Below, piece after piece: positions 1 through 64,000 of a stretch of DNA of 64,000 nt. Origin of the DNA: Candidatus Eisenbacteria bacterium. GTDB taxonomy: Bacteria; Eisenbacteria; RBG-16-71-46; CAIMUX01; JAHJDP01. The stretch lies in assembly GCA_018831195.1 (NCBI GenBank), contig JAHJDP010000100.1:1-64000 (forward strand). The letters are read 5' to 3'. Below the pieces are notes generated by a model. It was not told the origin of the DNA. It made no database searches and saw only the letters and a list, made by a program, of their open reading frames with translations. How positions within the stretch are numbered: the first letter of the stretch is position 1; each line of letters begins with the position of its first letter. Both the position numbers and the translations under genes were made by a program.

Positions 1-1833
1 GCCGCCACCGCCGCCGCCCGCGCCGCCGCCGCCGCCGCTCGCCCCACCCCCGGCGCCTGAGGACGTACTGACGCTGGATGTCGTGGTGGCGATCATTGAG
101 GAGAAACCCGAGGCAAAAGCCTCATGCGAAAAAACGCCGCCGTGAGAGTCGTGGTAAAGATACCAGGGGAGGATGTGTTTGGCCGACTCGGTGGGTATCG
201 CCGCTACGATATTGCCGTAGATCCTCTTATCTAGTCCAAGGATGAGGCCGTAGACAAGGCAGATATCGAGCTTATCGAGCAGCCCTGAGGACCCGGCGGC
301 CTCCACATTGAATGATTTGAGGTATTTTTTGAAGGCCTTCCATTGCAGCGCTTCCCGCTCCCCTTTCTCCGTCCGGTGAGCGATGCCTACAGAGAGTATG
401 ATGACCAGGATCCCGGCGCCTATCGCCATCAACCCCCAGAGTTGAAAGAAAATGATTCCCGCGATACCCAGGGCGCATAGTACGGCGGCCAGGCCAAACG
501 ACAGATTTCTGCCGGTATAACTTCGCAGATCAAAATACTCTTTCTGTTTGGCTGTCGCTTTGACCGACTTTGTCCATTCCGGGAAAAATTTTTGAAACTT
601 TCCCTTGCCCTTTTTGACCTGAGTCATTGAGATCGTTTCTTCGCCGTCAGCCAGCACGCCGAAGAGAAATCGTATAAGTTTGTGTTCATATTCCAGCAGC
701 TGATCCGCATGATTCTGATGATGCGCCATCTGAAGATCCCAATAATACTCGATCCCCTTCTTTGTTCCGCCAAAGAGCATCTTTCTCTCAATTTGCTCTT
801 CGCGGATTTTAATAAAACCGCGCCTGGCCAAATCCACCAAAGTGGCGACAAGGTCGCGCGGCGCCACCGTCCGATCGTTGAGCAGATAACCGACCTGAGC
901 GGGCGGCGTTGATGACGGGATGCCGGTAAAGGCTCCGGAAACCGGGAAGGTCTCGTCTCTACGGCCATACTTCCTATAAAGCAGGTACCAGAGGAAGAGG
1001 CCGAGAAGACTAAGCGGGATCATGATCTTCGGGCCCAACGCCCGCAGGGCTTTCTGTTGCTCCGCCCGCTGTATCGCTTCCGCGCGCCTCAAATTTGCTT
1101 CTTCAACCCAGCCCGCCTCCTGCTCCATCACTTGTGGGCGGATGGCGCCCTGCCGCGCAGGAGCGCCGGGGAATAATTGCGGCGGGTAGAGCGCGCGCAC
1201 CTCCAGAAAGGTCCGCTTCGGCAGTTGCTCACACCAAGCAACGACCGTTCCATCATCCTGGATGATCGACTCCGCCCAAAGCGGACCGTGCAACCACTCA
1301 TTCAATTGATCTTTCTGTATGGGGACCGGCGGCCGGAGGCGGACGTTGACGTTATTTTGCGCTACCCGCCATTCAGATCCTACGAACTTAAAATAAAATA
1401 TCGCCGCATCTTCATACCTTCGAATGAGATTGTTGACACGATAATGAAAATCGAAGACCCGGCTTTCATTTTTTGCCTGGAAGTACCATCTTATCTCGAG
1501 CTCAGCGGTCTTGCGTCTTACAAAAAAAGTTCCCGGCTCCTCCGAATCTGAATACAGATACTCCCCGCCGTTTTCTGAGACGCTGAATTCATTATATTCA
1601 ATGCCTTCAATTAACGGGAGCGTCCGGTAGGCATAGTGATAAGCGCCGTTAAAATGATATGTCCGTGATTCTGTTACCTCGAGGCCGCCGGCGGCATCCA
1701 ATCCGGCGTCAATCGCCACTTCGCCTACACGGTAACTCTTGTCTGCCGAGGCCGGGGAGCCGGCGGCATCCCAAATAATGCAGACGAAGAGCGCAAAGAG
1801 CATCCCAAATATAGGAAAACGGAAGGTTCGCAT
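1..1833 (-). CDS. DUF2207 family membrane protein (3' end cut by window edge)
   Basis: Membrane protein of the DUF2207 (YciQ-like) family, whose molecular role is unknown. I read one uninterrupted frame of 611 codons from an ATG at 1833 to the window edge. Residues 1-28 form a signal peptide. About 30-230 are a beta-rich extracytoplasmic part. A transmembrane helix lies near 262-282 (IMIPLSLLGLFLWYLLY), followed by a soluble stretch, two close helices near 445-485, a second soluble part and a Gly-rich tail (GASGGGGGAGG) that runs off the edge. Glycine-rich endings are typical of the family, so probably only a few residues are missing. A GGGAGG ribosome site sits five bases before the ATG. It is divergent from tex. 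Confidence 0.8.
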   Translation of the reverse strand, partial: MRTFRFPIFGMLFALFVCIIWDAAGSPASADKSYRVGEVAIDAGLDAAGGLEVTESRTYHFNGAYHYAYRTLPLIEGIEYNEFSVSENGGEYLYSDSEEPGTFFVRRKTAELEIRWYFQAKNESRVFDFHYRVNNLIRRYEDAAIFYFKFVGSEWRVAQNNVNVRLRPPVPIQKDQLNEWLHGPLWAESIIQDDGTVVAWCEQLPKRTFLEVRALYPPQLFPGAPARQGAIRPQVMEQEAGWVEEANLRRAEAIQRAEQQKALRALGPKIMIPLSLLGLFLWYLLYRKYGRRDETFPVSGAFTGIPSSTPPAQVGYLLNDRTVAPRDLVATLVDLARRGFIKIREEQIERKMLFGGTKKGIEYYWDLQMAHHQNHADQLLEYEHKLIRFLFGVLADGEETISMTQVKKGKGKFQKFFPEWTKSVKATAKQKEYFDLRSYTGRNLSFGLAAVLCALGIAGIIFFQLWGLMAIGAGILVIILSVGIAHRTEKGEREALQWKAFKKYLKSFNVEAAGSSGLLDKLDICLVYGLILGLDKRIYGNIVAAIPTESAKHILPWYLYHDSHGGVFSHEAFASGFSSMIATTTSSVSTSSGAGGGASGGGGGAGGGGGG

Positions 1834-1978
1834 CGTGCCTCCCAAGAGTGGGGTCAAGGCCGTTTCACCACAGTGAGAATTTCCGCCGGCGCTCGTACCG
1901 GTTGCCATGGCGTTCCCGATTGATATCGGGCATTCTAAGGGAAATACGCGGCGCACTCAGATAAAATTCGAGGCGAAG

Positions 1979-4150
1979 ATGAACGAAAAACACCTCACGA
2001 TGATGGCGCAAGAGTTCGAGCTGCCGTTGGGCGGCGTCCGGGCGACGGCCACGCTCCTCATGGAAGGGGCCACCATTCCCTTTGTCGCGCGGTACCGGAA
2101 GGAAGCGACCGGCGGATTCGATGAGGTTGAGATCCGCTCGATCCGGGACCGGCTCGAGCAGCTGACCGAATTGGACAAGCGGCGGGAGGCGATTCTCAAA
2201 TCGCTCGAAGAGCGCGATCTGCTGACCGATGAACTGCGCGAACAAATCCTCGCCGCCGAGACACTCGCCACATTGGAGGACATTTATCTCCCCTTCCGCC
2301 CCAAACGCAGAACCCGGGCGACAATCGCCAGAGAAAAGGGGCTCGATCCTCTGGCGCAGCTTCTTCTGGCCCAGACAGCGCACCCCGCCATCGATCCTGA
2401 GAGTGAGGCCGCCGCATTCATTGACGAAGAGAAGGGTGTTTTAACCGTCGAAGAGGCTCTGGCCGGAGCGCGAGATATTATCGCCGAGACGGTCAGTGAA
2501 GATATGCAGGCCCGCTCGAAGATGCGGGAACTCTTTATAACTCAGGGCGCCATCCAGTCAAAGATTGTCACCGGCAAGGAGGAGGCCGGCGCAAAATTCA
2601 AAGATTACTACGATTGGCGGGAAATGGCCGCCGCCGCGCCGTCGCACAGAGTTCTGGCGATGTTTCGCGGCGAGAATGAGGGATTCCTCAGGCTCTCGAT
2701 CGCTCCACCGGAAGAGGCGGCGGAACATCTGCTTCGGGGAATTTTTGTTAAAGGATCGACACCCGCTTCAGAGCAGGTCGCCCTCGCCGTTGAAGACGGA
2801 TATCACCGCCTCCTCGGCCCGTCGATGGAAACAGAGATCCGCGCTGAAATGAAACGGCGGGCGGATGAAGAAGCGATCCGTGTCTTTGGAGAAAACCTTC
2901 GTGAACTTCTGCTCGCACCGCTGTTGGGAGAAAAGCGGGTGCTCGCCCTTGATCCCGGATACCGTACCGGCTGCAAGGTCGTCTGTCTCGATGCCCAGGG
3001 CGGCCTATTGCACAATGAGACGATCTTTCCCCACACCTCCAAGGCCAAGGCACAGGAAGCGGAGCGGGCCGTCAGGGCCCTTTGCGAGACATACAAGATT
3101 GAGGCGATCGCCGTCGGCAATGGAACGGCGGGACGCGAGACGGAAGCCTTTGTCCGCAAACTCGATCTGCCCTCCTCTATCGCCATAGTCCTCGTCAATG
3201 AATCCGGGGCTTCCGTTTATTCCGCCTCCGATGTCGCGCGGGAGGAGTTTCCGGATCATGATGTGACGGTGCGCGGCGCCGTCTCGATCGGCCGGCGGCT
3301 GATGGATCCCCTGGCGGAATTAGTAAAGATCGATCCAAAGTCGATCGGGGTGGGCCAATACCAGCATGATGTCGATCAAACGGCGCTCAAACTTAGTCTC
3401 GATGATAGCGTGATCAGCTGCGTCAATGCCGTCGGCGTTGATGTGAATACCGCCAGCAAGCAATTGTTAACCTATGTCTCAGGGCTTGGCCCACAACTGG
3501 CGGGGAATATTTTGACCTACCGCCGGGAAAACGGTCCCTTCCACTCACGAATGCAGCTAAAAAAAGTGCAACGCCTCGGCCCCAAAGCCTTTGAACAGTG
3601 CGCCGGATTTCTCAGGATACGCGATGGAGAGAACCCGCTCGACGCGAGCGCCGTTCATCCCGAGTCATATCACGTTGTCGAGCAAATGACCCGTGATCTT
3701 GGGTGCGGCGTGGCCGATTTGATACAGGACGCCTCCCTTCGCGCCCAGATCAGCTTAAAGAAATATCTTTCCGATAGTATCGGGATGCCGACCCTTAAAG
3801 ACATTATGGATGAACTCGCAAAACCGGGACGTGATCCGCGCAAAACCTTTGAGATTTTTAATTTTGAAGAGGGCGTCCATGAGATCGAGGATCTAACGGC
3901 CGGGATGAAACTTCCCGGCATCATAACAAATGTTACGGCCTTCGGAGCTTTCGTGGATGTAGGGGTCCATCAAGACGGATTGGTGCATATCAGCCAGCTG
4001 GCGGACCGCTTTATCAAAAACCCCGCTGAGATTGTGAAAGTTCAACAACGCGTGCAGGTCACCGTGCTGGAAGTGGACCTGAAACGCCGGCGGATCTCGC
4101 TTTCGATGCGCAAGGACCCTCCGATCCCAAAGCGTAGAGAGCAGGATTAG
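1979..4150 (+). CDS. tex: RNA-binding transcriptional accessory protein Tex
   Basis: Cytosolic nucleic-acid-binding factor of the Tex/YhgF family, linked in other bacteria to transcription and RNA surveillance. The 723 residues (E. coli about 773) show the family order. A helical N-terminal region comes first, then a YqgF/RNase H-like fold from about 320 (VLALDPGYRTGCKVVCLD), a helix-hairpin-helix region near 485-560 (VDVNTASKQLLTYVSGLG, then LGPKAFEQCAGF), and a C-terminal S1 domain from about 644 (NVTAFGAFVDVGVHQDGLVH, then RRRISLSMR). The frame opens upstream at 1907, but the 24 extra residues are not family-like. The ATG at 1979 follows a GAGGCG site and starts MNEKHLTMMAQEF, as Tex proteins do. 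It is convergent with the next gene, 12 bases apart. Confidence 0.95.
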   Translation: MNEKHLTMMAQEFELPLGGVRATATLLMEGATIPFVARYRKEATGGFDEVEIRSIRDRLEQLTELDKRREAILKSLEERDLLTDELREQILAAETLATLEDIYLPFRPKRRTRATIAREKGLDPLAQLLLAQTAHPAIDPESEAAAFIDEEKGVLTVEEALAGARDIIAETVSEDMQARSKMRELFITQGAIQSKIVTGKEEAGAKFKDYYDWREMAAAAPSHRVLAMFRGENEGFLRLSIAPPEEAAEHLLRGIFVKGSTPASEQVALAVEDGYHRLLGPSMETEIRAEMKRRADEEAIRVFGENLRELLLAPLLGEKRVLALDPGYRTGCKVVCLDAQGGLLHNETIFPHTSKAKAQEAERAVRALCETYKIEAIAVGNGTAGRETEAFVRKLDLPSSIAIVLVNESGASVYSASDVAREEFPDHDVTVRGAVSIGRRLMDPLAELVKIDPKSIGVGQYQHDVDQTALKLSLDDSVISCVNAVGVDVNTASKQLLTYVSGLGPQLAGNILTYRRENGPFHSRMQLKKVQRLGPKAFEQCAGFLRIRDGENPLDASAVHPESYHVVEQMTRDLGCGVADLIQDASLRAQISLKKYLSDSIGMPTLKDIMDELAKPGRDPRKTFEIFNFEEGVHEIEDLTAGMKLPGIITNVTAFGAFVDVGVHQDGLVHISQLADRFIKNPAEIVKVQQRVQVTVLEVDLKRRRISLSMRKDPPIPKRREQD

Positions 4151-4162
4151 AAGCCGGCGCGT

Positions 4163-5470
4163 TTACCGCCCCTCCTCACCGCTGATCTTCGGGGCCTCAT
4201 ACACGGCGCACGGATCGACTTCCTGAACATAATCGCCGTTCCAGTTATCCATAAAAATTTGATCAAGACGCCGGCCGATGCTCTCGCCCTCGATAATGAG
4301 ACCTACATTCCGGCTCCTATAAAAATAATCCTTTTCCCAATTCCCGGTGCCGACCCAAACCGCCCGGCCGTCGACGACCAGATACTTGGCATGAACGACG
4401 CGGGCGAAGGGAATGAATCCACCCGACCATTCCGGGATCGTCATGAGCTTGACCGTGATGTGGGGCAGCGCCTGAAGGGACTGGAGGCCGTCGATCGTCC
4501 CCTTGCGCCGGCTCCAGTGCGATAGTATCAGTTGAACTGCGACGCCCCTCGCCGCGGCGCGTCGCAGGGCCGACTCCAATTCGCCGAAGTATGTCCGGTC
4601 TCGGCCCACGGTCCCATAGGTAAGGAGCTGAACGCGCACCGTCGATTGCGCGTTGTCGATGAGGTTCAAAATAAGCGGCAGGTCCCACGAAACCCCTCGG
4701 GGCAGCCAGCCTTTGGGGCTGGCGACAAGCGAAACCTCGAGTGAATCCCCCTCTTGAACAATAGAAACCGGGATGCTCCCGGGGTGCCGGGGCCGCACCA
4801 ATTCGGCTCGATCGTATGCGGCCGGCGGCTGCGATACAGAGTCCGGCGGATCGGTGATTCCGCCGGCGATGCGCCAATCCAGATTAAAAACGGAGGCGAG
4901 GCCGTTCACCAATTCTGCGTTATGAAAACGCACCCCCAGCTCCTGTATATGTGTCAGCGCGCGCCAATCAAAGTTCTGGCTGCCCAGAAACGCCGTTTCG
5001 CCGTCCACAATAAAATACTTTGCGTGAAGCACACCGCCCATTGTCGCAGCGGTGTCGAGGATGCGGACTTCAATACCGGTCCGCCCGGCAAACCGATCGA
5101 GTATTTCAGGATATGTTTTGTAAAAGTTCTTCTCGGCGAGGAAACGGACATCGACACCGCGGTCCGCGGCCGCCTCAATCGCGCCAATCACATCCTCCAG
5201 GCGGCTGCCGGGAGAATCGCTGGCGTAAAACTCCGCAAAAGCCAGGCTTCTCTCGGCGCCCTGGATCATCTCAAGCCATACATCGCCAGCATCCGGGATC
5301 GCCGGATGATCCAGGTTCGTCTCAATCGGAAAACTCTCCACCAATTCCAAAGTCGGTTCCGTTCGCGCCCAGGAGGGGATGATCAGAGCCCCCCAGAGGC
5401 TCAACAGCAACATCAACGATCGCAACATCCTTAAGAAGGAACAACATATCCCGCGGGTATCATTCTGCAT
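4163..5470 (-). CDS. Secreted phospholipase D-like protein
   Basis: Exported member of the phospholipase D superfamily, which cleaves or transfers phosphodiester bonds through a covalent phosphohistidine. Two complete HKD motifs are visible: HAKYFIVDG near residue 149, followed by GSQNFDWRA, and HAKYLVVDG near 360, followed by GTGNWEKD. The duplicated PLDc fold is therefore intact. The N-terminus has a hydrophobic segment (SLMLLLSLWGALIIPSWA), which makes it a signal peptide or anchor. A second ATG 14 codons in gives a more compact signal peptide and may be the true start. The substrate (phospholipid, cardiolipin or nucleic acid) cannot be told. It probably has its own transcript, because a hairpin separates it from the upstream gene. 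Confidence 0.85.
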   Translation of the reverse strand: MQNDTRGICCSFLRMLRSLMLLLSLWGALIIPSWARTEPTLELVESFPIETNLDHPAIPDAGDVWLEMIQGAERSLAFAEFYASDSPGSRLEDVIGAIEAAADRGVDVRFLAEKNFYKTYPEILDRFAGRTGIEVRILDTAATMGGVLHAKYFIVDGETAFLGSQNFDWRALTHIQELGVRFHNAELVNGLASVFNLDWRIAGGITDPPDSVSQPPAAYDRAELVRPRHPGSIPVSIVQEGDSLEVSLVASPKGWLPRGVSWDLPLILNLIDNAQSTVRVQLLTYGTVGRDRTYFGELESALRRAAARGVAVQLILSHWSRRKGTIDGLQSLQALPHITVKLMTIPEWSGGFIPFARVVHAKYLVVDGRAVWVGTGNWEKDYFYRSRNVGLIIEGESIGRRLDQIFMDNWNGDYVQEVDPCAVYEAPKISGEEGR

Positions 5471-5537
5471 AGAATAAAAACCTCATTCCCCTTGTACAAC
5501 GTCAATTCAATGGAGGAATCAACGGGTTCAACATAAC

Positions 5538-5580
5538 GGCCTCCTGTCACACCCGATGAAATCCGAGCCGACAGGAGGCC
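5538..5580 (-). terminator. Hairpin between DUF4412 gene and PLD gene
   Basis: Perfect 11-base arms GGCCTCCTGTC (5538-5548) and GACAGGAGGCC (5570-5580) around a 21-base loop. It lies just after the stop of the DUF4412 gene on the minus strand. The tract that follows is only moderately T-rich, so it may be a weak terminator or an mRNA 3' stabiliser. Confidence 0.5.
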
Positions 5581-5612
5581 TGTGCTTGAGCCAGATTCAA
5601 GAAGAATGCCGA

Positions 5613-6425
5613 TTACTTCTCGAACATATTTTCTTCGCTGAATCCCTTGGGGATCTCATAGGTGGAATCATCAACCTTCTTCTTATCCACTGATTTGAAG
5701 TAGCTTTCGGAAACGGACTTGCCATCCATCAGCTCAATTGTCAGAACCGGAAAACCGTCGAGCTTTTCAAAACCCTGAAAGGCCGACCCCGGGCTCATGC
5801 CTTCCTGGAACATTGGGTTGGATTCCAACAAACCTTGGAAGAATTTGGACATCTTCTTGAAAACATCAAAGTCTTTTTCATCAAAGCCGGCCTTGCCCCA
5901 CGGCGTCACCCAGATTTCACCGGTCTTGCCGCCATTTGCCAAAATATCGTAGCGCGTGCAGGGAAATCCGTAGATATCCTTCTTTTCTCCCGATTTCTTC
6001 ATCTCGACCACCGGCATTTCCTTCTTCTCCGCCCCCGGCAGCTTTCCCTTCATCTGTTCTTCCATCATCTTTTTCTGATCTTCGGGGAGATTAGCCATCA
6101 TCTCCTTCATCCCTTCCATCATTTCGCTCATCTGATCGGTCAGCGCGCTCATCGCCTCCTTATCCATGACCGTGTAAGAGCTTTTGTCCTCATTGATCAA
6201 CCAGCAGAGATCCTTGTCGGCGCGGAAAATCATGTCCATATTGCCGCCGCCCGCGCCGCCCATATTGTCAAACTTCAGCTTATCCATTCCAACATAAAGA
6301 ACACCGGTGGTCGCAATTTCACCATCCGGACCTGGGTTCTTTTGTTCAATTTCAATGACATAATCGGCTCTTGCGGCGCCGGTCACGATCACGAACGCCA
6401 TCAAAATAAACAGTGCTTTCCTCAT
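5613..6425 (-). CDS. DUF4412 domain-containing exported protein
   Basis: Periplasmic or envelope protein of 270 residues with a clear Sec signal peptide (MRKALFILMAFVIVTGAARA). The mature part matches the general pattern of DUF4412 proteins, which resemble LolA/LolB-like lipoprotein carriers. It has an early strand pair (YVIEIEQKN, TGVLYVGMDKLKFD), a DMIFRADKDLCWLIN segment, and a late VTPWGKAGFDEKDFDVF segment. The middle (about 95-150) is a Met/Glu/Lys-rich helical stretch (MEGMKEMMANLPEDQKKMM) likely to form a coiled coil or amphipathic helix. Function is unknown. It starts 27 bases after the PorV-like gene and is probably cotranscribed with it. Confidence 0.75.
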   Translation of the reverse strand: MRKALFILMAFVIVTGAARADYVIEIEQKNPGPDGEIATTGVLYVGMDKLKFDNMGGAGGGNMDMIFRADKDLCWLINEDKSSYTVMDKEAMSALTDQMSEMMEGMKEMMANLPEDQKKMMEEQMKGKLPGAEKKEMPVVEMKKSGEKKDIYGFPCTRYDILANGGKTGEIWVTPWGKAGFDEKDFDVFKKMSKFFQGLLESNPMFQEGMSPGSAFQGFEKLDGFPVLTIELMDGKSVSESYFKSVDKKKVDDSTYEIPKGFSEENMFEK

Positions 6426-6452
6426 TGCCAGACTCCTTTTCGATGCTGACGG

Positions 6453-7535
6453 CTAGAAGACAATCCAGCCGGATACGGTAAACTGCTCTGTTTCACCCAG
6501 AACTTTGTAATCGACCTCTGTATAATCGAGCTGAGCCCCCATATTGGGAGAGATCCGGTTACCTGGTTTCAGACCGATCCCAATACCCCAGCTATCGATG
6601 TCGTAACCCATATTATTCTCATCGAAGATAATTCCTTTACGGAAAGAAACAATCCCCGCCCCCCTGATTTCAATGCCGAATTGATCGATAGAATCTTCGC
6701 CCTGATAAGCTCCAAAGAATACCTTCCGGCGCTCACCGGCCAAGACCGCCTCAAAAAGCGGACCGAATTGGGGATCTTCGGCTATTTTCACCTCTAATGC
6801 CAGCCCGGCCCGGTCCCGGCGTCCCAATTTAAAATCCTTGTTCTCCTGCTTCAGTGTCCCCTTGGTGGCATTTCTCAATGTCCAGCCAAAGCGGAAGGAG
6901 AGGGGGGATCCCGCCAAGGCGGAGGGGCCGGCCAGGGGAAGATCGACTATAAACTGCGTGCCGAAATCCAAGTCCCAGTTTGAGTAGTCACTCTGACTCA
7001 TCCCCCCATCGACAAAAACAAGGCCGATTCCGACGCCCCACTCCATCGTCTGGGAGAGACGGGGAATCAGTTTCCGCATATTCAGGCCCGCGCCCAAGAG
7101 TCCGATCTTTTCAGAAACCGTGTAGGTGCCGTCTCCTTCAGGGTGGTCAACCGTCCGGATTGCGGATTCGAATTTGTACTGCGTCATGTGCAGGCCGACA
7201 CCGAATCCCTCAAAGCCTGAGTAGCTGTCGATGCTGTACAGCTCGGAATCCTCGCCCGTGAGATAATCGTTGTCGGAGACGGCAAGCCCGCTGTATTGCG
7301 GGGAGATTCCCAAAGCCCCCATATTCCAATAGGCTCCGCTCGTTCCCTCGGCCAGCGCCGTATAAGCCGTTCCCATCGCCGCCGCCCGCGCGTCGGTGGG
7401 GATGAAACGGACTTGACCGCCGGCCAGACCCACATGCTCGAATTCTCTCGCGGCCCTTGCGTCTGGATTTGCGATGATGAGAAGGAGAGCCGAGACAAGA
7501 CACCCTCTGAATCCACCGCCCTTGAAATTTACCAT
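6453..7535 (-). CDS. PorV/PorQ-like outer-membrane beta-barrel protein
   Basis: Predicted outer-membrane protein of the PorV/PorQ (UPF0164) type, 360 residues. After a signal peptide (LVSALLLIIANPDARA), the mature chain opens with a family signature: FIPTDARAAAMGTAYTALAE, then a GAYWNMGALG turn. Alternating polar and hydrophobic strands follow, and the chain ends in an aromatic-rich final strand (FTVSGWIVF), as outer-membrane barrels do. In Bacteroidota PorV serves type IX secretion; here that role is only suggested, by the FlgD-like tails on two secreted proteins elsewhere in the window. I chose the ATG at 7535 because GGAGGG lies five bases before it. The GTG two codons earlier would overlap the ribosome site. 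Confidence 0.75.
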   Translation of the reverse strand: MVNFKGGGFRGCLVSALLLIIANPDARAAREFEHVGLAGGQVRFIPTDARAAAMGTAYTALAEGTSGAYWNMGALGISPQYSGLAVSDNDYLTGEDSELYSIDSYSGFEGFGVGLHMTQYKFESAIRTVDHPEGDGTYTVSEKIGLLGAGLNMRKLIPRLSQTMEWGVGIGLVFVDGGMSQSDYSNWDLDFGTQFIVDLPLAGPSALAGSPLSFRFGWTLRNATKGTLKQENKDFKLGRRDRAGLALEVKIAEDPQFGPLFEAVLAGERRKVFFGAYQGEDSIDQFGIEIRGAGIVSFRKGIIFDENNMGYDIDSWGIGIGLKPGNRISPNMGAQLDYTEVDYKVLGETEQFTVSGWIVF

Positions 7536-7550
7536 GCTCACCCTCCATCA

Positions 7551-9248
7551 TCAGGGCAACGGGGCCGGTCGTTCCAATATCCGGAAGGGCCCGATACGAT
7601 GGACCTCGACAAATTGCGCCTGCATCATCCGGCGCAATTTCGGAAAATCCTCGAGTCGCTCCTCGGTGCCGTGCCAGGATTCCGCCTCATAGACAATCCG
7701 CTCGACATTGTTACGGGCCAGGTCCCTCAGTATCCTCGATTCCAACGCCTCATCCCCACCCCGCGGATAGGTCAGATCCCAATGAAACCAGAGAACCGGC
7801 TGTGGCGACGGGACATCGCAAAGACCGTAGAGAATCGTGTAATCGGCCCAAACAAAAAACGGCTTTGGATTATCCCGCAACCATTGTACAAGTTGCACAA
7901 AATCCTCTTCGGAAACAACGCCGGGGCCGGGGACGGTTTCCTGCCATCGCAGACCTGATAATCCTGCAAGTTCCAACGGCGGCCGCAGCCGGGCGCCGGC
8001 CACCGGATCCTGCACGTCCCGGGACCAGCCGATCTTTAATCCCACCCATGCGGCTAGAATCCACAACACGGGGGCAATGACGATAATTACGGAATGATTC
8101 CGGCGGGGACGCACCCTGCCTAGACCAGGTTCATCGTGATGAAAACGGCAGACGAGCGATAACCCCAGCGACCAGCTGATCCCGATGAACGCGGCGGCGA
8201 TGGCCCCATGATTGGCCGCGATCATCATTTCCAGGTAAGTTACCAGAGCCAGAGCCACGGCGAGCTGCGCCGCTAATGCGGCGCGTTTGGCCGAGAGACC
8301 ATCTTTAACAGAACGAAAAATGCCAATGAGAGCGACGCCGCCTGCGAGGATATGAACAATCCATAGCGCCGGAGTGAAGAGAATTAATCGACTCATCTTA
8401 TATTTAACGATGGCGAGATTCAGCCGGCCGGAACCGACACCAACAGGCAGATCAACAGTATAATGCCAGAATGCCCCCGGGTCGCTGAAGATAAACAACC
8501 AAAGACCGAAAACGATCGCGGCGGAGACAATCCCCAGCAAAAAGGCATCCAATGGATAAGCCCCGAGATTGCGGAGACCCGGCCGGCGGGGCGGGCCGAT
8601 CCAGAGCAGGCCGGCAATTAAAAAAGCTTCTATCCCCACGGTTTGTTTCGTCAGCAGAGCGCATATCGCCGTGATCCCCGCGGCGAAGGTAATGATCGGT
8701 AAATTGCGCAGATCGGCATAGGAGGGCGCGTCCCAGTAAGAATAAATCGCCTTAACCAGCAGGTAGACCATTAAAAGAATGAAAAAGTGCCCTATCGGTT
8801 CAAACCATGGCGTCCCAAAAGGAGGGAATAGCCACACAGACGTCAATACGGCCCCTAGAAAAGCCGCGAACCGGCGGCCCGAAGTGATGATCATGAGCAG
8901 GCGGAAAGACAACAGCGCCCCGACGGCATTGAGAACGGCGGCGAGGGCGACCGTTGCGGAATAATTGACACCGAGGATTCGGAAGAAAATCCCTTGGAGC
9001 CAAAATGAAAGCGGACCGGTCGGGATATAGAAATCGGCATAGGGGATCTGCCCCTGAAAAACCCGGTAACCACCGTCGAAGAGAATTGATTGATCGAATC
9101 CAAAAAAGCCACGATGCCCGCACACCCAGGCCAGGGTGAACCCCACCGCCATCGATATCGACAACAGCGACAAATCGAGAATCCGGTTCTTTTTATGGAA
9201 TCGATTCAGGGGCCTTCCTCCTTGAGATGTCTCATGAAGGTGGTTCAC
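7551..9248 (-). CDS. Polytopic membrane protein, GT39/ArnT-like
   Basis: Integral membrane protein of about 565 residues with roughly ten hydrophobic helices, resembling GT39 (PMT/ArnT-like) glycosyltransferases that use polyprenyl-phosphate sugars. The first helix is followed by an extracytoplasmic loop with acidic residues (FGFDQSILFDGGYRVFQGQ) and then IPTGPLSFWLQG, as in these enzymes. The C-terminal 150 residues are a soluble domain (FVWADYTILYGLCDVPSP). Acceptor and donor are unknown. The start is doubtful. The GTG at 9248 has no ribosome site, while a CTG at 9209 sits seven bases after AGGAGG and would remove an unlikely N-terminal stretch. It leads an operon with the PorV-like and DUF4412 genes. 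Confidence 0.65.
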   Translation of the reverse strand: MNHLHETSQGGRPLNRFHKKNRILDLSLLSISMAVGFTLAWVCGHRGFFGFDQSILFDGGYRVFQGQIPYADFYIPTGPLSFWLQGIFFRILGVNYSATVALAAVLNAVGALLSFRLLMIITSGRRFAAFLGAVLTSVWLFPPFGTPWFEPIGHFFILLMVYLLVKAIYSYWDAPSYADLRNLPIITFAAGITAICALLTKQTVGIEAFLIAGLLWIGPPRRPGLRNLGAYPLDAFLLGIVSAAIVFGLWLFIFSDPGAFWHYTVDLPVGVGSGRLNLAIVKYKMSRLILFTPALWIVHILAGGVALIGIFRSVKDGLSAKRAALAAQLAVALALVTYLEMMIAANHGAIAAAFIGISWSLGLSLVCRFHHDEPGLGRVRPRRNHSVIIVIAPVLWILAAWVGLKIGWSRDVQDPVAGARLRPPLELAGLSGLRWQETVPGPGVVSEEDFVQLVQWLRDNPKPFFVWADYTILYGLCDVPSPQPVLWFHWDLTYPRGGDEALESRILRDLARNNVERIVYEAESWHGTEERLEDFPKLRRMMQAQFVEVHRIGPFRILERPAPLP

Positions 9249-9273
9249 TGCAATGGTTCACAAAGATGATTCA
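9222..9273. repeat. Four tandem units of 13 bases
   Basis: Four consecutive 13-base units end in CTCA or TTCA: TTGAGATGTCTCA, TGAAGGTGGTTCA, CTGCAATGGTTCA and CAAAGATGATTCA, at 9222, 9235, 9248 and 9261. Units 2-4 share the core RTGRTTCA. The block spans the doubtful start region of the GT39-like gene. Confidence 0.6.
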
Positions 9274-9592
9274 TGATGCCTTCAATATCCTGATGAGTAT
9301 AGATATCAGAGGCCTCCCCACCTTAATATGAAAGGTGTCGCGAGTTGAAATAATAAGGCCTTTCTTAAAAGCAAACAATCGTACGGTAATAAAACTCATC
9401 ACGCCGGTTATGTCCTCTATTTCCAACGATTTTCCCCTTGATCTCCCACTCATAAGATGCGAAAAATATCATGGTCGTCGTCTTCGGCTGGTCGCGGTGC
9501 GATTTCATCATCACATGCGAACGACACGCGAACCTCCGGGGATCTCAAATATAGAGGGCAGGACTTCAGGTTGGTTGGGACATAATATCGAG
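9249..9592. other. Divergent intergenic region
   Basis: 344 bases between the leftward GT39-like gene and the rightward DUF6754 cassette, so it should hold promoters for both. It contains the end of the 13-base repeat block. The frame of the downstream gene stays open back to 9335, but those 86 codons read as basic, non-membrane sequence with no signal peptide, so I take them as non-coding. I see no convincing -35/-10 pair and no RNA gene. Confidence 0.5.
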
Positions 9593-10858
9593 ATGGATAA
9601 AAGCCAAAAACGCCATTTTCGGATCATGACGATCCTGATTTTCACAGCCGTCATCCTCATGGCGGCCCTCCTCGGTTCTCCAAGCCCACTCATCGCGGAA
9701 GAGTCATCCTCCCAAACCGGCATGCCGGCCCCCAACGTGCAGGGTCCGGTGAGTGTCACGGCAGAGGATAATCCCAATGACAACGGTCATGGGATTCTGA
9801 TCAAATTAGTGCCGCCGACGGATGATGAATCGATTATCGCCTATGAGATCGAGCGCGGGCTCGCTCCGGGGGCGCCCGATGATCAATGGTTTCAGGTCGG
9901 AACAGTGCCGCGCGGTATGACGGAGTATGTCTATACCGATGAGGACCCGAGCCTGCAGGGTGAACCTAATCCCGCCTATGTCGCCTCCGGCGACCCGATT
10001 TATCTGCGCCTGCGGGCCCGCACGGCCAGTGGGGTGACCTCGGCCTGGACGGAGCCGGTTGCCGCCATCGCCAGAGGCAATTGGTTCCACACCGGCAAGG
10101 TCAATATCCTCGTGGCTACGCTGCTGTTTGGATTCGGCGTGGTCTATTTCATCTCCCGGGCCCGTAAGGGGAAGGCGCTTTATGTCCGCCCCATCCCCGG
10201 CCTGCAGGCCGTCGATGAAGCGATCGGGCGCGCCACGGAGATGGGCAAACCGATCCTCTATGTTCTCGGTACCGGTACGGCCAGCGACATCGCAACGATC
10301 GCGGGTTATACGATTTTGTCGCGCGTGGCCAAACGCACCGCTGAATACCAAACACCGATTCTGGTTCCGGTCAACGACCCGGTCATGCTCGCCATGGGAC
10401 AAGAAGTCGTCAAAGAGGCTTATGTCCAGGCGGGGCGTCCGGATGTCTACCGTCCGGAGAATGTCTCCTATGTCTCGGCGATGCAGTTCCCCTATGTCGC
10501 GGCGGTCAACGGTCTCATGTTGCGTGATAGGCCGGCCACCTGTTTCTACATGGGCGTTTTCCACGCGGAGTCCCTCCTGCTGGCCGAGGCGGGCAGCGTG
10601 ACCGGCGCCATTCAAATCTCAGGCACCGACCAGATCTCACAGATTCCATTCTTCGTCGCGGCCACCGATTACACATTGATCGGCGAAGAGCTCTATGCGG
10701 CATCGGCCTATCTGTCGCAAGAGCCGGATCAACTGGGCCCCCTCAAGGCTCAGGATTATTTTAAGGTCGCGATCGTCATCATCATTATGCTCGGCGTCCT
10801 GTCCCTGACCCTGTTTCATTGGGATGGGATCTTAAAACTCGTCTATAGCCCGGTTTAA
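9593..10858 (+). CDS. DUF6754-type membrane protein with FN3-like region
   Basis: First gene of an uncharacterised four-gene membrane cassette, 421 residues from the chosen ATG. Residues 10-37 are a signal anchor (MTILIFTAVILMAALLG). About 45-160 look like a fibronectin type III-like fold, with a YEIERGLAP strand and an LRLRARTASGVTSAW strand near its end. A transmembrane helix follows near 170-190 (VNILVATLLFGFGVVYFI). A large alpha/beta domain runs from about 200 to 385 (VRPIPGLQAVDEAIGRATEM, GTGTASDIATIAGY, VSYVSAMQFPYVAAVNGLM), and a final helix lies near 395-415. I recall this arrangement as the DUF6754 family but cannot verify the match. The start at 9593 places the anchor at the N-terminus; its ribosome site is weak. 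Function is unknown. Confidence 0.65.
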   Translation: MDKSQKRHFRIMTILIFTAVILMAALLGSPSPLIAEESSSQTGMPAPNVQGPVSVTAEDNPNDNGHGILIKLVPPTDDESIIAYEIERGLAPGAPDDQWFQVGTVPRGMTEYVYTDEDPSLQGEPNPAYVASGDPIYLRLRARTASGVTSAWTEPVAAIARGNWFHTGKVNILVATLLFGFGVVYFISRARKGKALYVRPIPGLQAVDEAIGRATEMGKPILYVLGTGTASDIATIAGYTILSRVAKRTAEYQTPILVPVNDPVMLAMGQEVVKEAYVQAGRPDVYRPENVSYVSAMQFPYVAAVNGLMLRDRPATCFYMGVFHAESLLLAEAGSVTGAIQISGTDQISQIPFFVAATDYTLIGEELYAASAYLSQEPDQLGPLKAQDYFKVAIVIIIMLGVLSLTLFHWDGILKLVYSPV

Positions 10859-10866
10859 ATAAAATT

Positions 10867-11493
10867 ATGAAAAGACAACTACCCATCTTTATTGTTTTCA
10901 TCACCGGCATCATCATGGTGATTCAATTCTTTGTGCCGCATGCCTGGTCGGAATTCTTATTCACTTATGCCAACGATTTCGTGATCGTGATCGGAATCCT
11001 TGCATTACCGCTGGGTATCTTCTCACTCATGAGAGGAACGGTGAAGAAGGCGCAGAGAGATCCGAAAGAGAGGATATTCGCCCTAGCTACGATTGCCGGC
11101 TTCTTGGTTATGGTTGTTGCAGGTGTCAGTCGGGATAACTTCACTTCACCCACATCACTTCTGCAATACTCCTTCAATTATATCCTTATTCCATGCCAGG
11201 CGACGCTCTTCTCGATGCTGGCCTTCTATGTCGCCAGCGCGGCCTATCGGGCCTTCAGGGTTCGCACATGGCTGGCGACGGTTCTGCTTGTCACCGCCTT
11301 TATCCTCATGCTGAGGATTGTCCCGCTACCCGGCCCGCTCTCAGAATGGGTCGCCGCACTCGTGCGGTGGATCCTGGAGGTGCCGAATATGGCCGCGAAA
11401 AGGGCGATCATTATCGGTGTCGGCTTGGGAGGCGTCGCTTACAGCATGAAGATTATCCTGGGCATCGAGCGGGGATACATGGGCAGGGATTAA
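10867..11493 (+). CDS. Hypothetical membrane protein, DUF6754 cassette gene 2
   Basis: I do not recognise a named family. The 208 residues contain about six hydrophobic helices, with no large soluble domain. They include IFIVFITGIIMVIQFFV at the N-terminus, VIVIGILALPLGIFSLM, IAGFLVMVVAG, ATLFSMLAFYVASAA, ATVLLVTAFILMLRIV and IIIGVGLGGVAYSMKII. A basic loop follows the second helix (RGTVKKAQRDPKER). The gene starts eight bases after the DUF6754-type gene stops, so the two are surely cotranscribed and the protein is probably the membrane subunit of a complex with its neighbours. The C-terminus (GIERGYMGRD) is short and likely cytosolic. Apparent codon use is like that of its neighbours. Confidence 0.6.
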   Translation: MKRQLPIFIVFITGIIMVIQFFVPHAWSEFLFTYANDFVIVIGILALPLGIFSLMRGTVKKAQRDPKERIFALATIAGFLVMVVAGVSRDNFTSPTSLLQYSFNYILIPCQATLFSMLAFYVASAAYRAFRVRTWLATVLLVTAFILMLRIVPLPGPLSEWVAALVRWILEVPNMAAKRAIIIGVGLGGVAYSMKIILGIERGYMGRD

Positions 11494-11522
11494 TGATTCG
11501 TTTATTTGAGGAGCGTTAGATC

Positions 11523-12383
11523 ATGGCTGATCTGCACAGTAGCAAACATTGGTACGATTATCTGCTCGGCATTGACCGGCGCTGGGTCTACGCCGTCATG
11601 GCCATCGCGGTCATCATACCGGCCATTAAGTCTTTCGACGTCCCGGTGGGGATTTCCAGCGAGGTCAGGAATGTCTTTGAATATGTCGATGGATTGAAGC
11701 CGGGCGACGTCATCCTGCTCGGCGTTGATTATGAGCCCTCCACGCTGGCCGAGCTGCACCCGATGTCCGAGGCGATATTGAGCCAGGCGTTTGAGAAAGA
11801 CGTGAAGGTCATCTTGACGACACTTTCCCAGTTCGGCCCGGCAATGGCTGACGAGATCATCACACGCATCGCCCATGAGTACGGGAAAGAGCACGGGGTC
11901 GATTATACATTTCTTGGGTACAAGCCGTATCCGGCGATCACAATCCTCGCCATGGGAACAGACTTCCGCGTTCCCTTCCCGACCGACTATTATGGCACCG
12001 AAATCGACAGCATTCCCATGATGCAGGACCTTCACAATTACGATGATGTGGAGTGCGTCATCTCCATCGCCTCGGGAAATTCCGCCGATTTCTGGATTCA
12101 ATACGGCAATGCGAAGTACGGCGTTCAGGTTGCGCTTGGAGTCACAGGCGTTATGGCGACCGACTATTACCCCTATCTGCAGTCGAAGCAGCTTTTCGGC
12201 TTGATCCCGGGGATCAAAGGAGCCGCGGAGTATGAAACCCTGAGGGGGAAGAAGGGTGATGCATCGCGTGCGATGCCCTATCAGGTCACATCGCACATAG
12301 CGATCCTGCTCTTCATGATCGTCGCCAATATCGGTTATGTCACTCAACGACGGGCTCAGCATAGAGCTGGGATGATGAGGTAA
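11523..12383 (+). CDS. Hypothetical membrane-anchored alpha/beta protein, DUF6754 cassette gene 3
   Basis: Unrecognised protein of 286 residues. There is one helix at each end (RRWVYAVMAIAVIIPAIKSF near 20-40, and IAILLFMIVANIGYV near 260-275). Between them is a soluble domain of about 210 residues with alternating strands and helices: VILLGVDYEPST, VKVILTTLSQFGPAMAD, YTFLGYKPYPAITILAMG, VECVISIASGNSADFW and VQVALGVTGVMATDYYP. The order suggests a Rossmann-like or periplasmic-binding-like fold, broadly like the alpha/beta domain of the DUF6754-type protein, but no catalytic motif is obvious. The segment QSKQLFGLIPGIKGAAEYE near 226-244 may sit at an interface. The gene lies 29 bases after gene 2 and 5 before gene 4, in the same operon. 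Confidence 0.6.
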   Translation: MADLHSSKHWYDYLLGIDRRWVYAVMAIAVIIPAIKSFDVPVGISSEVRNVFEYVDGLKPGDVILLGVDYEPSTLAELHPMSEAILSQAFEKDVKVILTTLSQFGPAMADEIITRIAHEYGKEHGVDYTFLGYKPYPAITILAMGTDFRVPFPTDYYGTEIDSIPMMQDLHNYDDVECVISIASGNSADFWIQYGNAKYGVQVALGVTGVMATDYYPYLQSKQLFGLIPGIKGAAEYETLRGKKGDASRAMPYQVTSHIAILLFMIVANIGYVTQRRAQHRAGMMR

Positions 12384-12388
12384 TTATC

Positions 12389-13027
12389 GTGGATGCGACC
12401 TGGGCAGATTTGGCTTGGCAGGGAGTGGCTGCTCTGCTTACATTAGCGGTTTTCTCTTTTCTCTTCGGGGATAATCCGATCTATAAATTCGCGGAAAGGT
12501 TATGGGTCGGCATTGCGACCGGGTATTGGACCATGCTCCTTTACCACCAGGGACTGCATGATAAGGTGATCCTGCCGATTTTCCAGCAGCATCACTGGTA
12601 TTATATTATTCCCGTCCTCATGGGAATCCTGATGTGGTTCCGGCTGTCTCCAAAACACGGCTATCTGAGCCGGTATGCACTCGGTTTTTATGTGGGTATC
12701 TCGACCGGCATCTATATTCCGCTGGCGATGAAGACCGCCGTCTTCCTGCAGGTGGAAGGCACAATCTCACAGCCGCCGCCCGGGCTCTGGGCCTCAATAT
12801 GCTTCTTCCTGTCTCTAGTAGGGATCATATGCTCCTTAATCTATTTCTTCTTCTCTAAACCGCATACAGGTCTGTTCGGCGTTCTCTCCAAGACCGGAAT
12901 TTATACACTGATGATCGGTTTCGGCGCGGGATTCGGTCTTACGGTCATGGGCCGTGTGGCGTTGCTGGTGCAGCGCGTCATCTTCCTCCGGGATTACGTG
13001 GTGCTGTTATGGGACAAGGTTTTCTGA
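12389..13027 (+). CDS. Hypothetical polytopic membrane protein, DUF6754 cassette gene 4
   Basis: Last gene of the cassette, 212 residues, with no recognised family. It begins with GTG only five bases after the preceding stop, which argues for translational coupling. Hydrophobic helices include GVAALLTLAVFSFLFG, YYIIPVLMGILMWF, ALGFYVGISTGIYIPLA, WASICFFLSLVGIICSLIYFFF and MIGFGAGFGLTVMG. Short polar loops join them, and a basic or aromatic segment (SPKHGYLSRY) follows the third. The N-terminus is predicted outside and there is no signal peptide. A terminator hairpin follows within 40 bases of the stop, so the operon of four ends here. With gene 2 it would supply the membrane core of a putative complex. 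Confidence 0.6.
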   Translation: MDATWADLAWQGVAALLTLAVFSFLFGDNPIYKFAERLWVGIATGYWTMLLYHQGLHDKVILPIFQQHHWYYIIPVLMGILMWFRLSPKHGYLSRYALGFYVGISTGIYIPLAMKTAVFLQVEGTISQPPPGLWASICFFLSLVGIICSLIYFFFSKPHTGLFGVLSKTGIYTLMIGFGAGFGLTVMGRVALLVQRVIFLRDYVVLLWDKVF

Positions 13028-13063
13028 TCACACCATCACAGGTTTTTCACTGACGGATTTACG

Positions 13064-13091
13064 ACCGCGGTCATTATCGGCCGCGGTTTTT
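13064..13091 (+). terminator. Rho-independent terminator of the DUF6754 cassette
   Basis: Arms ACCGCGG (13064-13070) and CCGCGGT (13081-13087) close a 10-base loop and run straight into a T-tract (13087-13091). It lies 37 bases after the stop of cassette gene 4 and before the ribosome site of the HD-domain gene. Confidence 0.75.
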
Positions 13092-13121
13092 CAACGAATG
13101 CCCTGTAGAAGGAGTCTTACC

Positions 13122-13703
13122 ATGTCTCTTCCCACCCGCGAAGAAGCGCTGGCCTTGCTGCATGAATACACGAAGAACGAAGGGCTCCGCAAACACGCCT
13201 ATGCCGTTGAGGCGGCCATGCGGGCTTATGCGAAAAAGTATGGCGAGAATGAGGATGAGTGGGGTCTCATCGGCTTGCTGCATGATTTCGACTATGAGAA
13301 ATACCCAACAATCCCCGATCACCCGATGAAGGGATCTGAAATTCTCCTCGAAAAGGGTTATCCCGAGGATTTTCGCCGGGCGATCCTCTCCCATGCCGAG
13401 CATACCGGTGTCAGCCGCGAGCGGCTGGTGGAGAAGGTCCTGTTCGCCGTCGATGAGCTCTGCGGATTCATCACGGCGGTCGCCCTGGTGCGTCCCAGCA
13501 AAGCGGTCGCCGAGGTTGTGCCGAAATCGGTGAAGAAGAAGTTAAAGGACAAGGCCTTCGCGCGCAGCGTCAGCCGTGAGGATATCCAGCAGGGGATCGA
13601 GGGGCTGGGTGTGGAGTTCAATGATCATGTCGCCTTTGTGACCGAGGCGATGACCGGTATCGCCGCCATCTTGGAACTCGGGGGTCAAACTCCCGGCGCG
13701 TAA
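13122..13703 (+). CDS. HD domain protein (predicted metal-dependent phosphohydrolase)
   Basis: Soluble protein of 193 residues with an HD domain. The metal ligands are visible in order: RKHAYAVEAAM, GLLHDFDYEKYP (the HD doublet), ILSHAEHTG and FAVDELCGFI. The pattern is that of small stand-alone HD proteins (COG2316-like) thought to act on nucleotides, but the substrate is unknown. The C-terminal 70 residues (VPKSVKKKLKDKAFARSVSR, then LGVEFNDHVAFVTEAMTGI) are family-typical helices. The frame is open further upstream, through the terminator and into the preceding gene. The ATG at 13122 is chosen because AAGGAG lies eight bases before it. It is probably a single-gene transcript, with a strong hairpin overlapping the stop codon. 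Confidence 0.85.
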   Translation: MSLPTREEALALLHEYTKNEGLRKHAYAVEAAMRAYAKKYGENEDEWGLIGLLHDFDYEKYPTIPDHPMKGSEILLEKGYPEDFRRAILSHAEHTGVSRERLVEKVLFAVDELCGFITAVALVRPSKAVAEVVPKSVKKKLKDKAFARSVSREDIQQGIEGLGVEFNDHVAFVTEAMTGIAAILELGGQTPGA

Positions 13704-13720
13704 CCGGAGTTCAACCCCCG
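13679..13720 (+). terminator. Hairpin overlapping the stop of the HD gene
   Basis: Fifteen-base arms at 13679-13693 (CGGGGGTCAAACTCC) and 13706-13720 (GGAGTTCAACCCCCG) pair with two mismatches around a 12-base loop that contains the TAA stop. There is no T-tract, so it may stop transcription in either direction between convergent genes or simply protect the 3' end. Confidence 0.5.
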
Positions 13721-13770
13721 TGGACGATATCATTTAGTAAACCGGCATTAAAACAGGCCGCCCCGTAACG

Positions 13771-16512
13771 CTACCGCTGAACCTCCACTCTTAGCGGCAA
13801 CTCATCGAGGAATTGTTCAACCAACGGTGAATCGAGCGGCATCACATTGAACCTTCCGGCGCCCCGCGCATGGAAGGTCAGCAGGCCGTCGGGGGTCGTG
13901 GCGCCCTGATGCACCATTTCAATATCGCTGCGCCCGCCCGGGACCTCGAGCAGAACGACATAGTCACCCGGCGCCAACCCATCCACCACATGCTGCGACC
14001 ACAGTTCGGTTTCACTCTCGGCGCCGATCCCATCGAGCAGCGATCCCTGTGGACCGTAGTCATACCAGACATCCTCAAGTGGATCCAGGCCCAGGGGAAG
14101 GGTCACGACAATCGGCTCAACCGAATCCTCGATTTGCAGGGAAACCGCCTGCGGATCACAGGGAATGCGGGCGCTGCCGGTCGGCTGTGATTGGCCCTTC
14201 GGCGCCGGCTCCAGCAGGACAAGGAAGCGATCTTCCCGGGAGTCCTGCACCGGTTCCATTTCCAGGCGCCACCAGCCGGCCCAGCCACTCGACACCTGTT
14301 GTTCAATCTCCCCAGGGTTCATATATTGGGAGCTCCAAGCGTAATTTTGACCGGTCCGTCTCAGCCAAAATTCATAGGAAGGATCGGAGCCGGAGCGGTT
14401 CCAGATCCCCTGGGAGTTGGCGCCGCCGATAGCGAGAATCCGCCGGCCGCTCTCAACGGCGGGGAGATGCGCGGTGATGAAGCATCGGCTGTCGCCCTTT
14501 TCCCAGTAGAACCGGCTGCCATCCTGCGTCCAAACACCGGGCGTGCCGCCGTGAAGACAGCTGTGAGGCTGCACACCACCGGACCAGGTGCCGTCGATGA
14601 GCCTCGGCATCGCCTGGTCGGGTGAATGGATGATGACCGACTTCTTCCAAGAGGAACTCGTGGCGTAGAGCCTGTCATAGACAATAAAGTATTTCCCCGC
14701 GAGAAACATGAAATCTCTCACAACCTTGTCGGCGACGGCGCCCTGAGTCCAAATCGTCGGCTTGGCCGTATTCGGGTAACCGTCGGTCAGATCGCATTCA
14801 AGGCGGCTGACCTGGCGCCCGGCTCCCATTGTACAAGCAAATTTCGTGACATGACCCATCTCGTGCTTATCGTCATAGGGATCGGCCGCCATATAGACAC
14901 CCCCCCCGCCCGTTGACCCCGGCGGCGGCGCCATCATTCCTTCGCGGTGCGGCCAGCTTTCATAATGGTCGGTCTCGGCGACATAAGGCGAGTTCGGCTG
15001 ATAGATCAAAATCGAATTTTCGCTGATGGGCGGCTGGTAATAGTTCCGGCAGTGATCAAACGCCGTGCCGTCATAGACACCGGTGGATGCGGTGAGGATA
15101 TCACCGCCGCGGAAGACAGCATAGTGTCCGTTTGAGTAGGCGTCGTGTCCGCCGGCGATGGGCCCGCAGAGGAATGAGGCCACAATCGTGGTTTCATCCC
15201 GGCCTATCGCCCAATTCGATCGAAAATGCGTGTACTGGGAATTGCCTCCATCTTCCCAGGTCAGATCGCCGAAGTAACGTGAAAGCGGGGCATCGGTGAA
15301 TGCCGGCGATTTACGATTGGTTGTCTTGTCATTCCAGAAGATCAAAACCCACGGCTCCGCCAGAAGCTGGAGCGCGTCGGTGCCGAGATGATCCCACAGA
15401 CTGTCCAGGAAATAGAGTGTTTGGTTGTCATTGTTATAGTTGGCGCTTATGTAAGGATAAGAATAGAAATAGTGGCTGATGTTGCCCAGATCGGTCGCGT
15501 CACCCGTCTCATCCGACTCACCCAGATCCGCACGGAGCATATACATAACCCAATCATCGATATTGAGAAAGTGATTGGGGAACTCGCTGAAAGGATCGTG
15601 CCCGCTAATACAATCCTTGATCAGCGTGGCGGTGATGAGATCCTCCTCAACACGTTCCGCGCGGTAACCGGAATAGGTCCCGACAAAGTTCTGCTCCCGA
15701 ACGCGGTAATCCTCCCACTTGAATTCGATGCAGTAGTCCATCTTGTCTTCGATGTCGTTCTGGAGCGCCGGTATATCCTCCCAAATCGTGAGAAACGCGG
15801 CCACGGCGCCGTCCATGATCCAGGGTAATTTATAATAGTGCTTGTAGTTCGTAATGTCTTCACCGGCATAGTTACAGTCATCGTATCCTGCGATCCCCTG
15901 TTTGTAGATCCAGCGGCCGTAATTTTCCAAAAGATCCGGATCCGTCTGCGATAGGGTGGCATACATATAATCGTAGGCCATGCAAAACCCCTTATAGACG
16001 GCGTTTTTGCCCCAATCGTTGGCGGCAATCGAGGCTCCGATCGCTCCGCCGTTGCGCGACCGCGCATCGAGGACAATATCCTCCATATAGCTCTTCAAGC
16101 GGGTCCGCATCTGATCCCCCAAATCGCGCCCTTGATTGAGGAGATAGACAACGGCGATGTTGGAGAGATACTCGCCGACATGCCGCGCGTCATTCTTGTT
16201 CCAGCTTCCAGTCGAACCGGTACCCGGGAGTTCCAGTTCCGTCGGCGCATCCTCCACAATGTCGAGGACACGTCCCCACTCATCCATATGCGACCGCCAG
16301 CCGCGCAGCATGACAGCCGGCTCGGGCGTATCACTGATACCCACCCGCGCGGAGATGACCGGGATATCATCCGTCGTTATAAAAAGCCGGGGATGATGAG
16401 TGGACCCATTAAAAGAAAAAGCGTCCACGCCGCTCGGACCGGCCAGTAGAACGATGGCCAATGCGGCGAGGACGATAGTACCAACCTGCTGTCGAATCAA
16501 AGATGTATTCAT
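13771..16512 (-). CDS. Secreted heparinase II/III-like polysaccharide lyase
   Basis: Exported protein of 913 residues with a signal peptide (VGTIVLAALAIVLLAGPSG). Residues about 45-430 look like the alpha/alpha toroid of heparinase II/III and alginate-lyase-type enzymes (FITTDDIPVISARV, then helices rich in Trp and Tyr such as GKNAVYKGFCMAYDYMY). From about 470 comes the heparinase II/III beta-sandwich (YTHFRSNWAIGRDETTIVAS, GGHDAYSNGHYAVFRGGDIL), in which His and Tyr could serve catalysis. The sugar substrate is unknown. The open frame extends 43 codons upstream into the glycosyltransferase gene. The ATG at 16512 gives the signal peptide and has TGAGGT six bases before it. It is last in an operon with two GT4 genes, which suggests it trims or releases the polymer they build. 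Confidence 0.8.
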   Translation of the reverse strand: MNTSLIRQQVGTIVLAALAIVLLAGPSGVDAFSFNGSTHHPRLFITTDDIPVISARVGISDTPEPAVMLRGWRSHMDEWGRVLDIVEDAPTELELPGTGSTGSWNKNDARHVGEYLSNIAVVYLLNQGRDLGDQMRTRLKSYMEDIVLDARSRNGGAIGASIAANDWGKNAVYKGFCMAYDYMYATLSQTDPDLLENYGRWIYKQGIAGYDDCNYAGEDITNYKHYYKLPWIMDGAVAAFLTIWEDIPALQNDIEDKMDYCIEFKWEDYRVREQNFVGTYSGYRAERVEEDLITATLIKDCISGHDPFSEFPNHFLNIDDWVMYMLRADLGESDETGDATDLGNISHYFYSYPYISANYNNDNQTLYFLDSLWDHLGTDALQLLAEPWVLIFWNDKTTNRKSPAFTDAPLSRYFGDLTWEDGGNSQYTHFRSNWAIGRDETTIVASFLCGPIAGGHDAYSNGHYAVFRGGDILTASTGVYDGTAFDHCRNYYQPPISENSILIYQPNSPYVAETDHYESWPHREGMMAPPPGSTGGGGVYMAADPYDDKHEMGHVTKFACTMGAGRQVSRLECDLTDGYPNTAKPTIWTQGAVADKVVRDFMFLAGKYFIVYDRLYATSSSWKKSVIIHSPDQAMPRLIDGTWSGGVQPHSCLHGGTPGVWTQDGSRFYWEKGDSRCFITAHLPAVESGRRILAIGGANSQGIWNRSGSDPSYEFWLRRTGQNYAWSSQYMNPGEIEQQVSSGWAGWWRLEMEPVQDSREDRFLVLLEPAPKGQSQPTGSARIPCDPQAVSLQIEDSVEPIVVTLPLGLDPLEDVWYDYGPQGSLLDGIGAESETELWSQHVVDGLAPGDYVVLLEVPGGRSDIEMVHQGATTPDGLLTFHARGAGRFNVMPLDSPLVEQFLDELPLRVEVQR

Positions 16513-16520
16513 GGTGTACC

Positions 16521-17717
16521 TCATGCGATCTTGCGCCCCACATTGGACGCGCGACGATGACACGCCACCACTTCCCCAAACCACTCCGAAATGCGATGGC
16601 TGTTCCGGGCGAGATCGGCCCTTTCTTCCGCCAACCCCCAATTCCTCTCCACAACCTCCCGTCGAAAACTAATATCTGCGGCGAGTTTCCGAATCATTTG
16701 GGCTATCGACTCGGGATCGTCACCGCCAACCAGGGACCCATTCCAACCCTCCCGTATCCAGACGCGCGCGGCGTCTGAGTCTCCCACGACGGGATAGAGA
16801 CCCACCGACATCGCCTCCAAGAGAGAGGCGCTGACCCCGTCATGATCGATCAGGCTGACATAGATCGATCCCTTCGACAGAATCCGGGGAATCTCTGCAT
16901 GTGATATGGATCCCAGAAAGTTTACATTGTCCACACCCAGGGAGCGCGCCAGCTCCCAAAGCCTGGGTCCGTCCGCCCCACCGCCGGCCAGATCCAAACG
17001 CAGCCGGGGACGGGTATCTTTCAGAAATGACATGGCCCGGATCATCAACTCGTGCCGGTACGAACGTTTCAGCGAGCGGGTCGTGACCAGAACCACTTCT
17101 CCATCTTCTTCGTTGGGATAGGGCCGGGCTTTGAAAAATTCCCTATTTACACCCCTCGGTTGAATCAATAGCAGTCGGGTGCCCGTTTTTGAATCCGCTG
17201 AACCGCTGGGAAGGAGCGGATCGAGTTCCTGCACCCCCTCATTCCAAGGGCTCGGTGAAAGGGCCAAGGATCGCGTCCCTCGCAGCTGAAGGGCGGCGTG
17301 CGCCATATGGGGGGCCCAGCAGAGAATCCCATCCGCCTTTCTTAGCACATATCGGACGATTTTCCTCAGAGCGGGGGGGCGCTTTTCCAATCCCAGAATA
17401 TCGGTACCGGTGGGAACAACCACCAAGGGGTGCCAATTGGAGAGGGCGGCAAGCAAGCCGTTACCCGTAATTCTATAAGCCACAACGAGATCGGGGTTGA
17501 TTTCTCGCAACCAACGCCGCACCTGAGGCCATCGGGTGATATAGAGCGGCTTGGGCAGCAGGGGGCTGTGGCTGAGAAAATGTGTCGTGACCCCCTCCAT
17601 CGGATCCTGGATGTGATGCAAAGAGAGGAGATAGATGTCATGCCCCTGCTCCACGAGGGGAGTTAGGAAGGAGCGGGTATTCGGGCTCTGTGCATCGGCT
17701 AGGAAAGCTATCCTCAT
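16521..17717 (-). CDS. GT4-type glycosyltransferase
   Basis: Cytosolic retaining glycosyltransferase of family GT4 with the GT-B double Rossmann fold, 398 residues. The N-terminal half starts MRIAFLADAQSPNTRSFL, with a sugar-acceptor-type turn. The nucleotide-sugar half shows VVLVTTRSLKRSYRHELMI, GGGADGPRLWELARSLG and the EX7E-like region VSASLLEAMSVGLYPVVGDS. Donor and acceptor are unknown. Its start overlaps the stop of the upstream GT4 gene by four bases (ATGA), a sign of translational coupling, and the heparinase-like gene follows after eight bases. The three likely make and process one exopolysaccharide or O-linked glycan. Spacing of the acidic pair fits an active enzyme. Confidence 0.88.
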   Translation of the reverse strand: MRIAFLADAQSPNTRSFLTPLVEQGHDIYLLSLHHIQDPMEGVTTHFLSHSPLLPKPLYITRWPQVRRWLREINPDLVVAYRITGNGLLAALSNWHPLVVVPTGTDILGLEKRPPALRKIVRYVLRKADGILCWAPHMAHAALQLRGTRSLALSPSPWNEGVQELDPLLPSGSADSKTGTRLLLIQPRGVNREFFKARPYPNEEDGEVVLVTTRSLKRSYRHELMIRAMSFLKDTRPRLRLDLAGGGADGPRLWELARSLGVDNVNFLGSISHAEIPRILSKGSIYVSLIDHDGVSASLLEAMSVGLYPVVGDSDAARVWIREGWNGSLVGGDDPESIAQMIRKLAADISFRREVVERNWGLAEERADLARNSHRISEWFGEVVACHRRASNVGRKIA

Positions 17718-18901
17718 GCCGTGGATACCTCCCGACCTAGATTCACCTCATGATAGAGTGACAGGAGTAATGGGAGAACCTCTGAGGGGCTGTTGCGCGT
17801 TTGGATAATCCGCCGCCCGGCTTCTCCCATGCTCTTCCGACGGAGGGCGTCGCAAGCAAGCTTGGCGATGCCTTCAGCCATCGGCGCCGCCTCATTGGGC
17901 GGAACCAGGATGCCGGCCCTCCCCTGATCCAAGGCTTCCGGTGTCCCGCCAACGCTGGTTGCGACGACGGGAATCCCCATGGCCAGCGATTCGAGAATCG
18001 CATTGCAGGAACCTTCGCGATCTGAGGCGTTGATGGTGAGATCCATCGCTTTCAGCAGCCGGGGGACATCATCTCTCCAGCCCAGCCAATGGATCCGGTC
18101 CGCGATTCCGAGCTCTACCGCCTGACACGCGATCTTCTTCCGATCCGGGCCATCGCCGATAAGGGCCAAGCGGATTTGAGGCGCTCGAATCATAGCCTGG
18201 GAAAAGGCATTGAGCAAGAGATCGTGCCGCTTCTCCGGCGAAAACGAAGCGATATGCCCTGCCATAACCGCCTCTTCGGGGAATCCCAGCTCCCGGCGGA
18301 TCTCTTCCCTCGATTCCTGGATCTGAAACCGGTCGGGCACCAGAACATTGGGCAGCACCCGCACCCGGCTTGGCGGAACTCCGTAATTCTCGCAGATCTC
18401 CTCTCGAAGAGCATGGGCATTGACGATGACCATCTGGGATGACCGGAAAGTGAATCCCTCCATCCGATCCACCATCCAGGATCGTTGAGGTCTTGTTGTG
18501 ACGCGTATGGAGAGGAGGGGGGGTCTTGCGCCCATCGGATAAGCGATGCGCCGCGCGATGAGACTGTAAAGATTGCCGGTGAAAAGATGGCCGTGGATAA
18601 TATCCGGCTTATAACGGCGGATTTCCATGACCAACCGCATCAAGCGATGTGGATCTCCACGCCCGCGCCGTTCGAGATCGCGAACCACGACACCAAGTTC
18701 ACTCAGACGTTCTTTGAAGATGCCTCCTTGGGCCAACGCGACCACGCGGTGATCGCAGGCGTCTCGGGTTCCTTTGATGTAATAATAAAGCTGCGTCTCC
18801 TGGCCACCCTGCCCAAGTTGGCTGATGACATGGAGAATCTTCAGAACCCGGTTTTCCGGTTTCTGGGCCATCTGAGTCCCATCCGCCCAAGAAAGGGGCA
18901 C
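17714..18901 (-). CDS. GT4-type glycosyltransferase
   Basis: Second GT4 glycosyltransferase, 395 residues, first gene of the polysaccharide operon. The N-terminal fold begins near residue 20 with LKILHVISQLGQGGQETQLY, a typical GT4 acceptor-side glycine loop. The C-terminal fold has GHIASFSPEKRHDLLLNAF, LIGDGPDRKKIA, WLGWRDDVPRLLKAMDL and REGSCNAILESLAMGIPVVA, carrying the donor-binding glutamates. The start is a GTG with AGGGGG five bases upstream. An ATG ten codons later (MAQKPENRVLKILHV) is possible but has a poorer site. It overlaps the next gene by four bases. Sugar specificity cannot be read from sequence. Confidence 0.88.
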   Translation of the reverse strand: MPLSWADGTQMAQKPENRVLKILHVISQLGQGGQETQLYYYIKGTRDACDHRVVALAQGGIFKERLSELGVVVRDLERRGRGDPHRLMRLVMEIRRYKPDIIHGHLFTGNLYSLIARRIAYPMGARPPLLSIRVTTRPQRSWMVDRMEGFTFRSSQMVIVNAHALREEICENYGVPPSRVRVLPNVLVPDRFQIQESREEIRRELGFPEEAVMAGHIASFSPEKRHDLLLNAFSQAMIRAPQIRLALIGDGPDRKKIACQAVELGIADRIHWLGWRDDVPRLLKAMDLTINASDREGSCNAILESLAMGIPVVATSVGGTPEALDQGRAGILVPPNEAAPMAEGIAKLACDALRRKSMGEAGRRIIQTRNSPSEVLPLLLSLYHEVNLGREVSTA

Positions 18902-19034
18902 CTTGTCCCCCTGGTGTTAAGCAGCGCACAGTGTAAACTACTGATTGATAAGGATTCCAGGAGACGGTTATGCTTTCTCCCTGAAGCCATCATCTCCTAG
19001 AATCAGTTATCGGTGATCGGCCCAAATACCTTAG

Positions 19035-20576
19035 ATGGAGACGGACCGGTCCGCAAAAGCCCGCTTCCACCAACAAGTAAGGGAGAGCCATCTGGGGAGT
19101 TTACTCCAAAAACTGGCCGTATGGCGACGCCAGATCCGCAGGTTTTTAGATTCCTATATCTGGGATCAGGACCTGTCGCAGAAATCCTGGTTTATCGCCT
19201 TTCTCTACCGGCAGCTGCGGGTGGGCGTCATTCTCATCAAGGGGTGCGTCCGCGGCCGGATCGCGCTGCGCGCCTCGGCCATGACCTTCACAACGCTGCT
19301 GACGCTGGTCCCGCTGCTTATTTTAACATTTTCAATCATTCGGGCCCTGGGGGGCTTCGGCGATCTGGAGATCCGGCTCGAAGGCTTTATCCTTGATAAT
19401 ATCGCGCCCGGCAGCCAGCAGCAGGTGCAGAGCTGGATGCTCGACTTCTTTCGCAGTGTCCGCGCCGGGACCTACAATGGAATCTCCCTCATGATCCTGC
19501 TCGGTGGCGGCCTCGGTTTGCTCGGCACCGTCGAGGGGGCCTTTAACGATGTGTGGGGAATCCATCGGGGACGGAACCTCTTTCATCGCTTCTCCACCTA
19601 CACCACCATCATCTTCTTCGGTCCGCTCTTGATCGGTTTGTCCCTTTCAATGACGGCCAGCCTCAAGACATCCGAATTATGGGACGGCCTCCGCACCACC
19701 ATACCGGTCGCCTCCTTCATCCTGTCGGCGTTGTTTCAGCTGATTCCGATCATCCTTACCTGCATCGCCTTTACACTCATGTATGTCATCATACCGAACG
19801 CCCGCGTCCGGGTGAGAGCCGCTCTGCCGGCCGGCTTTGCCGCAGGCGTCCTCTGGGAAATTTCAAAATGGGGATACGGCCTATACCTCGGAAGGGCGAC
19901 GCATTACGGGGCGCTCTATGGTTCCCTTGCAGCGATTCCCCTATTCATGGTTTGGGTTTACTTGACCTGGCTCGTTGTCCTCTTCGGCGCCCATCTGACC
20001 TTCGCACAGGAATCGGCGGATGACATCCGCATCGAAGAGGGCGCGGTCCATGCCGGATTGAAAGACCGTTTCGCGGCCGGATTATACATTATCCTGACGG
20101 CCGCCGCCTGCCACCGCACCGGGCAGCCGCCGCCCGACCTCGCCGGACTGGCGCGGCGATTGGGCCTGCCGCTGCGGCTCTTCCGTATCGCCGCGGAAAT
20201 ACTGATTGAGGGGAAGCTTCTCCTCCAGGTTTCCACCCATTCCAGGGATTGGGCCCTGGTGCCCGCACAAGATCCCGAGGGGATCACTCTTCTCGGCATT
20301 TGGCACGCCTTCTGTGAAGTGCCCGAAGGGGGCGGGTGTGATGAAGGTGAAGTGCCGAAGCCCCGCAGCGGGATATCCCAGACGGATCCCCCCTGGCGTG
20401 AGGTGGAATCCCTGCTTCTGCAAATGGAATCCGCCCTTGATGGAACTTGGGGAAAGATTACACTCGCACAGTTATTGGACCGGTTACTCGTGGCAACCAA
20501 TGCCATGCCCGAAACCCCCCGCTTGGTCTCCTTCCCAAAGAAGAGCTTGGATCAGGGACAGGGGCCTGTGGATTAA
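19035..20576 (+). CDS. YihY/BrkB family inner-membrane protein
   Basis: Inner-membrane protein of the YihY/virulence factor BrkB family, once misnamed ribonuclease BN; its activity is unknown. The 513 residues contain a family signature at the first helix (LRASAMTFTTLLTLVPLLIL near 75-95) and five further helices: ISLMILLGGGLGLLGTVEGA, TTIIFFGPLLIGLSLSM, FILSALFQLIPIILTCIAF, LPAGFAAGVLWEISKWG and AAIPLFMVWVYLTWLVVLFG. After the membrane part (to about 325) is a cytosolic tail of about 185 residues with a winged-helix-like segment (PPPDLAGLARRLGLPLRLF), as in longer YihY proteins. It is divergent from the GT4 operon and probably monocistronic. Confidence 0.88.
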   Translation: METDRSAKARFHQQVRESHLGSLLQKLAVWRRQIRRFLDSYIWDQDLSQKSWFIAFLYRQLRVGVILIKGCVRGRIALRASAMTFTTLLTLVPLLILTFSIIRALGGFGDLEIRLEGFILDNIAPGSQQQVQSWMLDFFRSVRAGTYNGISLMILLGGGLGLLGTVEGAFNDVWGIHRGRNLFHRFSTYTTIIFFGPLLIGLSLSMTASLKTSELWDGLRTTIPVASFILSALFQLIPIILTCIAFTLMYVIIPNARVRVRAALPAGFAAGVLWEISKWGYGLYLGRATHYGALYGSLAAIPLFMVWVYLTWLVVLFGAHLTFAQESADDIRIEEGAVHAGLKDRFAAGLYIILTAAACHRTGQPPPDLAGLARRLGLPLRLFRIAAEILIEGKLLLQVSTHSRDWALVPAQDPEGITLLGIWHAFCEVPEGGGCDEGEVPKPRSGISQTDPPWREVESLLLQMESALDGTWGKITLAQLLDRLLVATNAMPETPRLVSFPKKSLDQGQGPVD

Positions 20577-20579
20577 CCC

Positions 20580-20601
20580 TATGCGGCAGAGCTGCCGCAT
20601 A
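20580..20601. terminator. Palindromic hairpin after yihY gene
   Basis: Perfect inverted repeat TATGCGGCAG / CTGCCGCATA with a two-base centre, beginning three bases after the TAA stop and ending before the ribosome site of the VOC gene. The following bases are A-rich, not T-rich. It may be a weak terminator, or a structure limiting read-through into the VOC gene. Confidence 0.45.
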
Positions 20602-20623
20602 AAATAACGAGGAGGAATTTAAG

Positions 20624-20992
20624 ATGCCTCAAGGATCTATTGATTGGCTGGAGATCCCCGCATCGGATCTCGATGCCTCTCCAAAATTCTATGAGAAGGT
20701 CTTTGGCTGGAAGATAATGCGAGATGACAAATGGCCTGATTTCCCCATGTTCAAGGACGCCGGCGGCAAGATGAGCGGAGGATTCTCCAAACAGGCCAAA
20801 CCCAACACCGAGCCGGGAATCTTGTTGTACATCACCGTGGATGATATCGATGCGGCGCTCGCCAAGGTCAAGGCAAACAAAGGGACGCCCGTTCAAAAGA
20901 AGACAACGATTTCCGAGGAGGTCGGCTGGTGGGCGTCGTTCAAGGATCCCGGCGGTAATACAATGGGGTTATTCCAGACCGTGAAGCGATAG
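20624..20992 (+). CDS. VOC (glyoxalase-like) family protein
   Basis: Small cytosolic protein of the vicinal oxygen chelate superfamily, 122 residues, with two beta-alpha-beta-beta-beta modules. The first begins DWLEIPASDLDASPKFYEKV with FGWKI after it. The second begins LLYITVDDIDAALAKVKA and ends ASFKDPGGNTMGLFQ, the usual closing signature. The typical first metal histidine is replaced (IDWLEIPASD), and no clear His/Glu triad is seen, so it may bind a ligand or metal differently from true glyoxalases. An AACGAGGAGG ribosome site precedes the ATG. The neighbours give no clue to its substrate. Confidence 0.85.
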   Translation: MPQGSIDWLEIPASDLDASPKFYEKVFGWKIMRDDKWPDFPMFKDAGGKMSGGFSKQAKPNTEPGILLYITVDDIDAALAKVKANKGTPVQKKTTISEEVGWWASFKDPGGNTMGLFQTVKR

Positions 20993-21016
20993 AACCGCTT
21001 ATCCGCGCGCTCCCCT

Positions 21017-21078
21017 TAATGACCACGGCTTGATGGCTGCCGCCTGATAACCGCCGCTTGATAGCTGCCATTTGATAA
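21017..21078. repeat. Tandem repeat, period 14
   Basis: Units start every 14 bases at 21017 (diverged), 21031, 21045, 21059 and 21073 (partial): TGATGGCTGCCGCC, TGATAACCGCCGCT, TGATAGCTGCCATT, then TGATAA. The core TGAT..C.GCC is kept in the three full units. It lies just downstream of the VOC gene stop. Confidence 0.65.
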
Positions 21079-21105
21079 AGGGTATAAATAACAAAAACGA
21101 AAAAA

Positions 21106-21137
21106 GACCCCGGTCCTTCAAAAGAAAGACCGGGGTC
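21106..21137 (-). terminator. Terminator facing leftward
   Basis: Perfect arms GACCCCGGTC (21106-21115) and GACCGGGGTC (21128-21137) with a 12-base loop. On the minus strand the stem is followed by a T-run (complement of the A-tract at 21100-21105). The right side on the plus strand lacks a T-run. No minus-strand protein gene ends here, so it may end an unannotated RNA. Confidence 0.6.
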
Positions 21138-21486
21138 CACGAAACACCCAGAGGTTGCAGCAATAATACGTATGATCTCTCCCCAGGCGCTCGAATCGTT
21201 GAAAAGGATTCAATGATGTTTTTTATATAGGCAACTTCTAAAACCCTTCCCAGCAACATCAGATACTAGCACACCATCGATTGAAATTCAATTGAAAAGC
21301 GGTGGATTTAATGATGATTTAACCATATTAGATGTGTTGAACATTCTTGATCCACTAACCGCGTTAGACTTATGCGCTTGCCTGTAAGCATTCACGGCTA
21401 TTTTTGTTGGGTCATCCCATTCGAAAGATCTCAGGGAGACGCCATGCCTCTTGACCTGCCCCGCACGGCCACCGTAAGGTGTTGAC

Positions 21487-22113
21487 ATGATTACCCTTCG
21501 TACCTACATCTTTTTGGATTCTCTGCAGCCCCAACTCGCGGCCCAAATCGGGACCGTCTCCCGGGGTTTTTTACCGATCGCCGGGATGGCATCGCTGTAT
21601 GTTGAGATCGCGCCCGGGATCGCCATCAATCGCGTGATGGACATCGCCCTGAAAAAGACCCGTGTCCAGCCGGCCGTCCAGGTGGTGGAGCGGGCCTTCG
21701 GCGTACTCGAGCTTCATCACCAGGATCAGGGAGAAGTCCGCATGGCGGGGGAAGCCATCCTCAATGCTCTGGATCTCGAAGAGGCGGATCGGATGAAACC
21801 GCGGATGGTCTCAAGTCAGGTCATCCGGGCGATTGAGCCGTATCAGGCGCAACTCATCAACCGGACCCGCTATGGCTCGATGATCATTCCGGGGCAATCT
21901 CTCTATATCCTTGAAACGGAACCGGCCGCCTACTCCGTCTTTGCCGCCAATGAAGCGGAGAAAGCGGCGCGGATCACCTTGATCGATGCAAACCCGATCG
22001 GCGCCTTTGGAAGGGTCTATCTCGGGGGACCGGAGGCGCAAATCGATGCCGCCGCGGAAGCCGTGGAAAAGGCCTTATCTTCAATTTCGGGCAAAGAAAT
22101 TCCGGGTCGATAA
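21487..22113 (+). CDS. Tandem BMC-domain protein (microcompartment shell-like)
   Basis: Protein of 208 residues with two bacterial-microcompartment (BMC) domains, the build of a BMC-T pseudohexameric shell trimer. Each half shows a BMC-like strand followed by an alpha-helix and a second strand. The first is [20 protein letters not shown], then [13 protein letters not shown] and [11 protein letters not shown]. The second is [20 protein letters not shown], then [20 protein letters not shown]. Shell proteins form facets with a central pore that can pass metabolites. No other shell protein, encapsulated enzyme or vertex protein is near, so it is an orphan in this window. An AAGGTG ribosome site lies upstream. 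It is convergent with the PTS IIA gene. Confidence 0.8.
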
Positions 22114-22129
22114 AGAGAACTGATTAAGA

Positions 22130-22633
22130 TTAATCAAACCATTTCATCGCCCGCAGGATCTCTCCCTCATCGCGGGCCGCCATGAGTTCCTCCAGAACAG
22201 TCGTCGTCGTAATGGCTTCTGCAATCCGTCTGTAGATCGAGAGGTAGAGCTGATCGTCATGCGGCGGGGCGACAAAACAGAGAAAGATGTGTACGGGGTC
22301 TTGATCCAACGCGTCAAAATGGACTCCGGCCGTGGATCGCGCCAGACCGAAGAGAAATTCACGCGCTTCCCGCGTACGAACATGGGGAATGGCGAATCCC
22401 CGGCCGATCCCGGTGGTCGCTTTTCTCTCACGGTTCTGGAGATCGCGCAGTAACCGGGTTCTGTTCCCCACCCGGCCCGATTTGTCCATCAGATCGGCAA
22501 GCTCCTTCAGAACAGAATCTTTAATATTCCAGATGTAGCGATCCCGGATAGACGCATCTTCCGGTTCCGGAGGGTTCTCCGTTTCCAGCTCCATGAGGAT
22601 CATTTCTGATTTAAGCAACCGGCCAAGATGCAT
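22130..22633 (-). CDS. PTS EIIA type-2 (PtsN/fructose-like) protein
   Basis: Cytosolic phosphocarrier domain of the phosphotransferase system, EIIA-2 class (PtsN/FruA-like), 167 residues. The active-site histidine lies in GIGRGFAIPHVRT near residue 85, the standard G-AIPH-R signature. Downstream are FLFGLARSTAGVHFDALDQD and HIFLCFVAPPHDDQLYLSIY, as in the family. The start MHLGRLLKSEMILMEL matches the M-L-LL---IL-EL opening of PtsN proteins. No EIIB, EIIC, HPr or EI lies nearby, so a regulatory role is more likely than sugar import. It sits alone on the minus strand, convergent with the BMC gene. Confidence 0.88.
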   Translation of the reverse strand: MHLGRLLKSEMILMELETENPPEPEDASIRDRYIWNIKDSVLKELADLMDKSGRVGNRTRLLRDLQNRERKATTGIGRGFAIPHVRTREAREFLFGLARSTAGVHFDALDQDPVHIFLCFVAPPHDDQLYLSIYRRIAEAITTTTVLEELMAARDEGEILRAMKWFD

Positions 22634-22642
22634 TATTCTGCG

Positions 22643-22662
22643 GATCCGCTGACAAGCGGATC
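22643..22662. other. Short perfect hairpin upstream of the PTS IIA gene
   Basis: GATCCGCT (22643-22650) and AGCGGATC (22655-22662) with a GACA loop, ten bases upstream of the EIIA ATG on the minus strand. It could lie in the 5' untranslated region and affect translation, or serve as an operator. The rest of the 239-base gap to the SDR gene shows nothing I can name. Confidence 0.4.
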
Positions 22663-22872
22663 ATCCCCCCCCGAGAAAATGTTGACACGTTTATTAGCGT
22701 ATGGGGGGAGACCGCCTTTCGACAAGGGCAAATCTTCGAAATTCAGGCAGAGTCTTGCCTTATCTGAAGAGAACAGGACTTCAATCTCGTCGGCAACGCA
22801 GAGGAGTTCCTTTTCCCAAATACCCCCCGAGCCTGTATCCTCCTTTTGAGGGGAATTCCGGGGGGAAAGATC

Positions 22873-23625
22873 ATGATCGACCTAAGGGGAAGCAAAGCTT
22901 TGGTCACAGGCGGATCCCGGGGGATCGGAGCGGCCTGTTGCCGTCTTCTGGCCCGTGCCGGATGCGATATCGCGGTCCATTATCGAGAGCGTGTCGATGA
23001 GGCGCGGCGGCTGGCCGAAGAGATCGTGGCGATGGGCCGCCAGGCCCTGACCATTTCAGCTGATATTTCCGACCCGCAGCAGGTCCGCCATCTGGTCGGT
23101 CAGGCGGCGACCGAACTCAATGGATTAAACATTGTTGTCGGCAACGCGGGAATTTGGAAAGGAGCCGCGGTCGCAGAGATGACTAACGCCGAGTGGGATG
23201 AAATGATCGGCATTAACCTCTCGGGCCTCTTCTATCTTTCCCGCGAATCGATCCCACATCTTCGATTGGCCGGCGGCTCGCTGATCTTCATCGCCTCCAC
23301 CGCCGGCCAGCGCGGCGAAGCGGGCCACGCCCACTACGCGGCCAGCAAGGGCGGCGTCATCGCACTGACCCGGTCTCTGGCGGTTGAACTCGCGCCCGCT
23401 AAGATCCGCGTCAATGCCGTGTCTCCCGGGTGGATCCGGACCGATATGACGGAAGCCCTTCTGCGGCCCGACCGGATCGATGAATCGTTAAAGGAACCGA
23501 TTCCTTTGGGACGACCGGGTGAGCCGGAGGATGTCGCCGGACCGGTCGTTTTTCTGGCGTCCCCCTTGGCCCGGCATATTACCGGCGCGATCATCAATGT
23601 CAACGGAGGCGCCGTCTTGGCATAG
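22873..23625 (+). CDS. SDR family NAD(P)-dependent oxidoreductase
   Basis: Short-chain dehydrogenase/reductase, 250 residues, classical type (FabG-like). It has the cofactor loop TGGSRGIGAACC near residue 12, the NAGIWKG motif near 85-90, the catalytic serine in IFIASTAGQRG, YAASKGG with the catalytic Tyr and Lys near 150, and the NAVSPGWIRTDM loop near 183. The C-terminus (GAIINVNGGAVLA) is the usual ending. An Arg in the loop after the glycines suggests NADP(H). The substrate is unknown. A TTG nine codons earlier is possible, but the ATG at 22873 follows a GGGGGAAAG ribosome site. It lies 147 bases before the sheath genes, and a shared transcript is possible but not shown. Confidence 0.9.
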   Translation: MIDLRGSKALVTGGSRGIGAACCRLLARAGCDIAVHYRERVDEARRLAEEIVAMGRQALTISADISDPQQVRHLVGQAATELNGLNIVVGNAGIWKGAAVAEMTNAEWDEMIGINLSGLFYLSRESIPHLRLAGGSLIFIASTAGQRGEAGHAHYAASKGGVIALTRSLAVELAPAKIRVNAVSPGWIRTDMTEALLRPDRIDESLKEPIPLGRPGEPEDVAGPVVFLASPLARHITGAIINVNGGAVLA

Positions 23626-23772
23626 ATCCGTCCTTGACGCTTCGGCCTTTGGTAACCAAGGACATTCACGCGAATAAACTTCAACACGTCCGCAAAAAAA
23701 CGTAAGATTTCCTCGAAACCCATCGCGGCCTGCTCTACGATATCCTGTCGCACCCTGAAAGGAGGCATGACG

Positions 23773-25584
23773 ATGGACATGCCCGAGAGCCCACTTGATC
23801 TTGTCGTTCTCTCCGACCTCGCGCCGCATGCGATGAAACCGCATCCACCGCGTTTACGGCGGATGGATAAGGAGGAGCTCGCCGATTATTTCAAGGAACT
23901 CTCCCCCTCTTGTCCCGTCGCGGCCACATGGTCTCAAAGCCCCGGCCCCACGGTGGTTGTTCCTTTCGAAGATATTCGCGCCCTCAGACCCGAGGGGATC
24001 GCCCTAAAGAGCCCGGCGGCGGCTGAACTCATGCGCCTGCGGGGGCTCATCGACGGATTGAAGAAGGGCATCATCCCCCTCTCCATGGTGAAGGAGCAGT
24101 TGAAGGAACTGAAGGGACCGCAGGAACTGGTTCTGGCGGCGCAGGAAGCCCTATCAGGAGGGGCCGATCCCGATCCAGCGACGACACCCTCGCCGGGAGA
24201 TGACGCCCGGCAGGCGCCGCCCATGCCGGGTCTTCCCCGCCCTTCGGGTGATCCCCTCGAAAACCTCCTCAATATGGTGGACATAGACGCACCTCCCGCT
24301 GATCCCGAGAGTTCAGCGGCCTCACGGGGATTGGATCGCATCATCAGGGAGCTTATCGGCGTCGCCCGCTCCAGCGGCAATCCCTCTTCCAAAGTCATGG
24401 ACCGGCTTCTCTCAGATATCGATGACGCCATCGGATCGGTCCTGCGCGGGATCCTTCATTCATCCCCCTTTCAGGCTTTGGAATCGTCTTGGCTCGGACT
24501 TCGTTTTCTTGTGCGCCGGATCGACTTCCGATCCGGCGTCCGGCTGCACGTTGTTGCAACCCCGCGATCGGATCTGGAGTCGGCGCTGCAGAAGACCGTC
24601 TTCCCGTTCACCGACGGACAGAGAGAGGAAGGCCGGACACCGGTCGTGATCCTCGATTACGATTTCGGCGCCGACGATCTCCCCACATTGCGGAAGCTCA
24701 CGGAAATGGCGGCGGAGCGGCGCGTTCCGGTCATCACTTCCATGACACCGTCCATCCTCGGCATGCGCTCGATTGAAGAGATTCACGACTCGGCCGAGCC
24801 GACCGAAAATCTCCCGGAGCCCGAGTGGTCCCAATTCCGCGAGACCGATGATTCCCGCTGGTTGACCACGGCCATGAACCGCTTTCTTCTTCGCCTCCCC
24901 TATGGCCCGGAGGGTGACAGGGTGAAGGGCTTCACGTTTGAGGAGAACCCGCCGGAGGGGGATCCCGCCTATCTCTGGGGCCGCCCCGGATGGATCCTGG
25001 GTGTGCTTGTCGCCGGCAGTTTCGCAACAACGGGATGGGGAACGATGCTGACCGGACCGGGGGGGGCGGTTGTTGATGATCTTCCCGTTCACCTCACAAA
25101 ACGCCGGGCCGGCGATCTTATACAATGCCCGTTGGAAACTCTTCTTTCAGAGCAACAACTCCTGCTGCTGTCGCTTTCCGGCTTCACAACCCTGGCCACA
25201 GGGCGCCAATCGGATCAAATCTTCCTCATCACCGTCCCGACATTGTACAAATCCGATCATACCACCGCCTCAAAAGAGCGGCATAGGGACGCGCGGCAGG
25301 CGACACTTCCTTATCAACTCATGCTGGCTCAGATCACCGCGCTGGTGGACCATCTCTATCGTTGGATCGACCGCCGCAGCGCCGCGGAAGAGATCGGACG
25401 AACGCTCGCGAAGGGACTTCAATTCCTGATAGAGGGTCCCGGGGAACCCTTTGTCGAGATTTCATCAGGTGTTCTCAGAGACGACCCCGGCGGGAGCGAG
25501 TCCGTTGCCTTGAGAATCATACCGGTTGGCGGGCCCTTGAGAGGTCTTCCGGATATCTACATGGAGATGTCCATCACCCGGTAA
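23773..25584 (+). CDS. Contractile sheath protein, TssB-like and TssC-like parts fused
   Basis: Protein of 603 residues resembling the type VI secretion sheath. The N-terminal 120 residues follow the TssB (VipA) pattern: LDLVVLSDLAPH, a short PPRLRRMDKEELADYFKEL stretch, TVVVPFEDIRALRPEGIAL, then a paired helix (AAELMRLRGLIDGLKKG). A low-complexity Pro/Gly linker (about 125-175) leads to a TssC (VipB)-like domain from about 180: LDRIIRELIGVARSSGN, SPFQALESSWLGLRFLV, SDLESALQKTVFP, VVILDYDFGADDLP, YLWGRPGWILGVLVAGSF. In known systems TssB and TssC are separate chains, so a fusion is unusual. ATG at 23773 is chosen because GGAGG lies seven bases before it; an ATG two codons earlier is too close. 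It is followed by a paralogue. Confidence 0.75.
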   Translation: MDMPESPLDLVVLSDLAPHAMKPHPPRLRRMDKEELADYFKELSPSCPVAATWSQSPGPTVVVPFEDIRALRPEGIALKSPAAAELMRLRGLIDGLKKGIIPLSMVKEQLKELKGPQELVLAAQEALSGGADPDPATTPSPGDDARQAPPMPGLPRPSGDPLENLLNMVDIDAPPADPESSAASRGLDRIIRELIGVARSSGNPSSKVMDRLLSDIDDAIGSVLRGILHSSPFQALESSWLGLRFLVRRIDFRSGVRLHVVATPRSDLESALQKTVFPFTDGQREEGRTPVVILDYDFGADDLPTLRKLTEMAAERRVPVITSMTPSILGMRSIEEIHDSAEPTENLPEPEWSQFRETDDSRWLTTAMNRFLLRLPYGPEGDRVKGFTFEENPPEGDPAYLWGRPGWILGVLVAGSFATTGWGTMLTGPGGAVVDDLPVHLTKRRAGDLIQCPLETLLSEQQLLLLSLSGFTTLATGRQSDQIFLITVPTLYKSDHTTASKERHRDARQATLPYQLMLAQITALVDHLYRWIDRRSAAEEIGRTLAKGLQFLIEGPGEPFVEISSGVLRDDPGGSESVALRIIPVGGPLRGLPDIYMEMSITR

Positions 25585-25661
25585 GGTGACCGTTTCAGCC
25601 TTGTGAGGAAGCGGTTCAAGACCGGATCAGCGGGGCGCAGGCTTTAACAAGGAGCGACTTC

Positions 25662-27023
25662 ATGAAATGCCAGGCTTGGAGAATCCTTATTGTCGCCGAT
25701 CTCGGCGTTGCCTCTTCGAAGCCGATTGTCTGTGACACGGCGTATGACTGGATGAAGGCGCTGCGTCCGGAGATTGAAATAAAGCCGCCGAAGGGGAATC
25801 CCCGCACAGAACCGGTTCGATTGAATCCGACTGATCTTGAAATGTTAAAGCCGGATAATTTCATTAAAAATTTGGAGCCCGCAGGTCCCGTCGACGCCGC
25901 TCTTCTGGATGCTATACTTCACGACCCGGCCTTCCAGCGGCTGGAATCGGCTGTATGCGGTATCAGCACCCTCAAAACTTATTGTGAAGCCTCCTGTTCG
26001 GTTGAGATCGTTTCGACCCCCAGGAAGGATCTCGCCGAGAATTTCCGCTCCGCTGTCTTTGACTACATGATGCAGGACGCCTCAGCCGGCGATCCGTACA
26101 GTCTTATCCTTTTGGATTTTGACTTCACGCACCAAGCCGCAAGCCTTGCCGCCCTGCGGGATATCGCAAGAATGGCAAAGGTGATGCAGGCTCCGATCGT
26201 GGCCTCGGCGTCACCCGGATTTTTTGATTTCAGGTACATGGCGCATGTCTCCAAGCTGGGCGATCTGACATCGCGCTTGGTCGACTCGTCCCATCTCGGC
26301 TGGATTCAGTTCCAGGCGACGGATGAGGCGCGCTGGACGGCCCTGACCATCAATCGATACCTCCAGCGGGCGCCGTATCAAACGGAGAATTACACAGAGA
26401 CGGTCAAAGAGGCTGAGCCCGAGAGCTTTTTATGGGGACGGGGCATCTATCTGGTGGGATCTGCAGTCGCCCGTAGTGTTAAAGAGTACGGCCATGCCCT
26501 GGCTATCTCCGGCGGACAGGGGGGGATGTTTGCCGGGCTGCCGGTCCGGCCGTATCCCGTGGCGGCGAACGAGAGTGTTCCTCTGGCGGCGGAGACGGCC
26601 CTGGAAGAGATGAAGGTCCTGGAGCTCTACCGGGCCGGCTTCATACCGGTATGGGGCAAATTGCGGAGTGATACAGTCGCCCTGCCGATGATGGTGACCA
26701 CTTTCCGCATGAGGCCGGGAACATTAACATTAGAAGGGACCCTTCCGTACCAGCTCACAGCGGCGCGGCTGGCGCAATGCTGCATCCTGCTGCTGGATCA
26801 TCTCCCCGCCGGGGGACCTGAAGAGACGGCTGAGTTCATCCGCTTGGAATTGACAACGCTTCTCGGGGAGCTGGCCGGTGAGCAGCCCGATAAGGCGGTT
26901 CAGATCGAGGTACTGCAGGAGGAAGGCCAATCCCCGGCCGCTCATGTCATGATTCACCCAAAGGTAACGCTCGAGGGCAAGCCTCTGGAGTTTGAATTTA
27001 TGCTGCCGCTGAGGGGGTGTTGA
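25662..27023 (+). CDS. Second contractile-sheath (TssC-like) protein with short TssB-like N-terminus
   Basis: Diverged paralogue of the preceding sheath protein, 453 residues. A short N-terminal part keeps TssB-like strands (RILIVADLGVASSKP, then TEPVRLNPTDLEMLKPDNFI) without the paired helix and linker. The TssC-like core begins near 85 with VDAALLDAILHDPAFQRLES, a very typical TssC stretch. It continues with VEIVSTPRKDLAENFRSAVF, LILLDFDFTHQAASLAALRD, ESFLWGRGIYLVGSAVARSV and a late LPYQLTAARLAQCCILLLDH helix. It may form a hetero-sheath with its neighbour or act as a cap. AAGGAG lies seven bases before the ATG. It is 77 bases after the first sheath gene, and I see no terminator between them. 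Confidence 0.75.
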   Translation: MKCQAWRILIVADLGVASSKPIVCDTAYDWMKALRPEIEIKPPKGNPRTEPVRLNPTDLEMLKPDNFIKNLEPAGPVDAALLDAILHDPAFQRLESAVCGISTLKTYCEASCSVEIVSTPRKDLAENFRSAVFDYMMQDASAGDPYSLILLDFDFTHQAASLAALRDIARMAKVMQAPIVASASPGFFDFRYMAHVSKLGDLTSRLVDSSHLGWIQFQATDEARWTALTINRYLQRAPYQTENYTETVKEAEPESFLWGRGIYLVGSAVARSVKEYGHALAISGGQGGMFAGLPVRPYPVAANESVPLAAETALEEMKVLELYRAGFIPVWGKLRSDTVALPMMVTTFRMRPGTLTLEGTLPYQLTAARLAQCCILLLDHLPAGGPEETAEFIRLELTTLLGELAGEQPDKAVQIEVLQEEGQSPAAHVMIHPKVTLEGKPLEFEFMLPLRGC

Positions 27024-27101
27024 TCGATGGCCTCCGGGAGGCCTGCCGGAGATTCGCCGGAGAGATACCGGAGTGGCGCTGGAAAGGCGCGGGAGGTTCA
27101 C

Positions 27102-28067
27102 ATGATCACCATACTTATCGGCTCCATCGTTCTTTGTCTCCTCTTCGCGCCGTTCGCGCACGCGGAGGATCTTCCCGTTTTCGACAAGCTCTGGAACTAT
27201 GACAAACCGGATGAAACCGAGAAGGCGTTCCGAGAGATCCTGCCCCAGGCCGAAGCATCGGGAAACCTTGCTTATCTCCTGCAATTGAAAACACAGATCG
27301 CGCGAACACTCGGCCTTCAGCGGGAATTTTCACAAGCCCATGATCTCCTTGATGAGGTGGAGAAGGCTCTCACAACGGATCTCTCGGGTGACCGGGCGGG
27401 TGACCGGGCGGGTGACCTCTCCGTCGCCTGGATCCGTTATTTTCTTGAGCGGGGGCGTCTTCTCAATTCTTCGGGCAACCCCGAGGCCTCGCGCTCCTTC
27501 TTTCTGCAGGCCTGGGAGTTGGGGCGGAGGACTGGAAACGATTTCTATACCGTCGACGCCGCCCACATGATGGCGATCGTTTCGCCGTCCGAGCACCAAA
27601 TGACGTGGAATAAAAAGGCATTGGAGATCGCTGAAGCATCCGAAGATAAACGCGCGCGAGGATGGCTGGGATCGTTGTACAATAACATGGGATGGACCTA
27701 TAACGATCTCGGCGAATATGAGAAGGCTCTCGTGCTTTTTGAAAAGGCCTGGGAGTTTAGAAAAGACCAAGCGGATGCCGGCGGCGCGCGCATCGCGAAA
27801 TGGTGCGTCGCGCACGCACTGCGCAAAATGGGCCGGATCGATCGCGCGTTGGAGATGCAACGGGAGCTCGAAGAGGAGATCCTCGCGGAGGGCGCCGACC
27901 CTGATGGTTTTGTCTATGAAGAGATCGCGGAATGCCTCTATGAGACGGGCCGGCCCGAGGAAGCGGCGCCCTATTACCGAAAAGCCTATCAACTGCTCAA
28001 AGAAATCCACTGGGTGGCGCAAGGCGAGCCCGAACGCCTGGAGCGCCTCAAGCAACGCGGCGGCTGA
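27102..28067 (+). CDS. Exported TPR protein
   Basis: Periplasmic or secreted scaffold protein of 321 residues. It has a signal peptide (MITILIGSIVLCLLFAPFAHAE) followed by tetratricopeptide-type helix pairs: AYLLQLKTQIARTLGL, IRYFLERGRLLNSSGNPEAS, LGSLYNNMGWTYNDLGEYEK, IAKWCVAHALRKMGRIDRAL and YEEIAECLYETGRPEEAAP. TPR arrays bind partner proteins. The frame opens at 27027, but the ATG at 27102 has GGGAGG five bases before it and starts the signal peptide. It begins 78 bases after the second sheath gene and may be part of the same unit. A small in-frame 12-base repeat encodes GDRAGDRAGD near residue 100. It is convergent with pyruvate kinase. Confidence 0.8.
   Translation: MITILIGSIVLCLLFAPFAHAEDLPVFDKLWNYDKPDETEKAFREILPQAEASGNLAYLLQLKTQIARTLGLQREFSQAHDLLDEVEKALTTDLSGDRAGDRAGDLSVAWIRYFLERGRLLNSSGNPEASRSFFLQAWELGRRTGNDFYTVDAAHMMAIVSPSEHQMTWNKKALEIAEASEDKRARGWLGSLYNNMGWTYNDLGEYEKALVLFEKAWEFRKDQADAGGARIAKWCVAHALRKMGRIDRALEMQRELEEEILAEGADPDGFVYEEIAECLYETGRPEEAAPYYRKAYQLLKEIHWVAQGEPERLERLKQRGG
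27387..27416 (+). repeat. Short in-frame 12-base tandem repeat
   Basis: Unit GGTGACCGGGCG repeated about 2.5 times inside the TPR gene, in frame, encoding repeated GDRA. It is a likely site of slippage that would change length by four residues without breaking the frame. Confidence 0.7.
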
Positions 28068-28076
28068 GGAAACGGC

Positions 28077-29561
28077 TTAGTCTTGCGGCCCAACCTTGAC
28101 GAGCCGCAGCAGATTCGAGGCATGCGGCAGGGTCGCATCTCCAGCAGCTAAGACAAGCGTGTCCCCTTCGCGAATCCATCGTTTTTGACGTAACAAGCGA
28201 AGACCATTGCGCATCATCTCGGCGACATCCGCCGCGCGCGGCAATATGAGTGCGGTCGTATTCCAAGCCAAACACAATTTCCGCTGTGTTTCCTCATGCG
28301 GTGTCAGGGCGAGGATCGGTGTCGCCGGACGGTGGCGCGTTATATAGGGAACGGTGCGGCCTGTCAGGGTAAAGACAACGAGCCGGCGGGCTCGCGAAAA
28401 ATCAGCCAGATCGACCGCGGCCCGGGCAATGGCGTGTATCGGGTCCTTGGGATCTTCCCACCCTCCCAAAGCATACGAATTAAAGTCCCGCATTGTGTCC
28501 TCAAGCCATACCTGGTCAGCTTCCGCGGCGATGCGGGAGAGGAAATGCACTGATTCCACGGGATACCGTCCAACGGCCGTCTCCGCGGAAAGCATCAAGG
28601 CGTCTGTTCCATCCAGGATGGCATTGGCAATGTCCGAGACTTCCGCCCTCGTCGGCGTTGGATTCTCAACCATCGATTGCAGCATCTCCGTCGCCGTTAT
28701 TGTATAAACACTTCGGGATCGGGCGGCCTGCAAAATCTTTTTCTGCCAGGAGGGCACCTTTTCAAGAGACAACTCAACACCCAGATCGCCACGGGCGACC
28801 ATGACACCATCCACTTCCTCCAAAATCGCATCCAAGTGTTCCAGCGCGGCCGGTTTTTCCAATTTTGCGATGATAAGGGGCATTTTGACGGCGGATCCCT
28901 GCTTTATCCTCCGGGTGAGAAGCCGTTTCAGACGGCGGATATCATCCGGCGACTGAACAAAAGAGAGCGCGACAAAGTCCGCCCCCTGAGCAACGGCGAA
29001 GGCGGCGTCACGGCCGTCTTTTAGCGTGGGAGCCTTCAGGGATGTCAACGGTCCAGGAACATTGACTCCGGCATGTTCCTTTAACAATCCTTCCCGGAGG
29101 ACTTTCGCGTACAATTTGCCTTCTGTTTTTTTCTCAACGCGCAGTTTGAGACGGCCGTCATCCAGCAGAATATGATCTCCCGCCGACAGGTCCTGCGTTA
29201 ATTGTGGGGAATCAACGATAATATGCCCGGGCCGGCTGACGGCCTGACGTTTTCCCCTGCCGGAATTGAAACTCATCTGGATCGTTTCACCACGTTTGAG
29301 GAGGATGGTGCCGCCACCATCGTTCAGGCCGGTGCGGACTTTCGGCCCCTGAAGATCGACCAAAATCCCCACGGGACGACTCAGATGTTCCGCCGCCGCC
29401 CGCAGACGCTTCATCATTTGGGCATGCTGGTCATGAGTTCCATGCGACATATTGAAACGGAAAATATTCACTCCAGCCGAAATCATCCGCCGTAAGACGG
29501 AACTCTCGCTGCTGGCGGGGCCCAAGGTGGCGACGATACGGGATAGGCGGTGCTGTGACAT
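28077..29561 (-). CDS. pyk: Pyruvate kinase
   Basis: Glycolytic enzyme converting phosphoenolpyruvate and ADP to pyruvate and ATP, 494 residues, cytosolic tetramer. Visible motifs: RIVATLGPAS at the start, FRFNMSHGTHDQH, LVDLQGPKVRTG, the substrate loop VALSFVQSP, LIIAKLEKPAALEHLD (catalytic Lys and Glu), MVARGDLGVEL, and TATEMLQSMVENPTPTRAEV with DGTDALMLSAETAVGRYPV. The C-terminal domain (RLVVFTLTGRTVPYITRHRP) is complete. AGGAGG sits six bases before the ATG at 29561; the longer frame from 29597 has no such support. It is not in an operon. The gene on its right ends with a strong terminator, so it has its own promoter in a gap of roughly 120 bases. Confidence 0.97.
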   Translation of the reverse strand: MSQHRLSRIVATLGPASSESSVLRRMISAGVNIFRFNMSHGTHDQHAQMMKRLRAAAEHLSRPVGILVDLQGPKVRTGLNDGGGTILLKRGETIQMSFNSGRGKRQAVSRPGHIIVDSPQLTQDLSAGDHILLDDGRLKLRVEKKTEGKLYAKVLREGLLKEHAGVNVPGPLTSLKAPTLKDGRDAAFAVAQGADFVALSFVQSPDDIRRLKRLLTRRIKQGSAVKMPLIIAKLEKPAALEHLDAILEEVDGVMVARGDLGVELSLEKVPSWQKKILQAARSRSVYTITATEMLQSMVENPTPTRAEVSDIANAILDGTDALMLSAETAVGRYPVESVHFLSRIAAEADQVWLEDTMRDFNSYALGGWEDPKDPIHAIARAAVDLADFSRARRLVVFTLTGRTVPYITRHRPATPILALTPHEETQRKLCLAWNTTALILPRAADVAEMMRNGLRLLRQKRWIREGDTLVLAAGDATLPHASNLLRLVKVGPQD

Positions 29562-29616
29562 AGGGATCCTCCTATCCGGCCATGATAGGAGTTCCATTGA
29601 AAAATAAAATATAAAA

Positions 29617-29643
29617 CGAGGGCGGCCGCTGGAGCCGCCCTCG
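29617..29643 (-). terminator. Rho-independent terminator of the Omp28-like gene
   Basis: Perfect arms CGAGGGCGGC (29617-29626) and GCCGCCCTCG (29634-29643) with a seven-base loop. On the minus strand the stem is followed by a T-rich run (complement of 29600-29616). It lies 37 bases after the stop of the leftward gene at 29680. Confidence 0.85.
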
Positions 29644-29679
29644 TAATGAGAGCCGATCTTGATCGCTCTTTCGCTGCCT

Positions 29680-31680
29680 CTACCGTGTCAGGATAAGTCT
29701 CCCGGAGGGTTTGAATTCATCCGTTGTCAGACGATAGAAATAGACGCCCGACGCGACCGGGCGGCCGGCATTATCGCGGCCGTCCCACTTGATTGAGTGG
29801 AGACCCGCCGGCTGTTGCCCCCTTGCGAGGGTTCGTATCAACGAACCGTCGGGGGCGAAGATCTGAAGATCCGCTTTCCCGCTCTTGGGAATCGCGAAGC
29901 TGAGGGTCGCCGCGCCCGCCGCGGGATTCGGGAAAGCCCGCACCATTGGCACGGATGAGAGCGCCGGTTCGGGCGCATCGATCGTGTCATGGAACCAATC
30001 CAGAATTCTTCCCATCAACAACCGCCGGTCATCGGCATTGTTGATCCCCTCATAACCGAACCCGAGATAAACGACCCGGTGCACCGGGGTGATCGCTTTG
30101 ATCCCCGCGGTATAATTTGAATTGTCATAGAAGAGGATCGGCGATGCCCATTGGTCGTATGGAACGATGGCGTCGGGGTACTCATTGTTGTTGGCGCCGT
30201 CGCCGCCGAGCAGATTGAGCGTTACTCCGTCGCCGATGGGATCATTAACTTTCCCGGTCAAGGTGTTCCGATTGGTGTCATCGATCAGATAATTTGTGTG
30301 GAGGTATTGGCGATACCAGGTGATCGCTGATCCGCCCTGATCCCAAGAATCCCAGCCCAAATCCTGGCCCGAAATGAAGAGTTTTCCACCGCCGTCCAGA
30401 TAAGCCCCAATGGCGGCGCGGTCGGCGTTGACCAGAGTTGGGAATGAGAATCCGATCTGCCATGACACAACGTCAAAATGTGAAAGATCGGCGCCGGTCG
30501 GCGCGCCGAGGTTTCTGTCATAGACGCCGTAGGTCGCCCCGTAGAATTCCAGGGCGTCCTTTTGATATTCCTCATAGGTGTCGGCGCCGTCATCGTCGAC
30601 GAGAAGAACATCCAAGCCGTTGGATGTTATATAATTGTAACGAATCTCTCTCTCAACACCGGGAAGATTTGCTGACGTCAATACGATTTTGGGCATCGCA
30701 TAACCGGGGCCGGCCGACGTCAGCTCCAGGTGGAATACCCGGCTTTCCCCGTTGTTTAGAGTGAGATCGACATAATCGGTATAGCTGTTGACACCGTCGG
30801 TGAAGGTGCAGGTCCAGCCGGCGGGGAGAGTGCCCGGATCAAGGGTGACCCGGATGTCATCCGACCACAACCCAAGATTGAAAACCGCAAAATTCTCAAA
30901 GCTGAATCGTGCATCCGACGGGCCCACGACCGCGCGGGCGCCTTTCGCGTAAAACCGGAGAGAGTAATCCGGTGCCTGGCGGTTGCTGGCCGATTGAAGA
31001 ATCGATCGGTCGTCATCATCCTGGATGATAACCGCCACCCAGAGCTTGGCCGTATCCCATCCCAGATCCATATCGAAAGATTGTACAACATTCTGAATCT
31101 GGCCCAGTGTGCCGACGGTCAGGGCGATATCGGGCGCAATGTCTCTTGTGAGATCGGTATAGTTTGCAGCAATATTAACATCATTTTCTAAAAGCAGGGC
31201 GCGGATATTAATATTGCCGATATCCGCCAATGTCTCCATCACCTCGACGTCAAAATCAATATCGCCCGTCACAAAGTTCACGCTGTTGATCGTAATCTTG
31301 AAGGGCGAAGGCACGGCGATCCCGTTGGCGACTGGCGCCGCATAACTGGCGCCGGTAGCGATTGTGGCGCCGCCCCCGACGACATTCAACGTGCCCTGGA
31401 AAATCACTGTAGGAAAAGACCCAACCCCATAGTAACCGCTGATTCGCTCATTCGTCTCGGTGGTGCCATAATCTCCGCTGGTCGCGTAGTAACGAACCGA
31501 AGTAAACTCATTGGTGTCATAGACACTCTTCATTACATCGAGACCAGCATAGGCATCCGGACAATAGCCGCACCAGGTGGCGGTGCAATCCTCCGCGATA
31601 ACACCCATGGGGTATTGCGCTGTCGCACCCGATGTGAAAACGATGAGTGCGGCCACCAAGAACCGGATAAACAATGTCAT
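29680..31680 (-). CDS. Secreted Omp28/thioredoxin-like protein with FlgD-like C-terminal domain
   Basis: Exported protein of 666 residues. A signal peptide (MTLFIRFLVAALIVFTSGA) leads to an Omp28-like thioredoxin fold with a redox-type motif (CTATWCGYCPDAYAGLD near 35) and a cis-Pro-like GSFPTVIFQG. A beta-sandwich region follows, then an alpha/beta domain with LDVLLVDDDGADTYEEYQKD, FDVVSWQIGF and GGGKLFISGQDLGWDS, found in many secreted FCB proteins. Last is a FlgD Ig-like domain (VRAFPNPAAGAATLSFAIP, LIRTLARGQQPAGLH, GVYFYRLT), probably a sorting or anchoring tail. The ATG at 31680 begins the signal peptide, with GGGGAGG four bases before it; upstream frame is not supported. Cargo and partner are unknown. 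Confidence 0.8.
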   Translation of the reverse strand: MTLFIRFLVAALIVFTSGATAQYPMGVIAEDCTATWCGYCPDAYAGLDVMKSVYDTNEFTSVRYYATSGDYGTTETNERISGYYGVGSFPTVIFQGTLNVVGGGATIATGASYAAPVANGIAVPSPFKITINSVNFVTGDIDFDVEVMETLADIGNINIRALLLENDVNIAANYTDLTRDIAPDIALTVGTLGQIQNVVQSFDMDLGWDTAKLWVAVIIQDDDDRSILQSASNRQAPDYSLRFYAKGARAVVGPSDARFSFENFAVFNLGLWSDDIRVTLDPGTLPAGWTCTFTDGVNSYTDYVDLTLNNGESRVFHLELTSAGPGYAMPKIVLTSANLPGVEREIRYNYITSNGLDVLLVDDDGADTYEEYQKDALEFYGATYGVYDRNLGAPTGADLSHFDVVSWQIGFSFPTLVNADRAAIGAYLDGGGKLFISGQDLGWDSWDQGGSAITWYRQYLHTNYLIDDTNRNTLTGKVNDPIGDGVTLNLLGGDGANNNEYPDAIVPYDQWASPILFYDNSNYTAGIKAITPVHRVVYLGFGYEGINNADDRRLLMGRILDWFHDTIDAPEPALSSVPMVRAFPNPAAGAATLSFAIPKSGKADLQIFAPDGSLIRTLARGQQPAGLHSIKWDGRDNAGRPVASGVYFYRLTTDEFKPSGRLILTR

Positions 31681-31799
31681 ACATCCTCCCCTTATGGGAT
31701 CCCGCCGCCGGCCGGGGAGCCCCCGCGGGACCAGTTGGTTGCTGCGACGTTTTTGCACAGGCCTCTGAGGCAGTCCTCATCAGAACCCCCTCTTAAATC

Positions 31800-31811
31800 A
31801 TACTTAAGTAT
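31800..31811. promoter_or_regulatory. Perfect 12-base palindrome upstream of the Omp28-like gene
   Basis: ATACTTAAGTAT, 120 bases upstream of the Omp28-like ATG. On the minus strand it overlaps -10-like hexamers (TATACT and TATGAT). It shares the half-site TACTT/AAGTA with a spaced inverted repeat upstream of the Rrf2 gene, so both could be sites of that regulator. This is inference from pattern only. Confidence 0.35.
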
Positions 31812-31903
31812 AGTGGATGTAGGCTTCAGCAAGAAGGCCTAATCTCGAACGAGAGGGCCGGGTCTCTGCGCTTGGACGGATCTTTCTGTTTCACGCGGTG
31901 ATG

Positions 31904-32392
31904 TTAGTCACTGTCGGAATCGGCGACACCTCCACCCATACCGACCTGAGCTTCCGATTCCTGAGATCGCGGCCCCATCACCATGGTGGCCAGCGTGTAC
32001 TGATCCAGGACCGCTGAAATATTCTCCCGCACCTGCAACATGAGAAGACGGATCCAGCAATTCTCGATCTCATGGGGACAATCGCAGAACTTCTTATGAT
32101 CCATCTCCACACTTGCGCACAGCAGGGGCGCCAGCGGACCCTCCACGGCGCGAATAACATCGCCGACAGTGATCTCCTCCGGCGGGCGTATTAGGGAGTA
32201 TCCCCCGTCCTTCCCCCTTCTGCTCATTAGCAAACCGCTCTTTCGCAGAAGTGAAAGAATCTGCTCCAGATACTTCAGAGGAAGTCCCTCCTCGCGGGAT
32301 AGGTAGGCAACTGAAAGGGGCTCTTTGCCATAGTCTTCCGCAAGATGCCTGAGAACTCTCAGTGAATAGAGACCTTTATTAGATAGTTTCAT
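31904..32392 (-). CDS. Rrf2 family transcriptional regulator
   Basis: DNA-binding regulator of the Rrf2 (IscR/CymR) family, 162 residues. It opens MKLSNKGLYSLRVLRHLAED, the family N-terminus. A winged helix-turn-helix follows (SVAYLSREEGLPLKYLEQIL, LLMSRRGKDGGYSLIRPPEE), then a dimerisation helix. Cysteines at LLCASVEMDHKKFCDCPHE and ENCW could bind an iron-sulphur cluster, as in IscR, though their spacing is not identical. A short acidic Gly-rich tail ends it. It is divergent from the serine acetyltransferase gene, the classic position for a cysteine-metabolism regulator such as CymR, so it probably controls that operon and itself from the shared 183-base region. Confidence 0.9.
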   Translation of the reverse strand: MKLSNKGLYSLRVLRHLAEDYGKEPLSVAYLSREEGLPLKYLEQILSLLRKSGLLMSRRGKDGGYSLIRPPEEITVGDVIRAVEGPLAPLLCASVEMDHKKFCDCPHEIENCWIRLLMLQVRENISAVLDQYTLATMVMGPRSQESEAQVGMGGGVADSDSD

Positions 32393-32410
32393 ATCATATA
32401 ACTCCTATAT

Positions 32411-32430
32411 TACTTACAGGATATCAAGTA
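32411..32430. promoter_or_regulatory. Candidate operator between rrf2 and cysE
   Basis: TACTT (32411-32415) and AAGTA (32426-32430) form a spaced inverted repeat with a ten-base gap, 19 bases upstream of the Rrf2 ATG. It would suit autoregulation and control of the divergent cysE operon. The ribosome site of the rrf2 gene (AGGAG, complement of CTCCT at 32402-32406) lies next to it. Confidence is low because the half-site is only five bases. Confidence 0.35.
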
Positions 32431-32575
32431 GGGTTTTCCCTGTCAAGGAAATCAACCACATTATTCTGGGGTATTTACCCGACCGGCCTGGGAAGGTCCC
32501 TGCAAAGTCCTTATTTGACATCCGCTTCCGAATCCATTTCTCTCTGGGAAGGAGAAATCCAAAGGGGGCCTTGAT

Positions 32576-33547
32576 ATGAGAAACGAGCGTATCCACGCCC
32601 GTCTATTAGAGTTCACTGAAGCCTTAACGAAGACATATGCGGCCGGACCCGTCCCGGGGCACAATATCGCACCGCGCTGTGCGCTCCCCTCACGATCAGT
32701 CGTGATCTCGATTTTGCGCCGCCTCTTCGAGGTCTTCTTTCCGGGTTTTTTCGGCAAGCAATATCTGACCAGGGAAAATATCAATTACTATATCGGCGCC
32801 CTCCTGGATGAGATTTCAGAAGATCTCGGCAATCAGATCTATTCCGCCGTTCGTCATCAGGATCCTTCGAACACGGATGACAAGGTAAAATACCGTTCCT
32901 ACTCGGAGGATTGCCTGGTCCGGCTTTTCGAGCAGCTCCCGGAGATCCGCCATAAACTGATGCTCGACACGCAAGCCGGTTTTGACGGCGATCCCGCCGC
33001 CAAAACCTATAACGAGGTTATCTTCAGCTATCCGGGACTTGTCGCCATTTGCACGTACCGTGTAGCCCATGAGCTGGAAATTCTGGGTGTCCCCCTATTA
33101 CCCCGTATCATGTCCGAATATGCACATTCCAAGACCGGTATCGATATCCATCCCGGCGCGACAATCGGCGAGAGGTTTTTTATCGACCACGGCACCGGTA
33201 TCGTCATCGGCGAAACTTCAATTATCGGTAACAATGTAAAACTCTACCAGGGCGTAACACTCGGCGCTTTGAGTTTTCCGAAAGATGAGCGCGGCAAACT
33301 CATACGGGGACTCCGCAGGCATCCACAGATCTGCGACAGCGTGGTCATCTATTCCGGCGCCACCATCCTCGGCAATATCACTATCGGAGAGAAGAGTGTC
33401 ATCGGTGGTAATGTTTGGCTGACTCAATCCGTCCCGCCGAATACGAAAGTACTCAACACACCGCAACTTCCTCAATTCCGCCCACAGGGTGACTCTAAAA
33501 AAGGGACGGATTCAAAACCCGATTCCAGTCCTGAGACCCCGGCGTAA
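32576..33547 (+). CDS. cysE: Serine O-acetyltransferase (EpsC/CysE type)
   Basis: Makes O-acetylserine from serine and acetyl-CoA, the first step of cysteine synthesis; cytosolic. The 323 residues match the longer EpsC type. An alpha-helical N-terminal domain (about 60-180) includes [17 protein letters not shown]. The left-handed beta-helix from about 185 includes [53 protein letters not shown] and [20 protein letters not shown], with the catalytic His in IDHGTG and DIHPGA. A Pro/Ser-rich tail follows. The 70 extra residues at the start ([17 protein letters not shown]) are common in this subtype. It is divergent from the Rrf2 regulator. The next gene starts two bases after the stop. Confidence 0.93.
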
Positions 33548-33549
33548 TA

Positions 33550-34827
33550 ATGAGGAAGGATCCGCGGACGCTTCTGGTCGCCGCCATAGTCTTCAATATC
33601 ATTGTTGTCTTTGTTCTCCTGCCTGCCGTTAAAGATCTTTATCCCTACATCAATATCGATACCTTTCCCGATCATTATGAAAAACTCGCAATGAACCTGG
33701 CCGAGGGTAATGGTTATCGATTCTATGCGGAAACGTCTGCGACCATGGGCCGGACACCCGGGTATCCTCTGATTCTTGCCCTTGTTTTTCTTCTCACCGG
33801 CAAGAGTCTCTTCGCCGCAAAGCTGATTAATTTACTCTTCGCTGTGGCAACGGCTTATATGATCCGAATCCTTGTCCGTGGTTTTTCGCACAGCAAACTC
33901 GTGATGTATCTGACACCTCTATTCTTTTTGCTTCATCCCGCGACCCTTCTGGCAGAGACGAGAGGAGGGCCCGAGATCGTCCTGGCCTTTTCGATCACCC
34001 TCTCTTTGAATCTGCTGTACCACGCCATCAGGACCGGACGGGGAAGGGATCATTTTCTGACCGGTCTCGCCCTCGGCGTCTCTACATTGATCAAATCGAC
34101 AACGCTGCTCTTTCCTTTTGCCTGGCTGGTCTTCTCGCCTCTCTTTCGAAAAGCCGGATTAAAGCGAGCTTGCCGCGGCGCCCTCCTTATGATTCTCGGC
34201 CTGTCGGCGGTTCTATCCCCATGGATTATCCGCAATGCCCGAGTCTCCGGAAAATTTGTGCCGACAATGACCGTTGTCGGCATGTCGGCGAGCCAAGGAC
34301 TTGCCATCTGCAAAAACGCCGTTCTCCTGAAACCCTGGACTGAAGGAAATTATACCGGCCGCGGGATGAATGAGGCGGCTTATGCGGGGCTGCAGGAAGC
34401 TGCGAAACTGGGTTACAAGTGCAAGGGGCGGTATTTTATCTTTTTCTATTCGACCCATGATGAGATTGAGTTCAATGCTCATCTTCTTGACCAGGTGATC
34501 GATGAATATAAACGCTCACCACTCCTTCTGTTAAAATGTCTCTGGGTCAATCTGTTCAACTTCTGGTTTGCCGGCGTCACCATCCTGGCGACCCTCATCA
34601 ACATGCTGATACAAACACCGCTGATGGTTTTCGCCGCGATCGGGGCCGTGCGATACATCAAATCGGCCAGGTCCGAGCTGGTCATGCCCCTGGTTCTGTT
34701 CATTGGATACTATGTCGCCGTCCACATTCCCATCCTCGCCATTGCCAGGCACTCCCTGCCCCTGATCCCCATTCTGGCGGTCCTGGCGTCGGGTTTATTG
34801 GAACACTTCCAATCAAAGTTCTCTTGA
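33550..34827 (+). CDS. GT39/ArnT-like membrane glycosyltransferase
   Basis: Polytopic membrane enzyme of 425 residues, GT39-like (PMT/ArnT-type), expected to move a sugar from a polyprenyl-phosphate donor on the outer face of the inner membrane. The first helix is VAAIVFNIIVVFVLLPAV. The first extracytoplasmic loop has acidic residues (NIDTFPDHYEKLAMNLAEG) and GRTPGYPLILALVF, a typical family layout. At least eight more helices follow (LINLLFAVATAYMIRILV, LVMYLTPLFFLLHPATLL, GALLMILGLSAVLSPWII), with a charged loop EYKRSPLLLLKCLW. It is shorter than ArnT and lacks a large C-terminal domain. It sits two bases after cysE, so it is cotranscribed, although no functional link to cysteine is clear. 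Confidence 0.75.
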   Translation: MRKDPRTLLVAAIVFNIIVVFVLLPAVKDLYPYINIDTFPDHYEKLAMNLAEGNGYRFYAETSATMGRTPGYPLILALVFLLTGKSLFAAKLINLLFAVATAYMIRILVRGFSHSKLVMYLTPLFFLLHPATLLAETRGGPEIVLAFSITLSLNLLYHAIRTGRGRDHFLTGLALGVSTLIKSTTLLFPFAWLVFSPLFRKAGLKRACRGALLMILGLSAVLSPWIIRNARVSGKFVPTMTVVGMSASQGLAICKNAVLLKPWTEGNYTGRGMNEAAYAGLQEAAKLGYKCKGRYFIFFYSTHDEIEFNAHLLDQVIDEYKRSPLLLLKCLWVNLFNFWFAGVTILATLINMLIQTPLMVFAAIGAVRYIKSARSELVMPLVLFIGYYVAVHIPILAIARHSLPLIPILAVLASGLLEHFQSKFS

Positions 34828-34861
34828 ACCTATACTGTACTGGCAAAGGGGTAAGGAGACG

Positions 34862-36160
34862 ATGATGACGGACCCACGATTCGACTTGCCTTCCAGCGTC
34901 CTCTCCCGCCGGGAGTTCCTCCTGAAGACCTTGAAAGGAGGGCTGATCGCCGGGGGCGCCGGCCCGCTTCTGTCACCACTTCTGTCTCAGATGCTGCCAC
35001 CCGCCCCGAAATTCGAGTTTCTTCGATCCGGCGGGAGCGCCGCGTGGGCGTCCGACGGATGGGAGGATCTGCTGCGCCTCGCTCCCACAGCCCGATATTG
35101 GATCTCGTCAGACACGGATGGCGGGATCTGCCGCTCCTGCCATGCGGCGGATGACCGGTCCGCCCCGACCCCGCACCCTCATAAAGAAAGGATCATTAAA
35201 TGTCTTCTCTGCGCCCAGGGTTGCCTGATAAAGGAAGGCGATCGCGGCCGGTGCCGGGCAAGGATCCATATCAAGGGTGAGCTTCGCAGCCTTGTCTACG
35301 GCCGCCCCGTTTCGGTGCATATCGATCCAATCGAAAAGAAACCCCTTTATCATTTTTTGCCGGGCTCACAGGCCTTCTCTATTTCAACGGCGGGATGTCC
35401 GCTCTCTTGTAAATTCTGCCAGAACTGGGAACTTTCCCAGGCTCGGCCCGAGGATTTCGATGTTCCTTATACCCCCCCTCGAGAAATATCCGCTTCCGCT
35501 GAGCGGAATAACGTCCCGGTGATTGCCTTCACATATAATGAGCCGACGGTTTTTGTTGAATACTTCACCGATATCGCCCGGGATGCGCGGCGTTTGGGGC
35601 TCCGCTCAGTGTTGATTAGCTGCGGATTCATGATGGAGGATCCCCTGGCGGAAATGTGTGATGCCCTGGATGCCATCAAGATCGATCTCAAAGGTTTCAG
35701 CCGCGACTTTTACCGTAATGTCTGCGGCGCTGAGTTGGAGCCGGTTCTGCGCAGCATACGCCAGGTCGCCAAGAGCGGAACGCATCTGGAAATCGTCAAT
35801 CTCGTCGTGCCGACCCTGAACGATTCCGATGCCATGTTAAATGACTTAGCGGATTGGGTTGTGAATGAGGCCGGCCCCGATGTTCCGGTCCACTTCACTC
35901 GGTTCCATCCGGACTTTCAAATGCGCAATCTGCCCCCCACACCGGTCGCCACACTGGAACGCGCCCGGGAGATCGCCATCGGCAAAGGGATACGCTACGC
36001 CTTTGTGGGCAATGTCCCCGATCATCCGGGTAACAACACATTTTGCCCCAAGTGCGGCAAAGCCGTCATTGAGCGCAAGGGATTTTTTATTTTGAAGAAT
36101 CACATGACCGGAGGGGTGTGCGGGTACTGCGGGGAGCCGTTGGCGGGAGTTTGGTCATGA
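34862..36160 (+). CDS. amrS: AmmeMemoRadiSam system radical SAM protein AmrS with Tat signal
   Basis: Radical SAM enzyme of the AmmeMemoRadiSam family, 432 residues. The [4Fe-4S] motif is CPLSCKFCQNWELSQ near residue 178. Before it are further cysteines (CRSCHAADDR; CLLCAQGCLIKEGDRGRC) and after it AFTYNEPTVFVEYF, LRSVLISCGFMMEDPLAEMC and KIDLKGFSRDFYRNVC, standard for the family. A zinc-ribbon-like end (FCPKCGKAVIER, CGYCGEPLAG) closes it. The N-terminus has a twin-arginine motif (SRREFLLKTLKGGLIAGGAG), suggesting export of a folded, cofactor-loaded protein. Two adjacent ATGs follow TAAGGAG; the second (34865) has better spacing. The substrate is unknown. The gene for the fused AmrB-AmrA partner starts 25 bases later. 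Confidence 0.9.
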   Translation: MMTDPRFDLPSSVLSRREFLLKTLKGGLIAGGAGPLLSPLLSQMLPPAPKFEFLRSGGSAAWASDGWEDLLRLAPTARYWISSDTDGGICRSCHAADDRSAPTPHPHKERIIKCLLCAQGCLIKEGDRGRCRARIHIKGELRSLVYGRPVSVHIDPIEKKPLYHFLPGSQAFSISTAGCPLSCKFCQNWELSQARPEDFDVPYTPPREISASAERNNVPVIAFTYNEPTVFVEYFTDIARDARRLGLRSVLISCGFMMEDPLAEMCDALDAIKIDLKGFSRDFYRNVCGAELEPVLRSIRQVAKSGTHLEIVNLVVPTLNDSDAMLNDLADWVVNEAGPDVPVHFTRFHPDFQMRNLPPTPVATLERAREIAIGKGIRYAFVGNVPDHPGNNTFCPKCGKAVIERKGFFILKNHMTGGVCGYCGEPLAGVWS

Positions 36161-36185
36161 CCGCCGGGAGCAGCGAGGAAAAACA

Positions 36186-37715
36186 ATGAAATTCAGAGTG
36201 ATGGCAGGGCTGTTTATTCTGGGTCTTTCAATGGGAATCTTGTGGCCCTATCACGCCTCTTCCGGTGAGGGCGGGATTCGCCCCCCAGCTGTTGCCGGAA
36301 AGTTTTATCCCGATGATCCTGAAAAGTTGGGCCGCGCCATCGACCTCTATTTAATGGACGCCAAACCGGCCACCGGCCTCAAACCGATCGCCCTGGTCGC
36401 GCCCCACGCCGGTTTCACTTTCTCCGGTCAGATCGCCGCCGACGCCTATAAACAAGCGCAGAATCATGATTATGATCTCGTGGTTATTCTGGGAACAAAC
36501 CATACGGCGCCCGGTTTTAACGGCGTCTCCCTCTTTGCCGGGGAAGGATACCGGACACCCCTCGGTGTGGCCGCCGTCGAGCAGGCCCTGACACAGTCCC
36601 TCATTTTGATGGATGACGATTTCACATCAAAACCCGAAATACATGCGAATGAACATTCCATAGAGGTACAGATCCCATTCATCCAACGGATATTCCCCGG
36701 CCGGCCGATTATTGCGGCCATTGTCGGCAGGCCGGATCCAGATCTTTGCCGGCGTTTCGGCGCCGCCCTGGCTTCCGTGATACGGGACCGGAACGCGTTG
36801 ATTATCGCCAGCACAGATCTTTCACATTACCCATCCTATGACGACGCCATCGCCGTGGATCATGCGACACTGAAATCGATGATCAGCCTGGATCCCGCGG
36901 CGGTCAGAATTAGTATACTTGAACAAAAACAAAAAAATTACCCAAACCTATCCACCTGCGCCTGCGGCGAGGGGCCGATTCTTGCCTCCATCTTCGCGGC
37001 GGTCGAATTGGGCGCCACAGGCGCCACCATCATCAGCTATGCCAATTCCGGGGATACCTCACTCGGGGATCCCAGCCGCGTCGTCGGTTACGGCGCCGCC
37101 TCCATTCATAAAGGTGTGAGCAACGCTTCCGCTCTGGATGATCCACCTCCGCTGGAATTGAATCCGGCACTATCGGCCGAAGATAAAAAGTGGCTGCTCG
37201 CCTTCGCCCGTGATACGGTGCATCGCTATCTCACCACCGGTACAACCCCTCTGGCGCGGCCTGAGAATCCGATGTTGCACCGGCGGCGGGGCGCTTTCGT
37301 TACGCTGAAGACCCAGCATCAATTGCGGGGCTGTATCGGCCATATGGCCGAAGATTCGCCCCTCTGCCAGGTGATTGGGGCAATGGCCTTGCAGGCCGCC
37401 TTCAACGATCGCCGTTTCGACCCGGTTCGGGCCGATGAACTTTCCGGGATTGAATTTGAGGTCTCTGTTTTGACGCCGTTTCAGCCTATTAACGGGCCTG
37501 AATCGATCGTCATCGGACGCGACGGCGTTGTGATTCGAAAGGATCAACACTCGGCCGTTTTTCTCCCTCAGGTCGCGCTGGAACAGGGATGGAACCGCGA
37601 TGAGATGCTGACGCAACTTTGCCGGAAGGCCGGCCTCTATGGCGAATGCTGGAAGGAAAATGCGGAGCTCTTCACCTTCCAGGCCGATGTCTTTCACGAA
37701 CAGGATTACAGATAA
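36186..37715 (+). CDS. amrB: AmrB-AmrA fusion (Memo and AMMECR1 domains) with signal peptide
   Basis: Fusion of the two other AmmeMemoRadiSam components, 509 residues. Residues 1-28 look like a Sec signal peptide (FRVMAGLFILGLSMGILWPY). The Memo (AmrB) part runs from about 32 to 315: RPPAVAGKFYPDDPEKL, APHAGFTFSGQIAADAY, VILGTNHTAPGFNG, HANEHSIEVQIPFIQR and ASTDLSHYPSYDDAIAVDH, with the histidines typical of the metal site. After a linker, the AMMECR1 (AmrA) part fills about 330-505: HRRRGAFVTLKTQHQLRGCI, MALQAAFNDRRFDPVRADEL, IEFEVSVLTPFQPI. The domains are often separate genes. GAGG lies seven bases upstream of the ATG. Function is unknown, presumably with AmrS. Confidence 0.92.
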   Translation: MKFRVMAGLFILGLSMGILWPYHASSGEGGIRPPAVAGKFYPDDPEKLGRAIDLYLMDAKPATGLKPIALVAPHAGFTFSGQIAADAYKQAQNHDYDLVVILGTNHTAPGFNGVSLFAGEGYRTPLGVAAVEQALTQSLILMDDDFTSKPEIHANEHSIEVQIPFIQRIFPGRPIIAAIVGRPDPDLCRRFGAALASVIRDRNALIIASTDLSHYPSYDDAIAVDHATLKSMISLDPAAVRISILEQKQKNYPNLSTCACGEGPILASIFAAVELGATGATIISYANSGDTSLGDPSRVVGYGAASIHKGVSNASALDDPPPLELNPALSAEDKKWLLAFARDTVHRYLTTGTTPLARPENPMLHRRRGAFVTLKTQHQLRGCIGHMAEDSPLCQVIGAMALQAAFNDRRFDPVRADELSGIEFEVSVLTPFQPINGPESIVIGRDGVVIRKDQHSAVFLPQVALEQGWNRDEMLTQLCRKAGLYGECWKENAELFTFQADVFHEQDYR

Positions 37716-37741
37716 TCGGAACAGAAGCTCAATAGACTATT

Positions 37742-39898
37742 ATGGCTTGCTTGCTCTTTATCATTGGATTCTTGTCCATCTTTGGACAGATCACCCTAAT
37801 GCGTGAACTCAATATCGCCCTTTTCGGCACCGAGCTGATCTATATTCTGTCCCTTGGGATATGGCTGGTGTGGACGGCTCTCGGCGCCGCTGTCCCATGG
37901 CGTCGGTCCGCTTCGCCGGTGGACCGGATCCGGAATCCGTTTCTATTCATCGGCCTGGCGTTGCCCCTTGTTGTTGTTTTTATTCGCGGCTATCCCCTGA
38001 TCTTCAAAACCACACCCGGTCTCTTTCTTCCCTTTCAATATCAACTTCTATTGATCGGGATAGCCCTTTCCCCCATCGGATTCCTCCTCGGATGGCTTTT
38101 CCAGTGGACGGCCAAGGCCTTTATGTCGGATAAGCGGACGTTGGCCGCCGCCTACGCCATTGAATGCGCCGGGGGTGTCGCAGGGGGATTAGGATCCGGC
38201 TTGGCCCTAAAATGGGGAGTGCAGAATTTCACTTTGATGCTCATCTGCAGTTTGACGGCTGTTGTAACCGCGATACTTTTCACCCATTCCCGAGGACGGA
38301 AGCTATACTACCCCGGCGTTATCGTCGGTTCTCTCCTGCTCGTTCTGCTGATCCAATCCGAATCGGTTGATCATTGGATGACATCCTGGAACCACCCCGG
38401 TTTGGTGAGCTCCAAGGATACTCCCTACACCAGAATATCGGTGGTTTTAAGAAATCAACAGATCATCGTTTTCTCAAATGGTGAATTTGCCTACGAGACC
38501 GAAGGCACGGCGGCCGAAGAGTTTGTGCATCATGCCGCCCTGCAGCATCCCGCCCCATCCAACATCTTGATTTTGGGAGGAGGTGTTCAAGGCACTATTC
38601 GCGAGGTATTGAAGCACCGGCCGGAACGGGTGACTTCCGTCGAGATGGATGCGGCCTGCAACCAATTGATCGTCCCACTGCTCTCACAAAGCGACCGACA
38701 GGCGATGTCGCAACCCAACGTCGATCATATCATCGCGGACCCACGAAGGTTTCTTCATAACTCCGGAGAATATGATCTTATTTATATTGGGATGCCGGAA
38801 CCGACATCCGGCACAACAAATCGTTTTTATACAGAGGAGTTTTTCGATCTTTGTTCGGAATCTCTAGACCCGGGCGGCATCCTTTCATTGAAGCTGCTCT
38901 CTTCGGAAAACCAGTGGACACAGCCGCTGATTCTTCGAACCGCAAGCATCTATAATGCCCTTTCCGCGGTGTTCGGTGATGTTCTCATCCTACCCGGGGC
39001 GATGAATGTTATTCTCGCCTCCAACACAACCCTGATTAGAGATCCTGAAGTTCTTGGATCCAGGCTTAAAAAGCGGGGGATAAAGACCAGAGTCATTTCG
39101 GAACCTTTCCTAGAGTATTTGTATACCAACGACCGGTTTGTAGAGATTCCAAAACTTCTCAGCGCGAATCCCGGCATTCTCAACAGGGATTCAAAACCGG
39201 TCTGTTATCAATACACTCAATTATTGTGGCTTTCACAATTCTTCCCATCATTGAAAAACCTTGACTTCACAAAAATCATATCGGAGAAGGGGCGGGTGGG
39301 AGGCCCCACCCTGGCGATTGTCCTTATGATACCCATCTCCCTGCTTCTCATCCGATGCCACAATAGGCTCAAGCGAATCTTTCTGGCCCTGATTTCAAGT
39401 TTTGTGGGGATGGTCATCGAAACAATGCTGCTGCTTGTCTATCAGTCGCAGGTGGGCGCCCTTTATCGGGATCTTGGGATTCTTTTAAGCCTTTTTATGG
39501 CAGGCCTGGCGGCGGGCGCCTGGATGATTCATCGCCTGGAGCGCTCATGGATTCGTCGGATCAACACCCCGGCGGCGGGATGGTGCCTGGTCACGCTTTT
39601 CGGTACTTTTGGCATCGTCGTTGCGCTCCTCATCCGGCAAGACGGAATCTTCAGCCTATTCCATACATCCCTGCTCATCTTCCTTGATGGATATTTTGTT
39701 GCGGCGATATTCGCCTACTGCGGCATGTCTGAGGCCGAGGATCCCGGCGCTTTGGTTTCGCCCCTTTATACCTCGGACCTTATCGGAGGGTGTTTGGGAT
39801 CGCTGGCAGCAAGTCTGTTGCTGATCCCGGTTGCGGGAATGGCCGCCTCGACCTGGGGGGCGGCGCTGCTGGCATTCTGCCTGCTCCTTCTTATCTAA
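37742..39898 (+). CDS. Membrane-fused spermidine-synthase-like protein
   Basis: Polytopic protein of 718 residues with a methyltransferase-fold centre. N-terminal helices (about 1-215) include LLFIIGFLSIFGQITLMREL, then LPLVVVFIRGYPLIF and LLLIGIALSPIGFLLG. The Rossmann part (about 220-420) is like spermidine synthase: SNGEFAYETEGTAAEEFVHH, the SAM loop ILILGGGVQGTIREVLKHRP and VTSVEMDAACNQLIVPLL. The usual catalytic D--DP segment is replaced by YIGMPEPTSGTTNRFYTEEF, so aminopropyl transfer to putrescine is doubtful. C-terminal helices (about 515-718) follow. Fusions like this are common in FCB bacteria and are uncharacterised. It lies 26 bases after the AmrB-AmrA gene and is likely cotranscribed. 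Its stop abuts the convergent response regulator. Confidence 0.82.
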   Translation: MACLLFIIGFLSIFGQITLMRELNIALFGTELIYILSLGIWLVWTALGAAVPWRRSASPVDRIRNPFLFIGLALPLVVVFIRGYPLIFKTTPGLFLPFQYQLLLIGIALSPIGFLLGWLFQWTAKAFMSDKRTLAAAYAIECAGGVAGGLGSGLALKWGVQNFTLMLICSLTAVVTAILFTHSRGRKLYYPGVIVGSLLLVLLIQSESVDHWMTSWNHPGLVSSKDTPYTRISVVLRNQQIIVFSNGEFAYETEGTAAEEFVHHAALQHPAPSNILILGGGVQGTIREVLKHRPERVTSVEMDAACNQLIVPLLSQSDRQAMSQPNVDHIIADPRRFLHNSGEYDLIYIGMPEPTSGTTNRFYTEEFFDLCSESLDPGGILSLKLLSSENQWTQPLILRTASIYNALSAVFGDVLILPGAMNVILASNTTLIRDPEVLGSRLKKRGIKTRVISEPFLEYLYTNDRFVEIPKLLSANPGILNRDSKPVCYQYTQLLWLSQFFPSLKNLDFTKIISEKGRVGGPTLAIVLMIPISLLLIRCHNRLKRIFLALISSFVGMVIETMLLLVYQSQVGALYRDLGILLSLFMAGLAAGAWMIHRLERSWIRRINTPAAGWCLVTLFGTFGIVVALLIRQDGIFSLFHTSLLIFLDGYFVAAIFAYCGMSEAEDPGALVSPLYTSDLIGGCLGSLAASLLLIPVAGMAASTWGAALLAFCLLLLI

Positions 39899-40495
39899 TC
39901 AAGCGGCTTTACTATCGTCCTGATCGAGAATGTCCTTGGAACGCTGCCACTCATTTCCGATCTGCTGGATGAGCGTCTCGATATCGGTCTCGTCATTGTC
40001 CAATACGATGGCTCCCGAAGCATCCTTATTTATTTTTGTCAAACCGGGGTGATGCGACTCGAGCTCTTCGAGGATGTTGGATTGGTGTCTCACGGCGCCT
40101 AGCAGTTTGCGACTTTCAACAATGAGCTCCCGTTGCTGCAGGCCGTGCCTGAGGGAAATAATGAGCTCGACATCGTTGAATGGCTTTATAAAAAAGCCAT
40201 AGATATTCCCTTCGTTGACATTCTGGATGGCCATGTCAAGACTGGCATTCCCTGTGATCATGATCCTTACGGTGTCGGGGTATCTTTTATTGACGTGAGC
40301 CAGAAACTCAGTTCCCGACATTCCCGGCATCTGTTGATCTGAAATGACGGCGCCGATATTTTCCCGTTCGAGGATATCCAGCCCTTCTTCGGCTGAGTTG
40401 GCGGTATAGACATCATACGGCTCGCGGCGCAACAACCGCTTCAAACCGGCCAGGACTTTCTGTTCATCATCAACCAAAAGTATCTTATGCCGCAT
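39899..40495 (-). CDS. Response regulator, REC domain with short helical tail
   Basis: Receiver-domain protein of 198 residues. The acidic pocket is ILLVDDEQKVLAG, the phosphoacceptor Asp is in GAVISDQQMPGMSG, and the conserved Thr and Lys are in IRIMITGNAS and GFFIKPFNDVE. After the receiver (to about 120) a helical tail (LRHGLQQRELIVESRKLLGA, then ETDIETLIQQIGNEWQRS) has no DNA-binding or enzyme motif, so output is probably by protein contact. A GTG at 40510 is in frame, but the ATG at 40495 is better placed and overlaps the upstream REC-HD gene by 11 bases, so the two are translationally coupled. Confidence 0.85.
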   Translation of the reverse strand: MRHKILLVDDEQKVLAGLKRLLRREPYDVYTANSAEEGLDILERENIGAVISDQQMPGMSGTEFLAHVNKRYPDTVRIMITGNASLDMAIQNVNEGNIYGFFIKPFNDVELIISLRHGLQQRELIVESRKLLGAVRHQSNILEELESHHPGLTKINKDASGAIVLDNDETDIETLIQQIGNEWQRSKDILDQDDSKAA

Positions 40496-41687
40496 TCCGT
40501 TTCGCCTCACCTTCTCCGGGTATCAGTTTCAGAGCAATGGCATTGTCTCTGTTGATAAGCACCCTGATCGGTTCCTTGATGCCGATCCCATGGGCAAAGC
40601 TCTGCAACCGTTTCAGCAAAACATAGGAGACGGTTTGCCCCTTGGCTACCAACATCAGGCCGTTGTTTGTGTGAACATCCTCATCAATGATCATGAGGGT
40701 GCTCAGTTCATCAATCATTACACTATAGGAAATATATCCAGGATCCTCCAGCTGCACCTCATTCAAGTGCTTCACGTGCTCAATATTATAAACATCCGCT
40801 GATTTCATCATCGTTTTAATAGCGGCGGCGCCGGAAATCCCTCTTGAGATAAGGGTGTCGTAATCATAGGCCACTTTGAGCATCTCGGCGCCGTTGTTAA
40901 TTAAAAACATTTCATCAGAAACATCATGGATCAGTGCGCTTTTGGGCTTGTACTGATTAGCGATCATTTGAGCGATTTTTTCGAGCCTCGGTATATTCGC
41001 CAATAACTGGTAGCAGACCTGAGGATGGGATTGATAAAGATCTCTTTCTGCATCGCTCAGCTTCTGGCCGGCATTAACCTTTTCCAAAACCTCCGGCGGC
41101 AACGTAACGCATCCGATTTGCGAGAGCATCGCGCCCAATTCATACTGCCATAAATTGTCGGGATCGGAATGCACGGCCAAATGATGAACAAACCTTTTAA
41201 TGCGCGAGGCCCGGCTGAAGGCAATCGGATTTACAATGGCGAGGATATCCGTCAATATTGTAACGCTTCCCTTGAGCGTCCGCTCGAGTAGTGTCTTCTC
41301 GGCTGTTACCAATTGGTATTGCTTGAGGGCGGAATTCAGCGCATTAACCAACAAGGGCACCGGACATGGTTTTGTCAAAAATCTGAAGAGCTGCCCCTCG
41401 TTAATTGATTTGATAGCAGCCTCTACATCCGCCTTGCCCGTTAACATAATCCGGATCGTATCAGGAGCGATTTCCTTGACTTTGGATAGCAAATGGATCC
41501 CATCCATATCAGGCATGCGGAGATCCGACACGATGACGGCATAAGGGCCCGATTCCTCCACCATTTTGAGCGCCGCCGGGCCTCCAACGGCGAGATCCAC
41601 TTTGAATTCTTTTCTCAAGACACGCCGGAAGCCCTCGAGGATGGCCGCCTCATCATCGACGCATAATATCTTCTCCGTCACATCCAT
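40485..41687 (-). CDS. Response regulator with degenerate HD-GYP domain
   Basis: Protein of 400 residues: a receiver domain (ILCVDDEAAILEG, phosphoacceptor in YAVIVSDLRMPDMDG, RIMLTGKAD, FLTKPCPVP) and then a region that aligns with HD-GYP phosphodiesterases. The HD-GYP signature residues are missing. Where LLHDIGK is expected it reads AMLSQIGCVTLPPEVLEK, and where HHERxDGxGYP is expected it reads IANQYKPK. The following SHPQVCYQLLANIPRLEKI keeps the family helix. It is therefore unlikely to cleave cyclic di-GMP and may bind it or a partner instead. A C-terminal region (DYDTLISRGISGAAAIKTMM, then VLLKRLQSFAHGIGIKEPIR) is unassigned. ATG at 41687 has GAGGT seven bases before it. Confidence 0.78.
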   Translation of the reverse strand: MDVTEKILCVDDEAAILEGFRRVLRKEFKVDLAVGGPAALKMVEESGPYAVIVSDLRMPDMDGIHLLSKVKEIAPDTIRIMLTGKADVEAAIKSINEGQLFRFLTKPCPVPLLVNALNSALKQYQLVTAEKTLLERTLKGSVTILTDILAIVNPIAFSRASRIKRFVHHLAVHSDPDNLWQYELGAMLSQIGCVTLPPEVLEKVNAGQKLSDAERDLYQSHPQVCYQLLANIPRLEKIAQMIANQYKPKSALIHDVSDEMFLINNGAEMLKVAYDYDTLISRGISGAAAIKTMMKSADVYNIEHVKHLNEVQLEDPGYISYSVMIDELSTLMIIDEDVHTNNGLMLVAKGQTVSYVLLKRLQSFAHGIGIKEPIRVLINRDNAIALKLIPGEGEAKRNAA

Positions 41688-42117
41688 GTTTACCTCGGAT
41701 CCTGCGCTATAGCGCACCACGCTTGCCGACTGAACTACAGACTTTCAGTGGGAGTGAAGCCGATTGGCCCTTATCTATAAGATCGGCTGCAGTTTAAGCT
41801 GCTTTAGCAGCGAACGCGCCGGGGTAAAGGCCGCGGTGGCCCCGAGACGCGCCACCATTGTAACCGGTTATTGTATTGTCGGTTATGACATAACAAGTCC
41901 GGGTCTGAGAAGCCCATCGCTGGGTTTCAATGGGGATTGGGCCGCGATGCACCGGGAAAATGGAGCCTATGGTTCAGATCTACACCCTCGGGACCGATAA
42001 TATAACTAATTGTAAAAAGGGCTGTTGCAGACCTCAAAATCTCATCCCAACAGGTCCTATTCGTTAACATTCATTTGAGAATTAGGGCGCAGGAAAACTC
42101 AAAAATCGAGGTAGGAC
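41688..42117. other. Divergent intergenic region between signalling genes
   Basis: 430 bases between the leftward REC-HD gene and the rightward REC-HDOD gene. It contains the palindrome TAACCGGTTA (41861-41870) and a direct repeat of CGGTTAT starting at 41865 and 41880. It is AT-rich towards the right. I see no protein frame with a ribosome site and no known riboswitch pattern. It likely holds both promoters. Confidence 0.45.
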
Positions 42118-43338
42118 GTGTCGAAGGAAAGTAATATCATATTCGTCGATGATGAACCCAGGGTTCTCGATGGAATCCGCCGCATGTTGCGTCCCAAAAG
42201 AAATGATTGGAAGATGGTTTTTGTCACAGGCGGTCCTGAAGCTTTGGACCTCATGGGACAGACTCCCTTTGATGTCATTGTGTCGGATATGAGAATGCCG
42301 GGAATGAACGGCGTTGAACTTCTCAATCATGTCCGCCGGCAATTTCCACAGACCATTCGAATTGCCTTTTCCGGCCAGGCATCCAAGGAAATGGCCCTCC
42401 GCTGCGCCGGACCGGTTCATCAATTCATCCCCAAGCCGACCGATGCAAAGATGCTCATTGATACAATTGAAGGGGCTTGCTCGCTCCATTCCCATTTATC
42501 CATTACCTCTCTGAAGGTCGGCATTTCCCAGCTGGAGTCACTGCCTTCCCTCCCGAGACCATACAGGGCATTGTTCGATCAAACAATCACGCCGTCTACG
42601 CCACTGGACCAGATCGCTAATGTTATTGCAAACGACCTGGGCCTGAGTTCCAAAATTCTACAGCTGGCCAATTCAGCCTTCTTCTCCACCGATGCCCGCG
42701 TTTCAAAGATTTCGGATGCCGTACATCAAATTGGATTTGAAGCCATCAAAGATTTGGTTCATACCGTTGGAATCCTCAGACCCATTCAGGATGATTCCCC
42801 CGTTATTCCTCATCTAGAGGAAATCTGGCATCACAGCCTTACGGTGGCGGACCTGGCGCGGCGAATCGCCGCTTATGAGAATGCCGCCAGTAATGTGCAG
42901 GATGATGCTTATCTTGCCGGAATGTTACACAATATCGGCGCGCTTGTCCTGGCAACATTGTTTCCAGATAGTTATACATTCGGTCAAGTTTCAAAAATCC
43001 TGGATATATCAAGCGGCGGCATTGCCGAACAAGTGCCGTTAGAGACGCCCTATGCGGAAGTCGGAACATATTTACTGGGACTCTGGGGATTTGCCGATTC
43101 AATCCTCGACGCAACCGCTTATCATCACAACCCGTCGGCATCGTCAACTTGTGAATTCGGTCCTCTAGCGGCCGTCCATGTCGCCAGGGCGATACTTCTG
43201 GAGGAGTCCGGGAAGCTTCAAATAGGTCTTGATTCGCACATAGATCATGAATTCGTAGAGAAAATCGGAAAAATAGATCGTATTTCATCATGGCGCAACC
43301 TCCTCGACCCAAATGACAAGCAACAAAAAGCGAGCTGA
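42118..43338 (+). CDS. Response regulator with HDOD output domain
   Basis: Receiver plus HDOD protein of 406 residues. The receiver has NIIFVDDEPRVLDGIRRML, phosphoacceptor Asp in FDVIVSDMRMPGMNG, RIAFSGQAS and FIPKPTDAK. From about 150 the HDOD domain has ISQLESLPSLPRPYRALFD, LSSKILQLANSAFF, AVHQIGFEAIKDLVHTVGIL and HHSLTVADLARRIAAYE, then YLAGMLHNIGALVLATLFP, where the HD pair is HN. HDOD domains usually act by binding proteins, not by hydrolysis. It starts with GTG after a GAGG site. The stop is followed two bases later by the histidine kinase ATG, so the two are coupled. Its tandem copy is at 44612. Confidence 0.9.
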   Translation: MSKESNIIFVDDEPRVLDGIRRMLRPKRNDWKMVFVTGGPEALDLMGQTPFDVIVSDMRMPGMNGVELLNHVRRQFPQTIRIAFSGQASKEMALRCAGPVHQFIPKPTDAKMLIDTIEGACSLHSHLSITSLKVGISQLESLPSLPRPYRALFDQTITPSTPLDQIANVIANDLGLSSKILQLANSAFFSTDARVSKISDAVHQIGFEAIKDLVHTVGILRPIQDDSPVIPHLEEIWHHSLTVADLARRIAAYENAASNVQDDAYLAGMLHNIGALVLATLFPDSYTFGQVSKILDISSGGIAEQVPLETPYAEVGTYLLGLWGFADSILDATAYHHNPSASSTCEFGPLAAVHVARAILLEESGKLQIGLDSHIDHEFVEKIGKIDRISSWRNLLDPNDKQQKAS

Positions 43339-43339
43339 T

Positions 43340-44596
43340 ATGGATGATTCAAGGATCGGTAAACGGACAAGCGCTCCCCTTCCGGCAATGAGTTCCCGGA
43401 TCCTGTTCCAGGCTCTGGATGAAGCGCCCGATGCCATCGTAATAATTGATTCAGACGGAATGATTCAGTATTGCAATTCGGTTTTCACTCGTATTTTTGA
43501 CCATTCTTTGGACTCTATTAAAGAGGCCGGCCTTGAATCGATCTTTGCCGATTATCAAATGGATCATTACATCAAATCTGCAATTAATAATTCAGAAAGA
43601 TGGACAGGCGAACTTTTGTTCAAATCACCCGGTGGAAATGTTATCCCTTGTGATCTGAGAATTTCCCCTATCAATGGAGCCGAGGACGGCGGGGGCGGAA
43701 CACTTTTTATGATCAAGGATCTGTCGAAACAAAAAGCATTTGAGCGACAGCTTCTTCAGGCCCAAAAACTCGAATCGATCGGACAACTAGCGGCCGGCAT
43801 CGCGCATGAAATCAATACTCCCACCCAGTTTGTCGGCGACAATACTCGTTTTTTGAAAGAGGCCTGCGAAGATATATTCAAGGTGCTTGATTGCAGCGAC
43901 AGACTTCTTGCGGCAGCCAAGAAGGGAACATTGGATTCCGTTCTTATAAACGATCTGGAGGATGCGATCGAAAAGGCTGATATCGATTACCTACGGGAAG
44001 AGATACCGATCGCAACGGAACAGGCGCTGGAAGGAATACACCGCATAGCCACTATTGTCAGGGCCATGAAAGAATTCTCGCACCCTGGTTCCGACACGAT
44101 GCAATTGACGGATATCAACAAATCCATCCAAAGCACTATCACCGTGGCGACCAATCATTGGAAGTATGTCGCCGATCTTAAAACCGATTTTGATCCTCAA
44201 TTAACCGCCGTTCCCTGCTTCCCCGGGGAAATCAATCAAACAGTATTGAATTTGATCGTCAACGCCGCCGACGCCCTCGAATCGATCAGGAAAAAAGACA
44301 GCGATGGCAAGGGTTTAATACAGATCTCGACGAAGTTCGACCCTCCATGGGCGGAAATACGGGTCAAGGACACGGGGGGCGGCATTCCTAAGAAAATTCA
44401 AGACAATATATTCGATCCATTCTTTACAACAAAGGAAGTCGGAAAGGGCAGCGGCCAAGGTTTAGCCATCGCCTATGCGACAATTATTAATAAACATAAG
44501 GGATCAATAAGCTTTGAAACCGAGCCGGGAGTTGGAACGACCTTTATTATCAAATTGCCCCTCCAGCAGGAAGCAGATGATGAACTGGCGGCATAG
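43340..44596 (+). CDS. PAS-domain sensor histidine kinase (soluble)
   Basis: Histidine kinase of 418 residues without transmembrane helices. The PAS domain (about 25-130) has ALDEAPDAIVIIDSDGMIQY and RIFDHSLDSI. The dimerisation helix carries LAAGIAHEINTPTQFVGDNT with the phosphorylatable His near residue 156. The ATPase part is complete: the N box LNLIVNAADALESI, VKDTGGGIPKKIQDNIFDPF, TTKEVGKGSGQGLAIAYATI and the ending ETEPGVGTTFIIKLP. The NTPTQ variant after the His is typical of REC-linked kinases of Thermodesulfobacteriota and FCB. The ATG at 43340 starts just after the upstream stop. An ATG nine codons earlier is also in frame and would overlap that gene. It likely phosphorylates the adjacent REC proteins. 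Confidence 0.9.
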   Translation: MDDSRIGKRTSAPLPAMSSRILFQALDEAPDAIVIIDSDGMIQYCNSVFTRIFDHSLDSIKEAGLESIFADYQMDHYIKSAINNSERWTGELLFKSPGGNVIPCDLRISPINGAEDGGGGTLFMIKDLSKQKAFERQLLQAQKLESIGQLAAGIAHEINTPTQFVGDNTRFLKEACEDIFKVLDCSDRLLAAAKKGTLDSVLINDLEDAIEKADIDYLREEIPIATEQALEGIHRIATIVRAMKEFSHPGSDTMQLTDINKSIQSTITVATNHWKYVADLKTDFDPQLTAVPCFPGEINQTVLNLIVNAADALESIRKKDSDGKGLIQISTKFDPPWAEIRVKDTGGGIPKKIQDNIFDPFFTTKEVGKGSGQGLAIAYATIINKHKGSISFETEPGVGTTFIIKLPLQQEADDELAA

Positions 44597-44611
44597 AATG
44601 GGAGCATTGCG

Positions 44612-45850
44612 ATGAAGTGGCGCATTCTTTTTGTTGATGACGAGCCGAATGTCCTTCAGGGTCTCCAACGCATGTTGAGAGGCAAACGCGATGAATGGGA
44701 TATGGATTTTGCCGAAGGGCCTCAAGCAGCGCTAAAGATCTTGGAAACAAAAATCATCGACGTCGTAATCTCCGACATAAGAATGGCCGGAATGAACGGT
44801 GTCGAGTTCCTCACTAAGGTCATGGAACAATATCCCTATGTTGCAAGACTCGCCCTTTCGGGACAGGCGGATGAGCAGCTGACGCTGCAGGCGGTCTCCC
44901 CTGTTCAGCAGTACTTGTCCAAACCCTGCGAAGCCGAAGCCCTCATCAAGACAATTGAGAGGATCTGCGCTCTTCGGGATCAGGTTGGCGGTAAGGATCT
45001 CATGACATTGGTCATGCAGCTGAAAACGATCCCGAGCATTCCGTCGCTTTATTGGGAGATTGTCAATGAGCTGAACAAAGAGGAAGCCTCCCTTAAAAAA
45101 ATCGGTGAAACGATTTCCCGCGACGTCGGCATGACGGCCAGAATCCTGCAACTTGTCAATTCCGCTTTCTTCGGCCTAAGACGCGAGGTTGGTGATCCCA
45201 CGCATGCCGTGAACCTCCTCGGTCTCGATACCGTCAAGAATCTGGTCCTTTCGATTCAGGTCTTTTCTGCATACGATGATCTCGAATTGGAATCCTTTTC
45301 ATTAGATGCGCTGTGGCATCATAGTATGCAGACAGGAATGTTCGCCAAAGATATAGCGAAAGTCCAGGGCGCTGACCGGCATCTGGTTGAGAACAGTATG
45401 GGCGCCGGCATGCTTCATGATGTCGGCAAGTTAATCCTTGCGGCGAATCTTCCAGCCGAATTCGGTACAGCGGTGAAGCTGGCGGAAGAGAAAAAGATAT
45501 CGATTCCCGAGGCGGAACTGGCGACCTTCGGCGCAACACACGCTTCTATTGGGGCCTATGTCTTGGGTCTTTGGGGATTGCCGGAGGCCGTGGTTCAGGC
45601 CGTGGCCTGGCATCATTCCCCTTCTGAATGTCCGAACGCTCCTTCACAATTTTCCGCACTCACGGCGGTCCATGCCGCGAATATCATCGATCACGGCACA
45701 GGAGGCCCAGAGGCGCGATATCCATTGTCGGAAATCGATACCGCCTACATTGAAAAACTTCACCTGTCACACCGGCTCGATGCCTGGCGTGACCTTTGCG
45801 AGGGATTGGAAGCTGAAGCTTCAAAGGAGGAGGAACGGAAAGCCGGCTAA
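44612..45850 (+). CDS. Response regulator with HDOD output domain (copy 2)
   Basis: Second REC-HDOD protein, 412 residues, related to the one at 42118 over its full length. The receiver has ILFVDDEPNVLQGLQRMLRG, IDVVISDIRMAGMNGVEFL, RLALSGQAD and YLSKPCEAEA. The HDOD part has LKTIPSIPSLYWEIVNELNK, ARILQLVNSAFFGLRREVGD, AVNLLGLDTVKNLVLSIQV and MGAGMLHDVGKLILAANLP, so here the HD pair is kept. A WHHSPSECPN segment follows late. GGGAG is eight bases before the ATG. It is 15 bases after the kinase gene, giving a probable operon REC-HDOD, kinase, REC-HDOD. Differences between the two copies suggest separate outputs. Confidence 0.9.
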   Translation: MKWRILFVDDEPNVLQGLQRMLRGKRDEWDMDFAEGPQAALKILETKIIDVVISDIRMAGMNGVEFLTKVMEQYPYVARLALSGQADEQLTLQAVSPVQQYLSKPCEAEALIKTIERICALRDQVGGKDLMTLVMQLKTIPSIPSLYWEIVNELNKEEASLKKIGETISRDVGMTARILQLVNSAFFGLRREVGDPTHAVNLLGLDTVKNLVLSIQVFSAYDDLELESFSLDALWHHSMQTGMFAKDIAKVQGADRHLVENSMGAGMLHDVGKLILAANLPAEFGTAVKLAEEKKISIPEAELATFGATHASIGAYVLGLWGLPEAVVQAVAWHHSPSECPNAPSQFSALTAVHAANIIDHGTGGPEARYPLSEIDTAYIEKLHLSHRLDAWRDLCEGLEAEASKEEERKAG

Positions 45851-45917
45851 ATACTCTTAGCAAAACCTCCGGCATGTCGTAGAATGCTTGAAAAGGTCAA
45901 GGTCAAAGGAGGCCGGA

Positions 45918-47228
45918 GTGTTTTTGAAATCAGCTCTTACCCCTATTCTCTTCATCATGGCCCTGCTTTCAATCGACCCGTCTCACGCAAAAGACAATTT
46001 CACACCCGATTTTGATACCCTTGCAAAAAAATATGAATCTTCCGCGATCGAGCAGCGGCGGCATATACACCAAAATCCGGAATTGTCTTCTCGGGAATTC
46101 AAGACTCAAGCCAATTTGAGGGAAGCGCTCAAAGAGATCCCCGGTATCAAGATTATTGAGGGCGAATGGGGCACCGGAGTTGTCGCCATACTCGAGGGTG
46201 GCAAACCGGGACCGATCGTCGCCTGGCGGACCGATATGGATGCCCTCCCGATAACCGAAGAGACAGGCCTCCCCTATGCAAGCACCGTGGTCGACACGCT
46301 GCGGGGCGGCCGGCAGACCGGCGTTATGCATGCCTGCGGTCATGATTTTCACATGGCTATCGCCGTTGGCTTGATGAGAATCCTGTCGGATGTGAGAGAC
46401 GAGTTGCCTGGTGCGGTTCTCTTCATCGGCGAACCGGCGGAAGAGATCGGCGCAGGAGCGCTTCAGCTTCTTGAAGCCGGGCTCTTTGATGAGGGCCGCC
46501 TTCCACAATGCGCCTTGGCCATCCACATCCACCCGACAATCCCCTTCGGCATGGTGGGCTCGTGTCCGGGGCCGTCCTCAGCCAACGTCGACGGGTTCAG
46601 ACTCCGTGTGCTTGGTAAGGGCGGGCATGGCGCCTATCCTCACAAGACGATCGATCCGGTGACTCTTGCCGCTCGAATGGTTCTGGCATTTCAGGCCATC
46701 GTATCACGTGAAATCGATGTCAATCGGAATTGCGTGATCTCCGTCGGAAGCATCAACGGCGGCGCAACGAGTAATGTCATACCTGGTGAAGTCCTGATTG
46801 ATGCGACAGTGCGCAGCCATGACCAGGAAACCAGGGAATTATTAAAACAAAAAATCGAAAGAACGGTCTCGGGGTTGGCGATGGCCGCCGGCGCCCCGGA
46901 ACCGGAAATGGAATATTATTACGGTACGGCATCCGGATATAACAATCCGACACTTGTCGAACAATGTCGCGAGGTCTTTCGCAGGGTCCTTGGCGATGAA
47001 AACGAGATCATCTACGAGCCGCCCATGGGAGGAGAGGACTTTTCCTACTATGGAAAACAGGTGCCGGGATTTCAATTCCGTCTTGGTGTCGGGCGCTCAG
47101 ACCGGGAAATGGCGCTTCATCGCGCCAATCTCGACCCCGATGAACGGGCGATCGGGTTGGGACTCCGTTTGGCCGCGGAGGTTGTCTGGGATCAGCTCCA
47201 GCGCGGAGAAGATACCTTCGGCAACTAG
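45918..47228 (+). CDS. Exported M20-family amidohydrolase
   Basis: Zinc-dependent amidohydrolase or carboxypeptidase of the M20D family (hippurate hydrolase/IAA-amino acid hydrolase-like), 436 residues. A signal peptide (FLKSALTPILFIMALLSI, DPSHA) precedes the core. Metal ligands: Cys and His in GVMHACGHDFHMA, the Glu pair in FIGEPAEEIGAGA, His in ALAIHIHPTIPFG, and the last His in GGEDFSYYG context. The dimerisation domain starts near FRLRVLGKGGHGAYPHKTID. It probably hydrolyses N-acyl amino acids outside the cytoplasm. The frame opens at a TTG at 45888, but GTG at 45918 has AGGAGG five bases before it and begins the signal peptide. It stands alone, downstream of the signalling operon. Confidence 0.9.
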   Translation: MFLKSALTPILFIMALLSIDPSHAKDNFTPDFDTLAKKYESSAIEQRRHIHQNPELSSREFKTQANLREALKEIPGIKIIEGEWGTGVVAILEGGKPGPIVAWRTDMDALPITEETGLPYASTVVDTLRGGRQTGVMHACGHDFHMAIAVGLMRILSDVRDELPGAVLFIGEPAEEIGAGALQLLEAGLFDEGRLPQCALAIHIHPTIPFGMVGSCPGPSSANVDGFRLRVLGKGGHGAYPHKTIDPVTLAARMVLAFQAIVSREIDVNRNCVISVGSINGGATSNVIPGEVLIDATVRSHDQETRELLKQKIERTVSGLAMAAGAPEPEMEYYYGTASGYNNPTLVEQCREVFRRVLGDENEIIYEPPMGGEDFSYYGKQVPGFQFRLGVGRSDREMALHRANLDPDERAIGLGLRLAAEVVWDQLQRGEDTFGN

Positions 47229-47450
47229 GCTCGCGTCGAGATGACCCCTGCGCGACGGGGCAACATCTTCGAAGCCAATGAGTTATTCGCCCCGGGATTT
47301 TATGGGATCTCCCTCTCTTCCCGCCACGCCCAGGGCAACGGCCGCCAGGCATTCCGCTATCTCCCTGCAGTGATTTATGTTATCCTTCTAGATGAGATAT
47401 AGGCTCCTCCTGGAGCTGCGTTCGCCAACATTTTCTCTGGAGTGGTCACC

Positions 47451-50400
47451 ATGAAACGAAACAGGTTCAGCCTGCTCGCCGTTGTCCTCCTTTTTCTCCC
47501 CCAACTCTCCCTCTCCGCGCTCCAGGGACGGGGCGTCACACTGGAGGATTTTGAATCTGGATCCATCGTACTCAACAGCTACCCGGATCAGGACAACGAT
47601 CCCACCGCCTGGGAATTGACGCCATCGAACACCTATGACGGCTCGGCCTATGCCCTGCGGCTATACGGCAACACCTGGAAGACGCAGGATATTCAGCCCT
47701 ATGCCGTCAACGACAGCACCGTCTGGCAGGTCGCCGCCTTTATAGACCGCCTGGGAGAAATGCAGGCCTTTGGAGTCGCCGACAGCGTTAATGAGCTTTT
47801 TTATACATTCGGCGGCAATCAGCTTCCCCAAGAAACGAAGTGGTGGACCGTCTATCAGGGAGCCTTTCCAACAGACGAGTGGTATGCTTATCTGCTGCCC
47901 ATCGGACAGGCTTGGTTTGTGACGTACGGGTATTATCCGGTCATCACAAAACTGCTCTATATCAATGATGACGACAGCGGCGGGAGCGGCGTTATTCTCT
48001 TTGATGAAATTATCGATGTGACAGAAGATCTTCCGGTTCCGCCCATCGCGACGATTGATTATACAATCGAGCATACCGAAAAGCTGGGTAATAACCTTTA
48101 CCGCGTGGCGCTTCAATTCTTCGGACAGGTGAGCGATCCCGATTCCGAATCCCATGATTTCCTGTGGGATTTTGGAGACAGCACAACCAGCATCGATCAA
48201 AACCCGACACATGAATTTCTTGTCGAGGCTTATTACCCTTACACGGTCGGACTCACCGTGAAGGACCCCGACGATCTGGCTGGTTTCGATACATGCCAGG
48301 TTAATGTAGAAGTTGGGCCGGCCGAGATGCCCCTCACCGTTAACTTTGTAGGGGATATCATGACGGCGCGCGGCTATGAATCAAACGGCGGGATCATCGA
48401 CACCTACGGCATCGAGGCGCTTTTCGAGCCGACACTTTCAATTTTCGGCGGGGCTGCGGATGTCAATGTCGCCAACCTCGAAGTTCCCTATACGGACCGC
48501 GGAGAGCCTCATCCCACAAAAAGCGTCGTTTTCCGGGCGCGCCCTGAAAATATCGTCGGATTAAAATATGCCGGAATCGATCTGGTCACACTTGGGAACA
48601 ATCATATTATCGACTACGGCGAGGAGGGAATGCTCCAGACGATGGAGCTTTTAGACACCCTTCGCATTCGCCACTCCGGCGCGGGGATCAATGAGTACTT
48701 CGCCTTGCAACCGACCTTTTGGACCGAAAAGGGTGTCCGAATTGCCTTTCTCGGCCAGTGCAACCGCACGGGCCGCCTCTGGAATTACCAGCCCTTCCTC
48801 GACGCCGGCTATAACAAATGCGGCTTTGGCAACTTCATCACGCAGAATATCGAAAGCAGCATCAATAATGTTCGCGATGTCGCCGATATCGTGATTCTTC
48901 AGGGCCACAGCGGCACTGAATACCAAACGGAACCACCGGATAAATTCCTTGGTGAACCGCCGCCCGTCGAGGCCAATGAGATCGGGCCGGATGATCCCGA
49001 TTTCCGCTTCAATATCGAACCGTCGGCGGGGGACCGCGCGCTACGGCGCCAAGTCATTGATTTCGGCGCCGACATCATGATCAATCACCATCCCCATGTT
49101 CTTCAGGGGTTTGAATCGTACAACGGCAAACTCATCGCCCACAGTCTCGGCAATTTTGTATTTGAGCTCTACTATCCCGAAACAATGCCCACCATAGTGT
49201 TGACGCTTGAAATAACAAAGAATGGCATCATGGGTTATACATTTACACCCGCATGGATTGATGACTATATTCCAAAACCCGCCATTGGACAGTTCGGCCG
49301 CGAAATCATGGACCGGATGGCCGAATATTCCCGAAAGATGGGCGCGATCGTCGCAACCGATCCGGAGATCAGCAGGGCCCGGATCTATCTCAGCCGTGAC
49401 GATGCCGACTCGACCCAGACGGATCATGAGGCGACGGTTCCATTTGTCGATCTTGGTGGATATCGCATCACACCGCCCATTGAAGTCTCTTCAGACGGCA
49501 ATCTTTCGGAAATCATCAATGCCGTCGGCAGCGGCCTGACGAGCTATGAGGTCTGCTGGGGGAGCGAGATTCTTTGGCACGGAAATTTCGAAGATGAAGG
49601 GGCGACCTTCTGGGATGACAATACCTCTGATGAGTGGCTTGACGCATCAGAAGCCCATAGCGGGCAACGTTCGTTGGCGTTGAGGCGTCATGATTATGAC
49701 AGCGCTCCGGTCGGTACCGATCTCGAAAAGAATCTTCCCTGTTATCCAGAACACCGGCATACCTGCGCCGGATATTTGAAGGCCGAGAACGCGAAAGATG
49801 CCATCATCATGAACCGCTTCTACTCCTCACGGACCAGCACCACGCCGATCATCAGTACTGATATCGGTGATCGTTTTTCAGGGTCCCAGGATTGGACCTT
49901 CCGCTGGCAGGATCTGGAGACGCCGGAGAATGCGATCTACTTCGATATTCGCTGTGAAAACGACGCGCCATCCTCAGGCACGGGTATGGCCTGGTTCGAT
50001 GATTTGAAACTTATTCAATGGGAGCCCTGGTTCACCGGCCAGACACCGGTTTCGGTTCCGTCGCCGAATAACCATCGATTCATTCAAATCCGGACAACCG
50101 ATACCGCGGTCGCTGAAGCGACGATCAATTACAAGACGACCAGTTATAATCCCAACCCCGCCGATGCTCCCGATCCCATGGTCCGGATCAGTGAGGCATC
50201 CTGGATCCGGAATTTCCCAAATCCCGCCCGGGGGAACACGACGATCGAGCTCCGGCTGCCCCAGGCCACGGGTCCGCTCGTGGTCGATCTGGCGATTTTT
50301 GATATCCAGGGGCGGCGGGTCGCGAATCTTTTCAAGGGGCGGGTGACCGGCGGCACTCCATACACATACCAATGGGACGGATCAGATGACCGCGGAAGAG

Positions 50401-50480
50401 GTCTTGCAAGCGGGGTCTATTTCTCCAGGGCCGTGGTGAATGGGGATGCCCGGAGCCAAAAGATACTGATATTGCGATGA
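47451..50480 (+). CDS. Secreted multidomain protein: PKD, CapA (PGA_cap) and FlgD-like tail
   Basis: Exported protein of 1009 residues. After a signal peptide (FSLLAVVLLFLPQLSLSA) comes a carbohydrate-binding-like sandwich (VTLEDFESGSIVLNSYPDQD), then a PKD domain near 215-285 (DFLWDFGDSTTSIDQNPTHE, YTVGLTVKDPDD). The CapA/PGA_cap metallophosphatase-like domain (about 295-600) follows: NFVGDIMTARGYESN, NVANLEVPYTDRGEP, LVTLGNNHIIDYGEEG, IMINHHPHVLQGFES and AHSLGNFVFE. CapA domains act in poly-gamma-glutamate or capsule handling. A second sandwich (about 690-860) and a FlgD Ig-like tail (FPNPARGNTTIELRLPQ, LASGVYFSRAVV) end it. ATG at 47451 has GGAG eight bases before it. It probably sits at the cell surface, with the CapA part acting on an extracellular polymer. 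Confidence 0.85.
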   Translation: MKRNRFSLLAVVLLFLPQLSLSALQGRGVTLEDFESGSIVLNSYPDQDNDPTAWELTPSNTYDGSAYALRLYGNTWKTQDIQPYAVNDSTVWQVAAFIDRLGEMQAFGVADSVNELFYTFGGNQLPQETKWWTVYQGAFPTDEWYAYLLPIGQAWFVTYGYYPVITKLLYINDDDSGGSGVILFDEIIDVTEDLPVPPIATIDYTIEHTEKLGNNLYRVALQFFGQVSDPDSESHDFLWDFGDSTTSIDQNPTHEFLVEAYYPYTVGLTVKDPDDLAGFDTCQVNVEVGPAEMPLTVNFVGDIMTARGYESNGGIIDTYGIEALFEPTLSIFGGAADVNVANLEVPYTDRGEPHPTKSVVFRARPENIVGLKYAGIDLVTLGNNHIIDYGEEGMLQTMELLDTLRIRHSGAGINEYFALQPTFWTEKGVRIAFLGQCNRTGRLWNYQPFLDAGYNKCGFGNFITQNIESSINNVRDVADIVILQGHSGTEYQTEPPDKFLGEPPPVEANEIGPDDPDFRFNIEPSAGDRALRRQVIDFGADIMINHHPHVLQGFESYNGKLIAHSLGNFVFELYYPETMPTIVLTLEITKNGIMGYTFTPAWIDDYIPKPAIGQFGREIMDRMAEYSRKMGAIVATDPEISRARIYLSRDDADSTQTDHEATVPFVDLGGYRITPPIEVSSDGNLSEIINAVGSGLTSYEVCWGSEILWHGNFEDEGATFWDDNTSDEWLDASEAHSGQRSLALRRHDYDSAPVGTDLEKNLPCYPEHRHTCAGYLKAENAKDAIIMNRFYSSRTSTTPIISTDIGDRFSGSQDWTFRWQDLETPENAIYFDIRCENDAPSSGTGMAWFDDLKLIQWEPWFTGQTPVSVPSPNNHRFIQIRTTDTAVAEATINYKTTSYNPNPADAPDPMVRISEASWIRNFPNPARGNTTIELRLPQATGPLVVDLAIFDIQGRRVANLFKGRVTGGTPYTYQWDGSDDRGRGLASGVYFSRAVVNGDARSQKILILR

Positions 50481-50818
50481 TCATCTGACCCGTGCGGCCT
50501 GTGTCATCTGTCCTATGCGGCTTTAGGCCGACGCCCCCGAAGATCGCCTGTAAACAGACCCTGGTTGACGAAGATCTCAACTTATAGGATGCTTGTCGTC
50601 AGGCAGGGTGAAACTCCACCCCCCCTTACTCGTAATAGTTAGAGAGTTATGCCAATATCCCGCATGGTGGTCATTACCCAGAGTCAAAACCCCATCACCT
50701 GAGCGGATTCGCGTGAGGATCAGATTGTACAAATTGATCACCCATTCCTTTGTAGGAATTTGGTCATCTCACGCAAGGCCAGAATAGCTTCATGAGAAGA
50801 TGTCGTATGGAGGGAGAA
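50481..50818. other. Intergenic region before the efflux operon
   Basis: 338 bases. It holds TTGTACAA (50725-50732) and a long imperfect hairpin (50711-50774). There is also a stretch at 50601-50620 (AGGCAGGGTGAAACTCCACC) that recalls part of the FMN riboswitch but lacks the rest. The promoter of the TolC-MFP-RND operon should lie here. I could not find a convincing -35/-10 pair. Confidence 0.45.
50711..50774 (+). promoter_or_regulatory. Long imperfect inverted repeat upstream of efflux genes
   Basis: Outer arms GCGTGAG (50711-50717) and CTCACGC (50768-50774) and inner arms ATTCCT (50744-50749) and AGGAAT (50754-50759). The central part contains TTGTACAA and ATTGATCA. It lies 45 bases before the GTG of the TolC-like gene, where an operator or leader structure would be expected. 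Confidence 0.45.
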
Positions 50819-52330
50819 GTGACCGTGTCAAAATTGATTCTCTTCTTCATTATTTATTTGGGGATAAATTCCCCGGCGGTGCCTGCCGGCGACCCGCAAT
50901 CCCTCGATCTTTCTCAAGAGACATCCAATAGCGGCGTCATTGAGCCCATTCACGGATCACAAAATGCTCTGACTCTTCGGGAGTGTATACAAGAGGCCTT
51001 AACGTCGAATGCCCAATTGGAGTCAGAGCGACTGCGGCGGGGAGAGCTCAGGGGCCAGATGGTGCAGGCCCGATCCACAGGGTTGCCCACTCTGGACATC
51101 AGCGGCAACTGGTCGCGGGGCCGGGATCCGAGTTATTCCTTTAATTCGGCATTCGGCGGAGGCGGGGATGATTCAGGCGACAGCGGGGGGTCTATTGGAG
51201 GAGAATGCGCCTGCGTCGATACCTTCCTTTCAGGATTATCCCTCATACCCGCCGCCAGCGATATCCAGGCGCAAACATTTTGGCGAGCCAGCCTCAACGG
51301 TCATTGGGAGCTGCGTCCCGGTTTAATCTCTAACGCCATCGGCGCCGCCGGACTGGGCATCAAGCGGCAAGAGCATCTCATCACTGATATTGAAAACAGA
51401 ACCGTTGAAAGTGTCATGATCGGCTATTATGGCGTGATCAAAGCCGGTGAACAGGTGGACGCGCTGGATGCGGAACTGGCGGTCCGCCGGGAGTTTCTCG
51501 ACATCACACGGCGGCGTTTTACATTAGAACTGGCCACGAGCTTGGATACACTCCGGGCCGCCGTCTCCTATGCAAACCTCTTGCCGTCAAAACGTTCCGC
51601 CGAGCAGGGGCTTCGCGATGCCGGCGCCCGTCTCAATGTTCTCATGGGCCGCCACCCCCTTTCCCCTCTTGCGATAACGGCCGACGTTCCTCTCGAGCTG
51701 GAACCGCTCGATGATTCCATGGCGGAAGCGGGCATTCACCAGCGGTCTGACATCCATCAAATGGAATATTTAAAAAAGATGATCCAGAAAAACCGCGGGG
51801 CACAGAAGGCTGAGCACCGGCCCTATCTGTCCGCCGACGCATCGTATGGATATGTCACATCTCAATTCGGCGAGCTGACCGACAAGGGGCACGATTTCTG
51901 GTCAGCCAGCATTACACTTATCGTTCCATTTTTCGACGGGATGCTGACCCGCGGTAAAGTACAAGAGACGGAGGCTTCAATCCGCCGAACCCAGCGCGAA
52001 ATCGACAACGCCAAGAGCCAGGCCTATCTCGAGATTCTCACCATCCTCGGAAATCTCGAATCCGCCCGGGCGAATCACGGCGCTGCCAAGCTGAACGTTG
52101 CCGCCGCCGAGGAAGCCCTCAGGCAAATGACCCTCCGGTTCGAAGTGGGGAAAGCAGACTATATCTCTGTTTTGGAAAGCCAGTCCGCTAGATTTGAAGC
52201 GCGAAGCCAGTACATTTCAGCCAATAATGAAGTTCTAACATTAACGGCATCCCTCAAACGCGCGATGGGGTATCCGCCGGAAACACCGCTCGCTGAAATC
52301 AAACAAATACTGGCGGTTGAAAAGCCTTAG
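50819..52330 (+). CDS. TolC-family outer-membrane efflux protein
   Basis: Outer-membrane channel of a tripartite efflux pump, 503 residues. A signal peptide (KLILFFIIYLGINSPAVPA) precedes two TolC repeats: LTLRECIQEALTSNAQLESE near 60, then AEHRPYLSADASYGY and an ALRQMTLRFEVGKADYISVL helix near 440. A low-complexity Gly/Asp/Ser insert (FGGGGDDSGDSGGSIGGE) sits in the first repeat, next to two cysteines (ECACVDTF), which is unusual. I chose GTG at 50819 because GGAGG lies five bases before it. An ATG nine codons earlier has no such site. It is first in the operon with MFP and RND genes, with a 33-base gap to the next gene. Confidence 0.88.
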   Translation: MTVSKLILFFIIYLGINSPAVPAGDPQSLDLSQETSNSGVIEPIHGSQNALTLRECIQEALTSNAQLESERLRRGELRGQMVQARSTGLPTLDISGNWSRGRDPSYSFNSAFGGGGDDSGDSGGSIGGECACVDTFLSGLSLIPAASDIQAQTFWRASLNGHWELRPGLISNAIGAAGLGIKRQEHLITDIENRTVESVMIGYYGVIKAGEQVDALDAELAVRREFLDITRRRFTLELATSLDTLRAAVSYANLLPSKRSAEQGLRDAGARLNVLMGRHPLSPLAITADVPLELEPLDDSMAEAGIHQRSDIHQMEYLKKMIQKNRGAQKAEHRPYLSADASYGYVTSQFGELTDKGHDFWSASITLIVPFFDGMLTRGKVQETEASIRRTQREIDNAKSQAYLEILTILGNLESARANHGAAKLNVAAAEEALRQMTLRFEVGKADYISVLESQSARFEARSQYISANNEVLTLTASLKRAMGYPPETPLAEIKQILAVEKP

Positions 52331-52363
52331 TTCTCGGGCGCAAGAGACATCAAGGAGAATGTG

Positions 52364-53524
52364 ATGCGGGAAGAAAGACAGAATTTGTTGGTTCCTTTAT
52401 CAGAGGTGATTTCATTACTTGCCGGGGTTTTGATCCTGGGAACAGCAGCTCTCGGCTTCTGCGGCTGCAGTAAGGGTCCTGAGGCCGGCACTGATTCGAA
52501 GAATCAGGCGGAGATCCCAAGAAATGTCCGGGTGCTGGATTTGACCCCGTCATCCATGAATGAATATCTCACTCTCTCCGGTCCGACACGCCCGTTTCGC
52601 GGCACTGATCTCAGCGCTGAGGAGAGCGGGTCGGTCGAGGCCGTTCCATTCGATAAAGGATCGCGCGTCGACACCAGCGATGTTCTCATTCTGCTGGATC
52701 GCCGGCTGCTGGCCGCCGAGATGAAATCGGCGGATGCCGGATTAACGTTGCGTTCGTATAACGAAGAACGCACACGGCAGTTGTACGAGGCTAATTCAGT
52801 CTCCAAGGCCGAGATGCTTCTGGCATCTACGCAGCTCTGGGAAGCAGAAGCAGCCGCGGCCGCTGCAAAAATCCGCTATGAGCGGGCGGCTATTAAATCC
52901 CCATTCCGCGGCGTCGTGACGGACCGGTATGTGGAATTGGGCCAGCTTGTCGTGCCCGGCATGCCGGTGGCCCGGGTTATCGATCCTTATATCTTGAAAC
53001 TTGAGGGAGCGGTCTCTGAGCAGGAGATCCCATGGCTCAAGGAGGGCCGGCCGGCAGTTGTCACCTTCGACGGACTGGGCGAAACAGCCGAAGGATATCT
53101 CTATTGGGTCGGGTTTGAGGCGGATCCGATGACGGGCAAATTCCAGGTCGAAATCCGGATCGACAATCCTGATTTAAAGATCCGGCCCGGTGTCATCGGC
53201 CGGGCGAAAATTCTGAAAACTCAACATAGGGATGTCCTATCCATTCCGCGTGATGCCGTCGTGCAGCGGCCCAGCGGCTCCTATGCCTTTGTCGTAGAGA
53301 ATGGCACCGCTATCCAGCGAGAGCTGAAACTTGGTCCTGACCAAGGCCTAATGGTTATTGTCGACGACGGATTGAAACCCGGAGAAAAACTCATCGTCCG
53401 CGGCCAGCGCGACATTCATGACGGCTCCGCCGTCTTGATAAAAGAAGAAACGGAATCGATTGATGGAAGCATCGCCACCGATCCATTGATTGAGAAATTG
53501 GATCCGGGTGTCGCAATCCAGTAG
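52364..53524 (+). CDS. RND efflux periplasmic adaptor (MFP/HlyD family)
   Basis: Membrane fusion protein linking the RND pump to the TolC channel, 386 residues. The N-terminus has a hydrophobic segment (EVISLLAGVLILGTAALGFC) with cysteines at its end, which may be a lipidation site of non-standard form. The lipoyl halves are visible at LSAEESGSVEAVPFDKGSRV (about 85-105) and SPFRGVVTDRYVELGQLVVP (about 180-200). A helical hairpin (RTRQLYEANSVSKAEMLLAS) lies between them. The beta-barrel follows (DGLGETAEGYLYWVGFEAD, GRAKILKTQHRDVLSIPRDA). ATG at 52364 has AAGGAG six bases before it. Substrates are unknown. No TetR- or MerR-type regulator is nearby. Confidence 0.9.
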   Translation: MREERQNLLVPLSEVISLLAGVLILGTAALGFCGCSKGPEAGTDSKNQAEIPRNVRVLDLTPSSMNEYLTLSGPTRPFRGTDLSAEESGSVEAVPFDKGSRVDTSDVLILLDRRLLAAEMKSADAGLTLRSYNEERTRQLYEANSVSKAEMLLASTQLWEAEAAAAAAKIRYERAAIKSPFRGVVTDRYVELGQLVVPGMPVARVIDPYILKLEGAVSEQEIPWLKEGRPAVVTFDGLGETAEGYLYWVGFEADPMTGKFQVEIRIDNPDLKIRPGVIGRAKILKTQHRDVLSIPRDAVVQRPSGSYAFVVENGTAIQRELKLGPDQGLMVIVDDGLKPGEKLIVRGQRDIHDGSAVLIKEETESIDGSIATDPLIEKLDPGVAIQ

Positions 53525-53553
53525 CGGCGGCTTCATCTCGAGAAAGGCGACTG

Positions 53554-56500
53554 ATGAGAATCACCAACATCGCGATCGATCGCTCAATGACTATTTTCAC
53601 AATGATGTTCATGGTCATCGTGATCGGGATTATCTCTTATATGAAGCTCCCCCGCGAGGCTTCCCCTGATGTTAAGATACCTTACATCATCATCACGGCA
53701 CCCTACTTCGGAACAAGCCCCGAAGACATGGAGAATCTTGTTACAAGAAAACTGGAAACGCAGTTGAAAGGGCTTGCGGACCTGAAAGAGATGAGAAGCA
53801 CCTCCTCGGAGGGGTATACAAGCATCGTTCTCGAATTCACGACTGATGTCGAAATGAGTGATGCGCTGCAGAAGGTGCGTGACGCCGTTGAACTGGCCAA
53901 ACCGGAACTCCCGCAGGATGTTCGTGACGATCTATCGATCAGGGAAATCAGCGCCTCCGATTGGCCGATCCTGCAAGTCACTCTCTCCGGCGATATCGAT
54001 CCCATTAGACTCAAGCAAATCAGCGAAGATCTTCAAGATGAAATCGAGACGGTGGAAGGAGTCTTGAATGTCACGCTTGCGGGCGGCGTGGAACGGGAAG
54101 TTCGCGTTGACGTCGATCCTCAGAAAATGCGCTACTACGGACTTAGTCTGCAGGATGTCATGGATGCCGTCAGCTTGGAGAACGTCACTTTCCCCGGCGG
54201 CGAAGTTTCGCTGGGAACCTATGACTACCAGGTCCGGGTCCCGGGGGAATTTGCATCGATAGAACAGATCCAGAATGTCCTGGTCAACCCGGCTTCATCA
54301 ACACCTGTCTATCTCCGGGACATCGCAGACGTCGAATTGGGCATCAAGGACCGCGAAACGATATCCCGCCTTAATGGTGTGGATGCCATCACATTATCCG
54401 TCACAAAGCGAACCGGGGAAAATATCCTTCGCATCGCCAAGGAAATCCACAAGATTGTCGATGAGTTTGAGCTATCGCTGCCCAAGCACTCAACCATCAC
54501 AATAACCGGCGATGTATCGGTCTATATTCGGGATATGGTCAGCGAACTCGAGAATAATATCCTCAGCGGCTTGGTGCTTGTCGTTCTTGTACTTTTCATG
54601 TTCTTAGGATGGACCAACTCATTCTTTATCGGTTCAGCGATTCCCTTTTCAATGTTTCTCTCTTTTATTGTTCTGAGAATTCTTAATTACACATTAAATA
54701 TCGTTGTGCTTTTTTCCCTCATCCTCGCATTGGGGATGCTGGTGGATAATGCCATCGTTATCGTAGAGAATATTTTCCGCTTCCGTGTTCAAGGAAAAGG
54801 AAAAATCGAGGCGGCCAAAGAAGCGACACAACAGGTCGCCGGGCCCGTACTGGCATCAACCCTCACGACAGTCTGCGCCTTTGCTCCCCTTGTCTTTTGG
54901 CCTGGCATCATGGGCGGATTTATGAAATATCTGCCGGTCACCGTCATCATCACATTGGTCTCTTCGCTCCTTGTGGCCCTGGTCATTAATCCCGTGCTTT
55001 GCTCGAATTTCATGCGTGTGCCGCAGAACGCAGGGACTCAACGGCGGATAGGGGACCGTTTCATCGCCTGGGGCATGAAATCTTATGTGCCGACCATCTC
55101 CTGGGCGTTAAGGCATCGCGCCATGACCCTCCTCGGCGCCTTTGCGATGCTCATTGTGGTCATGGCATTGTTCATGAAGTTCAATTCCGGCATTGAACTA
55201 TTTCCCGATACCGATCCGACCTTTGCCTTTGTCTCCGTCGAAGCCCCCAGTGGAACCCGAATCGAAGTCAGCGATGCCTACGCCAAACAGATTGAAACTG
55301 ATGTCGCGAAGGTTCCCGAATTAAAAACGTACGTTGCTAATGTGGGCACCGGCAGAGGTGGATCCGGTGGAAGCACGCCCCACCTGACCACGGTAAATCT
55401 GGAATTCTTGAAATCCGAGTATCGCAAACTTTCGTCCAGAACATCCCTGGAGGAATTGCGTCAAACCCTCGCCTCCTTCACCGGCGCCAAGCTCACTATT
55501 GATAAGGAAGAAGAAGGCCCACCGACCGGCAAGCCGGTCACGATCGAGATCTCGGGCGATGTCTTCTCAACGCTTGGTGGATTGGTCGATCAAGTTAAGG
55601 ACAAGATCAGGGATGTCCCCGGCCTCGTTGACCTGCAGGACGACTATGATCGCGGCCGGCCTGAGATACAGATCCGGCCCAATCTCGAGAAGGCCGCCCG
55701 CCTCGGAATACGGACGATTGATTTGGCGAGTATGATTCGGACAGCGGTTCACGGGCAGGATGTGTCAAAATATCGTGTGGGTGAAGATGAGTATGACATT
55801 GTCATCCGCCTTTCTGAAAACGCCAGGAAAAGCATCGAAGATCTTGAAGACTTCACCGTATTCTATGAAGGAAATCATATCCCCATCACAGCATTTGCGG
55901 ATATCAGCTATGGTGCCGGGTTCGGCGCGATCCAACGGATCGAAGGGAAAAGAACGGTCACCGTCTCGGCGGATGCCGCCGCGGGATTCAATTCAACGGC
56001 GGTTTTGGGTGTGGTCCGGAGCCGGCTGGCCGATTTTCAATTGCCCCCCGGGTACAGCATTTCGTATACCGGCGAAACCGAAGATCAGGATGAGGCGATC
56101 GCTTTTCTCAGCGACGCCTTTGGTATCGCCATCATGTTGATTATGCTGGTGCTCATTTCACAATTCACATCGATCCTTGTGCCTATTGTGATTATAACCA
56201 GCGTGATCCTGTCCCTGATCGGTGTCTTGTCGGGACTCATGGTCATGCGCACACCCTTTGGGATTATCATGACCGGTGTCGGTGTCATTTCGCTTGCCGG
56301 TGTGGTGGTGAACAACGCGATTGTGTTGCTCGATTATGTTATAAAATTACGCACTGAAGGCATGGAGAAGATAGAGGCGATCATCACGGCGGGCCGCACA
56401 CGCTTTCGCCCCGTCATTTTAACCGCCGTTACAACCATTCTCGGGCTGATCCCGCTGACAACCGGGTTTTCCATCAACTTCGGCCGTCTCTTCCACGGCC

Positions 56501-56721
56501 ATTTCAGGCATGCCTTCATTGTCGGTGGCGAATCGAGCCAATGGTGGGGGCCGATGGGAACCGCTGTCATTTGGGGGCTGGCGGTGGCGACATTTCTCAC
56601 CCTCATTGTCGTTCCCGTTATGTATGCTTCGATCGACTCGGTCAAATCCGGGTTCAAGCGGCCCTTCCAGTTCATCTTTATCGGCCTGCCAAGACGTCTC
56701 TTCATGGGACGCAAGGCCTAA
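53554..56721 (+). CDS. RND efflux permease (HAE-like)
   Basis: Proton-driven inner-membrane pump of the RND superfamily, 1055 residues. It has the usual layout: first helix TIFTMMFMVIVIGIISYMKL followed by PREASPDVKIPYIIITAPYF, a porter domain, helices from about 335 (ENNILSGLVLVVLVLFMFLG), a second porter domain and second helix bundle. Helix 4 reads LALGMLVDNAIVIVENIFRF, keeping one of the two Asp residues of AcrB and replacing the other by Asn. In the second bundle GVVVNNAIVLLDYV has Asn where AcrB has Lys940. Both changes are common in uncharacterised RND groups and imply altered proton coupling. It is last in the operon, with a perfect hairpin after it. The ATG follows GAAAGGCGACTG. Confidence 0.93.
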   Translation: MRITNIAIDRSMTIFTMMFMVIVIGIISYMKLPREASPDVKIPYIIITAPYFGTSPEDMENLVTRKLETQLKGLADLKEMRSTSSEGYTSIVLEFTTDVEMSDALQKVRDAVELAKPELPQDVRDDLSIREISASDWPILQVTLSGDIDPIRLKQISEDLQDEIETVEGVLNVTLAGGVEREVRVDVDPQKMRYYGLSLQDVMDAVSLENVTFPGGEVSLGTYDYQVRVPGEFASIEQIQNVLVNPASSTPVYLRDIADVELGIKDRETISRLNGVDAITLSVTKRTGENILRIAKEIHKIVDEFELSLPKHSTITITGDVSVYIRDMVSELENNILSGLVLVVLVLFMFLGWTNSFFIGSAIPFSMFLSFIVLRILNYTLNIVVLFSLILALGMLVDNAIVIVENIFRFRVQGKGKIEAAKEATQQVAGPVLASTLTTVCAFAPLVFWPGIMGGFMKYLPVTVIITLVSSLLVALVINPVLCSNFMRVPQNAGTQRRIGDRFIAWGMKSYVPTISWALRHRAMTLLGAFAMLIVVMALFMKFNSGIELFPDTDPTFAFVSVEAPSGTRIEVSDAYAKQIETDVAKVPELKTYVANVGTGRGGSGGSTPHLTTVNLEFLKSEYRKLSSRTSLEELRQTLASFTGAKLTIDKEEEGPPTGKPVTIEISGDVFSTLGGLVDQVKDKIRDVPGLVDLQDDYDRGRPEIQIRPNLEKAARLGIRTIDLASMIRTAVHGQDVSKYRVGEDEYDIVIRLSENARKSIEDLEDFTVFYEGNHIPITAFADISYGAGFGAIQRIEGKRTVTVSADAAAGFNSTAVLGVVRSRLADFQLPPGYSISYTGETEDQDEAIAFLSDAFGIAIMLIMLVLISQFTSILVPIVIITSVILSLIGVLSGLMVMRTPFGIIMTGVGVISLAGVVVNNAIVLLDYVIKLRTEGMEKIEAIITAGRTRFRPVILTAVTTILGLIPLTTGFSINFGRLFHGHFRHAFIVGGESSQWWGPMGTAVIWGLAVATFLTLIVVPVMYASIDSVKSGFKRPFQFIFIGLPRRLFMGRKA

Positions 56722-56745
56722 GAGACGCCACTCCGCACTACCGAG

Positions 56746-56774
56746 CGGCGATGTGACGCTCTCACATCGCCGTT
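56746..56774 (+). terminator. Terminator of the efflux operon
   Basis: Perfect 11-base arms CGGCGATGTGA (56746-56756) and TCACATCGCCG (56762-56772) with a five-base loop and three T after the stem (56773-56775). It lies 25 bases after the RND stop and just before the convergent acyl-CoA synthetase stop. The T-run is short, so it may act in both directions. Confidence 0.65.
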
Positions 56775-56776
56775 TC

Positions 56777-58918
56777 CTACGAACGCCTTCGGCGCTTTTG
56801 CTTTTTTACGGACGTTCCGAGGGGGCCGTACCGGTTCCAGATATCCAGTGCGATCGCCAGGGGCTTAATCATCGGCACGGTATATGTCGGGAAATTGTGA
56901 TCGCTGAGATAGGTCCGTGTATTCCATACATGCTGGGAGAACCCGCGGGGAGATAGAATCAGCGGCTTTTTAAACTCGCTCTGAATCTCCACCAACCGTT
57001 CTGCGATATACTCGGAGAGATAAGGGACTTGGAAATAGGCGGCGACAACCAGGATGTCGGTGTTTGGATCATCGTTGAGTGTCAACAAGGCCTCAAGCAG
57101 CATATCATCATCACTGTCACCAAAGAGATCGACGGGGTTTTCAGTGATCTGCTTGCGGATCGCCTGCTTCTCCTTCGGGCTGGCCGCTCTGACCTTCCGA
57201 TCGAGGAGCTTTGCGAGTTTTGTTTTAGTTTCCGGCGCAAACTCAGCAAGCTGCAATCCCTCTTCCGTAATCTGATCAGCGAGAAGAATCGCGGCGCCTC
57301 CACCAACGCTGACAACCGCGACCCGGTTCCCCTTGGCCGGCGGCTGTGTGCTGAGAATCGAGAGGACATTGATCAAAAGCTTGGGATCCTCTGTCAACTC
57401 CTCGATCAACACAATCCCCGCCTGTTCACAGGCCGCCTTGAAGGCGTCGAAGCTCCCAGCCAGCGAAGCGGTATGCGACATTGTCTTCGCAGCGCCTCCG
57501 GCGATCCCTCCCTTGATAACTACAACCGGTTTCTTTTTGGTGACTGCTTTGCTGACTTCCATAAATTGCAATCCGTTGCGCAATCCCTCGAGATAGATCG
57601 CGATAACATTGATATCAGGATCGTTACCCATGTGCGCCAGCAGCTCACCAACAGAAACCCCCGAGGAATTACCGATGGAAACCCACTTTCCCACGGAAAG
57701 ATTGTCACCGTCGAGCATCTCCATCAGCTCAAGACCGATTCCGCCGCTTTGTGAGATGACGCCGAGCCCGCTTGGTTTGGTCTGCATCGCCGTGCGGCGC
57801 TCGGGGATAAAGAGCGTGTTCAGGCCGGAATGGTTGTCGATCACACCGAGGCAATTCGGCCCTATATATACGACCTGGTGTTTTTGTGCAATGCGCACAA
57901 GTTTCTGTTCCAGATCTTTATGGCCGCTCTCCGCGAACCCATCACTGATGATGATGGCGCCGCGGCCGCCGCACTCACAAAACTCTTTGAATGTGGCGAC
58001 GGTCGTTTCAGGAGCCAGCGCAAAAACACCAAGATCGGGGGTTTTGGGCAGCTTTGCTATTGAGGGATAGCATTTCAGCCCCAGCAGTGACTCACGGTGC
58101 GGATTGATAGGATAGAGATTGGGGATTCGGCGCGAGTTTTTTAGAATAATCCCGCCAATCGAACCCGGCCGGGAAGCCCCCACAACGGCTACGGAATGTG
58201 GCGCAAAAATCGATTCCAGACTCTTCATTCTTTCATACGAGAGATCGGTTGCCCTCGGATGCGTTACCGGATCGCCGACAATCACGCGCGCGTCGACAAG
58301 CGCAATGCCCTTTTCGTATACGATGACGGGGTTCAGATCGAGTTCGTTAATATCGGGGCGCTTATCCATCATGCGGGAAACCTTGATCACAAGGTCAACC
58401 ACCGCCTTGCGATCCAATGCCGGCCCCCGGAAACCATCGAGAACCTTGCCGGCCTTCGTCTTTGAAAGCATCCGCTCAACATCTTCACGCGAGAGAACAC
58501 CGACCCCGGGCGCCGTATCCCTCCAGAGCTCTACAAAACGGCCGCCGTGGCCGACCATGGCCACCGGGCCGAAGACAGGATCCTGTTTTGCGCCGACCAG
58601 CATTTCAAAACCGCGGGGCGCCATCGTCTGAATCAGAACATTCACATCGCCTTTGACACCGGCCTTTCGCGCATTCTTCACGACCAAGTCAAAAGACTCG
58701 CCGACACCCTCCGCATTGGCAACATCCAAAAACACCACGCCGACATCTGTTTTGTGTATGATTTCGGGAGTACAGACCTTCACAACAACTGGATATCCCA
58801 TATCAAAGGCGGCGGCGACGGCGCCCTTGCGGGTCGTGACGATCTTCCCCAAAATCGGGATCTCGTAAAATTTCAGCGTTTCAACGGTATCTGCAAAATT
58901 CAACTGCCGGCTGTCCAT
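56777..58918 (-). CDS. ADP-forming acetyl/acyl-CoA synthetase (beta-alpha fusion)
   Basis: Single-chain NDP-forming acyl-CoA synthetase, 713 residues, which makes ATP from acyl-CoA, ADP and phosphate, or runs in reverse. The ATP-grasp (beta) half comes first (about 1-225): EIPILGKIVTTRKGAVAAAF, MGYPVVVKVCTPEIIHKTDV, VLIQTMAPRGFEMLVGAKQD and DINELDLNPVIVYEKG. The CoA-binding (alpha) half begins near 240: SVAVVGASRPGSIGG, YIGPNCLGVIDNHSGL and GVISQSGGIGLELMEM, with the phosphohistidine segment KTMSHTASLAGSFDAFKAAC. The basic tail is KKQKRRRRS. It resembles the enzymes used by fermenting bacteria and archaea. It starts 155 bases after the DUF4150 gene, with an ATTATA (minus TATAAT) motif at 58988. 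Confidence 0.93.
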   Translation of the reverse strand: MDSRQLNFADTVETLKFYEIPILGKIVTTRKGAVAAAFDMGYPVVVKVCTPEIIHKTDVGVVFLDVANAEGVGESFDLVVKNARKAGVKGDVNVLIQTMAPRGFEMLVGAKQDPVFGPVAMVGHGGRFVELWRDTAPGVGVLSREDVERMLSKTKAGKVLDGFRGPALDRKAVVDLVIKVSRMMDKRPDINELDLNPVIVYEKGIALVDARVIVGDPVTHPRATDLSYERMKSLESIFAPHSVAVVGASRPGSIGGIILKNSRRIPNLYPINPHRESLLGLKCYPSIAKLPKTPDLGVFALAPETTVATFKEFCECGGRGAIIISDGFAESGHKDLEQKLVRIAQKHQVVYIGPNCLGVIDNHSGLNTLFIPERRTAMQTKPSGLGVISQSGGIGLELMEMLDGDNLSVGKWVSIGNSSGVSVGELLAHMGNDPDINVIAIYLEGLRNGLQFMEVSKAVTKKKPVVVIKGGIAGGAAKTMSHTASLAGSFDAFKAACEQAGIVLIEELTEDPKLLINVLSILSTQPPAKGNRVAVVSVGGGAAILLADQITEEGLQLAEFAPETKTKLAKLLDRKVRAASPKEKQAIRKQITENPVDLFGDSDDDMLLEALLTLNDDPNTDILVVAAYFQVPYLSEYIAERLVEIQSEFKKPLILSPRGFSQHVWNTRTYLSDHNFPTYTVPMIKPLAIALDIWNRYGPLGTSVKKQKRRRRS

Positions 58919-58987
58919 TATTCCACCTTCCCGTATGAAGTGATGAATCGAGAAACTACCGGCCTCTGGCGAGACGGCAGATTTTTG

Positions 58988-58993
58988 ATTATA
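58988..58993 (-). promoter_or_regulatory. Candidate -10 box of the acyl-CoA synthetase gene
   Basis: On the minus strand this reads TATAAT, a perfect -10 hexamer, about 70 bases upstream of the start codon at 58918. The expected -35 position is poor (CCAAAT), so the box may be chance or belong to an activated promoter. Confidence 0.35.
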
Positions 58994-59073
58994 ATAAAGT
59001 CCCTCTTAAGATTTGGGTATTGTTTCATTTTTCGATGAAAAGCGCAAACGTCGCGGGCGTGAGCCCCGTTGCT

Positions 59074-59484
59074 CTACGGCATAATAAGAACCTTTGTTTG
59101 ACTGGGGGCGATCTGTGCGCCGGCCGGCATATTAGCGTTCGTTCCATTGTGCGCCGTCATCGACCCGAGAAAAATCGCCTTCTGGCCCTCGAATTTCACT
59201 TTCGAGCTGCCCATTTTGAAAGTGACCTTGTTCATATTGACATTGGAAACCATCCCTCCAATGGTTCCCGCTTCATCCCCCTGCGACTGGGGTATCTCTG
59301 ACTTTAAGATCACACCTTCTTTACCGACCAGCTTGACCTTTGCCGAAGTATCTTTCGCCTGGGGAACCATCCCAAAATTCGGATAGGGAATCGGAACAAA
59401 GGGCGCGGGCGGCGCTGGAGTTTTACAAACATCTGGAAAGGCGAAACATTGTCCGCCGCCTTTTGTCGATGCAGGTATACACAT
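59074..59484 (-). CDS. PAAR-like DUF4150 protein
   Basis: Small PAAR-like spike-tip protein of the DUF4150 family, 136 residues. These cap the VgrG spike of type VI secretion systems or tether effectors to it. The N-terminus is Cys/Gly/Pro-rich (STKGGGQCFAFPDVCKTPAP). The DUF4150 core starts PFVPIPYPNFGMVPQAKDT and continues with LVGKEGVILKSEIPQSQGDE, GGMVSNVNMNKVTFKMGSS and KVKFEGQKAIFLGSMTAHNG. No toxin domain follows, so it is a tip only. AAGGAG lies seven bases before ATG at 59484; a start seven codons earlier would overlap the DUF3540 gene. It is the last gene of the leftward cassette. Confidence 0.82.
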   Translation of the reverse strand: MCIPASTKGGGQCFAFPDVCKTPAPPAPFVPIPYPNFGMVPQAKDTSAKVKLVGKEGVILKSEIPQSQGDEAGTIGGMVSNVNMNKVTFKMGSSKVKFEGQKAIFLGSMTAHNGTNANMPAGAQIAPSQTKVLIMP

Positions 59485-59497
59485 GGTGCAACTCCTT

Positions 59498-60106
59498 CTA
59501 CCCAAGGTGGATTTTTTCGCCCTTGATCTTACAATCCGTATCCGCCTTCATGTAAATACGATGGCTTTTGAGCTGAGAACTCCCGGCGACAAGAGTGCGC
59601 ATCCGGCCGGCCTTCATCTGAATGAGACCCGAGACCCTCGTGCAGACTGTCTCCGACTTCTCGACAACCTCTCTTGCCAGCCGCTCCAGTCGTCCGACAA
59701 CAACGCGTGCCGTCTTTAATGACGCGGTAAAGGACCCTCCGGTGAAGGTCGTTTCTTCAATCTGATACCGGGCCAATTTTGCGTTGATAGCAACCTCTTC
59801 GCCCTCCAGGCTCACCACACCGCTGCTTCTTAGGCGGATATCGCCATGTTTGGCAACGAGTTCTAGGTCCCCTTGCTCCACCGTGAGGCGGCTCTTGCCG
59901 GTCGCCGGATCGTATTCAAAGATGAGATCCCCTCTTCTGTCGACAATTTGGAGTGTTTCGCCGTCGCCGGTGCCGGCGCGTCTCGCCATTGCGCCGTCCA
60001 AGGTCCTAAGTTCGACGTCCGGGCGGTTCCAATCCAGAGCTCGATCTGTGCTCTGACCTGATTTGTTTGCTTTGGTTCCTATATCATCCAACACGGGCAG
60101 CATCAT
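59498..60106 (-). CDS. DUF3540 domain protein
   Basis: Protein of the DUF3540 family, 202 residues, found next to DUF2169 and DUF4150 genes in type VI secretion regions; exact role unknown. The sequence has a VELRTLDGAMARRAGTGDGE strand region, GDLIFEYDPATGKSRLTVEQ, GDLELVAKHGDIRLRSSGVV, then a repeating beta-strand part (FTGGSFTASLKTARVVVGRL, GRMRTLVAGSSQLKSHRIYM, DCKIKGEKIHLG) that looks like the beta-helix of VgrG-type spikes. This suggests a spike-shaft or adaptor. GGGAGG precedes two adjacent ATGs, and the second (60103) has slightly better spacing. It is 13 bases before the DUF4150 gene, in the same operon. Confidence 0.82.
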   Translation of the reverse strand: MMLPVLDDIGTKANKSGQSTDRALDWNRPDVELRTLDGAMARRAGTGDGETLQIVDRRGDLIFEYDPATGKSRLTVEQGDLELVAKHGDIRLRSSGVVSLEGEEVAINAKLARYQIEETTFTGGSFTASLKTARVVVGRLERLAREVVEKSETVCTRVSGLIQMKAGRMRTLVAGSSQLKSHRIYMKADTDCKIKGEKIHLG

Positions 60107-60147
60107 GACCTCCCGGCCAAATTAGTACAACGGGTCCGAAGTCATCA

Positions 60148-61350
60148 TCACTTCGGCGCCTTCCAATCCTCGGCTTCCGCAAGATCCTTATCAGTAGATC
60201 TTGCATTCTTCTTATTCGCGCCTTTCCAAACAGCATTCTTATCATCGATCCGGTGCAAGACCGCCTGCGTCAGATCCGCATCCGTAAAGTCAGCGCCCTG
60301 CACATTCGCATGGGAGAACAAGGAGAACGGAATCGATGCCTTTCGGAAAACGGCTCTCGCGCAATCCGCCTTGCTCAACTCAACGCGATCCATGCGGGCA
60401 TTCGTGAAATTCGCACTTTTTAGATCCGCCTTCTCAAAACAGGAGCATCTGAGGTCGGCGCCGGTAAAGTCCGCGCTGCTGATGATGCACTCTGTGAAAT
60501 CCGCCGTCTTACAGGCGGCTTTCTGAAATTTCGCATTTGTGAGATCGGCCCCTGAAAATTTAACCTGCGAACACTCCGATTCACTGAGATTTACATTTCC
60601 CAAATTGGACTTCGCAAGATCAGAATCGGTGAATCGACATCTCTGAAGATCCAATCCTTCGAGATTGGCGGATTCAAGATTGCACAATTGGAAAATCGAT
60701 TCCTTAATGCTGGAGGAGGTCAGATCGGCGCTCTCCAAATCAACCTGCAAAAAAGTCGCCTTTTCGATTCTGGCGCCATCGAGCAGGCAACCGACCATCT
60801 CACATCCCTCAAGGTTTGTTTCTACAAACTTGGCTCGTGTGAGATCCGCTTTTGTAAGGATCGAGTTTTTCAAATTGGCTTGGTTGAGGTCGGCGCCCTG
60901 AAGATCCGCCCCTTCAAGATCGGTATCGATGATCTGCGTACCAGATAAATTTGCTGTCTTTAGATTGACATTCGCCAACGCCGCTCCCCTGAGAACCGCC
61001 CCGCTCAGATCGCAACCTTCCAAAGAAGAAGTTTCAAACTCCGTCCCATGAAGATTGGCCCCGCTGAGTATCGCTTCACTTAAATCTGAGCCCAAAAACC
61101 GCGCCTCTTCAAGGTTGGCCGCATCACATCGTGCGGCCGTCAAATTACAATCCCGGAAGATTGTATCCTTGAGGTTTGCGCCTGTAAGTTGCGCCCCTTG
61201 AAAATTGATTTTTTCAAAAGAGGCGTCAAAGAAATCGGCATTCTTGAGATCGGATTCGCTGAGATCCAGCGCCACCAGGCGAATGCCCTCAAGCGATTCT
61301 CCGGCGGCGATCTTTTCAAGAACCGCCTCTCTTGATTCAAGTGTATCCAT
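60148..61350 (-). CDS. Pentapeptide-repeat protein
   Basis: Protein of 400 residues, almost entirely pentapeptide repeats of the A(D/N)LXX type from about 28 to 385 (LDLSESDLKNADFFDASFEK, ANLEEARFLGSDLSEAILSG, ADLTRAKFVETNLEGCEMVG). This folds as a right-handed quadrilateral beta-helix. Cysteines recur inside the coil (CDLSGAVL, CNLESANLEG, CSQVKFSG). A short basic end (KGANKKNARSTDKDLAEAED) follows. There is no signal peptide or membrane helix. Pentapeptide proteins in this gene setting accompany DUF2169 proteins and may help load or dock effectors. DNA-mimic roles like MfpA are possible but not indicated. It starts four bases after the DUF2169 gene, in the same operon. Confidence 0.88.
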   Translation of the reverse strand: MDTLESREAVLEKIAAGESLEGIRLVALDLSESDLKNADFFDASFEKINFQGAQLTGANLKDTIFRDCNLTAARCDAANLEEARFLGSDLSEAILSGANLHGTEFETSSLEGCDLSGAVLRGAALANVNLKTANLSGTQIIDTDLEGADLQGADLNQANLKNSILTKADLTRAKFVETNLEGCEMVGCLLDGARIEKATFLQVDLESADLTSSSIKESIFQLCNLESANLEGLDLQRCRFTDSDLAKSNLGNVNLSESECSQVKFSGADLTNAKFQKAACKTADFTECIISSADFTGADLRCSCFEKADLKSANFTNARMDRVELSKADCARAVFRKASIPFSLFSHANVQGADFTDADLTQAVLHRIDDKNAVWKGANKKNARSTDKDLAEAEDWKAPK

Positions 61351-61354
61351 AGTC

Positions 61355-63472
61355 CTACCGTTTCAATTCCGCTAATTTGGTCATTTTCAGATTGGCGCCA
61401 TCCAATCGAATCCCTGAAAGAACGGCATCAAGTAACTCCACCTCATATAGATTCGAACCGGAAAAATCGGCTCTAGTAAGATCTGCCTTTTCGAGACTTC
61501 CTTGAAAGAGATTCGTCTTCTGCATCTTGGCTTCGCACAAAGAAGCCTTTATGAATCGAGAACCCTTCAAAACGGCCCCAAGGAAATTGGCGTTGGCCAA
61601 AGAGGCTTTCTCAAAAGTCGCTCTTTCCATCTGAGCGCCGGTGAAATCGGCCTGATTGAGGCAGGCTTCTTCCCATATCGATTCGAAGCCTTGAATGTTA
61701 ATAAAAAGTCCCTGCGTGAAATCACATTTTTCAGAGGCTCGAATTTTCGTCAGGTCCGCTTCACTCATATTAACGTCTCTTCCGGAAGCCCCTTCAACCG
61801 AGGCCTCCTTTAGATTCGACCCTTGAAATTCAGCTTCCGAAAGATCCGCACATGAGAAATCCGCCCCTTGAAAATCGCACTTCTGCATCTTTGCCCGCGC
61901 GAGATCCGCTTCGCAGAAAATGGTGTGAAGGGCGGTGGCGCCATTGAGAACCGCCTCCTGAAGCTTTGCCTGCTCAAAGATCGCGTCATTAAGGATGGCG
62001 CCGGATAAATTCGCTTTGGTAAGGTCGGCGTGCGTCAAGTCGGCATCCTTCAGAAGGGCGCCGGATAGATTGGCATTGGAGAGATCAGCGCCGGTAAGAT
62101 CGGCTTCCGTTAAGTCGGCCTCGGATAGATCGCAATTTCTAAGAATCGCATTGGCGAAAGCCACCTCGCGAAGATTCGCCTTCCGGAGAACGATGCCCGT
62201 CAGATCAATCCCGGTCAAATCCCTGCCGGACAATCCTTCCTCCTCCGCTGCTCTTTCTTTGACGATGATGGCCATAGGACTCACTGATGCGGGGGTGGAA
62301 CCGAGCTCGCCCCGAAGGCGCCCATCTTTTTCTTCCGCCGTTTCACCCGGCGGTTCTTCCATAATCGAATCGGTTTCATCCTCACGATCCATCTCCGAAA
62401 CCAAAGAGGGTTCAATTAAGAGGGATTGATAATGGCCGGCAGGCTTGCGCTCATCGGATAGATTCTCGGTGGCGATAATAATGTGCCGGATTTCCTCATA
62501 ATCGTCTGATTGGATCTCAGCGACACCCCGCCATACAAGAACGAGTTTCTCGGCTTCCATATCCACCCAAAGCGTGTCCAGGTTCATCGGGATCTCAGAA
62601 AACGCATCGCCGCCACCAACCGTTTGACTCTTCAGATTCAAGAATGTCCGGATTTTCAATCCCGGTAATTGTGATCGATATTGAGGAAACTCGGGGTGCA
62701 GGTTTTCAAAATAGAGTTTTTCATCTCCCCTGAGATATCCCTCTAACTGAAGCTCAGGCGGCGCGGCGTTAAAGTAGCTCCAGTCAAAATCCTTGGGAAA
62801 CCAGGGCCAGCGTTCTTTCAGCCAGTTCCCCTTGTATGTGCCGAGTTTGGAGGCTCTCAGCTCCCACATCCTGCCCAATGCGCCGAATCCCGCGGGATCG
62901 GGATGATGGCTCGGCGAACTGATGAGGTTCCGGGGATCTTCAATATTGGGCAGTTCCTTTACATTCTTTCCATTCTCCAATTTACGTTTGGAATTTCCCT
63001 TGCCCGTGGGATTGGCTTTGAATCCCTCTCCGCCGAAGCTGCTTTCGTATCGAAGCTCCATCTCGGTGAAAGGTTCAGGATCCGACATGCCACCAAGCGC
63101 GCCGAACGAGCCTCTCCAATGGCGGTTTCCAATGACGTTGAGTGAATGGCTTCTATCGCCTACTTGAAATGTGACGCGGCAGACGGTTTGGGGCCTTTTT
63201 CCGGATGTATGGCATTTGCCGGCCAGCAGAAGATCGGCCCGTGGCTTGAAGAAGGCGAAATCGGATTCATATCGGCATCCGCAAATACCCTCTTCATCAT
63301 CCGGGTAGGGCTCATCGCCGGTTGGGAAGGCTTGATCATCAGCCGGGACGGCCACGCCGCCATTTGTGATATCAAAGGTTCCTTTAACAATAAAGGTCAT
63401 GGAATAACCCGGAAAATTCATCCGTCCGACCAGAGGCGCGGCTTGAAAAGGTGTTTCATTGAGGATATTCAC
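61355..63472 (-). CDS. DUF2169 domain fused to pentapeptide repeats
   Basis: Protein of 705 residues. Residues 1-300 are a DUF2169 domain: ETPFQAAPLVGRMNFPGYSM, FIVKGTFDITNGG, then FGALGGMSDPEPFTEMELRY, GFGALGRMWELRASKLGTYK and FNAAPPELQLEGYLRGDEKL. DUF2169 proteins act as chaperones or adaptors that load effectors onto DUF4150 PAAR-like tips in type VI secretion. A charged linker (about 335-425, REDETDSIMEEPPGETAEE) leads to pentapeptide repeats to the end (ANLREVAFANAILRNCDLSE, ADLSNANLSGALLKDADLTH). GTG start with GAGGAG five bases upstream. The fusion mirrors the separate pentapeptide protein next door. Confidence 0.9.
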   Translation of the reverse strand: MNILNETPFQAAPLVGRMNFPGYSMTFIVKGTFDITNGGVAVPADDQAFPTGDEPYPDDEEGICGCRYESDFAFFKPRADLLLAGKCHTSGKRPQTVCRVTFQVGDRSHSLNVIGNRHWRGSFGALGGMSDPEPFTEMELRYESSFGGEGFKANPTGKGNSKRKLENGKNVKELPNIEDPRNLISSPSHHPDPAGFGALGRMWELRASKLGTYKGNWLKERWPWFPKDFDWSYFNAAPPELQLEGYLRGDEKLYFENLHPEFPQYRSQLPGLKIRTFLNLKSQTVGGGDAFSEIPMNLDTLWVDMEAEKLVLVWRGVAEIQSDDYEEIRHIIIATENLSDERKPAGHYQSLLIEPSLVSEMDREDETDSIMEEPPGETAEEKDGRLRGELGSTPASVSPMAIIVKERAAEEEGLSGRDLTGIDLTGIVLRKANLREVAFANAILRNCDLSEADLTEADLTGADLSNANLSGALLKDADLTHADLTKANLSGAILNDAIFEQAKLQEAVLNGATALHTIFCEADLARAKMQKCDFQGADFSCADLSEAEFQGSNLKEASVEGASGRDVNMSEADLTKIRASEKCDFTQGLFINIQGFESIWEEACLNQADFTGAQMERATFEKASLANANFLGAVLKGSRFIKASLCEAKMQKTNLFQGSLEKADLTRADFSGSNLYEVELLDAVLSGIRLDGANLKMTKLAELKR

Positions 63473-63488
63473 GATGGCTCCTCAATCC

Positions 63489-63899
63489 TCAGTTCTTCCC
63501 GATTTGATCCAGGCCCTTCACGAATTCCTTGTGGGCCTTCTCTTCATCCTCAAGCATCTTCTCAAGTTCTTCCACCGACTTTTCCGCCTCTTCCTTCGGC
63601 GCCGGTGGATTTAAAAGCGAATTGGGATCCACGCCGATAAGTTTCGCGGCCAATGCCAGCTCCTCTTCGGCTTCTTTCACAAATTTCTCGAGCTTTTCAA
63701 CCGCCTTTTCGACATCTTCTTCCTTCTCCTCGGCCTCTTTGGGTTCGATCAGCACGGAGTTGGGATCGATACCCAATACCTTGCATCCCTCACCCAAATC
63801 CTTTTGCGCCTCGGCCATTTCCTTCTCAGCCTTGGCCACTGCCGCTTCCGCCTGCGCCATCTCGAGAGCAGGATCCAACTCCTCGGGGATTTCCACCAT
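63489..63899 (-). CDS. Acidic coiled-coil protein with a twice-repeated (I/V)DPNS motif
   Basis: I do not recognise a family. The 136 residues are very rich in Glu, Ala and Lys and should form long coiled coils: MAQAEAAVAKAEKEMAEAQK, EDVEKAVEKLEKFVKEAEEE, KSVEELEKMLEDEEKAHKEF. Two related loops break the helices, KVLGIDPNSVLIEPKEAEE near 46-63 and KLIGVDPNSLLNPPAPKEE near 89-107, so the protein is an internal duplication of helix plus loop. No signal peptide or membrane helix. ATG at 63899 has GGAG six bases before it; a TTG four codons earlier is weaker. It sits 16 bases before the DUF2169 gene, suggesting a scaffold, or a tape-measure-like or adaptor part. Confidence 0.7.
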   Translation of the reverse strand: MVEIPEELDPALEMAQAEAAVAKAEKEMAEAQKDLGEGCKVLGIDPNSVLIEPKEAEEKEEDVEKAVEKLEKFVKEAEEELALAAKLIGVDPNSLLNPPAPKEEAEKSVEELEKMLEDEEKAHKEFVKGLDQIGKN

Positions 63900-63934
63900 C
63901 TCATTCTCCAAATAATGATTCTCGGGACAAGTTG

Positions 63935-64000
63935 TTACTTCTTCGCCGTAATCGTAGATCCAAATTTAAAGGTGCTTCCGGTGAAATCAAAGGTGCTGCA
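63935..64000 (-). CDS. Partial gene, C-terminal end only
   Basis: A frame enters from the right edge and ends in TAA at 63935-63937. Its last 21 residues include STFDFTGSTFKFGSTITAKK, a strand-turn-strand pattern like the beta-helical ends of VgrG-type spike or related type VI proteins. It is 35 bases before the coiled-coil gene and in the same direction, so it is probably the upstream gene of the operon. Identity cannot be settled from so short an end. Confidence 0.45.
   Translation of the reverse strand, partial: CSTFDFTGSTFKFGSTITAKK

What the first reader, a model, noticed from the sequence alone, without database searches (positions are those of the whole stretch)
23773..27023. Tandem sheath genes with TssB-like and TssC-like parts in one chain
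In described type VI systems the sheath is built from two separate proteins, TssB and TssC. The first gene here joins both in 603 residues. The second keeps only a short TssB-like start before a full TssC-like core. Two different fused sheath subunits next to each other suggest a hetero-sheath, or a diverged contractile machine. No baseplate, ClpV-type ATPase, Hcp or TssJLM gene is in the window.
Basis: partly seen in the sequence, partly recalled or inferred. Interest (0 to 1): 0.75.

Follow-up and report, generated by a model that had tools for sequence, protein, structure and literature searches.

The report
Extra one-piece T6SS sheath-like proteins
Two neighbouring genes in a Candidatus Eisenbacteria genome encode one-piece, shortened relatives of the contractile sheath of the type VI secretion 'crossbow', which the same genome also carries in its normal two-piece form; they are intact, conserved accessory parts of unknown role, not a new machine and not debris.

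Summary
ORF 23773-25584 joins a TssB-like half, a linker and a full TssC-like half in one chain (here TssBCf). ORF 25662-27023 is a second TssC-like protein with only a stub of TssB (here TssC2). The interpretation mostly fails. The genome has a canonical T6SS: TssA,B,C,Hcp,E,F,G,H,VgrG start at the window's right edge on the same contig, and TssJ,K,L,M,TagF sit on another contig. TssB-TssC fusions are already described, as 'TssCL' of roseobacters (PMC9515649). The two genes are not decayed copies: the pair recurs in the same order in a second family, TssC2 occurs in six genomes, dN/dS is about 0.3, and all 12 genomes with a single-chain form also have canonical TssC. TssBCf and TssC2 both begin exactly where TssB's N-terminal inter-subunit arm ends, yet keep the TssC C-terminal region. 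Best reading: minority sheath subunits that dock into the canonical sheath through the C-terminal linker only. That role is inferred. A soluble regulator is the main rival. New variant of a known kind; interest about 0.5.

The parts
23773..25584 (+). TssBCf: single-chain TssB-TssC sheath paralogue, 603 aa (605 aa if ATG 23767 is used)
   Evidence: residue numbers in this report count from ATG 23767
23788..24078 (+). TssB-like half (residues 8-104), starting at the 'LPL' boundary after the TssB N-terminal arm; keeps the TssC-binding helix region
   Evidence: hhalign to TssB positions 64-166 of 203, 94.8%, E 5.6e-8; PDB profile hits start at chain residues 25-31
24256..24279 (+). linker motif LENLLNMV, at the place of the ClpV-binding N-terminal helix of TssC
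   Evidence: by position; LEALFRMV in G025, VDSILDMV in G276, IDSLLDMV in G287; helix role from PMC5048182; ClpV binding not tested
24400..25242 (+). TssC-like core (VipB, PF05943)
   Evidence: E 1.8e-49, residues 212-492; phmmer to M. xanthus TssC E 3e-44
25294..25581 (+). region of the TssC C-terminal gpW/gp25-like domain, diverged; no Pfam VipB_2 hit
   Evidence: profile of TssBCf aligns to solved TssC chains into the C-terminal region, column 571 of 615
25662..27023 (+). TssC2: 453-aa TssC-like protein with a TssB stub
   Evidence: PF05943 E 3.8e-41; A1 vs canonical TssC hhalign 99.9%, E 3.7e-34; AF2 model pLDDT 53, all six Foldseek hits below 1e-3 are T6SS TssC
25671..25868 (+). TssB-like stub (residues 4-69); the TssB helix, the TssC N-terminal helix and the linker are absent
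   Evidence: hhalign to TssB 64-144, 35%, E 4e-4: weak
59498..63472 (-). T6SS accessory genes inside the window: DUF3540, pentapeptide-repeat protein, DUF2169-pentapeptide protein
63935..64000 (-). 3' end of vgrG; the canonical T6SS continues outside the window to about contig position 77 kb (tssC at C100:73218-74702, tssB just upstream of it)

Best explanation
SHOWN: TssBCf and TssC2 are conserved single-chain paralogues of the T6SS sheath protomer, carried by genomes that also have a canonical TssB/TssC T6SS. Both lack the TssB N-terminal arm, the strand that links a subunit into its neighbour, and keep the TssC core and C-terminal region. TssBCf also keeps the TssB helix and a linker helix at the place of the ClpV-binding helix; TssC2 lacks both. 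INFERRED: they act as minority sheath subunits of that same T6SS. A subunit docks into the ring below with its C-terminal (TssC) linker only, so the pull that passes contraction from ring to ring through the TssB linker is interrupted there. That fits a special ring or cap at one sheath end, or occasional locking subunits. TssBCf could still be removed by ClpV; TssC2 probably not. About 0.85 that they are functional T6SS accessories, about 0.4 to 0.45 that they sit in the sheath this way.
For: Canonical T6SS in the same genome. Of 385 genomes searched, 22 have a TssC match; the 12 with any single-chain form all have canonical TssC too, 3e-17 by chance if independent, ignoring phylogeny. TssBCf-TssC2 order conserved in G025 from another family, 18 nt apart. 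All six Eisenbacteria with this canonical TssC clade carry TssC2. TssC2 G019/G021 dN 0.173, dS 0.56. Arm loss: hhalign and PDB-profile starts at TssB residue 25-31; the arm is residues 15-38 of P. aeruginosa TssB1, whose beta-1 is a handshake donor (PMC5807055). Lengthening this linker by 2 or more residues blocks contraction, and such subunits co-assemble with wild type (PMC5797969). Each subunit has two linkers to the ring nearer the baseplate; the VipA-N3 sheath holds to the previous ring by the VipB linker only; the distal-end composition is unclear (PMC5813253). An eCIS sheath is built from three paralogues, Afp2, Afp3 and Afp4 (PMC12961389).
Against: No structure, expression or interaction data. 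AF2 of TssBCf is poor (pLDDT 44.6). TssC2 and TssBCf evolve about 2-3 times faster at amino-acid sites than canonical TssC, as expected of a protein no longer held by a lattice. The genes lie about 32-50 kb from the tss genes here and on another contig from them in G025. In G287 the single-chain protein keeps the arm, so arm loss is not universal. Four of six genomes lack TssBCf, so the two are not obligate partners.
Confidence: 0.45

Rival explanations
1. Soluble regulator or decoy: the proteins bind T6SS parts (ClpV through the TssC-helix-like linker, TssB/TssC, or Hcp) and tune sheath assembly or recycling without being built into the sheath.
For: Fast evolution; loss of the lattice arm; similar [LIV][DE]x[LI][LF]xMV linker motif in four single-chain proteins at the ClpV-helix position; gene away from the tss operon.
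Against: The whole TssC core and C-terminal region are kept, more than a decoy needs; TssC2 lacks the ClpV-type helix altogether.
Confidence: 0.25
2. Effector-linked sheath variant: a single-chain subunit specialised for particular VgrG, DUF2169 or PAAR cargo, like the roseobacter fusion encoded next to vgrG.
For: Roseobacter fusion genes lie directly before vgrG, or one small gene away; in G276 the gene follows DUF2169 by about 40 nt; in G021 and G011 it lies near vgrG.
Against: In the window and in G025 no vgrG or recognised effector gene is adjacent.
Confidence: 0.13
3. Independent second contractile machine or obligate hetero-sheath of TssBCf plus TssC2.
For: Two different subunits side by side, same order in two families.
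Against: Only one TssK and one canonical TssB in the genome; TssC2 occurs without TssBCf in four genomes; both lack the arm.
Confidence: 0.07
4. Decaying duplicates of tssB/tssC with no function.
For: Lost arm and stub, faster evolution.
Against: Intact ORFs in two families (TssBCf) and six genomes (TssC2), dN/dS about 0.3, conserved order, deep split from canonical TssC (99/97 support).
Confidence: 0.05

Closest known systems
TssCL of roseobacter T6SS (PMC9515649)
   Same: TssB-like and TssC-like parts in one chain, next to a canonical tssB/tssC; VipB part about 30% identical to TssC
   Different: The roseobacter proteins examined here lack the TssC C-terminal domain, carry long acidic Leu-Asp repeats, and form a separate clade (98/92); described as restricted to Alphaproteobacteria, whereas relatives are found here in Eleftheria and in Eisenbacteria
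Canonical TssB (VipA) and TssC (VipB)
   Same: Same folds by profile; TssBCf has TssB then TssC, the usual gene order
   Different: One chain; TssB arm missing; diverged C-terminal region; outside the clade of all 17 canonical TssC sequences (98/98)
Single-chain sheath proteins of R-type pyocins and eCIS (Afp2, Afp3, Afp4)
   Same: One chain per protomer; eCIS sheaths use several paralogues (PMC12961389); R2 pyocin sheath lacks domain 3 (PMC5807055), as TssC2 appears to
   Different: Clearly T6SS-type by sequence; Foldseek best hits are all TssC

Membership tests
T6SS contractile sheath (TssB/TssC superfamily) | VipB/TssC core domain | tested here: met
   PF05943 E 1.8e-49 and 3.8e-41
T6SS contractile sheath (TssB/TssC superfamily) | TssB/VipA domain | tested here: met
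   TssBCf. For TssC2 only weak
T6SS contractile sheath (TssB/TssC superfamily) | TssB N-terminal handshake arm | tested here: not met
   Matches begin at TssB residue 25-31 and position 64 of 203; no upstream ATG/GTG/TTG in frame
Canonical TssC (equivalog TIGR03355) | Score above curated cut-off 271.5 bits | tested here: not met
   185.3 and 132.6 bits
Canonical TssC | Falls in the canonical TssC clade | tested here: not met
   Outside the 17-row canonical clade, 98/98
TssCL (roseobacter fusion) | TssB-TssC fusion alongside canonical tssB/tssC | tested here: met
TssCL (roseobacter fusion) | Same clade as the roseobacter proteins and ending after the VipB core | tested here: not met
   Separate clades; window proteins keep the C-terminal region
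Part of an assembled sheath | Polymerises or co-polymerises and contracts | not testable with these tools
   Needs microscopy or cryo-EM
Separate contractile injection system | Own baseplate, tube and spike genes nearby | tested here: not met
   None among the neighbouring genes scanned in the window; the only tss set belongs to the canonical T6SS

The most novel reading that the evidence does not exclude
TssBCf and TssC2 are dedicated end-ring proteins of the T6SS sheath, a cap or collar that attaches by the TssC linker alone and so stops contraction or growth. This would supply a defined protein for a sheath end and show that T6SS, like eCIS, uses several sheath paralogues.
Probability: 0.25. 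Interest if true: 0.75.

Novelty: new variant of a known kind. Interest (0 to 1): 0.5.

Why it matters
T6SS sheaths are treated as polymers of one TssB/TssC pair, and the protein make-up of the distal end was unresolved in the V. cholerae cryo-EM study. A conserved, separately evolving set of one-piece sheath subunits with a specific linker strand removed gives concrete candidates for special sheath positions or for control of contraction. It also shows that TssB-TssC fusions are not confined to roseobacters.

Tried and rejected
Separate contractile machine: rejected, single TssK and canonical TssB. Decayed copies: rejected by conservation and dN/dS. Plasmid tblastn with TssBCf looked like fusions in Vibrio and Rhizobium; in Vibrio sp. 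THAF64 the match runs across separate, same-frame tssB and tssC genes, and many Rhizobium rows carry both gene names, so none were counted. Long 1518-1609 aa ORFs beside TssC2 in G001/G020 look like start-choice and long-frame artefacts of high-GC DNA. Phage link: four weak phage-record hits, none convincing; viral contigs gave nothing. The TPR gene 27027-28067 is not conserved beside the pair in G025, so it was left out. The genome-contig scan found only three Eisenbacteria loci; its exact patterns miss known members, so absence elsewhere is not shown. AF2 of TssBCf was too poor to search.

Full report
1. What is there. On the + strand two intact ORFs lie in tandem, 23773-25584 and 25662-27023, each with a Shine-Dalgarno-like motif. 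The first, TssBCf here, has a VipB/TssC core (PF05943, E 1.8e-49) and a TssB/VipA-like N-terminus just below Pfam's cut-off (19.3 bits against 24). Three further tests make the TssB call firm: the G025 orthologue passes the cut-off (26.9 bits); residues 8-104 align with TssB in hhalign (94.8%, E 5.6e-8); a two-sequence profile finds solved TssC chains (E 8.5e-58) and solved TssB/VipA/IglA chains (E 2e-7 to 7e-6) with no other strong hits. The second, TssC2 here, has the VipB core (E 3.8e-41) after about 75 residues that resemble the first part of TssB only weakly (35%, E 4e-4). A modest AF2 model (pLDDT 53) still retrieves only T6SS TssC chains below E 1e-3.

2. The setting. The window is the left part of an 81.8-kb contig of a 5.24-Mb, 99% complete genome; relatives of the same phylum are named Candidatus Eisenbacteria. 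The window's last 4.5 kb hold DUF3540, pentapeptide and DUF2169 genes and the end of vgrG; just beyond lie ClpV/TssH, TssG, TssF, TssE, Hcp, TssC, TssB and TssA. Contig 87 carries genes for TagF, TssM, TssL, TssK and TssJ; TssK was confirmed by Pfam, the others I named by size, order and similarity to annotated proteins. Pfam finds three TssC-like genes and one canonical TssB in the whole genome.

3. Relatives. Among 47 genomes of the phylum, ten have TssC-like genes. Six with one canonical TssC clade (G000, G001, G019, G020, G021, G025) all have TssC2; G000 and G025, from different families, also have TssBCf, upstream of TssC2 in the same order. Genomes with the other canonical clade carry a different fusion that lacks the TssC C-terminal domain: G002, G011, and G022 cut by a contig end; none was seen in the incomplete G003. 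That short type is what plasmid T6SS clusters of roseobacters and of Eleftheria encode as 'contractile sheath large subunit' beside canonical tssB/tssC, and I take it to correspond to the published TssCL (PMC9515649). In a wider sample of 385 genomes, three from outside the phylum (G074, G276, G287) also have single-chain TssB-TssC proteins plus a canonical TssC. All 12 genomes with any single-chain form are among the 22 with a TssC match (one search gives 3e-17 for independence, ignoring shared ancestry). In the trees canonical TssC is one group (98/98), the short fusions another (98/92), and TssC2 a third (100/100) that groups with TssBCf (99/97; 96/91 with G276 and G074). Several long branches make finer order unsure.

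4. Anatomy that matters. In solved sheaths the TssB N-terminal strand and the TssC C-terminal strand are the linkers that tie each subunit to others (PMC5807055; PMC5813253). Lengthening the TssB linker by two or more residues gives non-contractile sheaths, and such subunits co-assemble with wild type (PMC5797969). TssBCf and all six TssC2 proteins begin where this arm ends, with no usable upstream start for TssBCf (a 37-codon open stretch upstream has no ATG, GTG or TTG and was not pursued). G276 and G074 also lack the arm by eye, while G287 keeps it. TssBCf keeps the region of the TssB helix needed to bind TssC (PMC3840085) and has a linker motif LENLLNMV, like IDSLLDMV and VDSILDMV in other phyla, at the place of the ClpV-binding TssC helix (PMC5048182). 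TssC2 has neither, so it resembles a sheath subunit without domain 3, as in R2 pyocin.

5. Function. Shown: conserved, intact, under purifying selection (TssC2 dN 0.173, dS 0.56 for G019/G021; canonical 0.082 and 0.43), and tied to T6SS by co-occurrence. Inferred: minority subunits in the canonical sheath that dock by the C-terminal linker only, at an end or as locking subunits. The soluble regulator/decoy is the chief rival, because the proteins evolve faster than TssC and the arm is gone.

6. Novelty. TssB-TssC fusions are known (TssCL) but were reported only from Alphaproteobacteria. The TssBCf/TssC2 pair, the second single-chain lineage, and occurrence in several other lineages appear undescribed in the papers searched. 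That library is partial.

Noticed in passing
window 21487-22113 +: A CcmP-like BMC shell protein gene (NCBIfam CcmP model E 1.3e-86, below cut-off); other BMC-domain genes lie on contig C28.
   Followed up: partly
L046 14345-17755, L047 14180-17797, L049 14492-17683: Roseobacter fusion proteins of 1063-1205 aa have a long acidic region with repeated LDDLL/LLGDL-type motifs and end in M-D-x-E-L-x-A-L-L; meaning unknown, possibly multivalent binding motifs.
   Followed up: partly
G000 contig C100 and contig C87: The T6SS is split over two loci: tube, sheath, baseplate and ClpV genes on C100; tssJ, tssK, tssL, tssM and tagF on C87.
   Followed up: yes
L070 10338-14127 -: In G276 the single-chain sheath gene directly follows DUF2169 and a 329-aa gene without Pfam hit, about 15 kb from the canonical T6SS.
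   Followed up: partly
L069 10176-12074 -: G287 carries a 633-aa TssB-TssC fusion that retains the TssB N-terminal arm, followed by a Ser/Thr kinase gene.
   Followed up: partly
window 27027-28067 +: TPR protein with a likely signal peptide directly after TssC2; not found next to the pair in G025.
   Followed up: no

Follow-up and report, generated by a model that had tools for sequence, protein, structure and literature searches.

Three forward-strand genes in the window (the whole 64,000-nucleotide stretch of DNA analysed) probably encode, judging from their sequences, an AmmeMemoRadiSam system that acts outside the cytoplasm. They encode AmrS-E, a 432-residue radical SAM enzyme of a clade predicted to be exported (TIGR04337; positions 34,862–36,160); a 509-residue AmrB–AmrA (Memo–AMMECR1) fusion (TIGR04336, TIGR04335, PF01875 and PF01871; 36,186–37,715); and a 718-residue MFS-like membrane protein with an inserted spermidine-synthase-like domain (PF01564; 37,742–39,898). 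The preliminary description had predicted an extracytoplasmic or membrane-associated reaction, and the AmrS tree, a link between AmrS signal type and TatC, the signals on the fusions and the predicted outward domain of the third protein all support this prediction. Its claim that every component carries an export signal held for AmrS and AmrB–AmrA but not for the third protein, which is polytopic and has no signal peptide, and for which the orientation of the soluble domain bears on location instead.

Components and predicted signals

The TIGR04337 match of AmrS (369.5 bits, above the NCBIfam curated cut-off of 220) begins only at residue 108 of 432, indicating an N-terminal extension of about 107 residues ahead of the enzyme part. 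The extension contains the twin-arginine motif reported earlier, SRREFLLK (R16 and R17; codons at 34,907–34,912), followed by a hydrophobic stretch and by AAWA/SD at residues 60–65, which includes an AxA site; cleavage was placed by eye after residue 63 (AWA), giving a predicted Tat signal peptide at 34,862–35,050. Scored as Tat-type on the RR in SRREFLL, a hydrophobicity of 1.32 and an upstream start codon, this signal has an RR that is invariant across 17 aligned Tat-type relatives, and the start ATG at 34,862 is preceded by an SD-like AAGGAG. The radical SAM CxxxCxxC (C179, C183 and C186; 35,396–35,419) is invariant in 68 aligned clade members, a DLK stretch aligned to PFL-activating enzyme is kept, and the AmrS model (pLDDT 89.6) has SAM-bound PFL-activating enzyme 3cb8 as its best PDB match. 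Structures of that enzyme (3c8f, 3cb8 and 8fo0) are the solved radical SAM structures nearest to AmrS by sequence and fold, at about 17% identity. PFL-activating enzyme is cytoplasmic and lacks the signal, the N-terminal four-cysteine part and the C-terminal cysteine-pair part of AmrS.

The fusion matches TIGR04336 (AmrB) at residues 32–305 (226.8 bits, cut-off 26) and TIGR04335 (AmrA) at residues 336–503 (177.6 bits, cut-off 99). N-terminal to the AmrB match lies MKFRVMAGLFILGLSMGILWPYHASS, a Sec-type signal in agreement with the preliminary description, with cleavage read by eye near ASS/GEGG (predicted signal peptide at 36,186–36,263). Over its length AmrB aligns to human MEMO1 (7kq8, 3bcz), which is intracellular in humans and, unlike AmrB of the window, is not fused to AMMECR1. 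Residues H49, H81 and C244, given as iron ligands of human MEMO1 in PMC11081632, match H74, H106 and C260 of the fusion, such that the metal-ligand residues are kept.

AmrS, AmrB and AmrA of the window all exceed the curated cut-offs that define the AmmeMemoRadiSam system, the parts of which are relatives of human MEMO1 and AMMECR1 and a radical SAM enzyme. Unlike the canonical members examined, the window set has export signals, and it differs further in the fusion of AmrB with AmrA and the added MFS-like partner. A PMT_2-type membrane glycosyltransferase-like gene (PF13231; 33,550–34,827, forward strand) ends 34 bases upstream of AmrS and possibly shares its operon; no PMT_2-type cluster was among the recurrent neighbours listed. 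A serine O-acetyltransferase-like (CysE) gene (32,576–33,547, forward strand; TIGR01172, below cut-off), possibly also in this operon, ends 2 bases before the PMT_2-type gene.

Distribution of AmrS signals and their link to TatC

A search for AmrS gave 232 matches, of which 229 were scored and 224 placed in a tree after removal of short or identical cores. Signals were labelled with our own script rather than SignalP, and the counts quoted are those of a broad genome sample, the 80 named loci having been drawn with a Tat-type query and hence being biased. Export-type N-termini, labelled partly by eye, were found in 41 of 148 AmrS, and all 41 fell on one side of a single branch (SH-aLRT 94) together with 4 of 104 signal-less ones; none was found among 100 unmasked AmrS outside this clade in the broad sample. 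Labels were changed by eye after neighbours had been seen (L038, L042, L154, L199 and L200), after the tree had been seen (L048, L159, L166 and L167) and also for L034; with the script's own labels, the clade's signals in the broad sample fall from 41 to 37, and there are still none outside. Signal states changed 3 times on the AmrS tree compared with a shuffled mean of 36, and the clade spans many phyla. The preliminary description held that a lack of the N-terminal extension in most relatives would count against export; this lack is the rule in AmrS generally (in the broad sample, 104 of the 145 that could be scored have no export-type N-terminus) but not in the window's clade. Within the clade, the signal is absent from 18 of 116 members, two of which end at a contig edge; the others include Bacteroidales and archaeal members, several adjoining a signal-bearing AmrB–AmrA. 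Frameshifting was rejected as a general cause, as other frames yielded a signal-like stretch only for L026.

Signal type followed the presence of TatC. AmrS was Tat-type in 50 of 57 TatC-positive genomes (51 with the window added, whose genome encodes TatC; G000:C12, E 5.6e-60) and Sec/TM-type in 18 of 22 TatC-negative genomes, a comparison in which the Sec/Tat hydrophobicity threshold was chosen after the values had been seen and which leaves out 18 genomes with signal-less or masked AmrS, 16 of them with TatC. Median signal hydrophobicity was 1.66 in TatC-positive versus 2.66 in TatC-negative genomes (Mann–Whitney 2e-8; like the Fisher values of this analysis, uncorrected for kinship). Loci L223 and L159 have Tat-type signals although TatC was not found in their genomes, which may be incomplete. 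The Sec/TM-type AmrS of TatC-less genomes keep CxxxCxxC, and because Sec exports chains unfolded, their cluster loading is hard to explain.

Signals were also present on 57 of 65 AmrB–AmrA fusions compared with 1 of 19 stand-alone AmrB, under a rule chosen after the values had been seen, and in many relatives the fusion resembles a lipoprotein with a lipobox. At loci over 6 kb in the broad sample, the fusion adjoins 16 of 34 clade AmrS versus 0 of 81 canonical ones. A first round of iteration in the searches for AmrB and for the membrane protein left the single-pass counts unchanged.

The window's genome also encodes a cytoplasmic AmrS and AmrB–AmrA elsewhere, suggesting two compartment-specific sets, and both kinds of AmrS occur in 35 of 106 genomes. 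The cytoplasmic set in the same genome leaves unsupported the earlier proposal that export limits the substrate to an envelope lipid, glycan or protein.

The MFS-like partner

The third gene encodes, as previously described, a membrane-embedded spermidine-synthase-like protein: PF01564 matches residues 259–393, and the model (pLDDT 89.7) has 7 + 7 transmembrane helices, 14 in total. Its MFS fold is best seen against SV2A (9okg; Z 26.1 over 330 residues); SV2A and OCTN2 (9pdq) align with residues 1–718 at Z 25–26 over 319–330 residues (rmsd 3.4–3.7), from which the window protein differs by a further two helices and by its inserted domain (residues 207–518; 38,360–39,295). Pfam MFS_1 was matched in 3 of 40 relatives (best E 1.8e-4) and not in the window protein. 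The charge pattern in all 49 full-length relatives, the MFS fold and the seven helices ahead of the domain together predict that the domain lies on the outer face.

The inserted domain shares the fold of SpeE (1uir, 1inl; Z about 30) but, unlike SpeE, is part of a membrane-embedded protein. The SpeE-type Glu and Asp, which we take to contact ribose and adenine, are present in 42 and 49 of 51 membrane proteins, respectively, whereas the catalytic Asp, that of the DxxDP motif of spermidine synthase, is present in 9 of 51 and is Gly in the window. The D of SpeE GGGDGG is replaced, and about one in three of the membrane proteins has a degenerate GGG nucleotide motif. Spermidine synthesis was ruled out by the lost catalytic residues. 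Because adenosyl-holding residues are kept but the aminopropyl-transfer Asp is lost, we tentatively suggest that the protein could bind SAM or a related nucleoside and move it across the membrane, or could be a SAM-dependent transferase acting outside.

The survey of homologues called for in the preliminary description revealed that the export-type AmrS of the clade accompany this family: the membrane protein is present in 41 of 43 genomes with the exported clade versus 4 of 151 others, counting partial contig-end matches in G006 and G008 as present, G046 as absent though its locus L065 holds a match, and not counting G090, where the match was full-length but weak (186 bits). Its gene adjoins 20 of 34 clade AmrS versus 0 of 81 canonical ones (loci over 6 kb, broad sample).

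Possible mechanism and alternatives

A radical SAM enzyme needs SAM and a strong reductant, neither of which is known to be available outside the cytoplasm. Window AmrS has a CxxCH (C90–H94) and, seven residues ahead of C114, the first cysteine of the core, a His107 (35,129–35,182); together they form a possible site for c-haem (or zinc) in a region of low pLDDT. CxxCH with the conserved histidine is present in all 8 of the window's subgroup that are complete versus 0 of 107 other clade members, and was thus rejected as a general feature of exported AmrS. Haem-c assembly proteins are present in the window's genome; PF01578 was found in 4 of 4 tested CxxCH genomes and also in 23 of 33 others, and is not discriminating. 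A different subgroup instead encodes a DUF362 protein of Tat type upstream of AmrS. DUF362 was found at 16 of 101 clade loci versus one weak match among 87 canonical loci (loci over 6 kb), and no DUF362 gene adjoins the window set, although the genome has 8 DUF362 stretches; DUF362 was therefore rejected as a constant partner.

In the mechanism that we propose, AmrS would fold and acquire its [4Fe-4S] cluster in the cytoplasm before Tat export, as its signal implies, and AmrB–AmrA, given its signal features, would leave by Sec. The MFS-like carrier, with its outward domain, may handle SAM or a related nucleoside, and outside the cytoplasm AmrB would hold a substrate on which AmrS generates a radical. 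Electrons may reach AmrS from c-haem at CxxCH...H in the window's subgroup, and from the exported DUF362 protein in the other, while the cytoplasmic AmrS and AmrB–AmrA of the same genome would perform the matching job inside. Taken whole, with Tat-exported AmrS, anchored MEMO–AMMECR1, a SAM-supplying carrier and electrons from c-haem or DUF362, this scheme is speculative.

An unlikely alternative is that the N-terminal segments merely anchor AmrS, leaving its catalytic domain in the cytoplasm near SAM, ferredoxin and cluster assembly. The strongly hydrophobic N-termini in TatC-less genomes could be plain anchors, Sec export would impede cluster loading, and all radical SAM enzymes known to us are cytoplasmic. 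However, signals in TatC genomes resemble Tat export signals in their low hydrophobicity, their RR and, in many cases, an AxA site; basic residues preceding the hydrophobic part would put the downstream domain outside; and the partners carry Sec signals or lipoboxes, or a domain predicted to be outside. The dearth of known SAM and reductant there would equally suit an AmrS that is exported but not radical SAM-active outside, as a metal-binding partner or as a loaded carrier that acts before export. We regard this as improbable given the invariant CxxxCxxC, the kept DLK stretch and a model resembling SAM-bound 3cb8. Signals arising by chance or from mis-called starts are still less probable: AmrS start codons are predicted, since stop-to-stop frames were used, but codon-shuffled N-regions passed the signal tests at rates of about 1% or less (0.33% for RR, 0.35% for KR/RK and 0.95% for Sec/TM; 4,540 trials), none of the 100 unmasked AmrS outside the clade in the broad sample has a signal, signals track TatC and partner signals, and the window AmrS start has its SD-like sequence.

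Searches of a paper library on AmmeMemoRadiSam, exported radical SAM enzymes and membrane spermidine synthases listed no extracytoplasmic radical SAM enzyme and nothing on this set. The MEMO/AMMECR1/AmrS set is widespread but has no established function, and an exported clade beside a cytoplasmic one strongly constrains cofactor and electron supply. The MFS/spermidine-synthase-like protein is a new, nearly obligate partner that offers a route to the reaction. An extracytoplasmic radical SAM enzyme would be unexpected in itself; if the proposal is true, SAM-radical chemistry would not be limited to the cytoplasm, and SAM could be supplied outside it.

Predicted export signals in a clustered gene run

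Four to five closely spaced genes occupy the + strand at 32576-39898, with intergenic gaps of 2, 34, 25 and 26 bases in order: a CysE-like gene (32576-33547), a PMT_2-type membrane gene (33550-34827), the gene for the radical SAM enzyme AmrS (34862-36160; TIGR04337, 369.5 bits), an AmrB-AmrA fusion (36186-37715; AmrB and AmrA both far above cut-offs) and a gene whose membrane-protein product contains a spermidine-synthase domain (37742-39898). AAGGAG precedes the AmrS start codon and the TIGR04337 match begins only at residue 108; residues 1-66 read as a predicted Tat signal (SRREFLLK, a hydrophobic stretch, then AWA). The fusion has a predicted Sec-type signal at its N-terminus. The window's genome (G000) contains a second AmrS (503 bits) on a different contig and a second AmrB-AmrA, both without a signal. 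Divergent from the CysE-like gene heading the run is a CymR/IscR-like Rrf2-family regulator (31904-32392, -), which could sense cysteine or Fe-S status. The window also encodes, at 29680-31758 (-), a secreted protein that starts with a thioredoxin-like CxYC segment, contains an Omp28-like region and ends in a T9SS-type tail, and, at 45888-47228 (+), an M20-family peptidase/amidohydrolase whose N-terminus is hydrophobic and signal-like.

An export-type AmrS clade and the Tat translocase

AmrS scored above cut-off in 114 of 194 genomes, and the sequences surveyed were those among the matches listed. Of 148 AmrS cores in the broad sample, 47 formed one clade, comprising 41 with export-type N-termini, 5 without (1 truncated by a contig end) and 1 masked; outside it, 100 were signal-less and 1 was masked. 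In the IQ-TREE tree of this sample, a single branch (SH-aLRT 94) set apart all 41 export-type and 4 of 104 signal-less AmrS, and signal state changed 3 times, compared with 36 with shuffled labels. A larger set including 76 named loci gave the same picture, but its clade had more signal-less members. Some clade members, several from Bacteroidales, have lost the signal, although some of their partners retain one. Upstream of the L026 core, by about 71 codons, a signal-like stretch lies in a different reading frame, which suggests that the sequence contains a frameshift or was misassembled. Both AmrS kinds occurred in 35 of 106 genomes, the exported kind only in 8 and the canonical kind only in 63. 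The AmrS cores of G008, in the window's order, and a Candidatus Eisenbacteria MAG were identical (L053, L211).

TatC served as a natural control, being present in 28/37 genomes with export-type AmrS and in 42/56 further genomes. In TatC-positive genomes, 50/57 export-type AmrS were Tat-type (51 counting that of the window, which fell beyond the 95-residue cut of the classifying script), whereas 18/22 from TatC-negative genomes were Sec/TM-type; 2 of the 4 exceptions came from genomes <80% complete. Median maximum hydrophobicity was 1.66 in TatC-positive versus 2.66 in TatC-negative genomes (p about 2e-8, kinship ignored). The N-termini thus track the presence of the Tat translocase, which is not as expected if they were meaningless. 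The proposed scheme does not account for cluster acquisition by the Sec/TM-type AmrS of genomes that lack TatC.

Partners of export-type AmrS

Signals were found in 57/65 AmrB-AmrA fusions (3 more by eye), frequently with a lipobox-like Cys, and in 1/19 stand-alone AmrB. Among broad-sample loci >6 kb, the fusion adjoined 16/34 clade versus 0/81 canonical AmrS, and the membrane gene 20/34 versus 0/81; genome-wide, the membrane protein occurred in 41/43 genomes with the clade versus 4/151 without. In a further subset, the gene directly upstream of AmrS, on the same strand, encodes a DUF362 protein, and most of these proteins carry what looks by eye like an RR signal; the AmrS downstream is Tat-type in L029, L033, L038, L039, L042, L043, L049, L051, L052, L062, L175, L176, L182, L194, L208 and L217. 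Five divergent Memo-domain proteins (L286, L287, L288, L289 and L290, from genomes G003, G015, G034, G046 and G145) have 130-215 extra N-terminal residues; these gave no Pfam match in the 3 of 5 checked, and by eye look like a PqqD/RRE-type domain. One article mentions Memo-RRE fusions (PMC12710340).

The membrane protein model (pLDDT 89.7, pTM 0.91) places a spermidine-synthase fold between two sets of 7 helices. The inserted domain matched SpeE at Z 30, and the MFS chains SV2A and OCTN2 matched the membrane part (Z 25-26, residues 1-718); by modelled fold, the protein is spermidine-synthase-like. The standard MFS start has the N-terminus inside, so that 7 helices before the domain predict it to lie outside. 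K+R were richer in inside- than outside-assigned loops in 49/49 full-length relatives, the assignment deriving from the family averages themselves. Of the residues aligned to SpeE, the ribose Glu is conserved in 42/51 relatives and the adenine Asp in 49/51; the catalytic Asp occurs in just 9/51, and about a third have a degenerate GGG stretch. These residues argue that the ligand is probably an adenosyl compound, and loss of the catalytic Asp rules out a spermidine synthase.

A CxxCH site and a proposed working

In all 8 complete members of the window's subgroup, CxxCH is accompanied by a His that lies seven residues ahead of the first core Cys; CxxCH was at that site in 0/107 other clade members. 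These residues could form either a zinc site or a c-haem site with bis-His ligation, and the AmrS model is uncertain around CxxCH. Haem-c assembly proteins occurred in 4/4 tested CxxCH genomes and are common in others as well. Among the clade loci compared, no upstream DUF362 protein was found in this subgroup.

The protein families are already known; the openly licensed literature searched yielded no account of the exported clade, its TatC link or its MFS-like partner. Sequence-level features comprise export signals, partners, predicted orientation and an intact radical SAM motif in AmrS, and MEMO1 iron-ligand positions are kept in AmrB. As the signals suggest, AmrS and AmrB-AmrA would be exported, AmrS would perform radical chemistry outside, the membrane protein may handle SAM, and electrons may enter via a haem at the CxxCH site.
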